The position numbers and the translations under genes are program-made. 64,000 bases of DNA, from assembly GCF_013385635.1 (NCBI RefSeq), contig NZ_JACAPR010000011.1:62001-126000 (forward strand), written 5' to 3'. This document shows positions 1 through 64,000 of this stretch, one piece after another. A model generated the notes under the pieces. That model saw nothing but the letters and a program-made list of their open reading frames with translations. It had not been told where the DNA came from and made no database searches. The number at the start of each line of letters is the position of its first letter. The stretch's first letter is position 1. This DNA is from Pseudomonas gingeri. Lineage in GTDB: Bacteria > Pseudomonadota > Gammaproteobacteria > Pseudomonadales > Pseudomonadaceae.

Positions 1-112
1 TGAACTGCGTGCCAAGGTGAACGAGATCATTAGGGCCGCCAAGGCTGACGGGACGCTGGACGCGATTTCGCAAAAATGGCTGGGAGCCCCGGCTGGTGAG
101 CTTCCAGAGTAA
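1..112 (+). CDS. C-terminal end of an amino-acid ABC transporter substrate-binding protein (partial)
   Basis: The window opens inside a gene read in frame 2, with a TAA stop at 110-112. The 36 visible residues form the usual C-terminal helix of SBP_bac_3 periplasmic receptors (Lys/Ala-rich helix, then DGTLD and a QKWLG-like end). The stop lies two bases before the ATG of the MmgE/PrpD gene, so it belongs to the same operon. It presumably delivers the ligand to the two permeases at 1497-2809. The ligand cannot be read from this tail. Identification rests on 36 residues plus context. Confidence 0.75.
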   Translation, partial: ELRAKVNEIIRAAKADGTLDAISQKWLGAPAGELPE

Positions 113-114
113 CC

Positions 115-1500
115 ATGAACGACCTTATCCCAACCCTCGTTGCGCTATCGCGCTGGAGCTCGACCGTGCGCCTGGAACAGGTTCCGTCCGCGGTCCGGCA
201 CGCGGCTAAACGTTGCCTGATCGATACGCTCGGGGTCACGCTGGCCGGCAGTCACAGCGACGTCGCCACTCAGGCGCGAACGATCGGCCTCGCCGTCAGC
301 GCCACCGGGCATGCAGAATTGCTGGGGCATGCCCAGCGACTCAGCGCACCGGCAGCGGCCTTCGTCAACGCGACGGCGGGACACGCGCTGGACTTCGACG
401 ATAACTGCTACCCAGGCGTCGTCCATGGCTCGGTGGTGATCATGCCAGCGGCCCTGGCCGTGGCGCAGATGCGTGACCTGGATGGTGCGGCGTTGCTGAT
501 GGCGTTTGTAGTGGGGGCCGAGTGTGAATACGCACTGGCCAAGGCGTTGACTCGCCAGCTCTATGAGCGCCGCTGGTGGACCACCGGGTTGTTGGGCGTC
601 GTCGGGGCCTGCGCGGCGGCGTGCCACGCCCTTGGGCTGGATGCCGAACGTACCGCCTCGGCGCTGGGGATTGCACTGTCCGGCACGGCGGCCATGAAGG
701 CCTGTTTTGGCACCGATGCCAAGGCCCTGATGGCCGGGCGCACCAGCGAGGCGGGCGTGATGGCCGCGCTGTTGGCCGAGCAGGGCAGCCGCGGGCCAGT
801 GGACATCGTCGAACATGCCAATGGCCTGGCGGTAATGTTCAACGCGGGTGTGCTCAAGACGTTGCCATCTCTGGGGGAGTCCTGGAGCCTGCTTGACCCG
901 GGCGTCGACATAAAGCGCATCCCGCTTTGCCTGTCATCCCATGCCGCCGTGGATGCGCTGAAGGACATGCTCGGGAGCGGTGGGGTAGCGGTCACGGATA
1001 TCGCCGAAATTGTCTGCGACGTTCCCCCCATTGTGATCCAGAACCTGACCCATGACTTGCCCGTACAGCGCCAGCAAGCGCAATTCAGCATGCCCTTCGC
1101 CATGGCCGGCACCTGCCTGTTGGGCGACATCACCCTCGCGGCGCTGACGCCGGAAACGATCAACCGCCCGGATATGCAACGGCTGATGAAGCGGGTGCGC
1201 ATGTACAGCAGCGAGCGCTGGAACACCGAGCGGCTGGATCAGGCGCCAGAAGGTGCATGGGTCAAGGTGGTACGCAATGACGGCGGCAGCGTCGAACGGT
1301 TTTGCGCAAGGCCGCTAGGGGCGGCGCTCAACCCTCTGTCCCGGGCGCAACTGCACGACAAGTTCATGGGCTGCGCCACACCGGGAATGCCCACCGCTCA
1401 AGCGCAAGCACTGTTTGAGCATCTGGAACAGTTGGAGCGTATCCCTCGGGTTCGCCGCCTCCTGCCTTATTCACATGCGGTGGAGCAGACCGACTCATGA
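115..1500 (+). CDS. MmgE/PrpD family protein
   Basis: A 461-residue protein of the MmgE/PrpD superfamily, which includes 2-methylcitrate dehydratase and cis-aconitate decarboxylase. The length is typical. The family's helical N-terminal core is recognisable: an ALDFDD segment at residues 91-96 and a conserved His at 104 in a GVVHGS context. The family acts on small carboxylic acids by dehydration, decarboxylation or isomerisation. The substrate here is unknown, because no propionate or methylcitrate gene is nearby. It sits between the binding-protein gene and the permeases and overlaps the first permease by ATGA, so it is co-translated with an amino-acid-type importer. That suggests it processes the imported compound or a breakdown product. 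Confidence 0.85.
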   Translation: MNDLIPTLVALSRWSSTVRLEQVPSAVRHAAKRCLIDTLGVTLAGSHSDVATQARTIGLAVSATGHAELLGHAQRLSAPAAAFVNATAGHALDFDDNCYPGVVHGSVVIMPAALAVAQMRDLDGAALLMAFVVGAECEYALAKALTRQLYERRWWTTGLLGVVGACAAACHALGLDAERTASALGIALSGTAAMKACFGTDAKALMAGRTSEAGVMAALLAEQGSRGPVDIVEHANGLAVMFNAGVLKTLPSLGESWSLLDPGVDIKRIPLCLSSHAAVDALKDMLGSGGVAVTDIAEIVCDVPPIVIQNLTHDLPVQRQQAQFSMPFAMAGTCLLGDITLAALTPETINRPDMQRLMKRVRMYSSERWNTERLDQAPEGAWVKVVRNDGGSVERFCARPLGAALNPLSRAQLHDKFMGCATPGMPTAQAQALFEHLEQLERIPRVRRLLPYSHAVEQTDS

Positions 1501-2153
1501 CATTGGATTTTTCTGTGGTACTGACGCAATGGCCACTGTTGCTGAAGGGGTTGCTGTTGACGGTGTTCCTCACGCTGTTCTCGGCGATTTTCGGCACGGC
1601 ATTGGGTATCGCCTGCGGTCTGGTGCGCAGCAAAGGCCCTGGTTGGGCGCGTTGGACAGTGGGGCTGTACGTCGAGCTGATCCGCAATACACCGTTCATC
1701 ATCCAGTTGTTCTTCATCTTCTTCGGGCTGCCGGCCCTGGGGCTGAAAATGACCGCACTGGCCGCTGCGATCCTGGCCAACGTGATCAACCTGGCAGCCT
1801 ATGTCAGCGAGATTGCCCGTTCGGGGATCGAGGCGACACCTGATGGGCAAATCGAGGCGGCGCAAAGCCTGGCGCTGGACCGCTGGCAGATTTTCTCCAG
1901 GGTGATCCTGCCTCCGGCGCTCAAGCGGGTGTGGCCGGCGCTGGTTGGCCAGATGGTGATCATCATGCTCGGGTCGGCCGTGTGCAGCCAGATCTCCACC
2001 GAAGAACTGACCTACGCCGCCAATCAGATCGCCAGCAACTCGTTCCGTAATTTCGAAACCTACATCGTGGTAGCGGGCCTGTACCTGCTGCTGGCCATCG
2101 CCTTGCGCCGCCTGCTGAACTGGGTCGGTCCGCGTTTTATCTTCGGTCGCTGA
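1497..2153 (+). CDS. Polar amino-acid ABC transporter permease (HisM/GlnP type), first subunit
   Basis: An inner-membrane permease of 218 residues with about five hydrophobic segments. The EAA coupling loop is visible around residues 119-140 (EAAQSLALDRW, then VILPPALK). An RNTPFIIQLFF motif near residue 63 is typical of His/Glu/Arg-type permeases. The start overlaps the upstream stop by 4 nt (ATGA). With the second permease and the ATPase it forms a standard PAAT-family importer; the two permeases are expected to heterodimerise. Confidence 0.92.
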   Translation: MTLDFSVVLTQWPLLLKGLLLTVFLTLFSAIFGTALGIACGLVRSKGPGWARWTVGLYVELIRNTPFIIQLFFIFFGLPALGLKMTALAAAILANVINLAAYVSEIARSGIEATPDGQIEAAQSLALDRWQIFSRVILPPALKRVWPALVGQMVIIMLGSAVCSQISTEELTYAANQIASNSFRNFETYIVVAGLYLLLAIALRRLLNWVGPRFIFGR

Positions 2154-2164
2154 GGGAAAACACC

Positions 2165-2809
2165 ATGTTCGAATTCTCCGCCTGGGATATCGCCCGCAAC
2201 CTGTTGCTGGCCATGCGCTGGACCATTGGCCTGTCGCTGATCGCGTTTATCGGCGGTGGCCTGGTGGGCGCGCTGTTGGTGGTCATGCGCCTGACCGGCA
2301 GCCGCCTGGTGCGCGGGCTGGTGATGTTGTACGTCCAGTTGTTCCAGGGCACGCCGCTGCTGTTGCAATTGTTTCTGGTGTATTTCGGCCTAGCCATGTT
2401 CGGTGTCAGAACGACCCCGTTGATGGCCGCGTCGGTGTGTCTGACCCTTTACGCCAGTGCCTACCTCACCGAGATCTGGCGGGGCAGCATCGAGTCTGTC
2501 GACCACGGCCAGTGGGAAGCTTCCGCCAGCCTGGCGCTGAGCTTCAGCGAACAGATGCGTTACGTGATTCTGCCCCAGGCGATGCGCGCCGGCATCGCGC
2601 CCACCGTTGGCTTCATGGTGCAGGTGGTCAAGGCTACGGCGCTGACCTCGGTCATCGGTTTCGTCGAAATGACCCGCGCCGGGCAGATCATCACCAATGC
2701 CACCTTCCAACCGTTCCTCATCTATGGCTCGGTCGCGCTGATGTACTTCGCGCTGTGCTTTCCGCTGTCGTGGTACAGCCGCGTACTTGAACAGAAACTT
2801 CGCCGATAG
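2165..2809 (+). CDS. Polar amino-acid ABC transporter permease, second subunit
   Basis: A 214-residue permease, paralogous to the preceding one. It has an FQGTPLLLQLF motif near residue 60 and an EAA loop near residues 118-138 (EASASLALSF, then VILPQAMR). It starts 11 nt after the first permease, and a GAGGGAAA stretch serves as ribosome-binding site. Having two unequal permeases is normal for PAAT transporters of basic amino acids, opines or guanidino compounds, so it does not identify the ligand. Confidence 0.92.
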   Translation: MFEFSAWDIARNLLLAMRWTIGLSLIAFIGGGLVGALLVVMRLTGSRLVRGLVMLYVQLFQGTPLLLQLFLVYFGLAMFGVRTTPLMAASVCLTLYASAYLTEIWRGSIESVDHGQWEASASLALSFSEQMRYVILPQAMRAGIAPTVGFMVQVVKATALTSVIGFVEMTRAGQIITNATFQPFLIYGSVALMYFALCFPLSWYSRVLEQKLRR

Positions 2810-2821
2810 GGGCTTGCCGAT

Positions 2822-3589
2822 ATGAATCCCTCCCACACCCATGACCCCAGGGCTGACTTTGCCCTGGTCGATATTCGCGGCCTGCGCAAACGCTTTGGTA
2901 GCAACGAGGTCCTCAAGGGCATCAACCTGCAGATCGCCCGCAAGGAAGTGGTCTGCATCATCGGCAAGAGCGGTTCCGGCAAGAGCACGCTGCTGCGCTG
3001 CCTGAACGGGCTGGAAACCTTCCAGGAAGGCAGCGTTGTGGTCGATGGCCAATCGATCCGTCACGATGACCGCCAGGCCATGCGCGAGTTGCGGCAGAAC
3101 GTCGGGATGATTTTCCAGGGCTTCAATCTGTTCCCGCACCTGAGCGCCGGGCAGAACGTGATGCTCGCTCCGCGCCTGGTGCAGAAAGCATCCCGTGCCG
3201 GCGCCGAACAACAGGCCCGCAAATTACTCGATCGTGTAGGGCTGGGTGAACGTTTTGATGCCTTCCCCGACCAGCTTTCCGGCGGCCAGCAGCAACGTGT
3301 TGCGATCGCCCGCTCCCTGGCGATGAACCCCCACGTATTGCTCTGCGACGAGATCACTTCAGCCCTGGACCCCGAACTGGTCGGCGAGGTGCTGAGCGTC
3401 GTCGAAGGGCTCGCCAAAGAGGGCATGACGCTGATCATGGTCACCCACGAAATGGCCTTTGCGCGCCGGGTCAGCGACCGGGTGATTTTCATGCATCAAG
3501 GCCTGGTTCATGAGGCCGGCGACCCCGAGACCCTGTTCACCACCCCGAAAACCGCTGAGTTGCGACGTTTCCTGTCCATGGAAAGTTGA
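2822..3589 (+). CDS. Polar amino-acid ABC transporter ATP-binding protein (GlnQ/HisP type)
   Basis: A 255-residue ABC ATPase. Walker A GKSGSGKST is at residues 48-56, signature LSGGQQQR near 155, Walker B LLCDE with the catalytic Glu followed by ITSALDPE near 178, and the switch His in MVTHEM near 208. ALDPE after Walker B is characteristic of the PAAT ATPases. It lies 12 nt after the second permease and completes the importer. The gene is full length and intact. Confidence 0.95.
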   Translation: MNPSHTHDPRADFALVDIRGLRKRFGSNEVLKGINLQIARKEVVCIIGKSGSGKSTLLRCLNGLETFQEGSVVVDGQSIRHDDRQAMRELRQNVGMIFQGFNLFPHLSAGQNVMLAPRLVQKASRAGAEQQARKLLDRVGLGERFDAFPDQLSGGQQQRVAIARSLAMNPHVLLCDEITSALDPELVGEVLSVVEGLAKEGMTLIMVTHEMAFARRVSDRVIFMHQGLVHEAGDPETLFTTPKTAELRRFLSMES

Positions 3590-3651
3590 TCGCCCAGCCC
3601 GTGATTTCACGTATTCGCCCTGCCTTCCCACTGCCCGTTCAGGAGACACCC

Positions 3652-4617
3652 ATGGATTTTCCATTGACCGTACCGCCGTCCAAAAAACACCAGAGCTTTC
3701 TGTGGTCGCCGATCTGCACCGACCTCGATCAGCTCGACGCTCACGTCGCGATTATCGGCATGCCTTTCGGCAAGGCCTACGTGGCAGAACACATCACCAA
3801 TGATCAAAGCCGGGCACCGGACGCCATTCGTGCCATGAGCGACCGAATCTGCCGTGCGCTGCACCATTACGACTTCGACGTAGGAGGCCCGATCTACGAC
3901 AACCGTGCGTTGAAAGTCGTCGACTGCGGCAACGTGCCCGCCGACCCGGGCGACCTGAGCAGCCATGGCGTGCGGGCCGAGCAGGCGGTACGCAAGATCC
4001 TCGAGGCGGGCGCCATGCCGATTGTACTGGGCGGTGATCATAGTATCCCGATCCCGATTCTGCGGGCCTATGAGGGCCGGGGGCCGATCACCCTCATTCA
4101 CATCGACGCGCACCTCGATTGGCGTGATGAAATCAACGGCGTGCGCGACGGCCTGTCCAGTCCGATCCGCCGTGCCTCGGAGATGGAGCATATCGGCGAA
4201 ATCTTCCAGATCGGCCTGCGTGCCCAAGGCAGCGGCCGGCAGACGGATTTCCAGGCGGCGGTGGACTATGGCGCACACCTGATCACCGCCTATGAGGTGC
4301 ATGACAACGGTATGCAGTCGGTGCTGGATCGGATTCCCGACAACGGCAACTACTACCTGACCATTGATGCCGACGGCCTCGACCCGTCGATCATGCCCGG
4401 TGTCGCCGGTCCTGCGCTAGGAGGCGTCACCTACGTGCAAATGCGCAAGCTGATTCATGGCCTGGTCAACAAAGGTAAGGTCGTCGGCATGGACATCGTC
4501 GAAATCACGCCCACGACCGACGTCAACAACATCAGTTGCATCACCGCAGGCCGCCTGATCGTGAACCTGATCGGTGCCGCTGTTCGCGCGGATTATTTCG
4601 ACGCGCCGACGCTGTAA
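3652..4617 (+). CDS. Ureohydrolase family protein (agmatinase/guanidino-acid hydrolase type)
   Basis: The ATG at 3652 is preferred because AGGAG lies at 3641-3645; this gives 321 residues, a normal agmatinase length. All six binuclear manganese ligands expected for ureohydrolases are present: H130 (GGDHS), D152, H154 and D156 (DAHLD), and D239 and D241 (DADGLDP). The family hydrolyses guanidino groups to urea plus an amine, on substrates such as agmatine, guanidinobutyrate or guanidinopropionate. Placed 62 nt after an amino-acid importer, it suggests that the imported compound carries or yields a guanidino or ureido group. No urease or arginine decarboxylase gene is in the window. The exact substrate cannot be read by eye. 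Confidence 0.88.
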   Translation: MDFPLTVPPSKKHQSFLWSPICTDLDQLDAHVAIIGMPFGKAYVAEHITNDQSRAPDAIRAMSDRICRALHHYDFDVGGPIYDNRALKVVDCGNVPADPGDLSSHGVRAEQAVRKILEAGAMPIVLGGDHSIPIPILRAYEGRGPITLIHIDAHLDWRDEINGVRDGLSSPIRRASEMEHIGEIFQIGLRAQGSGRQTDFQAAVDYGAHLITAYEVHDNGMQSVLDRIPDNGNYYLTIDADGLDPSIMPGVAGPALGGVTYVQMRKLIHGLVNKGKVVGMDIVEITPTTDVNNISCITAGRLIVNLIGAAVRADYFDAPTL

Positions 4618-4699
4618 TTTCAAGCCGTTTCCGGATCCAGCCCACGGTCGGAAGCGGTGCTTCCCCATTACTTTTCTTGTCGATAAAGCCAGGTCCATC

Positions 4700-5110
4700 A
4701 TGCCGACTCACACACGTATCCGAATGTTCAACACCAAGGACACCTACCCCAATCAGTCTCTGGACAATGACCTCTGCCAGGCCGTTCGCGCCGGTAACAC
4801 GGTTTACGTCAGGGGCCAATTGGGCACCGACTTCGACGGCAATTTAATCGGCCTGGGTGATGCCGGGGCGCAGGCCGAGCAGGCCATGAAAAACGTCAAG
4901 CAACTGCTTGAAGAAGCCGGCAGTCAACTGCAGGATATTGTGAAAATCACCATTTACCTGATCGACCCACGCTACCGGGAAGAGGTTTACCTGATCGTCG
5001 GAAAATGGCTCAAGGGTGTGTTCCCTATCTCCACCGGGTTGGTGGTCTCTGCATTGGGCCAGCCGCAATGGTTGATGGAAATCGACGTGATTGCGGTGAT
5101 CCCTGGCTGA
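4700..5110 (+). CDS. Rid family protein lacking the imine-deaminase arginine
   Basis: The ATG at 4700 gives 136 residues, the usual YjgF/YER057c/UK114 length. The family fold is recognisable in VRGQLG, the central helix ending in DIVKITIYLID, and the C-terminal MEIDVIAV strand. Canonical RidA uses an Arg in an F-P-A-R-S motif to deaminate enamines and imines. Here the equivalent stretch reads F-P-I-S-T, so the Arg is replaced by Ser. That places it with the Arg-less Rid subgroups, which lack classic deaminase activity and occur in catabolic operons. It is the last gene of the transport operon, 82 nt after the ureohydrolase. Confidence 0.85.
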   Translation: MPTHTRIRMFNTKDTYPNQSLDNDLCQAVRAGNTVYVRGQLGTDFDGNLIGLGDAGAQAEQAMKNVKQLLEEAGSQLQDIVKITIYLIDPRYREEVYLIVGKWLKGVFPISTGLVVSALGQPQWLMEIDVIAVIPG

Positions 5111-5298
5111 GAAACTTCAGGTTCCCGCCCAGACACTGCCGGTGGGCATCGTGCGATGGGCGGGAGTCGATCTCTTCACCCGCATGATGGTTTGCCTGAC
5201 TCGATAAGCACTCGCTAGCCCGGTGCATTTTTTCCATTGATGGGTTTGTCCAGACCCTCCGTCCGAGGGGCTGGCGGCATGAATAGAACCCTCAACGT

Positions 5299-5403
5299 TC
5301 AGCCTGGACCAGGGCGGTGCGCATAAAGTCGCGGTCCTTGAGCACAATACAGCTGATTGCGTTTGGCGGCTTCGCGGTGATCAGATGCGGATGAAATAAT
5401 CAT
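5299..5403 (-). pseudogene. Possible remnant of an FMN-dependent L-lactate dehydrogenase-like start
   Basis: In the 425-base stretch between 5111 and 5535, the minus strand holds an ATG (5403-5401) with GAGG about ten bases upstream. The peptide begins MIISSASDHREAAKRN, closely resembling the N-terminus of LldD-type alpha-hydroxyacid dehydrogenases. The resemblance stops after about 17 residues, and a TGA follows at 5301-5299. No further LldD sequence was found downstream. I read it as a decayed gene start divergent from the LysR gene at 5536. The match is short, so chance cannot be excluded. Nothing else was recognised in 5111-5535. Confidence 0.35.
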
Positions 5404-5535
5404 GTCAGTCATTCCTCGTGATTCAAGTGGACTCGGCGACCGCGTTATGTCGCTGAGGCAGGTTCACAACAGGGAAAACTCTGGCATGATAAAAACAACT
5501 TTTACGCCTTCAATTAAGTTGTAAATGGAATACAT

Positions 5536-6429
5536 ATGAACCTGAGAACGTTGCGAGCCTTTGTCGAAGTTGTGCGTCAAGGAGGGTTCTCTCAGGCGGC
5601 GGAAGTGGTGTCCTTGACTCAGTCAACTGTCAGTAAAGCGGTGAAAACGCTTGAGGATGAATTGGGCACTCCGCTGTTTAACCGCATCGGCCACAAGAGT
5701 GAATTGACGGCGGCCGGAGAGATTGCCTATCGCCGCGCCCTGGTGCTGCTGGCCGAGCGCAGAGACTTGATTGCCGAGATCAACGATTTGCGCGGCTTGA
5801 AGCGTGGGATGTTGCGCCTGGGTTTGCCGCCGGTGGGTTGCGGTGTGTTGTTTGCGGAAATGTTTGCCACCTATCGCAGCCGCTATCCGGATATCGACAT
5901 CGAACTGGTCGAGCACGGCAGTAAAAAACTGCGCGAGTGCCTGGAGGCGGGAGAGGTGGACCTTGCCGCCCTGTTGATACCGGTGGACGAGGCGTTCGAC
6001 TATCAGGAAGTACGTAGCGAACCGCTGGTGGTGGTGTTGCCCGTCGACCATCCGCTCGCACGATGCCAACATGTCGACTTCTCCGCACTGGCAGACTCAC
6101 CGTTTATCTTGTTCGAGGCGGGATTTGCGTTGAACGCATTGATCATGGCTGCTTGTGAACGCAAGGGGGTGGTGCCGCGTGTTACAGCGCGTAGTGGGCA
6201 AATCGACTTTATCGTCGATCTGGTAGCGGCAGGCTTGGGTGTCGCGTTTTTACCGCGCATGCTTGCACACAAACATGAGCATGCAGGTATTGCCCTGGTC
6301 CCCCTGGATGAGCCGCAGACCGATTGGCATATTGCCTTGGCCTGGCGTGCCAGTGCGCATTTGCCACCGGCGGCCAGGGCTTGGCTGGACTTGGCGAAAG
6401 AGATGAATAGAGCGGTGCACCCTGGGTAA
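5536..6429 (+). CDS. LysR family transcriptional regulator
   Basis: A 297-residue LysR protein with its winged helix-turn-helix in the first 60 residues (FVEVVRQGGFSQAAEV, then TQSTVSKAVKTLEDELG). A substrate-binding domain follows from about residue 90 (RLGLPPVG). The length is typical. It follows the transport/ureohydrolase operon on the same strand after a 425-base gap. It may control that operon or the decayed gene on its other side. The effector is unknown. Confidence 0.9.
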   Translation: MNLRTLRAFVEVVRQGGFSQAAEVVSLTQSTVSKAVKTLEDELGTPLFNRIGHKSELTAAGEIAYRRALVLLAERRDLIAEINDLRGLKRGMLRLGLPPVGCGVLFAEMFATYRSRYPDIDIELVEHGSKKLRECLEAGEVDLAALLIPVDEAFDYQEVRSEPLVVVLPVDHPLARCQHVDFSALADSPFILFEAGFALNALIMAACERKGVVPRVTARSGQIDFIVDLVAAGLGVAFLPRMLAHKHEHAGIALVPLDEPQTDWHIALAWRASAHLPPAARAWLDLAKEMNRAVHPG

Positions 6430-6446
6430 AGACTTATCCTGGGTGC
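6417..6446 (+). terminator. Terminator-like hairpin overlapping the LysR stop codon
   Basis: Arms at 6417-6429 and 6434-6446 can pair over 12 of 13 positions, with one T:T mismatch, one G:T wobble and a four-base AGAC loop. The 5' arm contains the TAA stop of the LysR gene. There is no T-run afterwards, so intrinsic termination is uncertain; it may only protect the mRNA 3' end. Confidence 0.4.
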
Positions 6447-6731
6447 AAGGTGCGGGCCTTAGTGAGTGCGCATGCCCGCAGCGTACATCAACAGATGCAA
6501 CCCGGTGGCGATCGCCCCAGGACCAGCACGCTGCCGCCCCATGGCACTCAGATTTATATGCTCGATAAAACGACTTTTATAACTTCTTGCAAGTCATGAT
6601 TGGAATGCTGCGGAAGGCTGAAGCAGCGCAACACCGTGGGTGAGTGTTTTTTTTCGGCTTGTGAAGCGTGAGCGGACCCAGTGAAGACGGTGTGAGGAGC
6701 CCGGAGAGGCGGCCGTTCTCGAAACGTGTAG
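6447..6731. other. Gene-poor interval between two regulator genes
   Basis: No convincing gene was found here. A minus-strand frame ending at a TAA (6461-6459) has a plausible hydrophobic tail (GAIATGLHLLMYAAG) but no recognisable start or family. It could be the eroded C-terminus of a membrane protein. Confidence 0.3.
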
Positions 6732-7631
6732 CTAGCGTCTCGCATCGGCCTGATCTGTTCCGCCTGACGGGTCAAATTCGGTCACCAGGTATTCAATCAC
6801 CTTGCTCACTCGCGCGGTGTGGCGCAGGTCTTTGTGGGTTACCAACCAGACATCGTAGGTATGTGATCGGGTTCGCTCCGGCCAGACCTGAAGCAGTCCG
6901 GCGCGCTCGCCCATATACAAGGGGATCTCCCCCAACCCAAGCCCTGCCGACAGTGCCGTACGCACCAGCAAACTGCTATTGGCGCTGGCAACCATGCGCG
7001 CACCTGGAACTGCTTCCTGCGCCAAGTTGTAGCGCTCACCAGTGTCCACATGGGCCTGAAACGCAACGATATCATGGCCGGCGAATCCGGTACCCGCTTT
7101 CGGCGTGCCGTTACGCTCCAGATATTGGCGTGAGGCGAATAGTCCGATCGGCCAACTGGCCAGACGACGTACCAGAAGATCGGGATTGTCAGGCTTGATT
7201 GTACGGATGGCGATGTCCGCTTCACGTTTGGCCAGATTAAGTGCCTCGACCCCGGATTTGATCTCCACCCGAACATCCGGGTATGCAGCATGGAGTCGGG
7301 CAATGGCAGGGATCACGAAGTCCACGGCAAGGGAGTCTGTTGAAGCAATACGCACCAGGCCCGTGGCGCGCTCGTCCAGCCCTTCGATACGGCGCTGTAG
7401 TTCGTTGCCAGCCTGCTCCATTTTCTCTGCGGCATCCAATGCGGCTTCCCCGGCGGGGGTCAGCGTGTACCCGTCTGAAGCTCGCAAAAACAGGGTGGCC
7501 TTCAACGCACGTTCCAGTGCAACGATTCGTCTTCCTACTGTCGCCTGATCGACATTCAATACGCGCGCGGCGCCTCGCAGTGTCGATACGCGTGCCAGCG
7601 TGAGGAAAAACCGTGCGTCATCCCAATTCAT
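6732..7631 (-). CDS. LysR family transcriptional regulator
   Basis: The preferred ATG at 7631 is preceded by GGAG at suitable spacing, giving 299 residues; an in-frame ATG at 7652 would add seven. The N-terminal helix-turn-helix (MNWDDARFFLTLARV, then DQATVGRRIVALERAL) and the effector domain (STDSLAVDFVIP) place it in the LysR branch that often sits divergent from a single oxidoreductase gene. That arrangement is seen here: the quinone oxidoreductase gene at 7771 diverges from it across a 139-base gap containing two palindromes. It probably controls that gene. Confidence 0.9.
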   Translation of the reverse strand: MNWDDARFFLTLARVSTLRGAARVLNVDQATVGRRIVALERALKATLFLRASDGYTLTPAGEAALDAAEKMEQAGNELQRRIEGLDERATGLVRIASTDSLAVDFVIPAIARLHAAYPDVRVEIKSGVEALNLAKREADIAIRTIKPDNPDLLVRRLASWPIGLFASRQYLERNGTPKAGTGFAGHDIVAFQAHVDTGERYNLAQEAVPGARMVASANSSLLVRTALSAGLGLGEIPLYMGERAGLLQVWPERTRSHTYDVWLVTHKDLRHTARVSKVIEYLVTEFDPSGGTDQADARR

Positions 7632-7647
7632 AGGGTTCTCCAGGTGC

Positions 7648-7700
7648 TGCATTTATGCATCGTTGGTGTGCTTAATGGCTGCATTATTTCACGTGTGAAA
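7648..7700. promoter_or_regulatory. Two palindromes in the LysR/quinone oxidoreductase divergent promoter
   Basis: TGCAT-TT-ATGCA lies at 7648-7659 and TTTCAC-GT-GTGAAA at 7687-7700. Both are perfect inverted repeats with two-base centres between divergent genes. They are candidate operator sites for the adjacent LysR protein. The second, midway between the genes, is the better candidate. Functional assignment is inferred from position only. Confidence 0.4.
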
Positions 7701-7770
7701 GACCGTATGCTGAATGCCTTCAACGGGTCGATGTCACAGCCTGTACATACTTTCTCAATGAGGTGTATCC

Positions 7771-8769
7771 ATGAATTTGCCCAGTCGCATGAACTACGTC
7801 GAGATTACCCAACCCGGTGGGCCGCAAGTGCTGAAGTTGGCGCAGGCCGCCGTTCCAGAGCCCGCTGGGCATGAGTTGCTGATCAAGGTTCATGCCGCTG
7901 GCATCAACCGTCCCGATGTCATCCAGCGCGCTGGCAAGTACCCGATGAAACCAGGGATGAGTCCGGTGCCCGGGCTGGAAGTGGCAGGAGAGGTCGTTGG
8001 GGTCGGTTCCGCTGTTTCAGGCTTCAAGCTGGGCGACAAGGTATGTGCGTTGACCAACGGTGGCGGATACGCCGAGTATTGCATCGTATCTGCAACTCAG
8101 GCACTGCCGATTCCCGACGGTGTGGATATGATCCATGCGGCTGCTATCCCGGAAACATTCTTCACCGTGTGGGTCAATCTGTTCGAACTGGGCCAGGCTC
8201 GTGAAGGCGCAACCGTGCTGATCCACGGCGGGACCAGTGGCATCGGTACCACTGCGCTGATGTTGTGCAAGGCGCTGGGTATCAAGGCTTTTGCAACAGC
8301 GGGCAGTGAGGAAAAATGCGAGCAGATCCGTGCTCTGGGAGGGGAGGCGATCAACTATCGTGAGGCCGATTTTTCACAGGTCATCGCCAGGCAAACTGAC
8401 GGCAGGGGCGTAGACGTCATTCTCGACATCATGGGCGGTAGTTATTTCGATGGCAATGTGGCGTCTCTCGCCCGCCGTGGGCGCCTGGTAATCATCGGCT
8501 TTATGGGGGGGAGTTCTGTGAAGGACTTCAGTCTGCCGGCGTTGATAGATAAGCAGGCCTCGGTGACGGGCTCGATGATGCGTTCACGCACTACCGAGGA
8601 AAAAGCCGAGATTGCCCGGGCGGTGAAAACCCATATCTGGCCGTTGCTCATTCAGGGACGGTGCCTGCCCATCATTGATCGCACTTTTTCGCTCAGTGAG
8701 GCCGCCCTCGCTCACCAACGAATGGAGGAGGGTGAGCACATTGGTAAGATTGTGCTGAAGGTGGTTTGA
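7771..8769 (+). CDS. NAD(P)H-dependent quinone oxidoreductase (zinc-independent MDR family)
   Basis: A 332-residue medium-chain dehydrogenase/reductase of the quinone oxidoreductase type. The N-terminal GroES-like domain contains HAAGINRPDVIQRAGKYP near residues 48-65. The Rossmann fold starts at about residue 148 (VLIHGGTSGIGTTA), where the nucleotide-binding glycines are intact. The zinc-binding Cys cluster of alcohol dehydrogenases is absent, as in the quinone-reductase branch. GAGGTG upstream supports the start. It is divergent from a LysR gene, a common arrangement for electrophile- or quinone-responsive reductases. Confidence 0.9.
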   Translation: MNLPSRMNYVEITQPGGPQVLKLAQAAVPEPAGHELLIKVHAAGINRPDVIQRAGKYPMKPGMSPVPGLEVAGEVVGVGSAVSGFKLGDKVCALTNGGGYAEYCIVSATQALPIPDGVDMIHAAAIPETFFTVWVNLFELGQAREGATVLIHGGTSGIGTTALMLCKALGIKAFATAGSEEKCEQIRALGGEAINYREADFSQVIARQTDGRGVDVILDIMGGSYFDGNVASLARRGRLVIIGFMGGSSVKDFSLPALIDKQASVTGSMMRSRTTEEKAEIARAVKTHIWPLLIQGRCLPIIDRTFSLSEAALAHQRMEEGEHIGKIVLKVV

Positions 8770-8805
8770 AGGTGGAACATGGTGTTGGCCGTTTCTACGC
8801 CGACG

Positions 8806-9687
8806 CTAGCTTGTTTCAAAGCGCCCGCGCAAGACGTGAATATGCTGCGCCAGATGATCCATGAACGCTTTTATCCGGCCTGAGCCTCGCAGATGCGGAT
8901 GCGTCAGCAGCCACAGGCCGGGTGAGAGTGCCCGGGGCGGAAACTCGAGCAATTCCAGTTCCGTGCCGTGCGCCATGAAGCAGGGCAGTACGGTGGCTCC
9001 GGTTCCGATTTCGGCAAGCCGGCGCAGTGCCAAAAATGAATCGGCAGTGGCGGCAATGGTTGCGCCGCCGATGCGTTCGCGCAGCCATGGATTGATCGGT
9101 CCTTCCGCGAGTTGGCCGTCGGGCAGCAGCCAGGTTTGTACGGCAGGTCCATGACGGCCTGCTTTCAGGCAAGAAGGTCCGGCGTACACTCCCCAGTCCA
9201 TTCGCGCCAAGGATTTGCCGACCCAGGCGGGGGGCGGTTCGTGCGTGGGGCGTAAGGCTACATCCGCCTCGCGCCGATCCAGGTCCAGCCGGGCATTTGT
9301 GATGCGCATTTCCACGGTGATTGCCGGGAACCGTTCGTGAAAGGTATGCAGGATGTTCGGCAGGATGCAGTCGGCAAGCGAATCCGTCGTGGTGAAACGT
9401 ACCGGGCCTGCGAGGCCCTTGGCCTGACCTTCCATTTCGCGCCGGGCTCCAGTCAGGGCGCGTTCGAGTGCCTCGCCGATTTCAATAAGGCGCTGTCCCG
9501 CATCGGTGGGGATATAGCCGGTTTGCAGGCGGTCGAAGAGCGCCGTACCGACCTCTTGTTCGAGCGCTTGCAAGCGCCTCAGCACGGTGGCGTGCGAAAC
9601 CCCCAGCGCGCGCGCGGCGCCCGCTGCCGATCCGCCACGCGCCATTGCTAGCAGGTAGCGCAAATCATTCCAATCGAGGTCTTTCAT
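8806..9687 (-). CDS. LysR family transcriptional regulator
   Basis: An ATG at 9687 gives a normal start (MKDLDWNDLRYLLAMARGG) and 293 residues; an in-frame start at 9720 would add eleven with no family support. The helix-turn-helix is clear (SAAGAARALGVSHATVLRRL), followed by an effector domain beginning FTTTDSLADCILP. It diverges from the DoxX gene at 9825, its likely target. It converges on the quinone oxidoreductase gene. It belongs to the same LysR branch as the regulator at 6732-7631, so the two probably arose by duplication. Confidence 0.88.
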   Translation of the reverse strand: MKDLDWNDLRYLLAMARGGSAAGAARALGVSHATVLRRLQALEQEVGTALFDRLQTGYIPTDAGQRLIEIGEALERALTGARREMEGQAKGLAGPVRFTTTDSLADCILPNILHTFHERFPAITVEMRITNARLDLDRREADVALRPTHEPPPAWVGKSLARMDWGVYAGPSCLKAGRHGPAVQTWLLPDGQLAEGPINPWLRERIGGATIAATADSFLALRRLAEIGTGATVLPCFMAHGTELELLEFPPRALSPGLWLLTHPHLRGSGRIKAFMDHLAQHIHVLRGRFETS

Positions 9688-9824
9688 GGGAGAACCGTCG
9701 TGCCCGGTAGGATTTACCAAGTATCTGTTTATTTTTGCAGGGTTGATGTCTGTTTATAGCTATTTTCGAACAGGTGGGGCGCAGTTCATCATCAGGCACC
9801 AACTTTATCAAGGTGCTATCCATC

Positions 9825-10232
9825 ATGTTCGACAACAAAACGGCCCCGTATGGGGTGTTATTGCTGCGTGCGCTGCTCGGCTTTTCTTTTCTGGCCCATG
9901 TCAGCGTGAAGCTGTTTGTCTATACGGTACCGGGGTTCGTTAGCTATTTTGGTTCATTGGGACTGCCGCCCGTCCTGGCCTATCTGACCATCATGCTTGA
10001 GTTGCTGGGCAGCCTGGCGTTGATCCTCGGCATCTACGCGCGCTGGGTGGCTGTGCCATTGGTTTTCGAACTGCTGGGTACGATTGCTGTGGTGCATAGC
10101 AAGCTTGGGTGGGAGTTCAACAACAGCGGGGGCGGTTGGGAATATCCTGCTTTCTGGGCGATTGCCCTGGTCGTGTTCATCTTGCTGGGCGATGGTCCCT
10201 ACGCCCTGCTTCCGTCACGCCGGGTAGAGTGA
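9825..10232 (+). CDS. DoxX family membrane protein
   Basis: A 135-residue inner-membrane protein with four hydrophobic segments. The DoxX family pattern is visible: LLLRALLGFSFLAHVSVK near the N-terminus, a PPVLAYLTIMLELLGSLALI helix and a C-terminal ALVVFILLGDGP helix. The ATG at 9825 follows AAGGTG; upstream in-frame codons look non-coding. DoxX proteins are linked to redox or quinone-related functions, but biochemistry is known for only a few. The divergent LysR gene is its likely regulator, and a strong terminator lies 88 bases downstream. Confidence 0.85.
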   Translation: MFDNKTAPYGVLLLRALLGFSFLAHVSVKLFVYTVPGFVSYFGSLGLPPVLAYLTIMLELLGSLALILGIYARWVAVPLVFELLGTIAVVHSKLGWEFNNSGGGWEYPAFWAIALVVFILLGDGPYALLPSRRVE

Positions 10233-10320
10233 ACGCAAGGTACACCTGGCCCGCGTCGACCTGGGAGATTTCAATGGGGCGGACGCCAGATGTGAGTCTC
10301 GTTCTCTGCTCTCAATACAC

Positions 10321-10351
10321 AAAAACGCCACTCTATTTGGGTGGCGTTTTT
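10321..10351 (+). terminator. Rho-independent terminator after the DoxX gene
   Basis: AAAAACGCCAC at 10321-10331 and GTGGCGTTTTT at 10341-10351 form a perfect 11-base inverted repeat around a nine-base loop. A-rich and T-rich flanks make it a bidirectional intrinsic terminator. Confidence 0.85.
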
Positions 10352-10714
10352 GTTGGTGTGTGTTCATGTCGCAACTATCGTACCTGCCGATCACAGGGCT
10401 CAGGGACGCGAAGGCACGTCTGACCTGTCAAGCAAGGCGTCTAGCACCGCTCGGACAGAATCGTGGAGTCAATCAGATCCGTCAGAAAACCCGCTTGTGC
10501 TCAAGCAGCCGGGCGTACCTTGCAGGCTGATAATGATGTCTATGTGCTATCATTTTCACGCCAATGAAGGCATGTCCACATTATCGTCGGTGTCAGCCTT
10601 TTCTTTCGATGTGGCGACCGTTGCCGAGTCAGGTCTGATGACCGGCTCAAGTCGCCTGCTTCGTTCATTGAGAAGAGCTAAAGGCTGCCCCTTAGTCAAC
10701 AGTCAGGTTTGTGC
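10352..10714. other. Stretch without a recognisable gene
   Basis: The bases between the terminator and the lipoprotein gene contain only short frames with no family resemblance on either strand. The last hundred bases are less GC-rich and probably hold the lipoprotein promoter. No repeat or RNA structure was recognised. Confidence 0.4.
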
Positions 10715-11068
10715 ATGATAAAAATATTCAAGTTTTCACTGATCGTTTCATGCGTAGTTATTTCGGCTTGCTCAGGGGTTCCCTATGCACCCAAAGGCTC
10801 GACAATGTACAAAGGTGGTTATAACGAAGTAAAAACAGGTGCCAATACCTACACGGTTACTTTTGAAGGCAATGCTTACAATAAAGAAGATCAAGTTGTA
10901 GGGTTTGTCAAAAGAAGGGCGGATGAACTATGTCACCCATTGAAGGCACAAGCAGAGGTTCGCCCTTTTCTTAAAGGGGCAACCAGTTATGCTGCCTTCA
11001 ATGGACAGCTCTATGTATCAGAGCATAAATTCCCTAGTGCAGAAGCATCTGTTGTTTGTGTCGAGTAA
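10715..11068 (+). CDS. Small lipoprotein resembling the CC0125/CC1285 family
   Basis: A 117-residue protein starting at the ATG 10715. A lysine-containing N-terminus and hydrophobic stretch end in the lipobox VISAC (lipidated Cys about residue 19), so it is an exported lipoprotein. The mature part has GGYNEVKTGANTYTVTFEGN, a pattern I associate with the CC0125/CC1285 lipoproteins of unknown function, and two further cysteines that could pair. Base composition is visibly lower in GC than its neighbours, hinting at recent acquisition. No functional partner is adjacent. Confidence 0.75.
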   Translation: MIKIFKFSLIVSCVVISACSGVPYAPKGSTMYKGGYNEVKTGANTYTVTFEGNAYNKEDQVVGFVKRRADELCHPLKAQAEVRPFLKGATSYAAFNGQLYVSEHKFPSAEASVVCVE

Positions 11069-11272
11069 GACATAAAAATGCTCGAAATCATTCGCTGAGC
11101 TACCTGGGGCGGGCAGGGCCCTGCTCCCTTATCAGGATTGCATGAGCGAAGCACTGGATTCTGACTGAGCGTTGCCAGACATCGGCCGCCTTGGCTCAAT
11201 CCATCACGGTTAACGTGGAGCATGAGCCTACACACACACGGTTCCACGCCGTGCAACAGAGGCTCATATCAG

Positions 11273-11413
11273 ATGAAACGGGTGCTTATGTTACTGGCCT
11301 GTCCCGTCCTGAGTAAGGTCAAGGTTCCCGCCGCGCTGGTGCACGCAGCGTTCATGGCCGGGCTGCAATTTGGTTACGCGAAAGTGGTGAGCACGGATGA
11401 GTATCTGGCATGA
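11273..11413 (+). CDS. Possible small hypothetical protein
   Basis: A 46-codon frame with ATG at 11273 and a GAGG-containing stretch about ten bases upstream. The first 15 residues are hydrophobic (VLMLLACPVL), and the end (AFMAGLQFGYAKV) looks protein-like but matches no family I know. It may be a tiny exported peptide, the eroded end of a larger gene or chance. The rest of 11069-11431 shows nothing else. Confidence 0.2.
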   Translation: MKRVLMLLACPVLSKVKVPAALVHAAFMAGLQFGYAKVVSTDEYLA

Positions 11414-11431
11414 CGATGAATTCAATCACCC

Positions 11432-12631
11432 CTACGCTTTGTGCAACGAAATGGAACCGGGAGCCGCTTCAGCCTGCTGCAAATGCGGCGGCGCCAACCG
11501 CAAGGTATTGCGGCCTGAACCCTTGGCCTCGTAAAGCGCCGCATCGGCCCTGGCGAGCAGGCTGGCGGTAGTATCGCCTTCATCAGGCACCACGCAGCAA
11601 ACACCAATACTGATGCGCAGTGGGATGGTTGACTCACCATAGTGCGCCGGCGACTCGGCCAACGAGGCTCGCAGTTCATCAAGCACGGCCACGGCACCTT
11701 CGGGACCGGTGCTTGGCAGCAACAGCAGAAACTCTTCGCCACCATAACGACCAATACTGTCGGAATGACGGATTCGCTGGGTGATATGGTTGACGCAGTG
11801 ACAAATCACTTCATCCCCCGCCAGGTGGCCATGCTTGTCATTGATCTGTTTGAAGTGATCGATATCGACCATGGCCACTGCCAGATAGGAGCCGTCCCGG
11901 CGCGAGCGCTCCAGCTCTATGGAAAACTGCTCAAGGATCGCTCGACGGTTGAGAATGCCGGTCAGCACATCACGCAGGGCCAGGTGTTGCAGCAAGGTCT
12001 CGCTGCGTTCTTTGGACAACAGCACCAGGCCCAGGGAAATCATCATCGCGGTGAACGTGCCAATGCTGACCGAGATGGTTTGCTTGAGGTTGCTGACGTC
12101 GTAACGCATTTCGGCAGCACTTCCGCCCAGCACGGCCACCACCCGCATCCCCAGCCCGATCAGGCTGATACTGGAACCGATGATCAACAGCATGCGCGCG
12201 CGACCCTGGGCGGGGATGTGGCGGCGAGTCCAGTAGATGATCAGTGCACACTGCACCATCAATACGAGCGTGGCGGCGAGCATCCTGGGTTCCAGGGTGT
12301 CGATCAGGCTGACCATCAATACCAGCATCAATGCCGCTGGTGCGAACACTCGCCACCAACTGACGGGTAGCTGAACGATCCGAAACACGCTGGCCCCATA
12401 AAAGGCCAGGGCCACCGCCAGCAATGTATTGGCGGCGCCGTAGGTCAACCACAACGGCGCATGGCCGTAAAAGGTGTAGCCAATGTAGGCCAAGGCGTGC
12501 GCCAACAGGCCAAAGCCTGTCGTGAGCAGTCCGTCACGCTGGTTGAACTGACCGACCAGGATCAGGCAGAACGCCATGATCGTCGCGACCAGAGCGACAC
12601 AGGCGAAAAGCGTAGGAGTGTGAGCAATCAT
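11432..12631 (-). CDS. Membrane-bound diguanylate cyclase (GGDEF domain)
   Basis: A 399-residue protein. Residues 1-205 contain six to seven membrane segments without a recognised ligand domain. A GGDEF domain follows from about residue 220 (LALRDVLTGILNRRA). The active-site motif is GGEEF at 297-301, compatible with cyclic-di-GMP synthesis. The product-inhibition I-site RxxD (R288, D291) sits five residues upstream, so feedback control is expected. No EAL domain is fused. The gene is monocistronic, facing away from the 12805 gene. The input signal is unknown. Confidence 0.92.
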   Translation of the reverse strand: MIAHTPTLFACVALVATIMAFCLILVGQFNQRDGLLTTGFGLLAHALAYIGYTFYGHAPLWLTYGAANTLLAVALAFYGASVFRIVQLPVSWWRVFAPAALMLVLMVSLIDTLEPRMLAATLVLMVQCALIIYWTRRHIPAQGRARMLLIIGSSISLIGLGMRVVAVLGGSAAEMRYDVSNLKQTISVSIGTFTAMMISLGLVLLSKERSETLLQHLALRDVLTGILNRRAILEQFSIELERSRRDGSYLAVAMVDIDHFKQINDKHGHLAGDEVICHCVNHITQRIRHSDSIGRYGGEEFLLLLPSTGPEGAVAVLDELRASLAESPAHYGESTIPLRISIGVCCVVPDEGDTTASLLARADAALYEAKGSGRNTLRLAPPHLQQAEAAPGSISLHKA

Positions 12632-12804
12632 GACGTTTCATCTGGCGCTGGCAGTCGCAGCTCTGGGCGTCAGTCTAGTTGATATCAAAGGCTGGGATCA
12701 CAAGGGGACTTACAACTATTAACGTCTTGAGCGGGACATTCGATATAGGCTTTGCGCTGCGAGGACTGGATCACCCGACCTCAAGTCTCCGATGAGCCCT
12801 CCAC

Positions 12805-13065
12805 ATGAACCGACACGCTATCGCCGCCACGTTTCTTGCGTTCATGACGCCGCTGCCATCCCTGGCGCAGGCCGGTACGCCGGTCACGCACGTGGCGATC
12901 TACCGTGGTCCGGCGGGTTGCGATGACTGTTCGGAAAGCGTGAAACAAGCCCTGCAACGTCTCGCCCCCGGTTACCAGATCGACTTTGTCGGCGCCGACG
13001 AACCGATCGACATCACGGCACAGACCCTTGCCCGCTACGACCTGTACGCTGATACGCAGTTTTGA
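12805..13065 (+). pseudogene. Truncated exported protein with an N-terminal BPL_N-like fragment
   Basis: An 86-codon frame with a signal peptide (cleavage near SLAQA, residue 22), then VAIYRGPAGCDDCSESVK and a segment ending ARYDLY. This matches the start of secreted BPL_N (biotin-protein-ligase N-terminal-like, class I amidotransferase fold) proteins as I remember them, which run to 250 residues or more. Here homology stops at residue 81, just where a YVQPGG-like motif is expected, and TGA follows five codons later. The remainder is not found in the next 165 bases. It is probably a 3' truncation; a short functional peptide is possible but less likely. Confidence 0.55.
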
Positions 13066-13180
13066 AGAATAGGCCAGGGTCTTCCACCAGACTTCGAGCC
13101 AACGACATGAGAGTCTGTCACCGATGCCTTCTTTCGGTGATGGCTGGACGAGCCTTTTCATCGAATATTTCTTGAATAGG

Positions 13181-13230
13181 GATAGGGGGTATACCTATCA
13201 TGGGGCTCATATAGGCAGGGGGGGTATCCC
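13181..13230 (+). promoter_or_regulatory. Two G-tract operators for an RcnR/CsoR-type regulator
   Basis: Site 1 (13181-13199) is an inverted repeat GATAGG-N7-CCTATC with a G-run in its left half. Site 2 (13212-13230) carries a run of seven G followed by TATCCC and abuts the ATG at 13231. Inverted repeats with central G- or C-tracts are the recognised operator type of RcnR/CsoR/FrmR proteins. Site 2 also provides the purine-rich ribosome-binding site, so repressor binding there would cover the translation start region. Confidence 0.65.
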
Positions 13231-13506
13231 ATGGGTCATGTCGCAGCCAACAAAGATAATCTTCTCAAGCGCGTCAAACGCATCGCCGGACAAATCCAGG
13301 CTGTTGAACGAGCGCTGGAATCAGATCTCGACTGCGCCAAAACACTGCACCTTGTCGCCGCTACCCGTGGAGCCATCAACGGCTTGATGGAGGAGATCAT
13401 TGAGGACCACGCCCGGGAGCACGTTGCAAACCCGGCACTCAGCGAAGAAGAGCGCAACAAGGGCGTCGAAGAGCTGCTTGAAGCCATTCGCCGTTATTCC
13501 AGGTAA
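13231..13506 (+). CDS. dmeR: Nickel/cobalt-responsive repressor of the RcnR/DmeR type (CsoR/RcnR family)
   Basis: A 91-residue all-helical metal sensor. The residues that define the Ni/Co branch (RcnR) are all present: H3 directly after MG, C35, H60 and H64, plus family landmarks GQIQAVERAL and RGAINGLMEEII. Copper-sensing CsoR and formaldehyde-sensing FrmR differ at these positions. It lies 19 nt before the CDF exporter gene, behind G-tract operators. The metal-free protein is expected to repress both genes, and metal binding to release them. The symbol follows the dmeRF arrangement and is an inference. Confidence 0.85.
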   Translation: MGHVAANKDNLLKRVKRIAGQIQAVERALESDLDCAKTLHLVAATRGAINGLMEEIIEDHAREHVANPALSEEERNKGVEELLEAIRRYSR

Positions 13507-13525
13507 AGCGCGCAGGTACGGACTC

Positions 13526-14428
13526 ATGAGCAACACTTCTCTCAACATCAACCACGTACACGACCACATGTTCCTGGGCTCCGCGCACGATGAAAATGCC
13601 AGGCGCACGCTTTGGGTCGTGGCGCTGACGTTAGTGATGATGGTTGGCGAGATCGCCGCCGGCTATATCACCGGCTCGATGGCGTTGCTTGCCGATGGCT
13701 TTCACATGGCGACCCATGCCGGGGCATTGGGCATCGCGGCGGCGGCTTACGGGTACGCAAAGCGCCACGCCTCCAGCCGGCGCTACAGCTTCGGTACCGG
13801 AAAGGTTGGAGACTTGGGCGGGTTCGCCTCGGCGCTGATTCTCGGCATGGTTTCCCTGGCGATTGGCGTTGAATCCGTCATGCGCCTCTTGCAGCCAACG
13901 GACGTCCAGTTCGGCACCGCGACGCTCATCGCGATTGCCGGTTTGATCGTCAATATCATCAGTGCCTTGCTGCTGGGCCACGGGCACAGTCATGATCATG
14001 CCCATGACGGGAACGACAACAACCTGAAATCGGCCTATGTCCATGTCATTGCCGACGCGCTGACTTCGGTGCTGGCCATTGCAGCTCTGCTCGCCGGTCG
14101 GTACCTCGGCTGGGTGTGGCTGGACCCGGTCATGGGCATTGTCGGTGCCCTCGTTATCGCACGTTGGGCATGGACCTTGATGAAGGTCACCGCCGCTACC
14201 TTGCTGGATCAGACGGATACCCATGTCGCCGAGGAAATTCGTGAACGGGTGGAGAAACCGGGGGATGCTACCATCACGGACTTGCACGTCTGGCGGGTTG
14301 GGCCACAGGCTCACGCGGCCATTGTCAGCGTTCTTGGTGAGGTCACCGCGAACGCCGACAGCATTCGTGAACGTCTCAAGCCGGTTCACGAAATCAGCCA
14401 TCTGACAGTCGAGTTCCGCCCGACCTGA
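13526..14428 (+). CDS. dmeF: CDF family Co/Ni efflux transporter, DmeF-like
   Basis: A 300-residue cation-diffusion facilitator starting at the ATG 13526. It has six membrane segments; helix II carries ADGFHMATH, the HxxxD-type metal site of the DmeF branch, and helix V carries HVIADALTS. A histidine-rich loop (GHGHSHDHAHDG, near residues 152-163) lies between helices IV and V, and a cytoplasmic C-terminal domain follows. The His in place of the first Asp in helix II favours Co/Ni over Zn. It is co-transcribed with the upstream metal sensor, which supports metal-inducible efflux. Confidence 0.88.
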   Translation: MSNTSLNINHVHDHMFLGSAHDENARRTLWVVALTLVMMVGEIAAGYITGSMALLADGFHMATHAGALGIAAAAYGYAKRHASSRRYSFGTGKVGDLGGFASALILGMVSLAIGVESVMRLLQPTDVQFGTATLIAIAGLIVNIISALLLGHGHSHDHAHDGNDNNLKSAYVHVIADALTSVLAIAALLAGRYLGWVWLDPVMGIVGALVIARWAWTLMKVTAATLLDQTDTHVAEEIRERVEKPGDATITDLHVWRVGPQAHAAIVSVLGEVTANADSIRERLKPVHEISHLTVEFRPT

Positions 14429-14650
14429 TTCAGCGCCTCTCGCCCAGTTCCGAAGATGTCCGCGTGCCGCTTGTCCTACGCCAGTCCACCTGCCACTTGT
14501 GGAGGCAGATGCCTTCTTTCGGTTGATATGGAATACCGGACCCACGCCGCGGGAGGGTATCAGGATGGGAGAGTCACACCCGCGCTCCGGATCAAATGGA
14601 GAAAAAAACGGCTCCATGCTATGACTTATTCGTAATTTGAGGGCTTCCAG

Positions 14651-14920
14651 ATGACCAAAACAGCTACTGTCAGTGTTGCTAGTCAAGTTCGCAGCCTTGC
14701 TGAAACCTACAAAGTCAGTGCAGAACGTGATGGCATGAGCCGTTTGGCGGTGACCTTTACCCATTTGTCTGGCGATGCCGTCGAGTTGGATAATATCGAG
14801 CAGTTGCTCGTCAACCTCAAGAAGAAAGGTATTCTGAGCAAGTCTGAGACTTTGGCGTTTCAGGGGCGCTACCTTGAGGAAAAGAGGTCCTCGAAGACGA
14901 CTCAAGAGGCATCTGGATAG
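14651..14920 (+). CDS. Hypothetical protein, possibly the N-terminal part of a frameshifted gene
   Basis: An 89-residue frame with GAGGGC upstream of the ATG. Residues 1-77 look like a genuine small helical protein (SVASQVRSLAETYKVSAERD, then LDNIEQLLVNLKKKGILSK). The last dozen residues are a polar, low-quality tail. A second good-looking frame begins just before this one ends, so the original gene may have been a single product of about 150 residues. No family recognised. Confidence 0.5.
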   Translation: MTKTATVSVASQVRSLAETYKVSAERDGMSRLAVTFTHLSGDAVELDNIEQLLVNLKKKGILSKSETLAFQGRYLEEKRSSKTTQEASG

Positions 14921-15119
14921 CTATCTCAAACCGTTTGTGATCGGTATATCCAGTCGTGACCAGTGGCCGGAGATCATCGGTGGCATTAAGGGCCTGGATG
15001 GTCTGGACAAGGAAGATATCACCTACGAGAGCCTGGACAACCCGGAAGTCCAGCAGATCTACAAGGCGTACCAGGTACAATTGCTTCGCGCTCCGGTACC
15101 TCCTGAATCTGACTCCTGA
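14874..15119 (+). CDS. Hypothetical protein, possible downstream half of a frameshifted gene
   Basis: The frame opens at a TTG (14874) inside the previous gene. It begins with an arginine-rich, probably non-native stretch, then continues from about residue 15 as convincing acidic protein sequence (YLKPFVIGISSRDQWPEIIG, then ITYESLDNPEVQQIYKAY). The change from poor to good composition where the first frame decays argues for an indel near 14885-14925. The alternative is a translationally coupled second gene. No family recognised. Confidence 0.4.
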   Translation: MRKRGPRRRLKRHLDSYLKPFVIGISSRDQWPEIIGGIKGLDGLDKEDITYESLDNPEVQQIYKAYQVQLLRAPVPPESDS

Positions 15120-15320
15120 ACCCCGGTCTTTGAAACGACGTTTTTTACCCGCGGTGCTTGCCTGGATGGCACCCGGCTAGAGGTGCTCGGCACGAACTCG
15201 ATACCTGATACACCGATCAAACTCGTCCTTTGTCCTCTGTCGGTGCTGTGGAAGATCATGCGTTATCATCGGCGCGACCTTCAACGGTCCCCATGATATG
15301 CGCCGGGATGTGCGAATCAC

Positions 15321-16688
15321 TCATCGCCGATAGGCCGCCGCCGGATGGTCGGCACGAACCCTTGACTGGCCAGGCTCGTAGAGTCGCTCGCGCAAGGTGT
15401 CGGAGTCATCGTAGTCCAGCCAGTAGCGTCCACGGCATTGCAGCTCGGGCACCACCAGGTCGACAAACTCTTCAAAGGTGCCCGGGGTCACCGCATAGGC
15501 CAGGTTGAAACCATCGATATCGGCCTCGTCCATCCAGCGCTCAAGCTCATCGGCGACGGTACTGGGTGAACCGACGATAACCGGTCCCATGGCACCGATA
15601 CCGACATACCTGACCACTTCGTCAGGCGTCCAGGTACGCTCGGGGTCAGCCTTGGAAAAGATCTCCAGGGCAAAGCGGGCCGAGTCGGTGTCGACGTACT
15701 TGAGCGGTTCGTGAGGATCAAGCTGCGAGAGATCGATGCCGGTGATCCCGGCGTAGAAGGCCAGCCCGCTTTCCAGGTCGATCCATTTCAACAACTCTTC
15801 ATAACGCGCCTGGGCTTCGCTGTCGGTCGGTGCAACGATGGTCGTTATCTCGGTGAAAATCTTCACGCTGCCCGGATCACGTCCGTGCTCGCCGGCGACT
15901 TTACGGATGTCGTCCACATAACCGCGCAAGGTCTTCGCGGTGGGGGCAACCGTGAACACGGCTTCGGCATGGCGGGCGGCAAATGCCCGGCCCTTGCCGG
16001 ATGTGCCTGCCTGCCAGATAACCGGAGTCCGCTGGGGGGAGGGCTCGGACAGGTGCACGCCGGGTACGGAGAAAAAGCGGCCCTTGTGCGCAATGCCATG
16101 AACCTTGGCCGGGTCGGCGTAGACCTGGGTGGCCGTGTCGTTCAGCACCGCATCCGACTCCCAGGAGCCTTCCCAGAGCTTGTAGCAGACCTCCATGAAC
16201 TCTTCTGCCCGGTCATAGCGCTCGTCGTGGGGCATCTGTTGCTCCAGGCCCAGGTTACGGGCGGCACCGTCCAGGTAGGAGGTCACGACATTCCAGGCGA
16301 TCCGTCCCTTGGTGAAATGATCCAGGGTACTGAAACGGCGGGCCAGCGCGTAGGGTTGTTCGTAGGTAGAGGATACGGTGATCCCGAATCCCAGTTTGCT
16401 CGTCGCCGCGGCCATGGCCGAGACCTGCATCATCGGGTCGTGTACCGGAATCTGCATGGCTCGGCGGATCGAGGCGTCCGCCGACCCCTGGTAGGTGTCG
16501 TAGACCCCGAGTACGTCGGCGATGAACAGGCTGTCGAATTTTCCGCGCTCCAGCAGCTTTGCGAGCTCAACCCAGTAATCGAGTTCCTTGTAGCGTGTCG
16601 ACTGATCCTCGGGATGCGCCCACAGTCCGGGGGACTGGTGGGTGATACACGACATATCGAAGGCGTTGATGCGAATACGTTTGCTCAT
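15321..16688 (-). CDS. LLM-class flavin-dependent monooxygenase (NtaA/SnaA/DszA branch)
   Basis: A 455-residue luciferase-like monooxygenase. Typical branch landmarks are LLERGKFDSLFIADVLGVYD near residue 50, a DPMMQVSAMAAATSKLGFGITVS stretch (residues about 84-106, quoted in part), RIAWNVVTS near residue 130 and QAGTSGKGRAFAARHAEAVF near residue 226. The family uses FMNH2 from a separate reductase to oxidise nitrilotriacetate, sulfonates or sulfur heterocycles. No flavin reductase or transporter is adjacent, so it must borrow reduced flavin from elsewhere. The substrate is unknown. Confidence 0.9.
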   Translation of the reverse strand: MSKRIRINAFDMSCITHQSPGLWAHPEDQSTRYKELDYWVELAKLLERGKFDSLFIADVLGVYDTYQGSADASIRRAMQIPVHDPMMQVSAMAAATSKLGFGITVSSTYEQPYALARRFSTLDHFTKGRIAWNVVTSYLDGAARNLGLEQQMPHDERYDRAEEFMEVCYKLWEGSWESDAVLNDTATQVYADPAKVHGIAHKGRFFSVPGVHLSEPSPQRTPVIWQAGTSGKGRAFAARHAEAVFTVAPTAKTLRGYVDDIRKVAGEHGRDPGSVKIFTEITTIVAPTDSEAQARYEELLKWIDLESGLAFYAGITGIDLSQLDPHEPLKYVDTDSARFALEIFSKADPERTWTPDEVVRYVGIGAMGPVIVGSPSTVADELERWMDEADIDGFNLAYAVTPGTFEEFVDLVVPELQCRGRYWLDYDDSDTLRERLYEPGQSRVRADHPAAAYRR

Positions 16689-16939
16689 GCTAATCCTGAC
16701 TAGATCTAAGCGGGGAGTTCATGAGCACTAGGCAAACACCATGCCGGGGCGCCAGGGCAATGGCTACGCGGTTTTCAGCTCATCCCGCGGCCTGCTTCTG
16801 TCGATGGGAAAACACTCTGTTGATCCCCTGTCCGTGGAGTGACAGTTGCGCCCGGCAAGCCTGATGAAGCCGGTACCTCCCATCGAGGCGTTGTGACGGG
16901 CCAGGCACAGGATGCCCACCCGGTAGGGGCATCTCGTTG

Positions 16940-17143
16940 TCACGACGCATGGGGCACCCAGGAGGCTTGAGGCGGGAGGGGCAGCACCGCGGCGGTGTTT
17001 TTCCGGGGGCCCTGCACGGCTGTAATTCGGGCCACCTCAAGGCCGTAGCGAGTAATGATGACCTCCGAGCCGCAGATGACTTGCTCGAGGATGAACTCGA
17101 GGCTGGTCTGGGCGTCGGGCATGTCATATTTCACTGGGCACAT
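16940..17143 (-). CDS. Phd/YefM-type antitoxin, apparently orphan
   Basis: A 67-residue protein starting at the ATG 17143 behind GAGGAAA. It has the compact Phd/YefM N-terminal fold: DMPDAQTSLEFILEQV, then GSEVIITRYGLEVARI. The toxin-binding C-terminal tail is short and Pro/Ala-rich. No RelE, Doc or PIN-type toxin gene lies on either side. It may be an orphan antitoxin or a degraded module. The 250 bases between it and the monooxygenase start hold no recognisable gene. Confidence 0.7.
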   Translation of the reverse strand: MCPVKYDMPDAQTSLEFILEQVICGSEVIITRYGLEVARITAVQGPRKNTAAVLPLPPQASWVPHAS

Positions 17144-17328
17144 GGCGTTTCCTCATGGGACGGCGGCCTTCTCGGCGGGGCTCTGGTGGATCGCACCGGC
17201 AGTCCCGCTGCGACCCGGTATAGTCGCGAAGGTATAGATAGATTCTGATCTGTTGATTGCGGAATGTGCTTCTGTAATTCCGGTACTTGGCGCTAGGATG
17301 AGAAAAATCCTTTCGCAGAACTGAGAAA

Positions 17329-17793
17329 ATGCAGAAAAACAATCTTGATGATATGGATCGACGGATTCTCCGCGTGCTCAGCAAGGATGGCCGTGCGAGC
17401 TTGCAGGAGGTGGGAAAGCAGGTAGGGCTGTCGCCCAGTCCGTGCTGGCAGCGGATCAAGCGCATGGAGGAGTCGGGCGTCATCCAGGGCTACGAGGCCC
17501 GTATCGACCTCAATGAACTGGGCTACAACGACGGGCTGATCGTGATGCTCACCCTTGAGCACCATAGTGACGAAATCCTGGAGAAATTCGAGCAGGCCCT
17601 GGCCGGGATTCCCGAGGTGATCGAGGCGTACCTGGTGTCCGGCGAGTACGACTATTTCATCCGCATCGCCGTGAAGAACACGCGCGACTATGAGCGGCTA
17701 CTGCGGGAAAAGCTCTACCATATCCCCGGATTGCGACACTCGGTCTCCAGCTTCGTCCTGCGCCAGCTCAAAGCGGCCAGTGTGCCGCTCTGA
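17329..17793 (+). CDS. Lrp/AsnC family transcriptional regulator
   Basis: A 154-residue protein with an N-terminal helix-turn-helix (LDDMDRRILRVLSKDGRASL, then LSPSPCWQRIKRMEESGVI). A C-terminal RAM/AsnC ligand-binding domain follows (EVIEAYLVSGEYDYFIRI near residue 100). The length is typical. These regulators usually sense an amino acid. It is followed 57 nt later by a LysR gene and then by a transporter and a deacylase, so it may link an amino-acid signal to that cluster. Confidence 0.92.
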   Translation: MQKNNLDDMDRRILRVLSKDGRASLQEVGKQVGLSPSPCWQRIKRMEESGVIQGYEARIDLNELGYNDGLIVMLTLEHHSDEILEKFEQALAGIPEVIEAYLVSGEYDYFIRIAVKNTRDYERLLREKLYHIPGLRHSVSSFVLRQLKAASVPL

Positions 17794-17850
17794 AAACTGT
17801 ATATTGATTACCCGTTTCGCGGGCATGGCCCGCTTCTACAGGCATCCCCG

Positions 17851-18747
17851 ATGCAACTGGAATGGCTCGAAGACTTTATCGAATTGGCGCGCACGCGCAG
17901 CCTGTCGCGGGCGGCGCAAAACCGTTGCGTGACTCACCCGGCATTCGGGCGCCGTATCCGGGCGCTGGAGGACTGGGTGGGTGCACCGCTGATCGAACGC
18001 AAGCAGCCTTTGTCATTGACGCCGGCGGGCGTGCTGTTCCTCGACGCCGCCACGCAGTCGATGGCGTTGCTGCTGGCAGCCCGCGCGCAGTTCCAGAACA
18101 TCGGCATGAACCGCGACGAACCCTTGCGCATCGCCACCGGCCGCACGCTGGCGAGCATGTTCTTCCCCGACTGGTACCAATCGTTGCACGAGCGCTTCGG
18201 GGCGTTCCCGATTTCGCTGGTCACCGGTGGCGCGCAGGAGGCCATCATGAAACTGTCGGCGGGCGAGGTGGATCTGCAGTTGATCTTCTCCAGCCCCTTG
18301 ACGCGGATTCTCATCGACAACGAGCGTTTCGACTCACTGGTGCTGGCCCAGGAGGTGTTGCTGCCGGTCAGTGCACCCGATGCCCAGGGGCGGCCGTTGT
18401 TTTCCATCGGTGTCGACAGTGATGCGTCGAGCATTGCGTGGCTGGGTTTTTCGCCGACCTTGTCGTTGCGTGGTGTGCTGGCTCAGCACTTGGCCAAGCT
18501 GCCGCACCGCTTGGCGCTGCGCATGATTTATCAGGCCGACTCCTATGAGGCGATCCTGGAAATGGCCAAGCGCGGCAGCGGGTTGGCCTGGTTGCCAAAA
18601 ATGGTGATCAGGGACGCCCTGGCAGCGGGGCAGTTGGTGATTGCCGGCGGCCCGGACCTGCACATCAATTTTGATATCTCGCTGCATCGCCTGCGCTCCA
18701 ATCGCAGCGAGCAGGTCATGCGGATCTGGCAGGGGCTGCACCCTTAA
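17851..18747 (+). CDS. LysR family transcriptional regulator
   Basis: A 298-residue LysR-type protein. The DNA-binding part (MQLEWLEDFIELARTRSLSR, then CVTHPAFGRRIRALEDWVG) has His-Pro-Ala-Phe where most relatives have Gln/Ser-Pro-Ser, a feature of one LysR sub-branch. The effector domain starts at about residue 90 (LRIATGRTLASMFFPDWY). It is followed on the same strand by the MHS transporter and the deacylase, which are its likely targets. Confidence 0.9.
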   Translation: MQLEWLEDFIELARTRSLSRAAQNRCVTHPAFGRRIRALEDWVGAPLIERKQPLSLTPAGVLFLDAATQSMALLLAARAQFQNIGMNRDEPLRIATGRTLASMFFPDWYQSLHERFGAFPISLVTGGAQEAIMKLSAGEVDLQLIFSSPLTRILIDNERFDSLVLAQEVLLPVSAPDAQGRPLFSIGVDSDASSIAWLGFSPTLSLRGVLAQHLAKLPHRLALRMIYQADSYEAILEMAKRGSGLAWLPKMVIRDALAAGQLVIAGGPDLHINFDISLHRLRSNRSEQVMRIWQGLHP

Positions 18748-18882
18748 CGGGCACACCGAAAAAAAACCACACCCTGGAGGTTGTTCAAACCCCCAGGGCA
18801 AAGGCCGCGTGCCGAACAGGCTCAAGCTTGTGCCCAAACAGCAATTGCCGGACACGGGTTGCTGATTCAACTTGGCGTCGGG

Positions 18883-18923
18883 CCGGGCAGTCACGAAGGC
18901 ACGGAACCTCGATCACTGCCCGG
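18883..18923. promoter_or_regulatory. Inverted repeat upstream of the MHS transporter
   Basis: CCGGGCAGT (18883-18891) and ACTGCCCGG (18915-18923) are perfect 9-base inverted arms separated by 23 bases. They lie in the 275-base gap between the LysR gene and the transporter. Position suggests a regulator site or a leader hairpin; no consensus was recognised. Confidence 0.3.
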
Positions 18924-19022
18924 TTGTTTTCACCCATAACAATGACGACCGTCGGGTCCGTCGGGCGGCCAATGCCCACGGGCAGATGGCCAACTGTGAA
19001 ACAGACCCCGGAAGCCTTCTTC

Positions 19023-20333
19023 ATGACCACCCATTCTTCAACCGTGAGCGCAGTATCGGCCAGCCCCCGGCGGGGACCGTGGCGAGAGATCGTCGCCGCC
19101 AGTTTCGGCAACGCGCTGGAGTTCTATGACCTGCTGATCTATGGCTATTTCGCCGTGGTCATCGGCAAGCTGTTTTTCCCTTCGGATAACGAAACCACAT
19201 CGCTGCTGCTCGCGGTCGGTTCGTTCGGCATCTCGTTCCTGATGCGTCCGCTGGGCGCCATCGTGCTGGGCTCGTATGCCGACCGGGCAGGGCGCAAGGC
19301 CTCGCTGACGCTGTCGATCCTGATCATGCTGCTCGGCACCGCCTTGATCACCTTCACGCCGTCGTACCAGCAGATCGGCCTGGCAGCGCCCTTGCTGATC
19401 GTCGTCGCCCGCATGCTGCAGGGCTTCTCCACGGGAGGCGAGTTCGGCGCGGCCACGGCCTTCATGGTCGAGCATGCCGATGCCCGTCATCGGGGGTTCT
19501 TTGCCAGCTGGCAGTTGTCGACCCAGGGCCTGGCCACGGTACTGGCGGCCGGTGTCAGTGCCTTGCTGAGCTACCTGCTGAGCGACGTGCAACTCAACGA
19601 CTGGGGCTGGCGCGTGGCGTTCGGCGTCGGCCTGTTGATCGGCCCGGTGGGCTTCTACATTCGCAGCCAGATCGACGAGACGCCGGACTTCCAGAAACTG
19701 GCGGCCAGGGTCGAGCAAAATACGCCATTGCGTGACGTACTGATCAAGGGCCATATCAGCCTGTTGCTCGCCATTGGCGTGGTGGCGGGGGCGACGGCGT
19801 TCAACTACGTACACAAGTTGTACATGCCGACTTACGCACTGAAACAGTTGCAGATTGCAGCCACGTCTTCATTTCTCGGCGCCCTGGCCACAGGCATCAC
19901 CCTGACGATCATGGCGCCGGTGTTTGGCAGCCTGTCCGACCATTACGGTCGATTCCGCGTGCTGACCATCGCCTTGCTGGTCACCGGCCTGTCGTCCTAC
20001 CCGATGTTCGCCTGGCTCAATCATTTCCCCAGCTTCACCACTCTACTGGTGGTCCAGGCGGTGGTGGGCGTTCTGATCGCGGCGTGCCTTGGCCCGATCC
20101 CGGCGATGCTGGCCGATATCTTTCCCACGCGTATTCGCGGGACCGGCCTTGCCCTGAGCTACAACTTTTCCGTTACCTTGTTCGGCGGTTTCGCCCCACT
20201 GATCGTGACCTGGATGATCGATGCCACCGGTAGCAAGCTGGCACCGAGTTTCTACGTAATGGCGACCTCATTGGTCAGCGTCATCGCCGTGATCATTCTG
20301 GGACGGCGCATGCGTCACAGCAAGCCGGCCTGA
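19023..20333 (+). CDS. MFS transporter, metabolite:H+ symporter (MHS) family
   Basis: The ATG at 19023 has GGAAG upstream and gives 436 residues with 12 predicted membrane segments; in-frame upstream codons are not protein-like. The opening GNALEFYDLLIYGYF, the loop 2-3 motif GSYADRAGRKASL, and GFSTGGEFGAATAFMVEH before helix 5 are hallmarks of the MHS family (citrate, proline/betaine, alpha-ketoglutarate, shikimate symporters). It is followed 93 nt later by an AspA/AstE-like deacylase, suggesting uptake of an N-acylated or related organic acid. Confidence 0.9.
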   Translation: MTTHSSTVSAVSASPRRGPWREIVAASFGNALEFYDLLIYGYFAVVIGKLFFPSDNETTSLLLAVGSFGISFLMRPLGAIVLGSYADRAGRKASLTLSILIMLLGTALITFTPSYQQIGLAAPLLIVVARMLQGFSTGGEFGAATAFMVEHADARHRGFFASWQLSTQGLATVLAAGVSALLSYLLSDVQLNDWGWRVAFGVGLLIGPVGFYIRSQIDETPDFQKLAARVEQNTPLRDVLIKGHISLLLAIGVVAGATAFNYVHKLYMPTYALKQLQIAATSSFLGALATGITLTIMAPVFGSLSDHYGRFRVLTIALLVTGLSSYPMFAWLNHFPSFTTLLVVQAVVGVLIAACLGPIPAMLADIFPTRIRGTGLALSYNFSVTLFGGFAPLIVTWMIDATGSKLAPSFYVMATSLVSVIAVIILGRRMRHSKPA

Positions 20334-20426
20334 TCCATTCCCGACTTTTCTATCAACTGTCCACGTAGTTTCGCCGCGCCCTGAACGACCGCGGCCAGCG
20401 TATGTCATTGTCTGTTGGAGACTGAA

Positions 20427-21431
20427 ATGAAGACCCTTGAACAAGTTCGCGCCGCCCTGAAACCTTACCCGATCGAAGTCGAATTCCCTGATATCCGGTG
20501 CTGGAAGGAAGGCACCGACGGTGTGGAGTACGTGCACAGTTTCGACAGCGGCGTGGCTGGCCCGCACGTGATGATCATGGCGTTGACCCACGGCAATGAA
20601 GTCAGCGGCGCGATCACGGTGGATGCGTTTCTCAAGCGCGAGCTGCGCCCCCGGCGTGGACGCCTGACCCTGGCGTTCGGCAACGTCGAGGCGTATCGGT
20701 GCTTCGACCCACGGGACATCGATGCGACCCGCTATCTGGAAGAAGACATGAACCGGGTCTGGTCGCCAGACAAGCTGGCGGGCGCATCGGACTCCGTCGA
20801 GCTACGCCGTGCCCGTCAGTTACAGCCGGTGATCGACACCGTCGATCTGCTCCTGGATATCCATTCGATGCACGAAGAAGCACCACCGGTGATGATGTGC
20901 GGCGCCCGGCAAAAAGGCCTGGATTTTGCGGCGACGCTGGGCGTACCGCAGACGGTCGTGGTGGACGCCGGTCATCCCAATGGTCGGCGCCTGCGTGATT
21001 ACGAAGGTTTCAATGATCCGGCGAGTACAAGAAATGCCTTGCTGATCGAAACCGGCCAGCACTTTTCAGCACGCAGTCGCGCCGTGGCGCTGGATACCGC
21101 TGCACGCTTTGTGGTGACGACCGGCACGGTGCTCAAGGAGGACGTCGCCGAGTTCATGCAGCCGGAAAATCCGCTGCCGCAGCGGTTCCTCGAAGTCACC
21201 TGCCCTGTGGTTGCCAGCAGTATGGATTTCACCTTTGCCGAGGAGTTCCGTGGGTTGGAGGTGATCGAAAAGGCCGGTACGCCAATTGCCCACGATGGCG
21301 ACACTCCGATCGTGACGCCGCATGACAACTGCGTGCTGATCCAGCCTTCGTTGCGCCACCTCGGGATCGGGGTGACGGTAGTGCGCCTGGCGAGGATTCT
21401 GGATGTCGTGCCTGAGTGTCTCGCGTTCTGA
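20427..21431 (+). CDS. Succinylglutamate desuccinylase/aspartoacylase-like zinc deacylase (M14 family)
   Basis: The ATG at 20427 is preferred, with TTGGAG just upstream; it gives 334 residues. Zinc ligands of the M14 carboxypeptidase-like fold are visible: H55 and E58 (HGNE) and H146 (DIHS). An Asn-Arg motif (DMNRVW, residues 107-112) is as in aspartoacylases. These enzymes remove acyl groups from N-acyl amino acids. It is not embedded in an ast operon, so succinylglutamate is not favoured. The upstream MHS symporter, LysR and Lrp genes suggest a separate N-acyl-amino-acid or amide route. Confidence 0.85.
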   Translation: MKTLEQVRAALKPYPIEVEFPDIRCWKEGTDGVEYVHSFDSGVAGPHVMIMALTHGNEVSGAITVDAFLKRELRPRRGRLTLAFGNVEAYRCFDPRDIDATRYLEEDMNRVWSPDKLAGASDSVELRRARQLQPVIDTVDLLLDIHSMHEEAPPVMMCGARQKGLDFAATLGVPQTVVVDAGHPNGRRLRDYEGFNDPASTRNALLIETGQHFSARSRAVALDTAARFVVTTGTVLKEDVAEFMQPENPLPQRFLEVTCPVVASSMDFTFAEEFRGLEVIEKAGTPIAHDGDTPIVTPHDNCVLIQPSLRHLGIGVTVVRLARILDVVPECLAF

Positions 21432-21558
21432 CAAGATGCGCGGCATCGGCTGACGGCGCCTATGTGAGTGCCAGACGAATCACAAGCAGGTGACGGTCGA
21501 CGGGTCTGGTTTCCAGGGCAGGGGCTCTCATTGAGTCCCATTGCCGACAGAGCTGCCC

Positions 21559-22161
21559 TCAATCATTGTCGCGATGGACTCCCAGCGCAGCGAGCAATTG
21601 GCCGAGGTGCTGATTGAACGTCACGGTAGGGTCTTGCTGAAGCAGGGCAAAGGGCATCATGCCTTCGGCGGCACCAAAAATAATCGGTGCGGCAACGGTG
21701 CCCGTCAGGACTGAATCAATGCTCCCGTCCTGGCGACCCCGATCCCAGGTGTCGGCGATCCATTGGGTGTTCTGCCGGGCAAATATCCGCACTTGCTCCA
21801 TGATCTCTGCCGACAGCGCATTGCGTTCCACGGCCAGCATCAAGCCCAGGCACAGGCGACTGTCGTTCTCCAGGGTGTGGATGAACAGCTGCACATAATC
21901 CTGAAGGCGGATATTGGCGGTGGCCCGGTGATCGAGCGCGGCCAGATTGTCGCGATTGTGCCGGTTGTAGAGCTGCATCGCTTGCAGGACCAGGGCATTT
22001 TTCGATTCGAAGTGGCTGTACAGGCTGGCAGCCTTGATACAGGCGGCTTCGGCCAGGTCGCGCAAGCCCAGGGCGGTAAAGCCGCGATCTTGCAGAAGGT
22101 CGACGGCCAGGCTGGTCAAGGCTTCCTTGCGGGAGCCGGGAGCTGGTTCGGGCTTTTTCAT
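21559..22161 (-). CDS. TetR family transcriptional regulator
   Basis: A 200-residue protein from the ATG 22161; an in-frame ATG at 22200 would add a Pro-rich extension. The N-terminal helix-turn-helix is standard (LLQDRGFTALGLRDLAEAA, then KAASLYSHFESKNALVLQA). The ligand-binding C-terminal half is not diagnostic. It lies 96 bases downstream of a cupin gene on the same strand. A perfect palindrome in the cupin promoter is a good candidate for its operator. Confidence 0.9.
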   Translation of the reverse strand: MKKPEPAPGSRKEALTSLAVDLLQDRGFTALGLRDLAEAACIKAASLYSHFESKNALVLQAMQLYNRHNRDNLAALDHRATANIRLQDYVQLFIHTLENDSRLCLGLMLAVERNALSAEIMEQVRIFARQNTQWIADTWDRGRQDGSIDSVLTGTVAAPIIFGAAEGMMPFALLQQDPTVTFNQHLGQLLAALGVHRDND

Positions 22162-22257
22162 TATGGGGGGCTCGCGAGTGGGGCAGGGGGCATGGGTCAA
22201 GACTTCAGTTTACAGTTCCTGCGACGTGCGGGCCCACACGTCGCGGGGCACATGACA

Positions 22258-22581
22258 TCACGCGACGATCGTGATGCCGCCGTGATGGGCGACGAAAAAC
22301 TTCGCGTCACTCAGGGCCAGGGCATCGTGCTGGTCATTGGCGTCCAGCAGCAGGCTGTCGCCAGCGTTGAGCACCACCTCGCCAAAGCGAATCGTGCCTT
22401 CGAGCATCAGGATCTGTTCCCAGCCATCGTGCTCATGCAGCGGGAAGCACGTGCCTTTGTCGAATTTCAGGAAAAAGCTGCCGTCGCCGTGCTCACCGCC
22501 GATATTCCATACGGTTGAAATCTGCATGCCTTCGTAGCCGGCACTTTCCCATTGACGCGTTTCTTGTCTGTTCAGAATCAT
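22258..22581 (-). CDS. Small single-domain cupin
   Basis: A 107-residue cupin starting at ATG 22581, with GAGGGC upstream. The fold motifs are visible: motif 1 FPLHEHDGWEQILMLEG (two His and a Glu as metal ligands) and motif 2 LNAGDSLLLDANDQHDAL with its His. It is too short to predict substrate; such cupins act as small dioxygenases, isomerases or sensors. The next gene on the strand is a TetR regulator, and the start region carries a palindrome, so it is probably inducible. Confidence 0.85.
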   Translation of the reverse strand: MILNRQETRQWESAGYEGMQISTVWNIGGEHGDGSFFLKFDKGTCFPLHEHDGWEQILMLEGTIRFGEVVLNAGDSLLLDANDQHDALALSDAKFFVAHHGGITIVA

Positions 22582-22617
22582 GATCTTGCCCTCGAGATTA
22601 GTGTTTGTCAGCATATG

Positions 22618-22631
22618 CTAACGAACGTTAG
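22618..22631. promoter_or_regulatory. Palindromic operator upstream of the cupin gene
   Basis: CTAACG-AA-CGTTAG is a perfect inverted repeat centred about 43 bases upstream of the cupin start. Size and symmetry suit a TetR-family operator, and a TetR gene lies just downstream of the cupin. Binding itself is inferred. Confidence 0.5.
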
Positions 22632-22899
22632 GTTGCCTTGTCGTGGATGGACCGTCAACAGGCTTCGAGAAATATTTTCAGCGGGCCAGTCCCTTGCTCT
22701 ACTGGTGGGTTTGCCGTGAAGTGGGGCTCGCCCACGTGTCGCCGGCGCAATGATCAATTCTCGGGCAGGGCCGCAGAAATTGCTGTTTACACCGGCGTGA
22801 TGACTGATATGTTTCGCGCTCGCCTGATCGCGGCCAAGCAATGTCGGCGCGCCGATTCCAGGTACTGATGACCCGTCCCGTTCAAGGAAGATAAAAACA

Positions 22900-23928
22900 T
22901 TGAAAACAGCTCTCGGCGCGCTGCTCCTGATCTGCCTCGCTACTCACGTATTCGCTGACGATCACCCCATCGGTTTCCAGACTTCCACGTTGCCGGACGC
23001 ACACAATGAGCGCCCGCTGGAGATGGCCGTCTGGTACCCCGGTGCAACCACTGCCACGCCGCAATTGGTCCGTGACGATGCAGTGTTTGTCGGTGCCCTG
23101 GCCGTACCCGACGCCCCTCCGGCTGCCGGCGAGCATCCTCTGGTGGTGCTCTCCCATGGTTTTGGGGGTAACTGGGGCAACCAGGTGTGGCTCGCCAGCG
23201 CACTGGCTCATCAGGGCTACATCGTGGCGGCGGTCAACCACCCCGGCACCACCAGCAAGGACCGCAGCGCCAAAGCCGCGGCACAGCTATGGCAGCGGCC
23301 TGCTGACCTCAGCCGTGCCATCGATGCGGTCCTTGCCAAGCCGGAACAGTTTGGTGTGGTAGCGAAGGGGCGAATTGCCGTGGTGGGGCATTCGCTCGGT
23401 GGCTGGACCGCCCTGGAAATTGCCGGTGCTCGTTTCGACCCCGAGCATTTTGCCCAGGACTGCCAGGTTCACTCGCAATTGGGCGGTTGCTCCGCTTACC
23501 TGAAGATGAACCCCGCGAGCACTCCGGCATCGAAGGCCCAACTGGCCGCCGATTTGCGCGATAAACGGGTCACCGCGGTTGTATCATTGGACCTGGGCCT
23601 GTCACGGGGGATGACCGATGCCAGCCTGGCGGCGCTGCCTGTGCCGGTGTTGGTGATTGCGGGGGGCGTGCCGTCTGAAGATATGTCCCCTCAGTTGGAG
23701 TCCGCCGACCTGGTCAAACGCCTGCCCCTGGCGACGACGCGCTACGTCGAGATCAGTGACGCCACTCACTTCAGCTTTATGTCGGTGTGCAAACCTGGCG
23801 CGATAGAGTTGATCGAAAAGGCCTCGCCGGGCGATGGCATTATTTGCCGGGATGGTGACGGCGCTCGCCCGCGTGAGGTGATCCAGCAGCAGACGGTGTC
23901 GCTGATCACAGGGTTTCTGGAGGGGTGA
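22900..23928 (+). CDS. Exported alpha/beta hydrolase (PAF-acetylhydrolase/dienelactone hydrolase-like)
   Basis: A TTG start at 22900 is supported by an AAGGAAG ribosome-binding site; 342 residues. An N-terminal signal peptide (cleavage near VFADD, residue 19) predicts a periplasmic protein. The nucleophile elbow is GHSLGG near residue 165, preceded by the oxyanion-hole segment VVLSHGFGGN near residue 83. A late His (DATHFSF) can complete the triad. Cysteines at about 191, 201, 301 and 321 may form disulfides. It resembles the secreted hydrolases annotated as predicted dienelactone hydrolases; substrate unknown. Confidence 0.85.
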   Translation: MKTALGALLLICLATHVFADDHPIGFQTSTLPDAHNERPLEMAVWYPGATTATPQLVRDDAVFVGALAVPDAPPAAGEHPLVVLSHGFGGNWGNQVWLASALAHQGYIVAAVNHPGTTSKDRSAKAAAQLWQRPADLSRAIDAVLAKPEQFGVVAKGRIAVVGHSLGGWTALEIAGARFDPEHFAQDCQVHSQLGGCSAYLKMNPASTPASKAQLAADLRDKRVTAVVSLDLGLSRGMTDASLAALPVPVLVIAGGVPSEDMSPQLESADLVKRLPLATTRYVEISDATHFSFMSVCKPGAIELIEKASPGDGIICRDGDGARPREVIQQQTVSLITGFLEG

Positions 23929-24065
23929 ATTCGTAACTTGAAGAGGGCGATCTTATTGCCTGCTGGTACTTGGGGTCGCCACTGCTCAGGTCTGTTGCGT
24001 GCCGATTGAGGCGAACGAAGATAGTGGGCCTGGAGTGAGGCGGATAAGAGCCAGAGACCATAGCC

Positions 24066-24431
24066 TCAAGACTCCGATTCCTCATCATCCAGCCTTTCAT
24101 CCAACTGCGTGCTGATCATACGCATTCCCTCCAGAAACTCTTTGCTGAAACCCACGTTGGGCACGAACCTGGGAACGACCACGTCCAGTTCCTTGAACTG
24201 GTCGTGCTGTTGGAGCAGGTGCAGGTAATGCCGAAGCCGTTCAGGGGCTGCCGTCGGGCGTGTCAGCTGTTTTTTCAGGCGCTCGGCAAACAGGTCGACG
24301 TCCTTTTTCGGCGGGCAATCGTCGTCGTAATCAAGTGCCCAGAGTTCGCCTGCCAGTGTTTTCTGAGACCAGCCCAGGCGTGCGATCAGAGCCTTGATTT
24401 CTTCTTGCAGCCGCTGTGTTTCTGTCCCCAT
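24066..24431 (-). CDS. Hypothetical protein with an N-terminal helix-turn-helix-like segment
   Basis: A 121-residue acidic protein with GGAGAC just upstream of the ATG. The N-terminus (EEIKALIARLGWSQKTLAGE) resembles the first helices of a Cro/C1-type DNA-binding domain. The rest (LRHYLHLLQQHDQFKELDVV and an Asp/Glu-rich tail) matches nothing I know. Its promoter region diverges from the small SMP-type gene at 24503. It may be a small regulator; function unassigned. Confidence 0.65.
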   Translation of the reverse strand: MGTETQRLQEEIKALIARLGWSQKTLAGELWALDYDDDCPPKKDVDLFAERLKKQLTRPTAAPERLRHYLHLLQQHDQFKELDVVVPRFVPNVGFSKEFLEGMRMISTQLDERLDDEESES

Positions 24432-24502
24432 TTGTCTCCGGGCTCCTTGCTAATGTTTGAGTCGTCCCACTGAGGACACATCACTTTAAAAGGGAATTCA
24501 GC

Positions 24503-24706
24503 ATGACCCAGAAAATGACTCAAACCGACGCTTCGCGTATCGCAGCCGCTACTGCCAAGCAGACAGGAGGGCAGGTCCCCAAGGGCTCTTTTGCCGCCCG
24601 GGCGCAAGCGGCAGCCAGTGGTGAAGGTGCCGGTTGGCCGAGTAAAAACAACGACATGCCTTCGGGTGGTGGTCGTCAAAACAATCCGCCGGCGCCACGT
24701 CGTTAA
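24503..24706 (+). CDS. Small SMP-like stress protein (hypothetical)
   Basis: A 67-residue hydrophilic protein with an AGGGAA ribosome-binding site. The core DASRIAAATAKQTGGQVPKG followed by SFAARAQAAA resembles the seed-maturation-protein (SMP) repeat found in plant LEA proteins and short bacterial relatives. The C-terminus is Gly/Asn/Pro-rich and probably disordered. A role in desiccation or stress tolerance is inferred from that resemblance only. It converges on the zinc-ribbon membrane protein that ends four bases downstream. Confidence 0.7.
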   Translation: MTQKMTQTDASRIAAATAKQTGGQVPKGSFAARAQAAASGEGAGWPSKNNDMPSGGGRQNNPPAPRR

Positions 24707-24709
24707 TAC

Positions 24710-25144
24710 TTATCGCGTGTGAGCCAGCGACAGTCGAGAGTTCTGGCACTGCCTGGCCGCATTTTCGAATGCGGCCAGGTACTTGTTGGTTTCGGCATTG
24801 AAGTCCTTGACCTTGTATTTCTTTTGCACCTCCCTGAGCGCGCAGGTGCAATCGTCTTTCTTTCCGGCGTAGGCAGAGGTCGCCAGCGGACGCTGAGAGG
24901 TGTTTACGCACATGTCGATGATCGCGTACTCACTCTCGATGGAGTAGCGATCGTTCAGTCCCGCATAACCACCCAGTTTCGCGGTAGCGAAGGCTCCCAC
25001 GCTCAGAGCGACCACCGCGGTACCCACCGACTTCTTGATTTTGCCGTACGTGAACCCGGAGAGCGTCGCTTTGCAGCTGCCGCAGTTGATGTTGTCCAAA
25101 TTCAGGTCATTGGTTTTTGAGCAGCCGGGGCACTTGATATACAT
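24710..25144 (-). CDS. Zinc-ribbon membrane protein of unknown function
   Basis: The ATG at 25144 gives 144 residues; codons upstream of it are not protein-like. The N-terminus is a zinc ribbon with two Cys pairs (KCPGCSKTN, then NCGSCKA). A single hydrophobic segment follows at about residues 40-55 (VGTAVVALSVGAFATAKLGG), with a C-terminal domain carrying further cysteines (DMCVN, DDCTC, RQCQN). It is likely anchored in the inner membrane with the ribbon in the cytoplasm. No family name recognised. Convergent with the SMP-like gene. Confidence 0.7.
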   Translation of the reverse strand: MYIKCPGCSKTNDLNLDNINCGSCKATLSGFTYGKIKKSVGTAVVALSVGAFATAKLGGYAGLNDRYSIESEYAIIDMCVNTSQRPLATSAYAGKKDDCTCALREVQKKYKVKDFNAETNKYLAAFENAARQCQNSRLSLAHTR

Positions 25145-25194
25145 AGCATTCCTTGCACATTTGAATCCCCGCGCTCGTTTATCGGGAGGCGGGC

Positions 25195-25383
25195 AGGTAA
25201 TGCATAGGATACTGGCATTTGGCCTTTGGGCGGTGAAAAGTCCTTCGGCAACAATGACGCGATCGTGATGCGCAATGCCGTGGACAATCTGATGCAAGTG
25301 GTGATTCCGGAGGAGGGCATTGGTTGATGGAGCAAGCACCGGCGCAAATCATCAAGGCGGTTCGGGATTTTATTTCGTTGTGA
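25195..25383 (+). pseudogene. C-terminal remnant of an alpha/beta-fold hydrolase with frameshifts
   Basis: Reading across three frames recovers the end of an epoxide-hydrolase-like protein: RILAFG, then GGEKSFGNN and a stretch through VVIPEE. In the next frame comes GGHWLMEQAPAQIIKAVRDF, containing the catalytic His in GHW, with TGA at 25381-25383. At least two indels separate the pieces, and the rest of the gene is absent. A related tail sits at 35194-35256. An intrinsic terminator follows at once. Confidence 0.6.
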
Positions 25384-25400
25384 GGGGAGCGCAATTGAAA

Positions 25401-25427
25401 GCAGCCCCTGGAAGGGCTGCATTTTTT
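25401..25427 (+). terminator. Rho-independent terminator behind the hydrolase remnant
   Basis: GCAGCCC (25401-25407) and GGGCTGC (25414-25420) form a perfect seven-pair stem with a six-base loop, followed by six T at 25422-25427. It probably belonged to the decayed hydrolase gene. Confidence 0.85.
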
Positions 25428-25512
25428 AACCCGCTGATCAGGTGAGAGGTGCCGATAGCGTCGGGTTTGAATTGAGCGGAGGCTGCGGGGCGAGCCCAAG
25501 TCAGGAGTCAAC

Positions 25513-25537
25513 CGCGCCTCCTTGAGCGAGAGGCGCG
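25513..25537 (-). terminator. Hairpin downstream of xylH
   Basis: CGCGCCTC (25513-25520) and GAGGCGCG (25530-25537) form an eight-pair GC-rich stem 13 bases past the xylH stop. There is no strong T-run on the transcript strand, so it may stabilise the 3' end rather than terminate. Confidence 0.5.
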
Positions 25538-25550
25538 TTGTGCTTTCAGC

Positions 25551-26687
25551 TCAACGCCTGCCGCTCCGGGTGCTCACATCCACCCATACGGCCAGCACCA
25601 GGATGCTGCCTTTGACAATCATCTGCCAGTAGCTGTCGACATCGAGCATGGACATGCCGTTGTCCAGGCTGGTGATGACCAGTGCGCCGAGGAGGGCGCC
25701 GTAAACGGTGCCGGAACCACCGCGCATGGAGGTGCCGCCGATGAAGCAGGCGGCGATGGCGTCGAGTTCGCCCATGTTGCCGGCAGAAGGCGAGCCCGCG
25801 GCCAGGCGTGCGGTGTTGACCACGCCGGCAAGGGCGCACATGACGCCCATGATGCCGAAGATCCACAGCTTCACCGCCTGCACGTTGATGCCGGACAGGC
25901 GTGTGGCTTCCATGTTGCTGCCCACGGAATAGATGCGTCGCCCGAACACGGTCTGGCTGGTCACATAGCTGAACACCCCCAGCAGAATCAGCAGGAGTAG
26001 CACCGGCACCGGGATACCGTCGTAGTTGTTCAGGGTCTGGACGAAACCGGCCAGCACCACGCCGATCAGCACCACCCGAGAGATGTCACGGCCCCATGAG
26101 TGGGCGGCCAGACCATGGAGGGCACGGTTGCGGCGCTGCCTCCAGGTCAGGAACAGGGTCAGGGCGAACAGCAGCACGCCGAGTCCGGTCCCGACCGCGT
26201 GCGACAGATAACCCTGGCCGATGTAGACCAGCGACGGCGAGACCGGGGCAATGGTGGTTCCGCCGGTAATCCCCAGCAGAATGCCACGGAACGCCAGCAT
26301 ACCCCCCAGGCCCACGATGAACGACGGGATGCGCAGGTAGGCGGTCATACAGCCGTTTGCCAGGCCGATCACCCATCCGCACAGGACTACCAGGCCCAGG
26401 TTCGCCCAGAGCGGTACGTGGAAGATCACGTCGAGAATCGCTGCCAGGCCTCCGAGCAGGCCCAGCAACGAACCCACCGACAGATCGATCTCGCCACTGA
26501 TGATCACCAGGACCATGCCGCAGGCGAGAATCCCGGTGATGGACATCTGTCGCAGCAGGTTGGAGAGGTTGCGTGGGGTCAGGAACCCGCCGTCGGTCTG
26601 CCAGCTGAAGAATAACCAGATGATCGCCACGGCGATCACCAGCGCGAGCATCTTGTAGCGGGTGAAGAGTTGTTTGAGCTGATTCAT
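25551..26687 (-). CDS. xylH: Xylose ABC transporter permease XylH
   Basis: A 378-residue permease of the BPD_transp_2 (ribose/xylose) family with about ten membrane segments. Typical signatures are GMVLVIISGEIDLSVGSLLG near residue 57, SFIVGLGGMLAFRGI near residue 122 and the late AAGSPSAGNMGELDAIAACF with GGTSMRGGSGT. It starts immediately after the xylG stop codon, so it is translationally coupled. It forms the membrane channel of the CUT2-type xylose importer and is the last gene of the operon. Confidence 0.93.
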   Translation of the reverse strand: MNQLKQLFTRYKMLALVIAVAIIWLFFSWQTDGGFLTPRNLSNLLRQMSITGILACGMVLVIISGEIDLSVGSLLGLLGGLAAILDVIFHVPLWANLGLVVLCGWVIGLANGCMTAYLRIPSFIVGLGGMLAFRGILLGITGGTTIAPVSPSLVYIGQGYLSHAVGTGLGVLLFALTLFLTWRQRRNRALHGLAAHSWGRDISRVVLIGVVLAGFVQTLNNYDGIPVPVLLLLILLGVFSYVTSQTVFGRRIYSVGSNMEATRLSGINVQAVKLWIFGIMGVMCALAGVVNTARLAAGSPSAGNMGELDAIAACFIGGTSMRGGSGTVYGALLGALVITSLDNGMSMLDVDSYWQMIVKGSILVLAVWVDVSTRSGRR

Positions 26688-28244
26688 CTACGCGGTTTTC
26701 CGATCATTATTGTTATGGTCATCGGGATGGCCGAGGGCGGCGGTGAGCACCTGTTCCTGGGTGAGGTCGTGATTGATGAAGTCGCCGCGCAACTGGCCTT
26801 CGCCGATCACCAGTACACGGTTGGAAACCCCCAGCACTTCGGCCAGTTCCGAAGAAACCATGATGATCGACACGCCTTCGGCCGCCAGCGCGCCCATCAA
26901 TTTGTAGATCTCATACTTGGCACCGACATCGACCCCGCGGGTGGGCTCATCGAGAATCAGCACGCGCGGTTGGGTCAGCAGCATCTTCGCCAGCACGGCT
27001 TTTTGCTGGTTGCCGCCGGAGAGGCTGGTGATCGGCAGGAATGGACTCGCGGTCTTGAGGTGCATGCGCGAGATTTCCCGGTCGATGCTGCCCAGTTCGG
27101 CCTCGGCGTCGATGCGGGTCATCTTCGCGTAGTTGTCCAGGACGGCCAGGGTGATGTTGTGGCCGACACCCAGGTCCGGAATGATGCCCTGGCGCTTGCG
27201 GTCTTCAGGGACCATGCACAGGCCGGCGCGGATGGATTTGAGGGGCGTGCGGGTGTCTATCGGTTGGCCGTCCAGCCAGACTTCGCCTTCGTGACGGCCG
27301 GGGTAGGCGCCGAACAGTGCCGACACCAGTTCCGTGCGACCGGCGCCGACCAACCCGGCGATGCCGAGGATTTCCCCGCGCCTGAGGACAAACGAGACAT
27401 CGTCGACGCGCTTGCGCCCGGGATTGTCGACGTCATGGCAGGTGATATGGCGCGCCTCGAAAATCACCTCGCCGATGTCATGGGGGACGGTGGGGTAGAG
27501 GGTGTTCATTTCCCGTCCGACCATCTGGGTGATGATCTTCGGGATGTCCATGTCGGCCATGGCGGTGGTGGCGATGTGTTTGCCATCGCGGATCACCGCG
27601 ATGGTATCGCACACGGCCGCCACCTCATCCAGCTTGTGAGAGATGTAGACGCACGCGACGCCCTTGCGCTTGAGGTCGCGGATGATGTCCAGCAGCACCT
27701 CGATTTCCGATCGGGTCAGCGCCGACGAGGGCTCATCGAGGATCAGCAGGCGCGCCTGCTTGTTCAGCGCCTTGGCGATTTCCACCAGTTGCTGGTGACC
27801 GCCGCCATATTGCGAAACCGGCAGCGAGACGTTCATGTCAGGCACCTTGAGCTCACGCATCAGCGCTTCGGCACGATGGATCATCGCCGGGTAGTTCATG
27901 CGCCCGCCACGCAGCGTCAGCTCGTGCCCCATGAAGATGTTTTCGGCCACCGACAGGTCGGGGACCAGGGTCAGTTCCTGGTGAATGATGACGATCCCGG
28001 CGGCTTCGGTCTCGCGGATGGAGTGGGCCTTGAGCGGCTGTCCGTCCCAGAGGATCTCACCCTCCCAGGTATCATGGGGATAGACCGCCGAGAGGACTTT
28101 CATCAACGTCGACTTGCCGGCACCGTTCTCGCCGCACAGGCCGACGCATTCCCCCGGCCTGACCTTGAGGTCGATGCCGTTCAGGGCTTTGACACCGCCA
28201 AAGGTCTTGACGATGCCATTCATTTGCAGCAGGTAGTCGGACAT
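26688..28244 (-). CDS. xylG: Xylose ABC transporter ATP-binding protein XylG (tandem ABC domains)
   Basis: The ATG at 28244 gives 518 residues; it opens [20 protein letters not shown] as in other sugar CUT2 ATPases. Two ABC domains are present. The first has an intact Walker A (GENGAGKST near residue 38) and a Gly-rich signature. The second has the degenerate GLVGAGRTE Walker A and [13 protein letters not shown], as is normal for this family. It energises uptake with XylF and XylH. The gap to xylF is 32 nt, and it abuts xylH. Confidence 0.95.
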
Positions 28245-28276
28245 GGCGCGATACTCACACTGGACAGCTGGATGGG

Positions 28277-29278
28277 TCACTGTCCGGCAATCTGCGCCTT
28301 GGTGTAGAAGCCGTCCTTTTCCAGCAGGTCAATGTTGTCCCTGGTCAACGGGGTCGGGGTGAGCAGGATGGTATCGACCTTCTTGCTGCCGTTGTCGTAT
28401 TGCGAGCTGTAGGTGGGTTTCTCGTTGCGCGCCAGTTGCACCGAGAGCTTGGCGGCCTCGGAGGCGATCAGCTTCAGCGGCTTGTAGACGGTCATGGTCT
28501 GGGTGCCATCGATCACCCGCTTGATCGCTGCCAGGTCGGCGTCCTGGCCGGAGATTGGCACCTTGCCGGCCAGTTTCTGCGCGGCCAGGGCCTGGATCGC
28601 GCCGCCGGCGGTGGCATCGTTGGAGGCAACGATGGCATCGATCTTGTTGTCGTTGCGGGTCAGGGCATTCTCGACAATGCTCAGGGCTTCGGTGGGGTTC
28701 CATTCCTTGACCCACTGTTGGCCGACAACCTTGATATCACCCTTGTCGATGGCCGGTTGCAGGACTTTCATCTGGCCTTCACGCAGGACCTTGGCGTTGT
28801 TGTCCGTGGGGGCGCCACCGAGCAGGAAGTAGTTGCCCTTGGGTGCGGCTTGCAGCACGCCCTTGGCCTGCATCTCGCCGACCTTTTCGTTGTCGAAGGA
28901 AATATAGGCGTCGATATCGGCGTTGAGGATCAGCCGGTCATAGGACACCACCTTGATCCCGGCCTTCTTGGCTTCGGCGACGGCGTTGGTCAGCACGGTG
29001 GCGTTGAACGGCACGATGACGATCACATCGACGCCACGGGAGATCAGGTTTTCGATCTGTGAAATCTGCTTCTGCTCGTTGGCATCGGCCGACTGCACGA
29101 AGACTTTGGCGTCCATTTTCTCCGCCGCCGCGACGAAGTAATCGCGATCTCGCGACCAGCGTTCCAGGCGCAGGTCATCGATGGAGAAACCGATCTTCGG
29201 GTGGGCGGCATCGGCCATGACCGGCAGCGAGAGCAGGGCGAGGGCGCTGGCGAGCAGCGTGCGTTTCAGGGTGTTCAT
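28277..29278 (-). CDS. xylF: Periplasmic D-xylose-binding protein XylF
   Basis: The ATG at 29278 follows a GGAC ribosome-binding site; 333 residues. The signal peptide ends near VMADA (residue 23). The mature protein is a periplasmic-binding fold of the ribose/xylose cluster: [20 protein letters not shown] near residue 26, [15 protein letters not shown] near residue 82 and [17 protein letters not shown] near residue 220. It is the receptor of the xylose importer. It lies between xylA and xylG; the 141-base gap to xylA may hold an RNA-processing or secondary promoter site. Confidence 0.95.
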
Positions 29279-29419
29279 GATGGTGCGTCCTTTTATTGTT
29301 GTTGGAAAGACACTGCCTGACGATGAATCAATCGCCGGTGGAACTGTAGAGGGTTGCCGGGCGCGGCGGGCATGGATTTGTCGTGAGAATGTCACCGCGA
29401 CGCCAGGACTGGCCTGCCG

Positions 29420-30736
29420 TCAGGGGTAGATAAACCGGTTCACCACACCTTCGAGCATTTCCTGCCGGCCGCTGACGGCCTGCGGGTTCAGTTCATGGGC
29501 GAAGGCATGTTCGGCCAGCGCTGCGAGGCTGAAGTCACCCGCCAGCACGGCCTGCCCGAACGGCTGTCGCCAGCCGGCGTAGCGTTGTTCCTTGAAGTGC
29601 TCGAGCGGATCGTTCTGCAGCATGGCCGCCGCGCGCTCCAGGGACAGGGCGAGCACATCCATGGCGGCGACGTGGCCGTGGAACAGATCGACTTCGTCCA
29701 GACTCTGGCGCCGGACCTTGGAGTCGAAGTTGAACCCGCCATGGGTGAAGCCACCGGCCTTGAGAATTTCGTAGGTGGCGAGGGTCATCTCCTCGACGCT
29801 GTTGGGGAACTGATCGGTGTCCCAGCCGTTCTGCGGATCGCCGCGGTTGGCGTCGATGCTGCCGAAGATTCCCAGCGACACGGCCGTGGCGATCTCGTGA
29901 TGGAAGCTGTGCCCGGCCAGGGTCGCGTGGTTGGCCTCGATATTGACCTTGATCTCGTTTTCCAGGCCGAACTGCTGCAGGAAGCCGAACACCGTGGCGC
30001 TGTCGTAATCGTATTGGTGCTTGGTCGGCTCCTGCGGCTTGGGTTCGATCAGCAGGTCGCCCTTGAAACCGATCTTGTGCTTGTGCTCGACCACCATGCG
30101 CATGAAGCGGCCCAGTTGTTCGCGCTCGCGTTTCAGGTCGGTATTGAGCAGCGTCTCGTAACCCTCGCGACCACCCCACAGGACGTAGTTGGCCCCTTTG
30201 AGACGCTGGGTGGCATTCATGGCGCTGAACACCTGGGCGGCGGCACAGGCGAATACTTCCGGGTCCGGGTTGCTGGCGGCGCCCGCGGCAAAGCGCGGGT
30301 TGCTGAAGCAGTTGGCGGTGCCCCACAGCAGCTTGATCCCGGTCTGTTCCTGGTGGCGTTCCAGGTGGTCGACCATCTGCGCGAAGTGGTTGCGGTATTC
30401 CTTCAGCGAGCCGCTTTCCGGGGCGACATCGGTGTCGTGGAAACTGTAGTAGTCGATACCCAGCTTGGAGAAGAACTCGAAGGCCGCTTGCGCCTTGCCG
30501 ATGGCCAGTTCCATCGGATCCCCACTGCGCTGCCAGGGGCGCTGGAAGGTGCCGACACCGAACATATCGGCGCCAGGCCAGACGAAGGTGTGCCAGTAGC
30601 AGGCCGCCATGCGCAAGTGCTCACGCATGGGTTTGCCGAGGACCAGCCGGTCGGCCTCGTAGTGGCGGAATGCAAGGGGAGAGTCGCTGGCGGGGCCTTC
30701 GTAGCGAATCTTGTCGACAGTCGGGAAGTACGGCAT
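29420..30736 (-). CDS. xylA: Xylose isomerase
   Basis: A 438-residue class II xylose isomerase of full length. Active-site segments are recognisable: [12 protein letters not shown] near residue 49, [12 protein letters not shown] (catalytic His and Asp) near residue 95, [11 protein letters not shown] near residue 190, the Glu-Pro-Lys-Pro metal/Lys segment near 234, and DANRGD near residue 300. It converts D-xylose to D-xylulose in the cytoplasm. AGGAA precedes the start. It is the first gene of xylAFGH, divergent from xylR. No xylulokinase gene is in the window. Confidence 0.97.
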
Positions 30737-30801
30737 TAGCGATTTCCTTGTTGTTCTTGGCGTGTCTCGATACTAGCAACGGCCCTGTGGTCGCTGATTA
30801 T

Positions 30802-30829
30802 GAAAATCACCAACACGCGGTGCGATTTT
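30802..30829. promoter_or_regulatory. Inverted repeat in the xylA/xylR divergent promoter
   Basis: GAAAATCACC (30802-30811) and GGTGCGATTTT (30819-30829) are imperfect inverted arms in the 165-base gap between divergent xylA and xylR. They differ only by a two-base insertion in the right arm. AraC/XylR-type activators usually bind paired half-sites in such gaps, so this is a candidate XylR site, inferred from position. Confidence 0.4.
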
Positions 30830-30901
30830 GTATATTGAGATTCGTCGTTCCGGCGCCTAGTCTGTGTCGATCGCTTCTGCGTTTACCGGCTCGATAAAAC
30901 A

Positions 30902-32089
30902 ATGAAAACCGTCCCGCCCGTTCACCGCATCGCGCTGTTGTTCAACGGCAGCAAGATTTACGATCGCGGCATCATCAGTGGTATCGGCAACTACCTGAGC
31001 AGCACCCGCGCGTCCTGGGACCTGTTCCTGGAGGAGGACTTCCTCTGTCGCCTGAAAGGGATCGAACGCTGGCAGGGCGATGGGATCATTGCCGACTTCG
31101 ACGATCCGCTGATCGGCGAGGCGTTGGCCGGGATCAAGCTGCCGGTCGTGGCGGTGGGCGGGTCCTATCAGGATAAGCGCGCCTATCCCAAGGGCATTCC
31201 CTATGTCGCCACAGATAATCATGCCTTGATGAAGCTGGCGTATGAGCACCTGATCGAAGCCGGGTTGACACGCTTTGCCTGCTTCAGCCTGCCGGAAGCA
31301 CAAGCCAATCGCTGGGCGCAGGAACGGGAAAAAGCCTTCAGCCGGCTGCTGCGGCGCGATGGCTTGCAGGGCGAGGTCTTTCGCGGCATGGGCACCAGCG
31401 CGCCGCTCTGGGACAGCGCCGTCGAACAGCAGGTCGCCTGGTTGCAAAGCCTGCCCAAACCCATCGGCATCATCGCCGTCAGTGACGCGCGTGCCCGGCA
31501 GTTGCTGCAAGCCTGCCTGACCGCCGGGATCGCCGTGCCCGAGCAGGTGGCCTTGATCGGCATTGACAACGACCCGCTGACCCGCAGCCTGACCCGGGTG
31601 CCGTTGAGCTCGGTCATTCAAGGCACCGAAACCATGGGCCGGACCGCCGCGCATCTGTTGCACCAGATGCTGCATGGTGTGCCGTCCACGGGCACGCAGA
31701 CGCTGATTGCCCCGGAAGCGATCAACGTGCAGGCTTCGAGCCTGCATCAACCGCTGGGCAATCCCTATGTCATGCAGGCACTGCTCTTTATCCGCCAGTA
31801 CGCCTGCCAGGGCATCAAGACCGCGCAGGTGGCGGGGTATGTCGGGGTGTCGCGCTCATCGTTGGAATCGCACTTTCGCAAGGTGCGGGGCTGCAGCGTG
31901 CACGACGAGATACTGCGCTTCAAACTGGCGGCCGCGGCCAACGGACTGGAAAACACCGATTTGGCGATTGCCGACATCGCCCAGAGTTGTGGCTTCAAGT
32001 CGGCGCAATACCTGCACACGGTGTTCCGTCGCGAGTTCGGCTGTACACCCCGGCAGTATCAGCAGGGCGCCCAGGCCTCGGTCCATTGA
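30902..32089 (+). CDS. xylR: Xylose operon activator XylR (AraC family)
   Basis: A 395-residue protein. Residues 1-275 form a LacI/periplasmic-binding-like sugar-sensing domain (HRIALLFNGSKIYDRGIISG near the start, VALIGIDNDPLTRSLTRVPL near residue 217). A C-terminal AraC-type double helix-turn-helix follows (KTAQVAGYVGVSRSSLESHF, then ADIAQSCGFKSAQYLHTVFR). This is the XylR architecture of E. coli. It is divergent from xylAFGH and expected to activate it when xylose is bound. Confidence 0.95.
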   Translation: MKTVPPVHRIALLFNGSKIYDRGIISGIGNYLSSTRASWDLFLEEDFLCRLKGIERWQGDGIIADFDDPLIGEALAGIKLPVVAVGGSYQDKRAYPKGIPYVATDNHALMKLAYEHLIEAGLTRFACFSLPEAQANRWAQEREKAFSRLLRRDGLQGEVFRGMGTSAPLWDSAVEQQVAWLQSLPKPIGIIAVSDARARQLLQACLTAGIAVPEQVALIGIDNDPLTRSLTRVPLSSVIQGTETMGRTAAHLLHQMLHGVPSTGTQTLIAPEAINVQASSLHQPLGNPYVMQALLFIRQYACQGIKTAQVAGYVGVSRSSLESHFRKVRGCSVHDEILRFKLAAAANGLENTDLAIADIAQSCGFKSAQYLHTVFRREFGCTPRQYQQGAQASVH

Positions 32090-32105
32090 GCGCCGCCCTG
32101 CATAT

Positions 32106-33254
32106 TCAATCGACGGAGAACTTCAGCACGGTCTTCTGCGTGTAAGTCTGGCCCGGGTCCAGGCGCGTCGAAGCGAAGCCCGGCTGGTTGGGCGCATCGG
32201 GGAAGTGCTGGGTCTCCAGGGTAAACGCACCCCAATGGTGGTAGGTCTTGCCGGCCTTGCCCTTGACCGAGCCATCGAGGAGGTTGCTGGTGTAGAACTG
32301 CACACCGGGTTCGGTGGTGTAGAGCTGCAAGCGGCGTCCGGACTGCGGGTCGTGCACGTCGGCGGCCAGCTTGCTGATGTCACCCCGGGTATCCAGGGCC
32401 CAGTTGAAGTCAAAGCCACCCTGTTTCGGTTCGGCGAATCTGAGCTGGGCGTGATTATCCTTGATGTGCTCGCCGATGGCCGTGGGTTTCAGGAAATCCA
32501 TGGGCGTGCCGGCCACGGGGGCCAGTTCGCCGGTGGGAATCAGGGTGCTGTTGACTGGCGTGTAGTGGCTGGCGTGCAAGGTGGCGAGCTGTTTGAGCAC
32601 ATCACCGTTTCCGGCACCGGCAAGGTTGAAGTAACTGTGGTTGGTGAGGTTCAGCACCGTGGGCTTGTCGGTGGTGGCCTTGTAATCGATGTGCAGTTCG
32701 TTCTTGTCGTTGAGGCTGTAGGTGACCTCGGTTGTCAGGTTGCCGGGAAAGCCCATTTCACCGTCTTTGGACAGGTAGCTCAGGGTGACACCGACCGAAT
32801 CCTCGCCCTTGACCGGCCTGGCTTTCCATACGCGGTTGTCGAAGCCCTGGGCACCGCCGTGCAGCGCGTTCGGGTCATCGTTGAGCGGCACCTGGTAACG
32901 TTTGCCGTCCAGTTCGAAGGCGCCGCCGGCCAGGCGATTGCCAAAGCGGCCGATGGTGGCACCGAAGAACGCCGTACCGCCCTGATAGCCCTGGATGTCG
33001 TCAAAACCCAGTACCACGTCGTCCAGCTTGCCGTGTTTGTCAGGCACTTTCAGCGACTGCAACACCGCTCCGTAGGTGATGACCGTGGCTTGCACGCCAT
33101 GGCTGTTGCGCAATATGTATTGCTCGACGGCGGTGCCGTCGCTGGTTTTGCCAAAGGGTTTGTGTTCGCTGGATAGGCCGTTCGCCTGGATGCAGGGGCA
33201 GGCCATCGCCAATGAGGGACCAACGTCGGAAAGCAGGTGCCGGGATTGCCGCAT
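32106..33254 (-). CDS. Aldose 1-epimerase (mutarotase), probably exported
   Basis: A 382-residue GalM-type protein. Catalytic segments are GRFGNRLAGG near residue 102, NDDPNALHGGAQGFDNRVWK (first catalytic His) near residue 126, LNLTNHSYFNLAG (second His) near 204, and the C-terminal general-base region around LYTTEPGVQFYTSN. The first 25 residues resemble a weak signal peptide (LAMACPCIQANG) interrupted by an acidic residue, so export is likely but not certain. It converges on xylR and probably speeds anomer interconversion for the xylose importer. Confidence 0.88.
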   Translation of the reverse strand: MRQSRHLLSDVGPSLAMACPCIQANGLSSEHKPFGKTSDGTAVEQYILRNSHGVQATVITYGAVLQSLKVPDKHGKLDDVVLGFDDIQGYQGGTAFFGATIGRFGNRLAGGAFELDGKRYQVPLNDDPNALHGGAQGFDNRVWKARPVKGEDSVGVTLSYLSKDGEMGFPGNLTTEVTYSLNDKNELHIDYKATTDKPTVLNLTNHSYFNLAGAGNGDVLKQLATLHASHYTPVNSTLIPTGELAPVAGTPMDFLKPTAIGEHIKDNHAQLRFAEPKQGGFDFNWALDTRGDISKLAADVHDPQSGRRLQLYTTEPGVQFYTSNLLDGSVKGKAGKTYHHWGAFTLETQHFPDAPNQPGFASTRLDPGQTYTQKTVLKFSVD

Positions 33255-33282
33255 GACTGAGCTACCTTATTTATTGTTCTGA

Positions 33283-34230
33283 TTAAATGGTTGGACTTTT
33301 CTTCATCGTTGATGGGGGCTGGGTCCAGGGAGTGGCCGACGCCTTGATGAAGTCGACGAAGGCTCGGAGCGGCGAGGGCAGGTAGCGGCGGCCGGGATAG
33401 TAGAGAAAGGGGCCGGAGAAGTCCTGCCACCAGGGTTCGAGTACCGGCTCCAATGCGCCGCTTTCCAGATGTGGACGCAGCCAGTCTTCAAACAGGTGAA
33501 TGATTCCCAGGCCATCGATCGCCGCTTGCACCGCCAGGTCGACCGCCCCACCGATACGCACGACCAACGGCCCGGTGGGATCGAGGCTGATGGTTTCGCC
33601 GTTGCGTTCATAGTCCCACAAGGGCATCGCGCCGCTGGGGAACTTGCCGCGCAGGCAGGCATGTTGCAGCAGATCCCGCGGGTGTTCCGGGCGACCGCGG
33701 GCGTTGAGGTAGGCTGGTGACGCCGCGGTGGCGCAGCGTTGCCAGCGTGGTCCGATGGGGATAGCGATCATGTCCTGTTCCAGGCGCTCGTCGTAGCGAA
33801 TGCCGGCATCGCAACCGGCCGCCAGCACATCAACGAAGCTTTCTTCGGCGATGACTTCGAGACGGATGTCAGGGTAGGTTTGCAGGAACGGGACGATGAT
33901 CGATGGCAGCACCAGCCGTGCCGCGCTCAAGGGCACATTGAGTTTCAGCGTGCCGGAGGGGCGGTCCCGGTAATCGTTGACGACATCCAGTGCCGACTCC
34001 ACTTCGCCCAGTGCCGGGACGATGCGCTCCATCAGCCGCGCGCCGGCCTCGGTGGGTTTTACACTGCGGGTGGTGCGGTTGAGCAGGCGCACCCCCAGCC
34101 CGGCCTCCATGCGCCGCACCGCGTCACTGAGGCTGGAGGCGGATTTCCCGCTCAGCCGCGCCCCTTCGCGAAACCCGCCGGCATTGACCACGGCGATAAA
34201 GGCCTGCACATCTTGAATGTCGGTTGGCAT
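33283..34230 (-). CDS. LysR family transcriptional regulator
   Basis: A 315-residue LysR protein of the CrgA/AaeR-like branch. The helix-turn-helix is FIAVVNAGGFREGARLSGKS, then SLSDAVRRMEAGLGVRLLNR with the typical TTRSVKPTEAG wing. The effector domain begins LKLNVPLSAARLVLP. It is divergent from the aldo/keto reductase gene at 34331 across 100 bases, the usual arrangement for a LysR controlling one oxidoreductase. Confidence 0.92.
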   Translation of the reverse strand: MPTDIQDVQAFIAVVNAGGFREGARLSGKSASSLSDAVRRMEAGLGVRLLNRTTRSVKPTEAGARLMERIVPALGEVESALDVVNDYRDRPSGTLKLNVPLSAARLVLPSIIVPFLQTYPDIRLEVIAEESFVDVLAAGCDAGIRYDERLEQDMIAIPIGPRWQRCATAASPAYLNARGRPEHPRDLLQHACLRGKFPSGAMPLWDYERNGETISLDPTGPLVVRIGGAVDLAVQAAIDGLGIIHLFEDWLRPHLESGALEPVLEPWWQDFSGPFLYYPGRRYLPSPLRAFVDFIKASATPWTQPPSTMKKSPTI

Positions 34231-34330
34231 TGTTCGTATTCCCGTACAGCCCGTGCCGATTGCAACGCATTATCAGCGAAGTGGTCAACCCATATAGTGA
34301 ATGTCACCCCCACTGTACAAGGTCGATGAC

Positions 34331-35194
34331 ATGAGCAACGCCAACCAGGCAGGAACCTTTTCACTCGGTGATCACACCGTCAACCGCATGGGCTATGGCG
34401 CCATGCAGCTCGCCGGCCCACAGGTATTCGGCCCACCCAGGGATCGCGCGGCGGCACTCTCGGTATTGCGTGCCGCTCGGGCGGCAGGGGTCAATCATAT
34501 CGATACCTCGGATTTCTACGGTCCCCATGTCACCAACCAGTTGATACGCGAAGCCCTGTATCCCTATGACGAGGCCATGGTTATCGTCACCAAGGTCGGC
34601 GCCTCAAGGGGGGCAGACGCTTCCTGGAACCCGGCGCACAGTCCCGCCGAGCTGACCCGCGCGGTGCATGACAACTTGCGCAACCTGAATGTCGATGTCC
34701 TGGACGTAGTCAATTATCGCGCCTGGGGGACGATGCACGCCCCTGACGATGCCTCGATCGAAGAAGGTTTCAGCACGTTGGCCGAGTTGCAACGCCAAGG
34801 CCTGATTCGTCATCTCGGCCTGAGCAACGTGTCGGCCGCCCAGGTGAAGCAGGCACAGGACATAGCGCCGGTGGTGTGTGTGCAGAACCACTACAATCTA
34901 ACCCACCGCGCCGACGAAGCCCTCATCGCCGAGCTGGCACGACAGGGCATCGCCTACGTGCCGTTCTTCCCCCTGGGTGGTTTCAACCCGTTGCAATCGG
35001 AGACCCTGTCCGGGGTGGCGCAACGCCTGGATGCCTCGCCTTTGCGTGTGGCACTGGCCTGGCTGCTGCAACGCTCGCCCAATATCCTGCTGATTCCGGG
35101 GACCTCGTCGGTGGCGCACCTGCAGGAAAACCTCAGCGCCAGTGAACTGCTGATTACGCCAGAACTGCTGGTGGAGTTGGATAGGCTGGCGTAG
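34331..35194 (+). CDS. Aldo/keto reductase
   Basis: The ATG at 34331 follows AAGGT and gives 287 residues. The AKR barrel is recognisable: GYGAMQLAGPQVFGPPRDR near residue 20, NHIDTSDFYGP with catalytic Asp and Tyr near residue 55, the catalytic Lys in VIVTKVGA near residue 82, VCVQNHYNL near residue 180 and IPGTSSVAHLQENL near the C-terminus (NADPH site). Substrate unknown. A short fragment of a hydrolase gene is fused directly after its stop codon. Confidence 0.92.
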   Translation: MSNANQAGTFSLGDHTVNRMGYGAMQLAGPQVFGPPRDRAAALSVLRAARAAGVNHIDTSDFYGPHVTNQLIREALYPYDEAMVIVTKVGASRGADASWNPAHSPAELTRAVHDNLRNLNVDVLDVVNYRAWGTMHAPDDASIEEGFSTLAELQRQGLIRHLGLSNVSAAQVKQAQDIAPVVCVQNHYNLTHRADEALIAELARQGIAYVPFFPLGGFNPLQSETLSGVAQRLDASPLRVALAWLLQRSPNILLIPGTSSVAHLQENLSASELLITPELLVELDRLA

Positions 35195-35256
35195 CGCTCG
35201 AGGAAGCACCGACGCGAACCATCAAGGTGGCTCGGGACTTCATTGGTGGCCGTTGA
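35194..35256 (+). pseudogene. Short C-terminal remnant of an alpha/beta hydrolase
   Basis: Directly behind the aldo/keto reductase stop, a frame reads ALEEAPTRTIKVARDFIGGR and ends in TGA at 35254-35256. It aligns with the hydrolase tail at 25327-25383 (EQAPAQIIKAVRDFI), and the two DNA stretches agree over about 36 of 45 bases. Only about 20 codons survive. It was probably left when the rest of a hydrolase gene was lost next to the reductase. Confidence 0.5.
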
Positions 35257-35444
35257 AGGCGAATCGCCGACAACCATGCTCGAATCACAACTGCTTACAT
35301 TGATAGATCCAGGCGGAGAGGCCACGCCGCCGCCTGCTGTGAAGCAATGTTATTCGCCGTAACATATCTACTTTTGAAATAACTTTCGAAACGGCCTATT
35401 TCATCTCCTGGCACTATTGCCCGCTGCCGAGATAGATACGACGA

Positions 35445-36482
35445 ATGAATGATTTTCCAATCAGAAATAAAACCCCTTGTTTGATATTGGTCGGCGCCTT
35501 ATATGCCATCAGTGCCATGCCTTCCCTCGCCCATGCGAAAAACCAACCGGCTTATGGCACTGAACTTGAGGGGTTTACCTACACTTATCCGGTAAAGCAC
35601 TACAGTTTCAGTTCGCAAGGTAAAAGCGTCCGGATGGCTTATGTCGATGTGCCTGCAGCCAAGGGCAGCACAGCAAAAAACCGCACCGTGGTGTTGATGC
35701 ACGGAAAGTTGTTTTGTGCCGATACCTGGAGCGATACCATCAAGACCCTGAGCCGGGAGGGATTTCGTGTCATCGCCCCCGACCAGATAGGCTTCTGTAA
35801 ATCAACCAAACCCGAGGGTTATCAATACAGCTTTCAACAATTGGCCAGTAACACCCACGCGTTACTGCAAAGCCTGGGCGTCACCCGCAGCACGGTAATC
35901 GGCCACTCCATGGGCGGGATGCTGGCTACTCGCTATGCGCTGATGTACCCCGACGCGACAGAACACCTGGCGCTGGTCAATCCACTGGGCCTTGAAGACT
36001 GGAAAGCCCTTGGCGTGCCTTACCTGGGCGTCGATGGTTACTACGCGGAGGAACTCGAAACCTCCGCCCAGGAGCTCAAGGCCTATCAGCAACGGGTACA
36101 TTACAACGGGGAATGGCGGCCAGAGTTTGATCGGTGGGTCGAGATGCAGGCGGGGATGTTCAGCGGACCAGGTCTGCCTCTGATTGCGCATCACGCGGCG
36201 CTGACCTATGACATGATTTTCAATCAGCCAGTATTCTACGAATTCGAGAACTTGAAAGTTCCTGCAACACTGTTTATCGGCCTGACTGACAAGACCGCTA
36301 TTACCCATGGTGCATCGCCGGTGGCCATTGCTCGATTGGCCAACTATGCCGAACTGGGCAAGTCCGTGGCAAAACGTATTCCCCAGTCGACACTGGTGGA
36401 GTTTGATGACCTTGGGCATTCACCGCACTTGCAAGCCCCTCAACGGTTCTACCCGGAATTGCTCAAGGTAATAAACAAGTAA
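35445..36482 (+). CDS. Exported alpha/beta hydrolase
   Basis: A 345-residue protein with an N-terminal hydrophobic signal (LILVGALYAISAMPSLAHA, cleavage near residue 31), so probably periplasmic. The hydrolase core is intact: the HGK oxyanion loop (VVLMHGKLFCADTW near residue 82), APDQIGFCKS, the nucleophile elbow GHSMGG near residue 147, and a late His in DDLGHSPHLQAP. It is followed 37 nt later by an exported RidA-family protein, so the two probably work on the same extracytoplasmic substrate. The gene is slightly less GC-rich than its neighbours. Confidence 0.88.
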   Translation: MNDFPIRNKTPCLILVGALYAISAMPSLAHAKNQPAYGTELEGFTYTYPVKHYSFSSQGKSVRMAYVDVPAAKGSTAKNRTVVLMHGKLFCADTWSDTIKTLSREGFRVIAPDQIGFCKSTKPEGYQYSFQQLASNTHALLQSLGVTRSTVIGHSMGGMLATRYALMYPDATEHLALVNPLGLEDWKALGVPYLGVDGYYAEELETSAQELKAYQQRVHYNGEWRPEFDRWVEMQAGMFSGPGLPLIAHHAALTYDMIFNQPVFYEFENLKVPATLFIGLTDKTAITHGASPVAIARLANYAELGKSVAKRIPQSTLVEFDDLGHSPHLQAPQRFYPELLKVINK

Positions 36483-36519
36483 GTCGAAATAATCTTCTTT
36501 TTTATCCATGGAGTTCAAT

Positions 36520-36966
36520 ATGAAAAAGCCACTGTGGTTGTTGCCTCTTTTCGCCTCGCTGATGGCCTTCGAAGCCGTTGCCCAATCGCAACAAAATGTC
36601 GAAATCCTCGATTTTGGCAACAATGGCAGTTACCCCTTCTCGGATGCCTCCCGCGTGGGCAACCTGCTGTTTCTTTCCGGTGCGCTTGGTATCGTTCCCG
36701 GCCAGCACGAGCTTGTTCCGGGCGGTATTCGCGCAGAAACCAGGCAGGTCATGGAAAACATCAAGGCAGACACCAAAGCCAGTGGCTACCAGATGAACAA
36801 CATTATCAAATGCACGGTGTTCCTGGCCGATATGTCCGAGTGGGCAGCGTTCAATGAGGTCTACGCCACTTACTTCAGCAAACCTTACCCTGCCCGTAGT
36901 GCCGTAGCGGTGCGTGGGTTGGCCGCTGACGCGCGGGTAGAGGTTGAATGCATTGCCGCAAAATAA
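36520..36966 (+). CDS. Exported RidA family protein with the catalytic arginine
   Basis: GGAG at 36510-36513 favours the ATG at 36520 over an in-frame ATG at 36508; 148 residues. A signal peptide ends near AVAQS (residue 22), unusual for the normally cytosolic Rid family. The domain itself is canonical: GNLLFLSGALG, METRQ-like central helix, TVFLADMSEW and PARSAVAVRGL. The last contains the Arg used by RidA for imine/enamine hydrolysis, and the end is RVEVECIA. It forms an operon with the exported hydrolase. Confidence 0.88.
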   Translation: MKKPLWLLPLFASLMAFEAVAQSQQNVEILDFGNNGSYPFSDASRVGNLLFLSGALGIVPGQHELVPGGIRAETRQVMENIKADTKASGYQMNNIIKCTVFLADMSEWAAFNEVYATYFSKPYPARSAVAVRGLAADARVEVECIAAK

Positions 36967-36987
36967 CTCGTCAGACTGCCTGAGCCG

Positions 36988-37899
36988 TCAGTGCGCCTGG
37001 GGCGCAAACGCACACATCGCCTCTTCGACGAAGCAGCGGATTTTCGCCGTGCGCTGGCGGTCGGCGGAATAGATCAGGCTCATCGGCCTGGACGGTCCTT
37101 CATAGTCGGGCAGTACCCGCACCAGGTTGCCCGATTCGAGATCGGCCCGTACCAGGTCCTCGGTCGCGAGGAAAATGCCGAGTCCCTGCACGGCGGCCTT
37201 CAACTGTGCGTGGCCGTTGTTGGCCTGGAAGCGCCCATCCACCCTAACGGCAAAGACTTGCTCATCTCGGGTGAAGGTCCATTCGTTGAAGACCTTCTGG
37301 TTCCAGAACACAAAGCCGATGCACTGGTGCGTGCCCAGGTCTGTCGGGTGTTGCGGGGTGCCCGCCTGTGCCAGGTAGCCTGGCGAGGCGCAGGCGATCA
37401 TCCGGTAACGACGCAGGGGCCGGACGATCAGGCTGGTGCTTTCGCCGACATTCGGTTCACCGATGCGAAAGGCCACTTCCACGCCATTATCCAGCAGGTT
37501 GACCAACTGGTCGGAAAGACGCAGGTCCATTTCGATCCGTGGATAACGGGCCATGAAACCGGTGGCGAAATCCATGAAGGACTGCGCCCCGAACTGGTTG
37601 GGCGCGCTGATCCGCAGTTGCCCATGGGGTTCGCTGGTGGCCTCGAAGGCCAGGGCATCGGCGATGGCGGTTTCTTTCAACACCACCACGCAACGTTCGT
37701 AGTATTGCCGGCCGAGTTCGGTGAGGTGCTGCCGGCGCGTGGTACGGTTGATCAGCGTGGCCTGCAGCCGCTGCTCCAGAGCCTGGACGTAACGCGCCAC
37801 CATCTGCGCGGTCATGCCCAGTTGGGCGGAAGCCGCCGCGAACGAACCGGTGTCGGCGGCTGCCACGAACACTTCCATCGAACGAAAACGATCCAGCAT
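36988..37899 (-). CDS. LysR family transcriptional regulator
   Basis: A 303-residue LysR regulator. Helix-turn-helix: MEVFVAAADTGSFAAASAQL, then TAQMVARYVQALEQRLQATL with a NRTTRRQHLTELG wing, as in the DsdC/CrgA-like branch. The effector domain starts at about residue 92 (GQLRISAPNQFGAQSF). It is divergent from the nitroreductase gene at 37997 across 97 bases, and convergent with the exported RidA gene. The nitroreductase is its probable target. Confidence 0.92.
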   Translation of the reverse strand: MLDRFRSMEVFVAAADTGSFAAASAQLGMTAQMVARYVQALEQRLQATLINRTTRRQHLTELGRQYYERCVVVLKETAIADALAFEATSEPHGQLRISAPNQFGAQSFMDFATGFMARYPRIEMDLRLSDQLVNLLDNGVEVAFRIGEPNVGESTSLIVRPLRRYRMIACASPGYLAQAGTPQHPTDLGTHQCIGFVFWNQKVFNEWTFTRDEQVFAVRVDGRFQANNGHAQLKAAVQGLGIFLATEDLVRADLESGNLVRVLPDYEGPSRPMSLIYSADRQRTAKIRCFVEEAMCAFAPQAH

Positions 37900-37996
37900 T
37901 CGAAACTACCAGTACCTAAAGAAAGCAATAGTAGGTGATTTATCTGAGTCGGTGGTGAAACTAATCTGCGGGCATTCCTTGTTCCGGAGAAAAAAG

Positions 37997-38674
37997 ATGT
38001 CAGAAGTCAGCGTTTTCGAGCACGTCGTGCGTACCCGCCGTGTCACCCGTCAGTTCCTGCCCGATCCCGTTGCCCTGGCCGATATCGAGGCGGTCCTGCG
38101 TGATGCCCGACAGGCGCCGTCGAACTGCAATACCCAGCCCTGGCTGGTGCATATCGTCAGCGGGCGCAAGCGTGAGGAATTGGCGGCAGCGTTGCTGGCG
38201 GCGGAAAGGCAGGAGCAGTTTTCCCCGGATTTCTTCTTCGACATGGCGGCCTTTCCCGGTGTTTATGCCGAACGTGCGCAAGCCAGCGGCAAGGCGCATT
38301 ACGAGACCCGCCAGGTTGCCTGGGACGACAAGGCCGGTCGACGCGAGGCCTCCAGCAGGAACCTCGATTTTTTCGGCGCGCCCCATGTGGCGTTGCTGTT
38401 CATGCCGGTGATCGGCGACAGCGTGCGTACGGCCGGCGACCTCGGCATGTATGGCCAGACGTTCCTGCTGTCCCTGGCGGCTCGCGGATTGGCGGGCGTC
38501 CCGCAGACCTACGTGGCGATGTTCGCGCAGACCCTGCGTTCGGTGCTGAGGATTTCCGACGACTTCAAGCTGCTGTTCGGCATTTCCTTTGGGTATGGTG
38601 ATCCGACTGCCGTGGTCAACGGGCTGGATGTGGGCCGGGCCGATCTGTCACAGAACGTGGTGTTCCATCAGTGA
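37997..38674 (+). CDS. Nitroreductase family protein
   Basis: The ATG at 37997 has GGAG at good spacing; 225 residues. FMN-binding landmarks of the nitroreductase fold are visible: RTRRVTRQF near residue 12, LRDARQAPSNCNTQPWLVHI near residue 38, and the C-terminal LAARGLAGVPQTYVA with GISFGYGD. These enzymes use NAD(P)H and FMN to reduce nitroaromatics, quinones or enones. The substrate is unknown; a LysR gene is divergent. Confidence 0.92.
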   Translation: MSEVSVFEHVVRTRRVTRQFLPDPVALADIEAVLRDARQAPSNCNTQPWLVHIVSGRKREELAAALLAAERQEQFSPDFFFDMAAFPGVYAERAQASGKAHYETRQVAWDDKAGRREASSRNLDFFGAPHVALLFMPVIGDSVRTAGDLGMYGQTFLLSLAARGLAGVPQTYVAMFAQTLRSVLRISDDFKLLFGISFGYGDPTAVVNGLDVGRADLSQNVVFHQ

Positions 38675-38801
38675 GTTACGCTGGAGATTCGGTAGCCTGT
38701 CCGGATGAAGGCCTGAGGTCCTGGCGCCTGTCGACCAAGGCTGGGGTAAGATATCGGCCATTCCAATCACCGCGTCCCCATCAGCAATCGACGGTAACAG
38801 C

Positions 38802-40514
38802 ATGATCGAAGTAACCGAGGTTTCCATTGCGCAATTGCGCGCGGCGCTCGAGTCCGGCCAGACAACGGCGGTCGAGCTGGTCCAGGCCTATCTTGCCCGT
38901 ATCGATGCCTATGACGGCGCCGATACGCCCACCGCCCTCAACGCCGTGGTGGTGCGCAATCCCGCCGCGCTCGAAGAGGCCCGGGCGTCCGATGCCCGTC
39001 GGGCCAGAGGCGAGACCCTGGGGCCGCTCGACGGCATTCCCTATACCGCCAAGGACAGTTACCTGGTCAAGGGCCTGACCGCCGCGTCCGGCAGCCCGGC
39101 CTTCGCCAATCTGGTCGCCTATCGCGATGCCTTCACCATCGAGCGGTTGCGCGCCGCCGGGGCGATCTGCCTGGGCAAGACCAATATGCCGCCCATGGCC
39201 AATGGCGGCATGCAGCGCGGGGTCTATGGCCGGGCGGAAAGCCCGTACAACGCCGACTACCTCACCGCACCCTTTGCCTCCGGTTCGTCGAACGGTGCCG
39301 GGACGGCGACCGCCGCCAGCTTCGCCGCCTTTGGCCTGGCCGAAGAAACCTGGTCGAGCGGTCGCGGGCCGGCCTCGAACAATGGACTGTGTGCCTACAC
39401 CCCATCGCGTGGGGTGATTTCGGTACGCGGCAACTGGCCGCTGACGCCAACCATGGATGTGGTCGTGCCCTATGCCCGGACCATGGCCGACCTGCTCGAA
39501 GTTCTCGATGTGGTGGTGGCAGAAGACAGCGACACCCGTGGCGACCTGTGGCGCCTGCAACCCTGGGTGCCGATCCCGAGCGTGGCCTCGGTACGGCCCG
39601 AATCCTATGGCTCGCTCGCTGTCGGTGCCGAAGCCCTGGCCGGCAAACGCCTGGGCGTGCCGCGCATGTTTATCAACGCCGACCCCGAGGCGGGCACCAG
39701 CGAAGCTCCCGGTATCGGTGGCCCGACCGGGCAGCGGATCAACACCCGTGCCTCGGTGATCGATCTCTGGCAGGCGGCGCGCCAGGCACTCGAAGCGGCT
39801 GGTGCCGAAGTGATCGAAGTCGACTTTCCGCTGGTGTCCAATTGCGAGGGTGATCGCCCCGGCGCGCCGACCGTGTTCAACCGCGGCCTGGTGTCCAAGG
39901 AGTTCCTGCATCATGAATTGTGGGACCTGACCGCCTGGGCCTTCGACGATTTCCTCCAGGCCAACGGCGACCCCAAGCTGAACCGCCTGGTGGATGTCGA
40001 CGGTCCGCTGATTTTCCCCCACGACCCTGGCACCCTGCCCAATCGCGAGGGGGACCTGGCCGCCGGCATGGACGAGTATGTACGGATGGCCGAGCGCGGC
40101 ATCACGCCATGGAACGAGATCAGCACCGTGCCGGACGGCCTGCGCGGTCTGGAAGAGACGCGGCGCATCGACCTGGAAGAGTGGATGGAGCACCTGGGCC
40201 TCGATGCGGTGTTGTTCCCGACAGTGGCGGATGTCGGCCCGGCCAATGCCGATGTCGATCCGGTGTCGGCGGACATCGCCTGGAGCAACGGCATCTGGGT
40301 CGCCAACGGCAACCTGGCGATTCGGCACCTGGGTGTTCCGACCGTCACCGTGCCGATGGGCGTCATGGCGGATATCGGCATGCCGGTCGGCCTGACCTTC
40401 GCCGGCCGTGCCTATGACGATTCGACGCTGCTGCGCCTCGCGTCGGCGTTCGAGTCCACCGGCAACAAGCGCCTGATCCCGCCGCGTACTCCAGCACTGG
40501 CAACCGCCCGCTAG
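38802..40514 (+). CDS. Amidase family protein (amidase signature enzyme)
   Basis: A 570-residue amidase, about 100 longer than the simplest members. The Ser-cisSer-Lys triad can be traced: K84 (YTAKDS), S163 in the GSSNGAG loop and S186 in EETWSSGRGPAS. The segment around the nucleophile is atypical: most relatives have a Gly-Gly-Ser-Ile-Arg core, whereas this one has Trp-Ser-Ser-Gly-Arg. The substrate is therefore hard to predict. No transporter is next to it. A hairpin follows the stop. Confidence 0.85.
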   Translation: MIEVTEVSIAQLRAALESGQTTAVELVQAYLARIDAYDGADTPTALNAVVVRNPAALEEARASDARRARGETLGPLDGIPYTAKDSYLVKGLTAASGSPAFANLVAYRDAFTIERLRAAGAICLGKTNMPPMANGGMQRGVYGRAESPYNADYLTAPFASGSSNGAGTATAASFAAFGLAEETWSSGRGPASNNGLCAYTPSRGVISVRGNWPLTPTMDVVVPYARTMADLLEVLDVVVAEDSDTRGDLWRLQPWVPIPSVASVRPESYGSLAVGAEALAGKRLGVPRMFINADPEAGTSEAPGIGGPTGQRINTRASVIDLWQAARQALEAAGAEVIEVDFPLVSNCEGDRPGAPTVFNRGLVSKEFLHHELWDLTAWAFDDFLQANGDPKLNRLVDVDGPLIFPHDPGTLPNREGDLAAGMDEYVRMAERGITPWNEISTVPDGLRGLEETRRIDLEEWMEHLGLDAVLFPTVADVGPANADVDPVSADIAWSNGIWVANGNLAIRHLGVPTVTVPMGVMADIGMPVGLTFAGRAYDDSTLLRLASAFESTGNKRLIPPRTPALATAR

Positions 40515-40524
40515 TCGCCATGAC

Positions 40525-40553
40525 GGGACTGGAGTCGTTCAGGCTCCGGTCCC
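40525..40553. terminator. Hairpin between the convergent amidase and CLC genes
   Basis: GGGACTGGAG (40525-40534) and CTCCGGTCCC (40544-40553) pair over ten positions with one wobble around a nine-base loop. It sits between two convergent genes and could serve both strands, though no clear T-run is present. Confidence 0.5.
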
Positions 40554-40578
40554 TGTGTCATCGCTTGTCCGTTGCCCC

Positions 40579-41886
40579 TTAAAGTTGGCTTTTGTCGACC
40601 GCTTTGCCTTGCGCCTTGTACTGCTTCACATCGCCCAGCTTCAGGTCCTCGGGGAGGTCGCTGCGACGTTTGCTGTGGCCGACGCGCTGGGCGTTGTAAA
40701 TGCCGGTGTGCCCAGACACCAGGTAGCTGGCGATGCAGGCGATGGCGGCGAATGGTGCGATCTCGGGACCGAACAGTTCCATGGCCATCACGATGGTTGC
40801 CAGCGGGGTGTTGGCGGCACCGGCAAACACCGCGACGAAACCGACTCCGGCAAGCATGGCAAAGGGCAGGTGCAGCAGCGGTGCCAGGGCATTGCCCAGG
40901 GTCGCGCCGATATAGAACAGCGGGGTGACTTCGCCACCCTTGAACCCCGAACCCAGCGATGCCACGGTGAACACCAGCTTGCCGAACCAGTCCCAGGGCG
41001 CGACAGGCGCCTGGAATGACTGATCGATGCCGGCAGTGCCGAGGCCGATGTACTGATGGGCATCCAATACCCAGACGGCGATGGCAATCACGATGCCGCC
41101 CGCCAGGGGCCGCAGCGGCGGGTAGCCGATCAGCCGTTTCATCCAGGCACCGAGGCGGTGAGTGGCGGTAGCGAACAGCAGCCCGGCAAGGCCGAAGACG
41201 ATCCCGGCGAGGACCATCGCCATGACGCTCCAGAATTGCACCGGGACCACTTCGCCAATCGCGTAATGACTGTGCGCTACGCCCCAGGCCAGGCCCACCT
41301 GGTCGGCGACAATGGCCGCGACCATGCAGGGGAACAGCGCGTCATAGCGCATCCGGCCGATGGCGAGCACTTCCAGGCCGAAGAGGGCGCCGGCCAGCGG
41401 TGTACCGAATACCGAGGCGAAGCCCGCGCTGATTCCGGCCATGAGGATGATGCGCCGGTCTTCGCGGCGCAGGCGCAGCAGGTGGGTCAGTTGGTCGGCC
41501 AATGCACCGCCCATTTGCACGGCGGTGCCTTCGCGGCCCACCGAGGCGCCGAACAGATGGGAAATCAGGGTGCCACCCAGGACCAGGGGCACCATGCGCA
41601 GGGGCACGGTTTTCTTCGGGTCGTGGATTTCATCGATCAGCAGGTTGTTGCCCGCATCCACCGGCTTGCCCAGCAGGTGATAGACCAGGCCGACGGTAAA
41701 GCCCGCCAGCGGCAGCAGCCAGATGATCCAGGGATGGGTTTCGCGCCAGTGGGTCGCCTGGTCCAGGGAAAACAGGAAAAACGCCGAAGCGGTGCCGGCC
41801 AGCAGCGCCACGATGCTGGACAACAGCAGCCATTTGCCGAGGTAGGGCACAAGATCGAGTTGTTCGGGTCGGGAGAGTCTTGACAT
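40579..41886 (-). CDS. CLC-F type fluoride/proton antiporter (voltage-gated chloride channel family)
   Basis: A 435-residue CLC transporter with about ten or more membrane helices. Two selectivity motifs differ from chloride CLCs in the way known for the fluoride-specific CLC-F branch: GNNLL at 79-83 in place of GSGIP, and GREGT at 117-121 in place of GREGP. E119 is the gating glutamate. The last pore motif (GGEVTPLFYIG) is recognisable. A fluoride riboswitch in the 5' leader independently supports fluoride export. It protects the cytoplasm by expelling fluoride that enters as HF. Confidence 0.9.
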   Translation of the reverse strand: MSRLSRPEQLDLVPYLGKWLLLSSIVALLAGTASAFFLFSLDQATHWRETHPWIIWLLPLAGFTVGLVYHLLGKPVDAGNNLLIDEIHDPKKTVPLRMVPLVLGGTLISHLFGASVGREGTAVQMGGALADQLTHLLRLRREDRRIILMAGISAGFASVFGTPLAGALFGLEVLAIGRMRYDALFPCMVAAIVADQVGLAWGVAHSHYAIGEVVPVQFWSVMAMVLAGIVFGLAGLLFATATHRLGAWMKRLIGYPPLRPLAGGIVIAIAVWVLDAHQYIGLGTAGIDQSFQAPVAPWDWFGKLVFTVASLGSGFKGGEVTPLFYIGATLGNALAPLLHLPFAMLAGVGFVAVFAGAANTPLATIVMAMELFGPEIAPFAAIACIASYLVSGHTGIYNAQRVGHSKRRSDLPEDLKLGDVKQYKAQGKAVDKSQL

Positions 41887-41925
41887 AAGGTCGGCCGCGT
41901 GGAGCGAGTGGGCCTGACCAGGAGG

Positions 41926-41953
41926 GGGTCTGTACGCGAAGGTCTACAGACCC
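41926..41953 (-). promoter_or_regulatory. Hairpin in the CLC-F leader (possible expression platform)
   Basis: GGGTCTGTA and TACAGACCC form a perfect nine-pair stem with a ten-base loop, between the riboswitch aptamer and the CLC-F start codon. No T-run follows, so if it is the expression platform it may act on translation or work with an alternative fold. Confidence 0.5.
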
Positions 41954-41968
41954 GAGCTGATCAGGTGT

Positions 41969-42025
41969 CTGCAGGCATCATCAGCTGCGCGAATGCAGCG
42001 GTTGATACGGAGGAATGCCATCTCC
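41969..42025 (-). promoter_or_regulatory. Fluoride riboswitch (crcB motif) aptamer
   Basis: Read on the minus strand, the aptamer starts GGAGATGGCATTCCTCC (stem GGAG/CTCC, conserved GATG). It continues with AACCGC and the GCTGC/GCAGC stem, and ends TGATGATGCCTGCAG. The loop GGCAT is perfectly complementary to ATGCC in the 3' part, giving the defining pseudoknot. This matches the crcB/fluoride riboswitch consensus in order and spacing. It lies 82 bases upstream of the CLC-F gene and is expected to switch it on when fluoride binds. Confidence 0.92.
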
Positions 42026-42034
42026 GGAGCGCCC

Positions 42035-42063
42035 ATCATAGCCAGCGCCGGAGGCGCTGTAAA
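42035..42063 (-). promoter_or_regulatory. Sigma-70-like promoter for the riboswitch/CLC-F transcript
   Basis: On the minus strand TTTACA (42063-42058) and TATGAT (42040-42035) are separated by exactly 17 bases. This places the transcription start near 42028, just upstream of the aptamer. Confidence 0.7.
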
Positions 42064-42096
42064 ATCTTGTTACGAAAATCTTGGGTGCGCCACAGC

Positions 42097-42130
42097 CCTT
42101 ATGAGAGCCGGCTGGCCGGCTCTCATAAGG
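42097..42130. terminator. Long perfect hairpin downstream of the chemoreceptor gene
   Basis: CCTTATGAGAGCCGG (42097-42111) and CCGGCTCTCATAAGG (42116-42130) form a perfect 15-pair stem with a four-base loop. It lies 71 bases past the chemoreceptor stop and before the CLC-F promoter. No T-run follows, but the stem is strong enough to insulate the two transcripts. Confidence 0.65.
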
Positions 42131-42200
42131 TGTGTATTTCAGTCCCGAAAGGTCTGCGAACGGCTGGGTGGATTACCCGGCCACTCCCGTCGTCATGACA

Positions 42201-44120
42201 TCACAGGGTGAACTTGCCCACCAGCATCTGCAGGTGGTTGCCCAGGCGGGCGAGTTCGATGCTCGACGAGGCGGTTTCTTCACTGGCCGCCGAGGTCTGT
42301 TCGGAGATGTCGCGGACGTTGATCACGCTGCGATTGATTTCCTCGGCCACCGCACTCTGCTGTTCGGCCGCCGTGGCGATCTGGTGGTTCATCGATTCGA
42401 TCGCCAGGACCGACTGGGTGATGCCGTTCAGTGAGTTGCCGGCGCGACGGGTCAGCTCGACGCTGCTGTCGGTCAGCGTGCGGCTGCTTTCCAGGCTGAT
42501 GGCGACCTTGTCGGTGCCGCCTTGCAGGCCAGTGATCAGTTGCTCGATTTCCTCGGTCGAGGTCTGGGTGCGTTGCGCCAGGCTGCGCACTTCATCGGCC
42601 ACCACGGCGAAGCCGCGACCCGCTTCGCCGGCGCGCGCGGCCTCGATGGCGGCGTTGAGCGCCAGCAGGTTGGTCTGTTGCGCCACGGACTTGATCACGT
42701 CGAGGACGCTGCCGATCTTGTCGCTTTCCTGCTTGAGGTCGTTCATTGCCGCGGTGGAGTTGTTCACTTCGCCGGCGAGCTTTTCGATCTGCGCCATGGC
42801 CTGGGCCAGCACCTGGTCACCTTCACGCGCTTCGTGAGTGGCGTTGACCGCTGCACTGGAAGCCTGTTCGGCGTTGCGCGCGACTTCCTGGACGGTCGCG
42901 GCCATTTCGTTCATGGCGGTGGCGACCTGGTCGGTTTCCAGTTTCTGGCTGTTGACCCCGGCGCGGGTCTGCTCGGTGACCGCCGACAGTTCTTCGGCGG
43001 CACTGGCGATCTGCACCACGCCATCGCGCAGGCCACCGATCAGCTCGCGCAGGTTCAGGGTCATGCGCTGCATGCTCAGTTGCAGCATGCCCAGTTCGTC
43101 CCGGCGCGAGACCACGGCATCGTCCGTCAGGTTGCCGCCGGCCACGCGTTCGGCGCGGCGCAGGGTTTCCATCAGGGGGCCGACGATCAGCCGGGTGATG
43201 ACCCAAGCGGCGATGATCCCCAGCAGCAGCGCGGCGAGGACGGCGCCGCCGAGCAGGTTGCGGGCACTCAGGACGTCGTCCAGGCGCTGGTCGATCTGGT
43301 CCTGCGACAGCTCCTGGGTCGTCGCGAGCAGGTTCTTGATATCGCCATTGAGCTGCACCTGGGCGCTGTCGGCCTTGGTCTGGGCATCACTGAACAGACC
43401 GACGGTGGCGCGATAGTCGACCATCGCCTGTTGCAGGCGCTGTACGCCGTCAGCTTCGGAGGCGGGCAGCAGGGTGCCGAGGGTCTTGATATAGGCGATG
43501 GCCTGGTCGATCGCGTCCTTGGCCGGTTGTTGCAACTCGGCCTTGAGGCTGTAGCTGTAGCCGCGCAACTGGAAACGCGCCTGCTGGACCACGGTCTGCG
43601 CTTTTACCAGGTCGTCGATCTGGGCCTGGTCGCCGATAGGCGAGGTAGCGATTTCCATGAGCTTTTTCAGTTCGGCCACGGCGTCGTCGGCGTGACCGCC
43701 AAATACCGAGCGCGTGGCATCGCGGGCCTGGACCGCCTGGGTGAAATCGCTGAAGTGGCTGCGGTAGGTCTTGACCGTGGTGATCGCCGTTTCCAGGTAG
43801 GGAATGCTCACCGGCGAAACGAATACCGAACGACTGTGGGCGAGGTGACTGTCGAGACTGTCCAGCAGCTTGACCACCGCCGCGGCGCGTTCGGCATCCG
43901 GATTGAGGCTGTAGTACAGATGTCCGTTGCGCATGTCCCGGGCCAGGTCGTTGAGCTTGGCGATATCGAGGATCCGGTCGCTGCGTTCACTCAGCGACTT
44001 GATACCCAACCAACCGGTTGTCGCAATCAACAGGGTCAGCACCATGACGATGCCAAAGCCCAGGGCGAGCTTGGCTCTGACGCTTATGTTCTCCAGCATC
44101 CTGTTAATGGGGGCAAGCAT
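42201..44120 (-). CDS. Methyl-accepting chemotaxis protein with an HBM-type sensor domain
   Basis: A 639-residue chemoreceptor. The first membrane helix is at about 19-40, and a large helical periplasmic domain spans 45-285, the size and style of helical bimodular (HBM) sensors that bind organic acids such as TCA intermediates. The second membrane helix is at about 290-312 and is followed by a HAMP domain. The signalling domain contains the conserved hairpin tip (IIxxIA-type region, [20 protein letters not shown]). No C-terminal CheR-binding pentapeptide is present. GGAG precedes the start. The ligand is not predictable by eye. Confidence 0.9.
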
Positions 44121-44228
44121 TGAACAATCTCCGCCGGTACGAACCGCTGATAGGAGGGCGCCTGGCCCTCGATTGATTAGGTCACAGCAGGGGTATCGGT
44201 CAGGGAAATTGAAACTTTATGTTTCAGG

Positions 44229-44411
44229 ATGAGTGGTCGCGTGTTTGTTTGCATCGGGGCAACGGGGATCAACCTGCAGATCGTGACCATTCCTCCTGGC
44301 GCCAAGAACAATGGCGACGAACCCGCGGTGGCGTTGATTGCCCGCTCCGATCCCAGTGAGCAGGAAAGCGTGCTGCTGTTGCCGCATCTGGATGACGTGC
44401 ACCGCGATTAA
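44229..44411 (+). pseudogene. Internally deleted cupin remnant
   Basis: A 60-codon frame reads NLQIVTIPPGAK and then directly DEPAVALIARSDPSEQESVL and LLPHLDD. In full-length single-domain cupins these two segments flank the metal-binding barrel (IPPGAR with its His-x-His motif, then VLARTDPNEQESVVLLP near the end). The missing 60-80 codons include all metal ligands, so the product cannot be a working cupin. The frame is still open, which suggests a recent in-frame deletion. It converges on the azoreductase gene with a 4-base overlap. Confidence 0.55.
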
Positions 44412-45052
44412 GCGGTGGGCGTGACACCGGCTGGACGGTGGTTCAGGAAGTGCCGCGCCACGATCTGTTGCGTTTTTTCCCGTCGCAGATCCAGGGCAGC
44501 CGGGTGCTGGGCCGTGCCCTCGACACTGAAGAACGTCACGTCGAGCAGGCCGACGGTTGCCAGTACGGCTTTCAGGTAGGGCCGCAGGAAGTCCGGCTGT
44601 TGGGCATGCTCGCCGGAGAAAAGTCCTCCCGAGGCAATGGCGACCAGCACCGGACGGTCGCGCAGGGTGCCGATCTTGCCGGTGGGGGTGATACGAAAGG
44701 TCCGGTCGACCTGGATCACATGGTCGAGCCAGGCCTTCAGCGCCGAGGGCACCGTCAGGTTATGCATGGGCGTGGCGATCACCACATAGTCGGCACTTTC
44801 CAGTTCGCGGATCAGTTGTTCGGATTGCAGCAGGGTGCCACTGGCGACAAGCGTACTGTCAGGCTCCCGGCGTTTGCTCGACGCCTGTGCATGTGCGCCA
44901 TCGATATGCGCCAGTGCGCCTACACCCCGTTCGGTAATGACGATATCGTCACCGCGATGACGCTCGATCAGTTGACTGATCAGAGCCTGCGACAGTCGCT
45001 GGCTTTCCGAGGCACGGCCCTTGGGGCTGCAAGTCACGTGCAGTACTCTCAT
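44408..45052 (-). CDS. FMN-dependent NADH-azoreductase/NAD(P)H-dependent oxidoreductase
   Basis: The ATG at 45052, behind GGAT, gives 214 residues; upstream in-frame codons are not family-like. It has the flavodoxin-like fold of the AzoR/NQO branch: MRVLHVTCSPKGRASESQRL for the FMN phosphate loop, VVIATPMHNLTVPSALKAWL near residue 90 and AIASGGLFSG near residue 140. These enzymes reduce quinones and azo compounds by two electrons. The gene neighbours a MocR regulator on the same strand but is probably transcribed alone. Confidence 0.88.
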   Translation of the reverse strand: MRVLHVTCSPKGRASESQRLSQALISQLIERHRGDDIVITERGVGALAHIDGAHAQASSKRREPDSTLVASGTLLQSEQLIRELESADYVVIATPMHNLTVPSALKAWLDHVIQVDRTFRITPTGKIGTLRDRPVLVAIASGGLFSGEHAQQPDFLRPYLKAVLATVGLLDVTFFSVEGTAQHPAALDLRREKTQQIVARHFLNHRPAGVTPTA

Positions 45053-45168
45053 GGATGAATCCTTTGATGGCTGGCTGGCAGGATTTCCATGATGGCGGCT
45101 CCCGGACCGGTGAAGAAGGTCCAAGAACCGCCTGTTCGAGTAGGCCATGGCGCAAGGCTGGCGCTTGA

Positions 45169-46590
45169 TCACTGCATCAGCGCGAGGATGCGTTTACCCA
45201 GTTGCTCCGCGTGCGCTTGTGAATCGATATTGGCGAATCCGAGCAGCAGGGCCGGCCCGGTTTGTACCTCGATGCTCCACTCGCTCAGGGCTTCGGCGTA
45301 GATGCCGGCCTGTTGCAGGCGGGCGACCAGCGCTTGGTCGGATTGCTCTGGCGGCAGCCGCAGGATCAGGTGCATGCCGCCCGGCTGGGTATCGATCCGG
45401 ACCCGTGGGCCCAGGGCTTTGTTCAAGCCCCGGACGGTCGCTTCCCGGCGTTCGGCGTAGAGTTTGCGCATGCGCTGGATATGCCGGGCGAAATGGCCTT
45501 CGGTGAGAAACGTGGCGACAATGGCCTGGGTGAGTTCCGGGCAGTTGCCGAGAAACATCTGGCCGACCTGTTCGAAGCGTTCCACTTGTGCCTGTGGCAC
45601 CACCAGATAGGCGATCCGGATGCCGGGGAACAGCACTTTGCTGAAGGTCCCGGCGTACAACACCCGACCCTCGCGATCCAGGCTCTTGAGTGCGGGCAGC
45701 GGGCGGCTGACATAGCGGTACTCGCCGTCGTAATCGTCTTCGACAATCCAGGCTTGCTCGCGGCTGGCCCACTCCAGCAGCTCCAGGCGCCGCGGCAGGG
45801 ATAGCGATACGGACAACGGGCTCTGGTGGGCCGGCGTGACCACCGCCGCGCGGGCATCGGGCGAGCGTTCGATGCCGTCGCCGACCCGCATGCCGTCCTG
45901 GTCGACCGGGACCGCGACCGTTGCCATGCGCAGGCACTCCAGCAATTGCCGGGTGGGCACATAGCCCGGGTCTTCGACCAGCACGCGATCCCCCGGCTCC
46001 AGCAGGGCATGGGCGATCAGCGCCAGGGTATTGCGATAGCCCGAGGTGACGAACACCTGGGAGGGCAGGCAGGCGATGCCCCGCGCCACTTGCAGATAGC
46101 TGGCGATGGCCGTGCGCAGGGACTCCAGGCCGAGCACCGAGGGGTTGGCCATGTCGGCGATCTGCGTGGCACGCACGCAGCGTGCGCCCAACTGCGCCCA
46201 GATTTTCCGGGGAAAGGCGTCCAGGGCCGGCAGGGCCATCTGAAACGGCAGGACCGGTGCCTTGTGCCGGATCGACAGGCCTTCGACCGGGTTGGGTCCC
46301 TGGTCCGGATGGCGCTTGAGTACCGGGCTCCTGATGTCCGGTGATACCACCGTGCCGGCCTGGCCCCGGGACTGGATGTAGCCCTCGGCACTGAGCAGGG
46401 AATACGCGGTGTCGATGGTGCCACGGGCCAGGCCCAGCTCCTTGGCCAGCGCCCGCGCGGCGGGAATCCGTTCGCCGGGGCTGAGCAGGCCGTCACTGAT
46501 CGCCCCGCGAAAACGCCAATAGAGCTGACGGTAGACGGGCTCCTTCGAATCGGGATCGAGGGGGGAGAAACGCGGAGTTGGTCGGGTCAT
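45169..46590 (-). CDS. MocR family regulator (GntR helix-turn-helix fused to an aminotransferase-like domain)
   Basis: A 473-residue protein. Residues 10-75 are a GntR-type winged helix (PVYRQLYWRFRGAISDGLLS, then RALAKELGLARGTIDTAYSL). Residues 115-470 are a class-I aminotransferase-like domain with the PLP lysine segment LYAGTFSKVLFPGIRIAYLV near residue 315. MocR proteins sense PLP or an amino compound rather than catalyse. It is divergent from the CMD-like gene at 46715, with a 124-base shared promoter region. That gene and the SMR pump behind it are its likely targets. Confidence 0.93.
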   Translation of the reverse strand: MTRPTPRFSPLDPDSKEPVYRQLYWRFRGAISDGLLSPGERIPAARALAKELGLARGTIDTAYSLLSAEGYIQSRGQAGTVVSPDIRSPVLKRHPDQGPNPVEGLSIRHKAPVLPFQMALPALDAFPRKIWAQLGARCVRATQIADMANPSVLGLESLRTAIASYLQVARGIACLPSQVFVTSGYRNTLALIAHALLEPGDRVLVEDPGYVPTRQLLECLRMATVAVPVDQDGMRVGDGIERSPDARAAVVTPAHQSPLSVSLSLPRRLELLEWASREQAWIVEDDYDGEYRYVSRPLPALKSLDREGRVLYAGTFSKVLFPGIRIAYLVVPQAQVERFEQVGQMFLGNCPELTQAIVATFLTEGHFARHIQRMRKLYAERREATVRGLNKALGPRVRIDTQPGGMHLILRLPPEQSDQALVARLQQAGIYAEALSEWSIEVQTGPALLLGFANIDSQAHAEQLGKRILALMQ

Positions 46591-46714
46591 GGTCGCTATG
46601 GTTCTGGAAGAGAATGGCTCATGGCCTATAACTAAAGGCTAATCATGGATCTTTTTCAATGGGCCAAGTCGTCGCAGGATAGAACCCTTCAAACAGCCAA
46701 TACAAGGATTCATC

Positions 46715-47170
46715 ATGACTCAACGTCTCGACTACGCTACCGCTTCGCCCGAAGGCTACAAGGCTTTTGGAGGCGTCTATGTGTACCTGCAGAAGTGTGG
46801 TTTTTCCGCCGAACTGATCGATCTGGTCTATCTGCGGGTGTCTCAGCTCAATGGTTGTGCCTACTGCATCGACATGCACACCCGTGACCTGCTCAAGCTC
46901 GGCGTGGCCGTCGAGAAACTGGTGCTGGTGCCGGTATGGCGCGATGCCGGGGCGCTGTTCAGCAACCGCGAGCAGGTGGCCCTGGCGTGGGCAGAAACCG
47001 TGACCCGGGTCGCCGAAAGCGGCGTGCCGGATGCCGACTATGCCGCGGCGGCGGCCGAGTTCAGCGACAAGGAACTCGCCGACCTGACCTATGCCATCGG
47101 GTTGATGAACGCCTTCAACCGCTTTGGCGTGACCTTCCGTTCGACTCCCGTGGCCGCCGGCAAGGCCTGA
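46715..47170 (+). CDS. Carboxymuconolactone decarboxylase-like (AhpD-type) protein
   Basis: A 151-residue protein of the CMD/AhpD fold. The redox motif is intact: C48 and C51 (NGCAYC) with H55 (DMHTRD), as in AhpD-type thiol peroxidases and alkylhydroperoxidase-like proteins. The length fits the AhpD-like single-domain type often found next to MocR/PdxR-like regulators. It probably detoxifies peroxides or acts as a thiol reductant. AAGGATT precedes the ATG, and the SMR gene follows after 62 nt. Confidence 0.92.
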   Translation: MTQRLDYATASPEGYKAFGGVYVYLQKCGFSAELIDLVYLRVSQLNGCAYCIDMHTRDLLKLGVAVEKLVLVPVWRDAGALFSNREQVALAWAETVTRVAESGVPDADYAAAAAEFSDKELADLTYAIGLMNAFNRFGVTFRSTPVAAGKA

Positions 47171-47232
47171 TACCCACCCCGTGGCGCCCGGCCCCTGGCC
47201 TGGCGCCCACCACTTCGAAGGAATTGGCATTT

Positions 47233-47553
47233 ATGGCATGGGCACTGTTGGGCATCGCCGGCATTCTTGAAATCGCTTTCGCCTTCTTCATGAAAGGCTC
47301 CGAAGGGTTTACCCGCTTCACCCCCGCACTGCTGACGGTCGCCTGCGGCCTGTCGAGCGTCGTCCTGCTCTCGCTGGCGCTGCGTACGCTGCCGGTGGGG
47401 ACCGCCTACGCGGTGTGGACCGGCATCGGCGCGGCCGGCACCGCGATTCTTGGCATGGCGCTGCTGGGCGACTCGACAGCACCGCTGAGAATGCTCTGTA
47501 TCGGGGTGATCCTGGCGGGGGTTATCGGACTCAAGCTGGTCTCGGCAAACTGA
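47233..47553 (+). CDS. Small multidrug resistance (SMR) family transporter, SugE/Gdx-like
   Basis: A 106-residue, four-helix SMR protein with the essential E13 in helix 1. The helix 2-3 stretch LPVGTAYAVWTGIGAAGTAI is almost that of SugE/Gdx, and IGLKLVSAN ends it. In Gdx guanidinium exporters helix 1 carries a Trp three residues after the Glu; here that position is Phe (LEIAFAF), so guanidinium specificity is doubtful. It follows the CMD-like gene and may share its promoter. No guanidine riboswitch was seen upstream. Confidence 0.9.
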   Translation: MAWALLGIAGILEIAFAFFMKGSEGFTRFTPALLTVACGLSSVVLLSLALRTLPVGTAYAVWTGIGAAGTAILGMALLGDSTAPLRMLCIGVILAGVIGLKLVSAN

Positions 47554-47667
47554 GACGAAGGCATGACGGGGTCCACGCCTTGAGCGATACTGGGAGGCTT
47601 TCGTCCCAGGGCGATATCGAAACCCGGACCGTGCCGGAGCGCAGGGGCCGCAAGGAGCTGGATCAGG

Positions 47668-48879
47668 ATGTTGGCGGTACTCAGGCGTTACCCGACTTCG
47701 GTCAATCTGCTGTTGGCTTCTTCACTGATTCTGACCCTGGGGCGGGCCATCACGCTGCCCTACCTGGTGATCTTCCTCTCCTCGCAGTTTTCCCTGGGGA
47801 TCAGCGAGATCGGCCTGGTGGTCGGTATTGCGCTGGTGGCGGGGTCGCTGCTCAGCGTGTATGGCGGCTACCTGACGGACAAGGGCTCCAGCTTCCGCCT
47901 GATCCTGTCATTCACCGCGTTGTTCGTGCTCGGTTTTATCGGCATGTGCATGACACAGCGGCTCTGGCTGTTCTTCGTGTTCCTGGTGTTGTTCAACTTC
48001 GCCTATTCGGTGATCGACGTGGTGGTCAAGGCCACCCTGGGCCGCGTGCTGCCGGAAGCCGAACAGGCCAGTGTGTTTTCGGTGCGCTACACGCTGATCA
48101 ATATCGGCTATGCGGTCGGGCCGTTTATCGGCGCGGGCCTGGCGCACCTCGATATGCGCCTGCCCTTTGTCGTTTCCGCCTTGCTGGGCGTGGTGTCGTT
48201 CCTGACCTACTACAACTTCGGTGACCGGCAACTCAGTCCGGTTGATCGTGCCAGGGCCCCGGTGTCCTTTGTCGGCGTGGGGCGGATCCTGCTGCGGGAC
48301 AAGCGCCTGGTCTGCTTCACCCTCGGTGGCCTGCTCAGCGCCGTGGTGTTCGGCCAGTTCACCGCTTACCTGTCGCAGTACCTGGTGACCACCGGTACGC
48401 CCGAGTTTGCCTACAGCATTATCAGTTCGGTGGTGGCGGTGAATGCGGTGGTGGTCATCTGTCTGCAGTTCATCGTGGGCAAGCGCATTACCAACCAGCA
48501 CCTGAACCTGTGGCTGACGGCGGGCTTCAGCCTGTTCCTGCTCGGGGTGACGGGGTTTGCACTGTCGAGCACGGTATTGCACTGGTCGTTGGCCATGGCG
48601 GTGTTCACCCTGGGGGAAATCATCGTGTTTCCAGCCGAGTACATGTTTATCGACCGTATCGCTCCCCAGCACCTGCGCGGCATGTATTACGGTGCGCAGA
48701 ACCTGTCGACCCTGGGCGGGGCGCTGGGCCCGGTGCTCTGCGGTTTTGCCCTGGCCTGGTGGGCACCGCATTTCATGTTCTACATGCTGGCGGGCTTCAT
48801 CATTGCCGGCGGTTGCTTCTATCTGATCGGTGCCGCTTATGCGCGGCAGCAGGATGCCCGAGAGGCCAGTGGTTGCTGA
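47668..48879 (+). CDS. MFS efflux transporter (DHA1/MdtH-like)
   Basis: A 403-residue protein with 12 membrane segments. SLILTLGRAITLPYLVIFLS in helix 1 and GGYLTDKGSSFRLIL in loop 2-3 resemble the MdtH branch of drug:proton antiporters. NIGYAVGPFIGAGLA in helix 5 is the antiporter motif C. GGAG lies nine bases before the ATG. It starts 114 nt after the SMR gene, enough for an own promoter. Substrate unknown. Confidence 0.88.
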   Translation: MLAVLRRYPTSVNLLLASSLILTLGRAITLPYLVIFLSSQFSLGISEIGLVVGIALVAGSLLSVYGGYLTDKGSSFRLILSFTALFVLGFIGMCMTQRLWLFFVFLVLFNFAYSVIDVVVKATLGRVLPEAEQASVFSVRYTLINIGYAVGPFIGAGLAHLDMRLPFVVSALLGVVSFLTYYNFGDRQLSPVDRARAPVSFVGVGRILLRDKRLVCFTLGGLLSAVVFGQFTAYLSQYLVTTGTPEFAYSIISSVVAVNAVVVICLQFIVGKRITNQHLNLWLTAGFSLFLLGVTGFALSSTVLHWSLAMAVFTLGEIIVFPAEYMFIDRIAPQHLRGMYYGAQNLSTLGGALGPVLCGFALAWWAPHFMFYMLAGFIIAGGCFYLIGAAYARQQDAREASGC

Positions 48880-48923
48880 GTCATCGGGCCATGCAGCGCG
48901 GATCTGTCATAGCCGACAAGGCT

Positions 48924-49652
48924 TCAACCGCCCTGGGTGGTGGTGGCACTGGCCATCTGCTGAGGCTTGCAGTTGAGGTAGGGCGAGGATTTCAGCCAGC
49001 GCCGGTCGGGGTACCAGGAGAACATGAACTGGCCGTCCTTGAGTTTGTCGACCACCTGTCGCGCCACTTGCGGGCGCACCGCGGGGCAGCCCTGGCTGCG
49101 GCCGATGCGGCCTTCACGCTGGCTCCACAGGGGGCTGACGTAGTCGGCGGCATGAATCACGATGTCACGGTCGCGGGCGCGGTCGTTGAAGCCCGGCTCC
49201 AGGCCGTCCATGCGCAGCGAGTAGCCATGTGTGCCTTCGTAGCTTTCCTGCGTACGGAACAGCCCCAGGCTGGATTGATAACTGCCCATCCGGTTGGAGA
49301 ACTGGGTGGCGAAGTTCTCCCCGGATTTCTGCCCGTGGGCGACCAGGTCGCGCAGCACCAGGGTTTTCTTGCGCAGGTCGAAGATCCACAGGCGCCGTGC
49401 CGTCGAGGGCTGCGAGTAGTCGATCACGGCCAGGCGTTCGGATTGTCCATGGCCCTGATTGATCGCGCATTGCATGGCGTTCAGGGCGTTTTTCAGCACC
49501 AGGGGGTTGAGTTCCGGCGCGGCGTGGGCGAGGCTGCCATACAGCGTCGGTTTCGCCGCACTGGCGGCCAGGGCAGAACTGCCGGGCGCGGCCAGGGTCA
49601 TAATGTACAAGCCCAGGATGCTCAGGCAGAGTCGGTAGCAGGATGTCAGCAT
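48924..49652 (-). CDS. Exported murein L,D-transpeptidase catalytic-domain family protein (YkuD-like)
   Basis: The ATG at 49652, with GGAGACG upstream, gives 242 residues. A signal sequence covers residues 1-31. The catalytic segment is HAADYVSPLW, then GRIGRSQGCPAV with nucleophile C189 and the preceding His, as in the YkuD_2 group. Such enzymes link or trim peptidoglycan stem peptides, or stay uncharacterised. It faces a second L,D-transpeptidase gene across a 173-base gap. The end converges on the MFS gene. Confidence 0.85.
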   Translation of the reverse strand: MLTSCYRLCLSILGLYIMTLAAPGSSALAASAAKPTLYGSLAHAAPELNPLVLKNALNAMQCAINQGHGQSERLAVIDYSQPSTARRLWIFDLRKKTLVLRDLVAHGQKSGENFATQFSNRMGSYQSSLGLFRTQESYEGTHGYSLRMDGLEPGFNDRARDRDIVIHAADYVSPLWSQREGRIGRSQGCPAVRPQVARQVVDKLKDGQFMFSWYPDRRWLKSSPYLNCKPQQMASATTTQGG

Positions 49653-49750
49653 GGTTGGGAGCGTCTCCGCCGTTGGTGCAGGCCTGCGCATCCCATCGGT
49701 CCTGGAACAGCACGATCACGCGCTGCCTTGAGGGTTTGTCGCCTCTGTCG

Positions 49751-49792
49751 TAACTATAGACCGTAACTACAGAAGACCGTAACTACAGACCG
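49751..49792. repeat. Three tandem GTAACTA-type repeats between divergent L,D-transpeptidase genes
   Basis: Units GTAACTATAGACC (49751-49763), GTAACTACAGAAGACC (49764-49779) and GTAACTACAGACC (49780-49792) lie head to tail. The middle unit has three extra bases. They lie in the shared promoter region, so they may be regulator half-sites or a slippage-prone spacer. Confidence 0.75.
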
Positions 49793-49825
49793 CCCGTGGG
49801 ATGACCGTGGATTGGAGCCAAGCCT

Positions 49826-51400
49826 TTGTTCAAAAAACACGCATGTTACTTGAGCATTTGCCTGCTCGTTGCACCGCTGGTCGCGAGGGCGGAGGATCTG
49901 CCCGTCGAGCCGCCCACGCCCTTGCAGTCGGCACTGGCGCAGTTGCCCACCGACTGCCCCGCGCTGGCCGTGCAACTGGATGCGCCGGTACGCTTGCGCC
50001 TGCAGGCGTTCTACCTGCAACACGACAATGTTCCGCTGTGGTCCGGTAACGATCGGCTGCCGGCGTTGCAGGCGCAGTTGCCGCTGCTGGCCGATGACGG
50101 CCTGGACCCGGCGCGTTATCCGCTGCCCCGGGATGCCGATGCGGGTAACGCGCTGTGTACCGATATCGAGATCAGCCGGCAGTACCTGCAAGCCTTGCAG
50201 GACCTGCATTTCGGCCGCCTGTCCCAGGCCCGTTTCGAGCCAGTCTGGCACTCCCAGCCGGCCGCGCAAGACGCGGACGCCCGGTTGCTGATGCTGGCAG
50301 CGACCGGGTTGCAGGATATGGCCCGGGGGTTCGCTCAGGCGCGGCCGAATGCCGAGCTGTACCTCAGCCTGCGGCGCATCTACGCGCAACAACGCCTGCA
50401 GCCGCTGGGGCACTGGCCGACGGTGGCCGGCGGGCCCTTGCTGCGGCCGGGCATGGAGGACCCACGGGTGCCGGTATTGGCCGAGCGGCTGTTGGCCGAG
50501 GGCTATCTGGAGAGCCTGCCCGGCGGTCCGGAAAAGGCCTACGGCGGAGAACTGGCCGATGCGGTCAAGCACTTCCAGTCGCGGCATTCGCTGCAATCCG
50601 ATGGGGTGATCGGGCCCGGTACCCTGACCGAGCTGAATGTCAGCCCGGCGCTGCGTCGCGAGCAGTTGCGCATCAACCTCGAACGCTTTCGCTGGCTGGC
50701 GCCGGACCTGGAGCCCGAGGGCGTGCTGGTGAATGTCGCGGCGGCGCAGTTGAGCGTCTACCACCAAGGCGCGCCCATCTGGCAGACACGCCTGCAGGTC
50801 GGTCGCGCCGAGCGACAGACGCCGCTGTTGAAGTCGCGGGTTACCCGCCTGACCTTGAATCCGACCTGGACCGTGCCGCCGACGATCCTGCGTGAGGACA
50901 AGCTGCCGGCCATCCGTCTGGACCCGGCGGCGTACCTGAGCCAGCAGAACCTGCAAGTGCTGGACAGCGAAGGCCATCCGCTGGCGGCGGACAGCATCGA
51001 TTGGGAGCGTCCGGGCAATATCCTCCTGCGTCAGGAGGCCGGCCCGCGCAACCCGCTGGGCAAGATCGTCCTGCGTTTCCCCAATCCGTTCTCGGTGTAC
51101 CTGCACGACACCCCCAGCCAGCCGCTGTTCGCCAAGGGGCCCCGGGCCTTCAGCTCGGGCTGCGTACGGGTCGAGCAACCTCTGCACCTGCGCGACCTGC
51201 TGCTGACCCCGGCCGAGCGGGCCAAGACCGATGAGCTGCTCGCCAGCGGCACCACCCATGAATTCCGCCTGACGGCACCGGTGCCGATCCTGCTCGGTTA
51301 CTGGACGGTTCAGGTCGACAGCGACGGGGCCTTGCTCTATGCGCCGGATATCTACGCCCGCGATCCGCTGCTGTTGAAGGCGTTGGGAAGTTCGTCTTGA
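49826..51400 (+). CDS. L,D-transpeptidase, YcbB/LdtD-like, with peptidoglycan-binding domain
   Basis: A TTG start with GGAG eight bases upstream; 524 residues. A signal peptide ends near LVARAED (residue 22). An N-terminal scaffold (LWSGNDRLPALQ) is followed by a PG_binding_1 domain (AVKHFQSRHSLQSDGVIGPG near residue 250) and a YkuD catalytic domain from about residue 300. The active site is FSSGCVRV with C446 and a preceding His (YLHDTPSQ). This is the LdtD architecture that makes 3-3 cross-links. It is monocistronic, followed by a hairpin repeat. Confidence 0.92.
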   Translation: MFKKHACYLSICLLVAPLVARAEDLPVEPPTPLQSALAQLPTDCPALAVQLDAPVRLRLQAFYLQHDNVPLWSGNDRLPALQAQLPLLADDGLDPARYPLPRDADAGNALCTDIEISRQYLQALQDLHFGRLSQARFEPVWHSQPAAQDADARLLMLAATGLQDMARGFAQARPNAELYLSLRRIYAQQRLQPLGHWPTVAGGPLLRPGMEDPRVPVLAERLLAEGYLESLPGGPEKAYGGELADAVKHFQSRHSLQSDGVIGPGTLTELNVSPALRREQLRINLERFRWLAPDLEPEGVLVNVAAAQLSVYHQGAPIWQTRLQVGRAERQTPLLKSRVTRLTLNPTWTVPPTILREDKLPAIRLDPAAYLSQQNLQVLDSEGHPLAADSIDWERPGNILLRQEAGPRNPLGKIVLRFPNPFSVYLHDTPSQPLFAKGPRAFSSGCVRVEQPLHLRDLLLTPAERAKTDELLASGTTHEFRLTAPVPILLGYWTVQVDSDGALLYAPDIYARDPLLLKALGSSS

Positions 51401-51417
51401 GGGCGTCTCCGGTCGTA

Positions 51418-51512
51418 CCCATGCTCTGCGTGGGGATGCAGCCCTTGACGCTGCGCGTCACAAAGCGGACGCAGAGCGTCCAGTGAGGCATTCCCACGCT
51501 GGAGCGTGGGAA
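51418..51512. repeat. Multi-hairpin intergenic repeat (Pseudomonas REP-like element)
   Basis: Four consecutive hairpins share an ACGC/GCGT theme: 51418-51434 (CCCATGC/GCGTGGG), 51447-51459, 51467-51481 (GGACGC-AGA-GCGTCC) and 51491-51512 (TTCCCACGCT-GG-AGCGTGGGAA). The element fills the gap between two convergent genes. Repeats of this kind are scattered in fluorescens-group genomes. It may also terminate both transcripts. Confidence 0.7.
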
Positions 51513-51526
51513 CGATCATCACGTGG

Positions 51527-53872
51527 CTACTTCAACGCGGGATCGCCCGGATTGAGTAGCTTCCAGGCCTGGAGCAAGGCCTGGGCCTTGGGTTCGTGGC
51601 CGTTTTCCAAGTAGTACTGGATCAACGAGAGCCGCGCATTGCGCTGGGTCGGCTGGTGCTTGAGCAGTGTTTCCAGTTCGGCGCAGGCGGCTTCGACCTG
51701 GCCGCTGTCGTGCAGTGCCACCGCCAGCACGTAGCCATATTGAGGGTTCTGCGGTTCCAGGCGTGCCGCCTTGCGCAGGGCGACCATGGCCTGCGCGGTG
51801 TCGCCCGCGCGGATCAGCGTCAGGCCCCGGGCATGTTGCAGCAGCGCGGCATCGGGGTGTTCGTGCAGGGCCTGGTCCAACAGTTGCCCGGCCTCGCTGC
51901 CGCGTCCGTTGGCTTCCAGCCACTGCATCAGGGTGACCAGCGCGGGCAGGAAGTCCGGATCGCGCAGCCGCGCCGTCCTTAACAGTGCCTCGACCTGATT
52001 GCCGCGGCCGGTGGCCTGATACAGCATCGCCAGGTTGAGGTTGGCTTCGGCGCGTTCCCCGAGGTTCGACTGTACCTGCTCGTATTCGCCGATGGCCTTG
52101 TTCCAGGCCGGCTGGGCACTGCCCAGGCCGGCTGCCGAAGCGCCCAGCAGTTCGCGGGCGGCGCTGATGCGCACGGCCTTTACCGGGTCCGCGAGCAGCG
52201 GTGCCAGCAGGGCCGCGCGCTCGGCCGGCGGGACAAAGGCGCTGACGGCGCGCAGGGCACTTTCGCGCACCTGCGGTTCGCCATGGGTGAGGTCCCTGGC
52301 GGCGAGTTTCAGGGCCTGTTCGCTGGGGTAGGACGGCAACTCGGCCAGCAGGGTGGCGCGCTGGATCGCCGGCAGATTGCTGCGTTGCAACTGCTGGTAG
52401 AGGGCTTCGGCCGCGCCGGGCCGACCGCCACGGATCAGCAGCAGGCTTTCGCCGTAGCGCGGCGCTTGTGGGATAGAACGGTCGTTCCAGCGTTTGAACT
52501 GCGCGGTGATCTTGTCGCCGGCCGAACCCTGGTGGCAACTCAGGCAGGCGTCCGGCGTGCCGAGGGCCCTGGCCCGTTCGGGGTTGGGAATACTGAAACT
52601 ATGGTCATGGCGAAAGTCATTGCCCATATAGAATTTGCCCGGCATATGACAATCGATGCATTGCGTTCCGGACTGGCCGGGTTGATGCCGATGGTGCTCG
52701 GGCGAGTCGTAGTCTTTTGCCTGCAGGCCACGGCCATCGACACCGGCGACGGCACTCTTGCCCGATGGGTTGTGGCATTGCAGGCAGACGCCATTGCCCG
52801 CCGCCTTGAGTTCGCCGCTGTGGGGGTTGTGGCAATCGCTGCAACGCACGCCCTTGCCGAACATCTTGCTCTGTAGGAACGAGCCGTGTTCGAACACCTC
52901 GTCCTTGATCGTGCCGTCCAGGGCATAGAGTTCGCGGGTCAGCACGCTGGGCAGGTAGTCGTCCATCAGTCGCTTGCCGACGGTGTAGCCATCGCCCAGC
53001 GGGGCACGCCGGGCATGGCAGCGGGCGCAGGTCTCGATCTCGACGGTGGTGTCCTTGCTGGCCAGGTCGACGGCGAAACCCTTGTGGATCAGGTCGGTCT
53101 TGCCGGCCGTCCATTGCAAGTGATTCGATGCCGGACCGTGGCAGGCCTGGCAGCCGACGCCGAGGCTGTTCCACTGGCTGGCGAACGTGTTGCTGGCGGT
53201 ATCGAAGTTGCGCTGGTAGCCGGTGGTGTGGCACTCGACGCACATGAAGTTGGCGTTCTGGCTCGGTTTGCTCCAGTGCAGCGGATTCTTGAAGTCCACG
53301 CCCTGGCCGGGGTAGAGGTGGAACCAGCGCCGCTTTTCGGTATCCCAGGCGACGCCCAGGGCCTGCAGGCGACCGCCGGGAACTTCCAGCAGGTATTGCT
53401 GCAAGGGGGCGACGCCAAAGGTGTAGGCGACCTTGAAGTCGGCGGCGGCCCCGTCGGTGCCCTGGGTGTTGACCCAGAAGCCCTGGTCGCGGCGAAAGAA
53501 ACGGGTCTTCTGCTGTTCGAGGTCCACGCTGACATCGGCGAAGTCACCCAGTACCGTCTCCGTCGTCGCGGCCTGCATCGCCAGTTGATGGTGGGAGCCT
53601 TGCCAGTCCTTGACCTGGGCGCTGTGGCAGCCCTGGCACTGTTGTTCATCGACCATCCGTGCGTCAGGGAGCGCGGTCGCTGGCGCCATGGGCGGCTGAC
53701 TCGACGTGAGCGGGGCGGGTGTTGGTCGAACAGGCGGGCCGCCTTGCAGGGACAACCAGATGCCCACGGTGACCAGCAGCAGGAGCGCGGCGGTGACAGG
53801 TAGCAGGTAGCGGGACAGACGCGAGGGGGAAGCAGCGGGAACTGGTGCGTTTTTGTTTTTTTGCTTGGGCAT
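51527..53872 (-). CDS. Octaheme c-type cytochrome with HEAT-like and TPR domains
   Basis: The ATG at 53872 (GGATG upstream) gives 781 residues. A membrane anchor at about 21-42 exposes the rest to the periplasm. Eight CxxCH heme sites lie between residue 79 and about 470: CQGCH, CVECH, CQACH, CARCH, CSDCH, CLQCH, CIDCH, CLSCH. They are followed by HEAT-like helical repeats (about 540-620) and TPR-like repeats to the end. The heme part resembles octaheme tetrathionate-reductase/hydroxylamine-oxidoreductase-type cytochromes in overall style. The function is not known; it is probably electron transfer with a docking scaffold. Confidence 0.85.
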   Translation of the reverse strand: MPKQKNKNAPVPAASPSRLSRYLLPVTAALLLLVTVGIWLSLQGGPPVRPTPAPLTSSQPPMAPATALPDARMVDEQQCQGCHSAQVKDWQGSHHQLAMQAATTETVLGDFADVSVDLEQQKTRFFRRDQGFWVNTQGTDGAAADFKVAYTFGVAPLQQYLLEVPGGRLQALGVAWDTEKRRWFHLYPGQGVDFKNPLHWSKPSQNANFMCVECHTTGYQRNFDTASNTFASQWNSLGVGCQACHGPASNHLQWTAGKTDLIHKGFAVDLASKDTTVEIETCARCHARRAPLGDGYTVGKRLMDDYLPSVLTRELYALDGTIKDEVFEHGSFLQSKMFGKGVRCSDCHNPHSGELKAAGNGVCLQCHNPSGKSAVAGVDGRGLQAKDYDSPEHHRHQPGQSGTQCIDCHMPGKFYMGNDFRHDHSFSIPNPERARALGTPDACLSCHQGSAGDKITAQFKRWNDRSIPQAPRYGESLLLIRGGRPGAAEALYQQLQRSNLPAIQRATLLAELPSYPSEQALKLAARDLTHGEPQVRESALRAVSAFVPPAERAALLAPLLADPVKAVRISAARELLGASAAGLGSAQPAWNKAIGEYEQVQSNLGERAEANLNLAMLYQATGRGNQVEALLRTARLRDPDFLPALVTLMQWLEANGRGSEAGQLLDQALHEHPDAALLQHARGLTLIRAGDTAQAMVALRKAARLEPQNPQYGYVLAVALHDSGQVEAACAELETLLKHQPTQRNARLSLIQYYLENGHEPKAQALLQAWKLLNPGDPALK

Positions 53873-54079
53873 TGAGACATCCGTTGTCCAACTGCATTGG
53901 GCGAGCATCGAAGCTGGCTCCAGCTTTGACGGCACAGCCGCTCCTGTCAAACAGGCTTTGAGAAATGGCCCACATTGCGTGCGCAATAATCAACATTTTC
54001 GAGCCGGCGCGGCGTTCCTTGGCTATACCTACCTTTCCTGTACCGGCGGCGGTACCGGCTAGCCAAAAGGAGTTTCGGC

Positions 54080-54751
54080 ATGAAATCAGGTTTCATGATC
54101 AGTGCGCTGTGTATCGCCTCCCTTGCCGTGGTCGGCTGTTCGAGCCAGTCCACCCAACCCGATCACTACTCGGGATTTCTCAAGGACTACAGTCGGCTCA
54201 AGGAAGAGAAAACTCCGTCGGGTGTCGAGGTGATGCGCTGGATCGATCCCAAGCTCGACGTGCGCAAATACACCAGTGCCTATATCGAACCCACCCAGTT
54301 CTATCCCGCTCCGCAGCCCACCGTGAAAATCCCCCAGGCGACCCTGCACGGCATTACCCAGTACTACGACCAGGCACTCAAGCGTGAGCTGAGCAAATCC
54401 CTGCCCCTGGCCAACGGCCCGGGCCCTGGCGTGGTGGTGGTGCGGGCGGCGATCACGGCGGTGAGCAGCAAGACCGAGGGACTCAAGGCCTATGAACTGA
54501 TTCCGGTGGCGCTGGTGGCGGCGGCGGTCAGCACCGCGTCGGGGATTCGTGACCAGGAAACCACCCTGGGCACCGAAGCCGCGTTCCTCGATGGCCAGAC
54601 CCAGGCGGTGCTCGCCGAAGTGGTCCGTCAGGGCACCGGCAAGCCGCTGGAAAACGACAGCCAGGTGATGCAGCCTTCCGATGTGAAAAACGTGATCGAC
54701 GGCTGGGCTTCGGATATGCACCAGTCGTATCTCAAGCTGAAGAGCCGGTAG
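54080..54751 (+). CDS. DUF3313-type lipoprotein
   Basis: A 223-residue protein with AGGAG at good spacing. The signal peptide ends in the lipobox AVVGC (lipidated Cys at about residue 20). The mature part (SGFLKDYSRLKE, WIDPKLDVRKYTSAYIEP, and a late EAAFLDGQTQAVLAEVV) is the pattern of DUF3313 lipoproteins. Their role in the envelope is unknown. It is divergent from the octaheme cytochrome gene across 207 bases and followed by a REP element. Confidence 0.85.
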   Translation: MKSGFMISALCIASLAVVGCSSQSTQPDHYSGFLKDYSRLKEEKTPSGVEVMRWIDPKLDVRKYTSAYIEPTQFYPAPQPTVKIPQATLHGITQYYDQALKRELSKSLPLANGPGPGVVVVRAAITAVSSKTEGLKAYELIPVALVAAAVSTASGIRDQETTLGTEAAFLDGQTQAVLAEVVRQGTGKPLENDSQVMQPSDVKNVIDGWASDMHQSYLKLKSR

Positions 54752-54830
54752 GAACGAAAGGTCGGTGCAAGACCATCTGGCCTCATCGCTGGCAAGTCAG
54801 CTCTTGCACAGGTTGCGGCACGGTCCCCGG

Positions 54831-54857
54831 TAGGAGCCGGCTTGCCGGCGATGGCGC
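54831..54857. repeat. REP element
   Basis: The stretch TAGGAGCCGGCTTGCCGGCG, followed by ATGGCG, is the common Pseudomonas REP sequence, with a GCCGGC-TT-GCCGGC hairpin. It lies between the convergent ends of the DUF3313 and MFS/spermidine-synthase-like genes and may act as a terminator or mRNA stabiliser. Confidence 0.8.
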
Positions 54858-54876
54858 CCGTATGGGCAACGGATGA

Positions 54877-57396
54877 TTACCGGGCCTGCCCTCCGAACCA
54901 GCGGTAGTACGGATTGCCCGGCTCGTCGCGCATCACTTCGCTCATCTCCCGGGCCCAGGCCTGGCGGTCACCCTCGTAGGCGTACAGGCTGGCGCGGTAG
55001 AAGCGCATCAGGTTCTGCTGGTAGCCCTGCAGGTAGTCGGTAAACAACTTGTCCGCGTTCAGCAGGGGAATCGGTTGTCGCAGGTCGAGCAGGGCCGGCA
55101 GCACCCGGCTGATTTCCCCGGCACGGACCCAGGGCGCGTACTCGATCGAAGGACGGTCGTCAGTCACCGCGGGCACGTTGCCGGCGAAGCGTTCCAGACC
55201 GTTGCGGTCGGTGATCCAGGTGGCCAGCAGCGCGCTGGCGGAACCGATGCCCACGTCCTGCAGGGCACTGCGCACCGAAGGGCGGTCGAAGCGTTCGGCG
55301 ATCCGCGCCGCATCCAGCTCGATCGGTTCCTGGGAGCCCACCAGGAGCATTTCGTGGAACTCGCTGGTCCACAGCGTGGCATGGGGAAACACATCGAGGA
55401 AACTGCGTACCAGCGCCCGTGAGTCATCGATGTTCTGCGTCGGCAGCGGCAGCCACTGGGCCAGCAGGCCATTCTTTTCCAGGCGGCTGGCGGCCAGTTG
55501 GTAGAAATCCCGCGAGTAGAGGTTGACCACGCCGACGGCGGAAGGCGGTGGTGGCTCCAGGGTGATCAGGTCGTAGCGCTGCGGGTTGCGCAGCAGCTCC
55601 TGGCGGCCGTCGCGCAGGCGCATCTGCAGGTTCGGGTCGGTGGCGGCCTGGAAGTTGCCCTTGAACAGCGGGGCGGCGGCGACCACCGTCGGCAGCAGCT
55701 CGGCGACGACGCGCTGGTGCAGCGACGGGTACTGCAACAGGGCTCCGGCGGTGATCCCGGTGCCGAAACCGATGACCAGGGCCGAGTCGGGTTCGCCGCG
55801 ATGGATCAGCAGCGGCAGCAGGGCCTGGATACGCATGTAGCGCAGCGACGGCATGGCATCACCGGTATTCGACACGCCCTGGATGTACAGGCGCTGGAAC
55901 TGCCGTTGGCCGCTGCCCTGGGTGACCACGGCGACGGTGCCGCCACGGCCTTCCTGATAGAACGCCAGGTGACCGTTGCGCGCCCCCGGCAGCAGATCGG
56001 CCAGGCGATCCACGGGCGTCAGCCAGGCCACGGCCAGGGACAACAGGCCGAGGATCACCACACCCTGGCGGTTGCCTTGGCGCAGGGCCCGGCCCCGGCT
56101 GACCGCGAGGCCACCGACAGCGGCGGCGATCAGTGCCAGCACACCGAGGGTGCGCACCAGCCCCAACCAGGGAATCAGCACAAAGCCGCAAAGCATGACC
56201 CCGGCGATGCCGCCCAGGGTATTGAACGCCACCACCTTGCCGACATCGCGGCCGACCTGGCGTTGTTGCACGCTCAGGCGCAGGGCCAGGGGAAAGGCGG
56301 CGCCCAGCAGCAGGGTCGGGATGAACACAATGCTCAACGCGGCGACGGCGAAGCGACTGCTCATACCCACCAGGGGCGTGCCACCGAGGGCCAGCACCAG
56401 GGCTTCGACCTGGGTCTGCAGCAGCACCAGCCAGCGCCCGAGCACGGCGATTTCCAGCACGGCAATCAGGCCGGCGGCGCTGATCAACCAGCCGAACACA
56501 CCCCAGGGATCGCGCAGGCGGTCGACCCGTCGGGCCATCAGGCTGCTGCCCAGCACCAGCCCGGCGAGGTAGGTCGCCAGCACCACGGCGAAGGCATAGG
56601 TGCGCGTGCTCATGAACTGCACGATGGACTGCGACCACACCACTTCATAACCCAGTGCCACGCCACCGGCGACGGCGTACAGCAGCATGGCCAGGCGTGC
56701 GGACGGCTGCTCGGCCCGGGCTTGTTCCGGCACCACGGGCAGCACCGGCCGCTTATCACGCAACAGCCACAACGCGCCGCCGGCGGCCAGCAGGTTGAGC
56801 AGGGCCGCGGCCATGGCGCTGCCGCGTACGCCGAGGCTGGCGACCAGCACAAAGGCGGTGAGCAGAGTGCCGACAATCGCCCCGGCGGTATTGGCCGCGT
56901 ACAGGCGTGCACCGGCCTGGCCCAATTGTTGCGGATCGGCGGCCAGGGCGCGCATCAGCACCGGCAGCGTGCCACCCATCAGGAACGCCGGAATCCCCAC
57001 CAGGCTGAAGGGCAACAACCAGGCGGCCAGCCCCAGTTGCTGTTCGAGCCAGGCGAACGGCGTGGCGGCCTGGGCCAGGCTGAGGGTGGCGCCGACGCCA
57101 AGCGCGGCGACCAGCAACTCCAGGGCGGCGTACAGCAGCAGCGGTTGCGCCATGCGGTCGGCCCAGCGCCCGAACAGCAGGCCGCCCAGGGCCAGCCCGG
57201 CGAAAAAGCCGCTGATGCCGGTGGTGATCGCATACACCTCGACCCCGACCACCAGCGACAGTTGCTTGATCCACAGCACCTGGTAGACCAGCGCCGCCGC
57301 GCCGGAAATGAACAGCAGCAGGGCGGGCAGGCGCCAGGTGGTCGCGACAGGGACGGACGTGGCCGATGACAGGGTGGCGCTGCGAGATGAGGACAT
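54877..57396 (-). CDS. Fused MFS-like membrane protein/spermidine synthase-like protein
   Basis: The ATG at 57396 gives 839 residues. Residues 15-500 hold roughly 12 or more membrane segments of the fused MFS/spermidine-synthase family. A cytoplasmic or periplasmic C-terminal domain has the spermidine-synthase-like AdoMet fold: ALVIGFGTGITAGALL near residue 570, ELLPTV as the acidic second strand, and RYDLITLEPPPPSAVGVVNL. In true spermidine synthases the last segment has a catalytic Asp; here it is Glu followed by a proline run. It may not be a polyamine synthase. It lies downstream of the sulfatase gene. Confidence 0.85.
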   Translation of the reverse strand: MSSSRSATLSSATSVPVATTWRLPALLLFISGAAALVYQVLWIKQLSLVVGVEVYAITTGISGFFAGLALGGLLFGRWADRMAQPLLLYAALELLVAALGVGATLSLAQAATPFAWLEQQLGLAAWLLPFSLVGIPAFLMGGTLPVLMRALAADPQQLGQAGARLYAANTAGAIVGTLLTAFVLVASLGVRGSAMAAALLNLLAAGGALWLLRDKRPVLPVVPEQARAEQPSARLAMLLYAVAGGVALGYEVVWSQSIVQFMSTRTYAFAVVLATYLAGLVLGSSLMARRVDRLRDPWGVFGWLISAAGLIAVLEIAVLGRWLVLLQTQVEALVLALGGTPLVGMSSRFAVAALSIVFIPTLLLGAAFPLALRLSVQQRQVGRDVGKVVAFNTLGGIAGVMLCGFVLIPWLGLVRTLGVLALIAAAVGGLAVSRGRALRQGNRQGVVILGLLSLAVAWLTPVDRLADLLPGARNGHLAFYQEGRGGTVAVVTQGSGQRQFQRLYIQGVSNTGDAMPSLRYMRIQALLPLLIHRGEPDSALVIGFGTGITAGALLQYPSLHQRVVAELLPTVVAAAPLFKGNFQAATDPNLQMRLRDGRQELLRNPQRYDLITLEPPPPSAVGVVNLYSRDFYQLAASRLEKNGLLAQWLPLPTQNIDDSRALVRSFLDVFPHATLWTSEFHEMLLVGSQEPIELDAARIAERFDRPSVRSALQDVGIGSASALLATWITDRNGLERFAGNVPAVTDDRPSIEYAPWVRAGEISRVLPALLDLRQPIPLLNADKLFTDYLQGYQQNLMRFYRASLYAYEGDRQAWAREMSEVMRDEPGNPYYRWFGGQAR

Positions 57397-57531
57397 AATG
57401 CGTTGGCCTTGTGCGGTAATCACAGGTTTCGGGGTCGCTACGCGCCCCAGCGTGGGCAAGCCCACTCGCCACGGGGGCGCCTGACCTTCAATCAGGGCCG
57501 CCCACCGGGGTGGTGGGCGGCGGTCTTGCCG

Positions 57532-59118
57532 TCACTCTTTAGGTTGGTTCTTCATCTTCTCGGCGATCTTGGCATCCACCGCCGCGCGGATCTGGTCGAC
57601 GCTGAAGCTCGCCGGTTTCTGGCTGGGCGGGTACTCGACAAAGGTTTCGAGGAACTTCGCCGACTTGGTCACCGCGACAGCGACCAGATAGACGTTCTTG
57701 GTACTCCAATCGTAGTACTGGTCTGATACCACATCCGCTCGCTCATACGGGTCCATCCGCAGATTGAGGATCTTCGGTACCCGCAGGCACACGAACGGTT
57801 CGCTCCAGACCCGGAAGCCGCCCGGCTCGCGCTGTTCGCAGAACACCGCCTTCCAGTTGTCGAAACGCATCGATACCAGCACCCCGTCGTCGTTGAAGTA
57901 GTAGAACTCCTTGCGCTCGCCTTTGGGTTGCTGTCCGGTCAGGTAGGGCAGTTGGTTGTAGCCGTCCAGGTGTACCTTGAAGTTGGCCCCGCCGCTGACC
58001 GGTGCCCAGCCCTTGAGCAGCTTGTCCTTGACTCCGCTATCGCCGGCGGCGGCCAGCAACGTCGGGAACCAGTCCATGCCGGAGAACATTTCGTTGGAGA
58101 CTTCGCCGCCCTTGATCTTGCCCGGCCAGCGGATCATCGCCGGCACCCGGTAGGCGCCTTCCCAGTTGGAGTTCTTCTCGTTGCGGAACGGCGTGGTCGC
58201 CGCGTCCGGCCAGGAGAACTGGTTCGGCCCGTTGTCGGTGGTGTAGACCACGATGGTGTTGTCGGCGATCTTCAGGTCGTCGAGGGTCTTCAGCAGTTTG
58301 CCGACATCGCCGTCATGCTCGAGCATGCCATCCGCATATTCGTTACCGGGCATGCCGCTCTGGCCCTTCATCGAGTCGCGCACATGGGTGAACACGTGCA
58401 TGCGCGTGGTGTTCATCCAGACGAAGAACGGTTTGTCCGCCTTGGCCTGTTTTTCGATAAACGCCTGGGCGGCGGCGGTGGTTTCGTCGTCGATGGTTTC
58501 CATGCGCTTGGTGGTCAGGGCGCCGGTGTCTTCGATCTTGCCATCGGCGAAACTGTGGATCACCCCGCGCGGGGAGTTGGCCTTGACGAACTCCGCGTCA
58601 TCCTTGGGCCAGTAGGGGCGTTCCGGTTCTTCTTCGGCGTTGAGGTGGTAGAGGTTGCCGAAGAACTCGTCGAAACCGTGATTGGTCGGCAGGTATTCAT
58701 CGCGGTCGCCGAGGTGGTTCTTGCCGAACTGGCCGGTGGCATAGCCCTGCGACTTGAGGGCCTGGGCGATGGTGATGTCGCGCTTCTGCAGGCCCACGGT
58801 GGCACCGGGGGCGCCGACCTTGGACAGCCCGGTACGCAGCGGCGTCTGTCCGGTAATGAAGGACGAGCGTCCCGCCGTGCAGCTGTTCTCCGCGTAGTAG
58901 TCGGTGAACAGCATGCCTTCCTTGGCGATGCGGTCGATATTCGGCGTCTTGTAGCCGACCACGCCCATGGAGTAGGCGCTGATATTGGTCTGCCCGATGT
59001 CGTCGCCGAAGATCACCAGGATATTGGGTTTTTCGGCGGCCCCGGCGCCTGCCGAGAGCCCCATCACTGAAGCCGCCACCAGGGCGAGCTGGGGAAGCCA
59101 TTTGCGTATGCCAGTCAT
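57532..59118 (-). CDS. Exported arylsulfatase-type sulfatase
   Basis: A 528-residue sulfatase. A signal peptide ends near GAGAAEK (residue 28). The first metal-binding pair is D39-D40 (FGDDIGQ). The residue converted to formylglycine is C80 in the motif CTAGR (80-84), followed by SSFITGQTPLRTG. This fits the loose C/S-x-P/A-x-R pattern, but it lacks the Pro of classic C-x-P-x-R sites. FGKNHLGDRDEYLPTNHGFD and TTDNGPN further support the family. No formylglycine-generating enzyme is in the window. It follows the HAD gene after 79 nt. Confidence 0.92.
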   Translation of the reverse strand: MTGIRKWLPQLALVAASVMGLSAGAGAAEKPNILVIFGDDIGQTNISAYSMGVVGYKTPNIDRIAKEGMLFTDYYAENSCTAGRSSFITGQTPLRTGLSKVGAPGATVGLQKRDITIAQALKSQGYATGQFGKNHLGDRDEYLPTNHGFDEFFGNLYHLNAEEEPERPYWPKDDAEFVKANSPRGVIHSFADGKIEDTGALTTKRMETIDDETTAAAQAFIEKQAKADKPFFVWMNTTRMHVFTHVRDSMKGQSGMPGNEYADGMLEHDGDVGKLLKTLDDLKIADNTIVVYTTDNGPNQFSWPDAATTPFRNEKNSNWEGAYRVPAMIRWPGKIKGGEVSNEMFSGMDWFPTLLAAAGDSGVKDKLLKGWAPVSGGANFKVHLDGYNQLPYLTGQQPKGERKEFYYFNDDGVLVSMRFDNWKAVFCEQREPGGFRVWSEPFVCLRVPKILNLRMDPYERADVVSDQYYDWSTKNVYLVAVAVTKSAKFLETFVEYPPSQKPASFSVDQIRAAVDAKIAEKMKNQPKE

Positions 59119-59197
59119 ATGACTTGCTCCTTTTGCGCTAGCTTGAGCCGTCCTGCGACGGCCAACGTTTCTTGCTGTCCTGCATCACGTTTTGTGC

Positions 59198-60226
59198 TTA
59201 CTGCACTTGCTCGGTGGGGGCGGCCTCGAACGGGTAGACCTTGCGCCAGGCGCTCGCCATGTCGACGACGGTCCAGCCCCGTTTGTTGGCCTCATCCAGG
59301 GCCTTGTCCAGGCGCCCTATGTTCGATTGCCGGTCATAGGCCCATTCGCGTTTGGCATCGGTGTGATGCACCAGGCCCATGAAGCGCTTGCCGCCGCCGG
59401 CGGCGGTCCATTGCAGCATCTGCAAGTCGCCGTCGGAGTTGCCGAAGGCCAGCAGCGGGCGGCGGCCGATGATCGCGTCGATGCTTTCCGGCTTGCCGGG
59501 ACCGTCGTCGTTATGGGCCAGCTTGGCGGTGCGCAGGATCGACGGCGTGCCGTTGTCCAATTGATAGCGGGTGACGAAACTGGAGCCGATGACCTGCTCC
59601 GGCGGAATGCCGTACACGGTCTCGGCGAAGGCGCGCATGAACGCCGTATCGCCGCCGGAAACGAGGTAGGTCTTGAAGTCTTCGCGGCGCAGGTAGTCGA
59701 GCATTTCCAGCATCGGCTGGTAGATCATCTCGGTGTAGGGCTTGCCGGTCTTCGGATGGCGAGCCTGGGCCAGCCAGGTCCGGGCATGGTCGATAAAGGC
59801 CTCGGTGGTGATGCCGGTGTGGGTGGCGCCGATGATCGTCAGCAGGCCGTCCATGCCGCTGGCGGCCAGGGCCTTCTGGTCGTTTTCCAGCACCGCCTTG
59901 AACGGTTGCCGGGTCTTCCATTCGGGATGCTGCGGGGCCAGGCGCCTGACTTCATCGAAGGCGAACAGCATCTGGAAATAGGCCGGTTGTTCGGTCCAGA
60001 GGGTGCCGTCGTTGTCGAATACGGCAATGCGTTCGGCGGGTTTGACGAAGTCTTTCGAGTCTTGTTCGGTGACGGCCTGGACAAAGTCGATGATGGCCGC
60101 CTTGGCCGGGCCTTCCTGCCATGACGGCAACGGGTCGGCGGCTTGTGCGGGCAAGGCGAGGACTGACAAGGTGAGGACCAGCAGCGACAGCCAGCCACGA
60201 CGATAGAGCGGCGATGGACGGGTCAT
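59198..60226 (-). CDS. Exported HAD-family phosphatase
   Basis: The ATG at 60226 (AGGAG upstream) gives 342 residues and overlaps the BatD stop by four bases. A signal peptide ends near PAQAADP (residue 30). HAD motif I is FDNDGTLW with D71 and D73, motif II lies near residue 195 ([11 protein letters not shown]), and motif IV is [11 protein letters not shown] near residue 265. This indicates a magnesium-dependent phosphatase in the periplasm, where few HAD enzymes work. It couples the Bat genes to the sulfatase gene; substrate unknown. Confidence 0.9.
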
Positions 60227-61290
60227 GGGAACTCCTTCTCCAGACGAGGGTTGAGCGGGCGCAGGCCCGTTGAGCGATGGGCCCGCCACCAGCGTTGCCA
60301 GGTCCGGACGCCGCGGCGGGCCACGGGCAGGATCAGGTGCGGAACCAGGCGCACCAGCAACCCCAGCGCCAGGACGGCCAGGCCCCAGGCCAGCCAGTGT
60401 CGGGACAGATGAATGCGACCCTGGTGGGCGAGGGCCTGGACGTCCTCGGTCACCGAAAACACCGGGCGATAGTGTGCATTGGCGACGGCATCGAAGCTCA
60501 CCGCCGCTACTTCGAGGGTGCGAGCCTGTCGACTGCCGCTGTCCCACCACTTGAGCTGCACCACCGGTAACTGGAAGTGCCCCGGACGGTCGATGCGGTA
60601 GTTGGCCTGGTCGATCCGTTGCCCGCCGTCGAGGTTGCCGCGGCCATCGTCGAGGTTGCTGATCCGCGGCGTCTTCAGGTAGCGGCTCAGGCCCGGTACA
60701 TCCTTCAGGACCGGCGCGGGCAAGGCCATGCCCGGTGTGCCGTCGGCTTGCAGGGTCAATTCGCGGGTGACGCTGTCACCGACCGTGGGCGGGTCGGATG
60801 AATAAGCGATTTTTTGCGACAGTCGCAGTCCGCTGGCCACCAGCACCGTTTCGCCCGGAGCGAACCCTGGCGGCAGGCGAGCGCTGAAATGCCGCGTCGG
60901 AATCTGCGCGCTGAGTTCGTGGCTGGCCTGGCCGGGTGTGGCATGTATCGTCAGTGTCGGGATGACGAATTCTCCAGCCTGCTGCGGGGTGATCCGGTAG
61001 CGGTAGCGCAGGCCGAAGAAGGGCTTTCCTTCCAGGGTCAGGTTCAGGTGCTCGGCTTCGCTGCCCGGCGGTTCGACCTGGGCGCCGTCGAGTGTCAGCG
61101 CGGGCAGGTTCGCCGCGCTGGTAAACCAGCTGTCGGTCAGCACATCGACCTGCAGGCTCAGGGTTTCACCGACCACCACCGTGGTATCGGGCAGCAGCCG
61201 GGCCTGCACCCGCAGTTGCGGTTCGTCGGCCAGCACGGGCCAGGCCAGCAGGCAGGACAGGGCGCAGATCGCCGGTCGCCGGGTCTTCAT
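60223..61290 (-). CDS. BatD-like protein (oxygen-tolerance family)
   Basis: A 355-residue protein with a signal peptide (cleavage near VLADEP, residue 20). A beta-rich extracytoplasmic region follows ([40 protein letters not shown]), then one C-terminal membrane helix at about 303-325 and a basic cytoplasmic tail. This is the BatD layout, though shorter than the Bacteroides protein. It overlaps both the BatB-like gene (61287-61290) and the HAD gene by four bases, so the genes are translated as one unit. It is thought to help MoxR/VWA complexes at the membrane. Confidence 0.85.
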
Positions 61291-62867
61291 CGGGCGGCCT
61301 CCCGCTGGTCCTGCAGGCTGAATTTCTGGCGCAGGAAGCGCGCCGGCGAGGTGCTGAGGTTCCGCAGCCAGAGTTCGTCGCTGGCGGCCTGAGGGGTTTG
61401 CACCTGTTGGGTCTTGCCCTTGCCGGCCGGTTTGTCGAACTGCACTTGGTCGGGTTTGACCTCGGGGGCGTTCTGCGCGGCGCTGTCGGTGTCTTTTTGC
61501 AGGGCGATGGCCAGGGCCAGGTTGGCGCTGGCTTCGGGGAACCGTGGTTGCAGCTTCAGGGCCTGGGTATAGGCGGCGATGGCCTGGTCGAACTTGAAGC
61601 GTCGGGTGTAGATATTGCCCAGGTAGAAGTACGCCGGTGCGCTGTCCAGACGGGCAAAACTGGCCAGGGCCAGGTCGTAGTCGGCGGCCAGGTAGGCGGC
61701 AATGCCTTTCCAGTAAGGGTCTGTAAAGTGCGCGGCGGCGGCCGGGTAGTGCTGGTGCTCGAAGGCCAGGCGACCCTGTTGGTCCGGAGTGAGGAAAGCA
61801 TCGGCCAGCACACCGGCGCGCACCGGGGCTGGTGCCAGCCCGCTCGCCAGGCATAGCAGTACGGCAGCACTCCAGTTCAGGCTCCAGCCCTTGCGCAGGG
61901 TGAAGAACGCCAGCAGTACCAGCGGCCAACTCAACCAGTAGCCGGCGTCCTTCCAGCGTAGTTGCTGCTGTTCGGCACTGGCGGCCTGGAAGTGTTGCTG
62001 GGCGTGCAACTCGATCCATTCCAGGTCCTTGTCGTCGAGGGTCAGGCTGCCCAGGGGGGCGTCGAGGGCCTTGGCCAGTCGTTGCAACCCGGCGCGGTCG
62101 AAGCGTCCCAGTTGCGGGCGACCGCTGCTGTCGGTGCGCGGCTGGCCGGAAGCATCGCGCAGGATGCCGCCGTCTTCGCTGCCGACCGCCAGGACCAGCA
62201 CCTGCAGCAGGCTGCCGCTCAGTTGTTGGTCGAGCCCCGGCAGTTGCGTGGTATCGGCGCCATCGGTGATCAGCAGCAGGCTGCCCGGCACCTGTTCGGC
62301 GGCCAACAGGCGCTTGGCCTCATCGATCACCGCGGCGACATTTTTTCCCGGACGGCCGATCAGGTCAGTGCCCAGGGCCTGGACAAAGCTGTCGAACAAC
62401 GCCGGATCGTCCGTCGGTGGCAGCACCAGATGGGCGCTGCCGGCATAGGCCAGCAGGGCCGTCTTGGCGCCCTGGCGACGCTGGATCAGTTCATGCAGCT
62501 TGTGCTTGACCGCTTCCAGGCGACTGGGCCGGATATCGCTCGCATCCATCGAGGGCGACAGGTCGACGGCGATCAGCAGGGGTGCACGGTTTTCCAGGAA
62601 ATCCGGCCGGTCCTGTTCCCAGGTCGGTCCGGCGGCGGCGATGGCCCCGAGCACCAGTAGGGCGCTGGCCAGGTGCACCGGGCGCAGGCGATGCGGGTCG
62701 CTCGGGGTCAGCAACAGGTGCGGCAGCAGGTGTGGCGCGATGGTGCCGCGCAGGCGTCGTTCCAGGCCCTGGCTGCGTCGCCAGAGCAGCGGCAACAGCA
62801 GGCCGAACAGCGCCGGTAGCAACCACGCGGGACGGAGGAAATGCAGCGCCTGGAGATCGATATCCAT
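61287..62867 (-). CDS. VWA plus TPR membrane protein (BatB/BatC-like fusion)
   Basis: A 526-residue protein starting at the ATG 62867. Two N-terminal membrane helices are followed by a von Willebrand A domain with an intact MIDAS motif D102-x-S104-x-S106 (VDLSPSM). Two more membrane helices lie near 325-370. A periplasmic TPR region covers about 375-480 ([20 protein letters not shown]), with a Lys/Gln-rich tail. It combines BatB and BatC in one chain. It overlaps the BatA stop by one base (TGATG) and the BatD start by four. Confidence 0.9.
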
Positions 62868-63865
62868 CAGGCCTCCCGCCGTTGCTGCTTCTGTGACAGG
62901 TGCAGGCGTGGCCGCAGCCAGGCGCCCAGATGATAGACCGCGAGCAGGGCAATGGCGGTGGCCACCGGTAGCCAGAACAGCTCGCGCTTGGGTTGGTGGC
63001 TGAGGATCTTGACCTGATGCGGGGTCAACTGGTCCAGGGTGCTGTAGACCTGGTCCAGCGCCGTGCGGTCCTCGGCGCGGAAGAAGCGTCCGCCAGTGGC
63101 CTTGGCGATCTGCTGCAGGCCGGCGAGATTGACCTTGGCTTCGCCGTCGGCATTGGGATCGCCAATGCCGATGGTGTGGATGACCACGTCCTTGGCGGCG
63201 GCCATGGCTGCCGCGTGCTCGGGGGTGATGGCGCTGCTGGTGTCGTTGCCGTCGGTCAGCAGGATCAGCACCTTTTCCGTTTCGTGGGCCTGCTCCAGCA
63301 GCTTGACGCTCAGGCCGATGGCATCGCCGATAGCGGTGTTGGGCCCGGCCATGCCGATGCCGGTGTCCGCCAGAAGGATCGCCAGGCTGGCGTGGTCCAG
63401 GGTCAGGGGGGCCTGGGGATAGGCGCCGCTGCCGAACACGATCAGCCCGAGGCGGTCGTCCTTGCGTCGCTGAATAAAGTCTTGTACCACCTGCTTGACG
63501 GCGCTCAGGCGATCGACCTGGTTGCCTCCGGCATCGGTGAAGTCGCGGGTTTCCATGGACTGGGAAATATCGATGGCGAGCATCAGGTCGCGCATCGGTT
63601 GCTGGTGTTCGATGGGCGGCTCGATCCATACCGGCCGTGCGAGGGCCAGCACCAGCAGCACCCAGACCAGCGCATTGAGCAGCAGTTGCCCGCGGTCACG
63701 GGTACCGCCGGCCAGATCGGGGACCTGGCCGGCGGCCTGGCTCATTGCGGCGAAAAACGGTACCCGCACGGCACTGCGCGCTTCTCGGTAGGCGGGCAGG
63801 TAGCGATAGCCGATCCCCGGCAGCACCACCAGCAGCAACAGCCAGGGGTAATCAAGCTGCCACAT
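62867..63865 (-). CDS. VWA domain membrane protein (BatA-like)
   Basis: A 332-residue protein with membrane helices near residues 6-25 and 60-78, then a VWA domain. Its MIDAS is D99-x-S101-x-S103 (AIDISQSM), with the later Thr/Asp elements GPNTAIGDAI and LLTDGND. A C-terminal membrane helix lies near 300-320. It is usually partnered with a MoxR AAA ATPase encoded upstream, outside the window. It overlaps the end of the DUF4381 gene by 14 bases. Confidence 0.92.
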   Translation of the reverse strand: MWQLDYPWLLLLVVLPGIGYRYLPAYREARSAVRVPFFAAMSQAAGQVPDLAGGTRDRGQLLLNALVWVLLVLALARPVWIEPPIEHQQPMRDLMLAIDISQSMETRDFTDAGGNQVDRLSAVKQVVQDFIQRRKDDRLGLIVFGSGAYPQAPLTLDHASLAILLADTGIGMAGPNTAIGDAIGLSVKLLEQAHETEKVLILLTDGNDTSSAITPEHAAAMAAAKDVVIHTIGIGDPNADGEAKVNLAGLQQIAKATGGRFFRAEDRTALDQVYSTLDQLTPHQVKILSHQPKRELFWLPVATAIALLAVYHLGAWLRPRLHLSQKQQRREA

Positions 63866-64000
63866 GGTGATGCTCCACCCAGTGCCGACACTGGTCGAAC
63901 AACTGCCGCCGCTGTTCCGGCGCCAGTGCTTGCAGGCGACTGTCCGGGGCGTAGGCCAACTCGGCCAGTGCCTGGCTGAAGTCGATGGGCAGGCGGTTGT
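63852..64000 (-). CDS. DUF4381-like protein, C-terminal part (cut by the window end)
   Basis: The minus-strand frame from the window edge ends at TGA 63854-63852. The 48 visible residues (LPIDFSQALAELAYAPDSRL, then RRQLFDQCRHWVEHH) are the C-terminal pattern of the short membrane proteins DUF4381 that precede BatA in Pseudomonas Bat operons. The overlap with BatA supports co-translation. Only the tail is visible, so this rests on pattern plus context. Confidence 0.75.
   Translation of the reverse strand, partial: NRLPIDFSQALAELAYAPDSRLQALAPEQRRQLFDQCRHWVEHHHVAA

What the first reader, a model, noticed from the sequence alone, without database searches (positions are those of the whole stretch)
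1..5110. Unassigned catabolic operon: amino-acid importer + MmgE/PrpD + ureohydrolase + Arg-less Rid
A PAAT transporter, a PrpD-fold enzyme, a ureohydrolase with all six metal ligands and a Rid protein are packed in one operon with overlaps or short gaps. I know no named pathway with this combination. It suggests import of a guanidino- or ureido-acid, release of urea, and further processing of the carbon skeleton.
Basis: partly seen in the sequence, partly recalled or inferred. Interest (0 to 1): 0.6.

Follow-up and report, generated by a model that had tools for sequence, protein, structure and literature searches.

The report
Operon for eating capped acidic amino acids
A Pseudomonas carries a set of genes that probably imports an acidic amino acid whose nitrogen is blocked by a small amidine cap, corrects its handedness and removes the cap, which would give a testable role to an enzyme family now labelled 'agmatinase'.

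Summary
The operon starts 1.7 kb upstream of the window: MurR/RpiR-type regulator, amino-acid binding protein, MmgE/PrpD protein, two permeases, ATPase, ureohydrolase (UH), Rid.

Four results move the interpretation. (1) The Rid is 79-90% identical to a Rid found outside the operon in 55 of 79 Pseudomonas genomes. Its usual neighbours (flavin monooxygenase, DUF1028, M20) match hinF-hinL-hinH-hinG of the histamine/imidazoleacetate pathway, which ends in aspartate. (2) The PrpD protein is closest to iminodisuccinate epimerase (an N-substituted aspartate) and keeps both proposed bases. (3) The UH has an Arg (R158) present in 90 of 90 family members and 4 of 4 true formiminoglutamases, but in 0 of 34 other arginase-fold rows outside its near relatives. 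(4) 57 of 57 UH-linked binding proteins keep the carboxylate Arg but lack the alpha-amino Asp.

Best model: uptake of an alpha-N-capped acidic amino acid, most likely N-formimino-aspartate; PrpD epimerises it, UH frees aspartate plus formamide, and Rid is a HinL-like imine hydrolase. N-formimino-glutamate and guanidinosuccinate remain open. No activity was measured.

The parts
1..112 (+). 3' end of the PAAT-type solute-binding protein gene; the whole gene is L005:13312-14112, outside the window
   Evidence: HisJ R77 kept, HisJ D161 replaced by Gly
115..1500 (+). MmgE/PrpD-family protein, probable epimerase of an N-substituted acidic amino acid
   Evidence: Pfam PF03972 and PF19305; best solved relative iminodisuccinate epimerase 2hp3/2hp0; bases H104 and Y150; fold Z 48.4
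1497..2153 (+). PAAT ABC importer permease 1
   Evidence: PF00528, TIGR01726 above cut-off
2165..2809 (+). PAAT ABC importer permease 2
   Evidence: PF00528, TIGR01726 above cut-off
2822..3589 (+). PAAT ABC importer ATPase (GlnQ-like)
   Evidence: PF00005; best NCBIfam match GlnQ, below its equivalog cut-off
3652..4617 (+). ureohydrolase (arginase fold), probable N-formimino- or N-amidino-amino-acid hydrolase
   Evidence: PF00491 213 bits; six metal ligands, R158 and R196 in 90 of 90 family members; AlphaFold model pLDDT 87.1
4700..5110 (+). Rid protein without the RidA Arg, HinL-type
   Evidence: PF01042; 86-90% identical to the Rids of 27 hin-type loci; nested among such Rids in the tree

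Best explanation
The operon takes up and breaks down an acidic amino acid whose alpha-nitrogen carries a one-carbon amidine cap, most likely N-formimino-aspartate, an intermediate between imidazoleacetate and aspartate. Proposed steps: (1) the PAAT importer binds the carboxylates but not a free alpha-amino group; (2) the MmgE/PrpD protein interconverts the D and L forms of the capped amino acid, as iminodisuccinate epimerase does for another N-substituted aspartate; (3) the binuclear-metal ureohydrolase, its R158 holding the alpha-carboxylate, splits the L form into aspartate and formamide (urea if the cap is an amidino group); (4) the Rid, a paralogue of HinL, hydrolyses a C=N bond of the same compound or of its ring precursor, a side route that elsewhere is completed by an M20 deformylase; (5) the MurR/RpiR-type protein regulates. 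Shown: gene set, family relations, conserved residues, linkages. Inferred: every reaction, the exact substrate, and the regulation.
For: Rid: 79-90% identical to a Rid outside the operon in 55 of 79 Pseudomonas genomes (full-length rows). In the 27 best-scoring short loci (86-90%) a flavin monooxygenase is adjacent in 24, and DUF1028 plus M20 too in 21; the window's own genome has all four genes. Order and kinds match HinF (FAD-monooxygenase), HinL (enamine deaminase), HinH (amidase) and HinG (EC 3.5.1.8) in a table of PMC6467879; that pathway ends in aspartate and then fumarate (PMC8231116). The 9 Pseudomonas operon Rids form one clade (100/99) inside 27 Rids from outside the operon. PrpD: iminodisuccinate epimerase ranks first by sequence and by fold (Z 48.4, against 45.6 for cis-aconitate decarboxylase and 39.1 for 2-methylcitrate dehydratase). 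The bases H99 and Y145 named for it in PMC7347537 are H104 and Y150, kept in 27 of 27 sequences (window's included); the position of IDS-epimerase H150 is W. A 34% relative in Cupriavidus lies in an importer operon with an asparaginase, near aspartate ammonia-lyase. UH: R158 in 90 of 90 family members and 4 of 4 proteins over the HutG cut-off, 0 of 34 other rows. UH lies with asparaginase and aspartate ammonia-lyase in L092 and L055 and near an ArgE-like M20 protein in 20 of 90 loci; the two of these scanned (L022, L096) and the hin-type one (L216) match the same subfamily, PRK07522. Binding proteins: Arg77 kept and Asp161 absent in 57 of 57 UH-linked ones; Asp present in 6 of 6 E. coli references and 7 of 7 binding proteins of other importers in Achromobacter loci.
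Against: By overall score and fold the UH is nearer to guanidino-hydrolases (agmatinase model 158 bits, HutG 108; Z 36.8 to 1wog, 32.9 to the nearest formiminoglutamase). R158 is not unique to HutG and this family: near relatives at 37-43% (second UH of L024 and L025, L100, L116, L117) have it too. The V of the 'PGV' loop, shared with HutG, also occurs in L018 and L178, so it is not diagnostic. Other UH loci point to glutamate: GltS-like carrier in 5 Providencia loci, HutF in 7 Azospirillum clusters (a second copy in both of those genomes tested), a second HutU in 2 genomes. A urea-carboxylase-associated protein in 4 loci, each with a second UH, hints at guanidine chemistry. No HinF-type monooxygenase was found in the stretches held for the 90 UH loci, nor any relative of the window genome's own formamidases or urease. 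Of the 90 loci, 63 lack a PrpD of this type and 32 lack any such Rid. The PrpD label changes at least six times on a quick UH tree, which can mean repeated gain or repeated loss. The operon's link to hinFLHG rests on gene order and kinds, not on the published sequences. Free N-formimino-aspartate as a nutrient is not documented in anything I read.
Confidence: 0.45

Rival explanations
1. Same logic, but the substrate is N-formimino-glutamate (FIGLU) taken from outside: UH is a second formiminoglutamase that gives glutamate and formamide.
For: GltS-like carrier before UH in 5 Providencia loci; HutF in 7 Azospirillum clusters, a second copy in both of those genomes tested; second HutU next to UH or PrpD in 2 genomes that also have a canonical HutU; R158 shared with HutG.
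Against: Four of six UH genomes tested have a separate protein over the HutG cut-off, and the window's genome has canonical hutU and hutF. The Rid belongs with the aspartate-ending histamine-type cluster. Aspartate ammonia-lyase and asparaginase lie with UH in two loci.
Confidence: 0.2
2. The substrate is guanidinosuccinate (N-amidino-aspartate): UH is a guanidinosuccinase that gives aspartate and urea, and PrpD epimerises the D form.
For: Overall UH similarity to guanidino-hydrolases; urea-carboxylase-associated protein in 4 double-UH loci; aspartate ammonia-lyase linkage; iminodisuccinate epimerase as closest PrpD relative.
Against: The HinL-type Rid and the M20 proteins have no evident role with a guanidino cap. 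No urease relative was found in the 90 UH loci. The HutG-type Arg may mark a formimino rather than an amidino substrate, though it could equally mark any alpha-carboxylate.
Confidence: 0.2
3. One reading: a guanidino- or ureido-acid with a spacer (guanidinobutyrate, guanidinopropionate, arginine derivative) is imported, UH frees urea, and PrpD and Rid process the carbon skeleton.
For: The closest solved UHs by sequence are guanidinobutyrase, an agmatinase and guanidinopropionase.
Against: The window's genome already has a GbuA-like enzyme (L101: same PGTGTPE and DVN motifs as 3nio). UH differs at R158 and R196. The binding proteins lack the alpha-amino Asp. PrpD resembles an epimerase of an N-substituted aspartate, not a skeleton enzyme.
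Confidence: 0.1

Closest known systems
Lower histamine/imidazoleacetate pathway (HinFLHG, HinI) of Pseudomonas putida U and P. aeruginosa
   Same: A closely related Rid (HinL type); in related UH clusters also an M20 protein of the same subfamily and, twice, aspartate ammonia-lyase; probable end product aspartate
   Different: No flavin monooxygenase and no DUF1028 in the window operon; it has an importer, an epimerase-like PrpD and an arginase-fold hydrolase instead
Histidine utilisation (HutG formiminoglutamase; HutF plus deformylase branch)
   Same: Arginase-fold hydrolase with Arg after the DxHxD motif; HutF or HutU copies in some UH clusters
   Different: UH scores far below the HutG cut-off and lies in a dedicated transport operon; canonical hutU and hutF are elsewhere in the window's genome
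Iminodisuccinate degradation of Agrobacterium tumefaciens BY6 (epimerase plus C-N lyase; known to me from titles cited in PMC7347537)
   Same: PrpD-fold protein closest to the epimerase, both proposed bases kept
   Different: A hydrolase of the arginase fold takes the place of the C-N lyase; the natural substrate differs
Guanidino-acid ureohydrolases (GbuA, GpuA, agmatinase)
   Same: Fold, metal ligands, about 30% identity
   Different: R158, R196 and the PGV loop in place of their residues; different gene company

Membership tests
Formiminoglutamase HutG | NCBIfam TIGR01227 above curated cut-off | tested here: not met
   108 bits against 229
Formiminoglutamase HutG | Arg two residues after the DxHxD metal motif | tested here: met
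   R158; same in 4 of 4 HutG proteins. That this marks HutG is my observation on these four, not a published definition that I read
Agmatinase | NCBIfam TIGR01230 above curated cut-off | tested here: not met
   158.1 bits against 174.3; PRK02190 155 against 302
Ureohydrolase superfamily | six metal ligands and arginase fold | tested here: met
2-methylcitrate dehydratase PrpD | NCBIfam equivalog score | tested here: not met
   NF042438 41 bits against 950; fold Z 33-39 to dehydratases against 48 to IDS epimerase
Iminodisuccinate epimerase | two proposed bases H99 and Y145 | tested here: met
   H104 and Y150, 27 of 27 sequences (residues named in PMC7347537)
Iminodisuccinate epimerase | epimerase activity on an N-substituted aspartate | not testable with these tools
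   needs the pure enzyme
cis-Aconitate decarboxylase | both His named as acid/base in PMC7347537 (H103 and H159) | tested here: not met
   H104 kept; the position of the RFHPPS His, which I take to be H159, is W155
Hin (histamine) lower pathway | HinL-type Rid | tested here: met
   86-90% identity to Rids of hin-type loci and nested position. That these loci are hinFLHG rests on gene order and kinds, not on a comparison with PA5390-5393
Hin (histamine) lower pathway | flavin monooxygenase, DUF1028 and M20 genes in the operon | tested here: not met
   none in the window operon; all present at contig C25 of the same genome
RidA (Arg-containing Rid) | substrate-binding Arg | tested here: not met
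   Ser in 57 of 57 UH-linked Rids, the window's included
PAAT importer of free alpha-amino acids | Asp161 (HisJ) for the alpha-amino group | tested here: not met
   Gly in the window's binding protein; Asp in 0 of 57 UH-linked ones

The most novel reading that the evidence does not exclude
A new catabolic route: an MmgE/PrpD-fold epimerase of alpha-N-capped (formimino or amidino) aspartate works with a new ureohydrolase specificity that frees aspartate in one step, with its own importer. The same hydrolase, now annotated agmatinase, has been combined in different Pseudomonadota with PrpD, HinL-type Rid, HutF, HutU, M20 or aspartate ammonia-lyase to drain N-capped acidic amino acids from histidine, histamine or related metabolism.
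Probability: 0.4. Interest if true: 0.65.

Novelty: new variant of a known kind. Interest (0 to 1): 0.5.

Why it matters
The ureohydrolase family was seen at 55-100% identity in 90 loci here (80 of 171 stretches found, plus others). In 16 of the 18 plasmid records at 61% identity or more it is named agmatinase; the other two have no annotation there. Yet the window's member falls below the agmatinase cut-off and the family has a different active site. If the model holds, it gives this family a substrate class, gives a function to an MmgE/PrpD subgroup (epimerases of N-substituted acidic amino acids), and places Arg-less HinL-type Rids in amidine (C=NH) hydrolysis. Purified proteins and a few synthetic compounds would test it.

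Tried and rejected
Guanidinosuccinate was my first idea (after). It was demoted when HutF and HutU copies, the HutG-type Arg and the HinL link appeared; it is kept as a rival.

Ureohydrolases at 40-44% identity in 47 of 298 Pseudomonas genomes: context was read in two genomes (L141, L143) and gave nothing useful. 23 of 23 short loci of the main group have DAHLDFV, and PGTGTP in the one whose loop was printed. Two 43% proteins (L116, L117) instead carry DAHLDWR. Plasmid relatives at about 42%, some on Ti-type plasmids, gave little beyond an aspartate ammonia-lyase near one.

Product from neighbours: relatives of the window genome's formamidases and urease were sought in the UH loci and none was found; both exist elsewhere in the genome, so this does not decide between formamide and urea. 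The promoter/terminator scan gave no more hits than shuffled sequence. Formiminoglutamases are listed for the UH model but below agmatinases, so fold does not decide.

S-methyl-thiourocanate and ergothioneine routes were considered because NCBIfam names related HutU families. The window genome has a HutU paralogue at C25, but not near this operon. L029 and L094 were not counted as PrpD cases: their proteins match the window's at 32 and 26% only, and that of L029 lacks the Tyr base.

They covered guanidinosuccinate and ureohydrolase, iminodisuccinate epimerase, guanidinosuccinase, thiourocanate, formiminoaspartate and imidazoleacetate, ureohydrolase with aspartate ammonia-lyase, histamine in P. 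putida U, MmgE PrpD epimerase clusters, and Hin proteins. None of the listings showed this operon. The library holds open-licence papers only, and I did not see the original histamine paper.

Recounts made for this version: UH residues, Rid Ser and binding-protein Asp; two binding proteins had been counted twice, so 59 became 57.


Full report
WHAT IS THERE. The window is part of contig C3 of a 7.45-Mb genome, a Pseudomonas by its relatives: its ureohydrolase is 100% identical to that of P. gingeri A6001. The operon reads: MurR/RpiR-type regulator (L005:12325-13245; named by 53% identity to the MurR/RpiR regulator annotated before the UH in Ewingella L098), PAAT-type binding protein (L005:13312-14112), MmgE/PrpD (window 115-1500), permeases (1497-2153, 2165-2809), ATPase (2822-3589), ureohydrolase (3652-4617), Rid (4700-5110). 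The finding is correct; the missing binding protein lies just upstream.

CONSERVATION. A genome-contig scan found 171 stretches that encode relatives of the ureohydrolase; the best 80 were kept. With the window's own locus, eight plasmid records and one further genome, 90 loci hold a member at 55% identity or more. Neighbours within 8 kb in the stretches held, n = 90: Rid 58, one of them (L029) at 41% only; PrpD 29, of which L029 and L094 (32 and 26%) were dropped, leaving 27; ArgE-like M20 20; RpiR type 18; second ureohydrolase 8, plus one more in L024; HutF 8, of which L029 (26%) was dropped, leaving 7, all Azospirillum; GltS 6, of which L025 (30%) was dropped, leaving 5 Providencia; urea-carboxylase-associated protein 4; HutU 2; aspartate ammonia-lyase 2. 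Some loci are short, and many come from close species, so these counts are neither complete nor independent. Within the window's genus, 4 of 298 genomes carry the ureohydrolase at 90% or more, counting the window's own, and one at 62%. On a quick tree of 88 rows the PrpD label needs at least six changes, so PrpD and the hydrolase have come together, or parted, several times.

THE HYDROLASE. It matches Pfam Arginase (213 bits) but falls below the cut-offs for agmatinase (158 of 174) and HutG (108 of 229). The six metal ligands, R158 (in DAHLDWR) and R196 (in RAQGSGR) are kept in 90 of 90 members. At the place of R158, four proteins that pass the HutG cut-off all have Arg (DAHFDLR or DAHLDLR), while 34 other arginase-fold rows have N, M, Y, V or W; 24 of those 34 are one close group. 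Exceptions outside the family: the 37% second ureohydrolases of L024 and L025, a 43% protein in two Pseudomonas genomes and one at 43% in Agrobacterium also have WR. In arginase the aligned residue is N130, which I recall as a contact of the alpha-carboxylate. The loop after the second metal motif reads PGV or PAV in all 90 members, as in HutG, against PGT in most guanidino enzymes seen here; but V also occurs in two other proteins (L018, L178), so I give it little weight. By overall fold the AlphaFold model (pLDDT 87) is nearer to agmatinase and guanidine hydrolases than to formiminoglutamases. The residue evidence therefore says 'alpha-carboxylate next to the scissile nitrogen'; it does not by itself separate a formimino from an amidino cap.

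THE MmgE/PrpD PROTEIN. Iminodisuccinate epimerase is the closest solved relative by sequence (E 2.4e-46) and by fold (Z 48.4, rmsd 2.4, 442 residues; cis-aconitate decarboxylase 45.6; dehydratases 33-39; model pLDDT 89.5). PMC7347537 (passages) gives H99 and Y145 as the two suggested bases of the epimerase; the window has H104 and Y150. All 27 sequences of the ureohydrolase-linked group, the window's included, keep both and have W where the epimerase has H150 and the decarboxylase its RFHPPS His. Relatives at 34% lie in importer operons with asparaginase, with aspartate ammonia-lyase further on (Cupriavidus), and with sarcosine oxidase (Parasedimentitalea). Both contexts suit an enzyme for N-substituted amino acids. 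Epimerase action remains an inference.

THE BINDING PROTEIN. Six E. coli references keep R77 and D161 (HisJ numbering). In 57 ureohydrolase loci a binding protein of one of three groups was found; all 57 keep the Arg, and for the Asp they have Pro (35), Gly (16 of the window's group and 2 others) or Ser (4). Controls: seven binding proteins of other importers in Achromobacter loci keep the Asp, and so do one of another importer in L095 and the Cupriavidus and Parasedimentitalea ones, which have no ureohydrolase beside them. This fits a ligand without a free alpha-amino group. The 57 fall into three groups, so they are a few events, not 57.

THE Rid AND THE HISTAMINE LINK. Of 79 genomes of the genus searched with the window Rid, 55 have a full-length match at 79-90% outside the operon. 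In the 27 best-scoring of these loci a flavin monooxygenase is adjacent in 24, and DUF1028 and an M20 protein follow in 21; three (L197, L201, L211) showed none of these within 1.5 kb. The window's own genome has all four at C25. This is the order and the set of kinds reported for HinF-HinL-HinH-HinG: FAD-monooxygenase, enamine deaminase, amidase, EC 3.5.1.8 amidase, with HinI an aspartate ammonia-lyase (PMC6467879 table; order and pathway to aspartate and fumarate, PMC8231116). I could not compare with the published HinL sequence itself. In a 79-row tree the nine Pseudomonas operon Rids form one clade (100/99) inside 27 Rids from outside the operon (labelled by being outside it, not each checked for neighbours), and the Rids of ureohydrolase clusters in other genera fall outside (few columns, many weak forks). 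The M20 proteins of L022 and L096 (ureohydrolase clusters) and of L216 (hin-type cluster) match the same NCBIfam subfamily, PRK07522. Aspartate ammonia-lyase occurs with the ureohydrolase in L092 and L055, each time with an asparaginase; L094 has an asparaginase alone.

MECHANISM. Taken together: import of an alpha-N-capped acidic amino acid; epimerisation by PrpD (imidazolones lose their stereochemistry easily, as I recall, so a racemic capped aspartate is plausible); cleavage by the hydrolase to aspartate plus formamide; and imine hydrolysis by the HinL-type Rid as a parallel step. HutF in seven Azospirillum clusters (a second copy in both genomes tested) and second HutU copies in two other genomes show that the same hydrolase is drawn into pathways of histidine type. 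They also keep a glutamate substrate open. The urea-carboxylase-associated gene in double-ureohydrolase loci keeps a guanidino substrate open. No tool here can decide between these.

VERDICT. It is a new variant of a known kind: known folds and a known logic in a new combination, with a concrete and testable substrate class.

Noticed in passing
L144 (G000:C25:46000-64000), positions 5540-12466: In the window's genome, a HutU paralogue and a DUF917-like gene lie beside an MFS-like carrier and a HutH-like ammonia-lyase with a signal-peptide-like start; this looks like a dedicated route for a modified histidine. All names but HutU are read by eye.
   Followed up: no
L214 (G000:C25:23000-42000), 7115-11157: The window's genome has the hin-type monooxygenase and Rid next to a second, PRK06184-type FAD monooxygenase, with DUF1028 and M20 on the other strand a few kb away.
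   Followed up: partly
L091:9001-14814, L093:8968-14713, L095:8998-14077, L020:7974-13051: Operons with two ureohydrolases around a PAAT importer, in L091 and L093 followed directly by an annotated urea-carboxylase-associated protein (a relative also follows in L020). Both hydrolases keep their metal ligands, unlike the degenerate subunit reported for metformin hydrolase (PMC11399263, passages).
   Followed up: partly
L029:8001-16939: Bosea: ureohydrolase, N-carbamoylase-type M20 protein, PrpD of another subfamily and an amidohydrolase that reads like a hydantoinase in a row, then Rid stretches and DUF1028.
   Followed up: partly
L017:2759-3043: A 94-aa remnant of a urocanate hydratase C-terminus between an aminotransferase and PrpD in a betaproteobacterial metagenome contig.
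   Followed up: no
L182:1859-11712: Parasedimentitalea plasmid: PrpD and a PAAT importer beside sarcosine oxidase alpha, beta and delta genes, suggesting N-methyl amino acid use.
   Followed up: no
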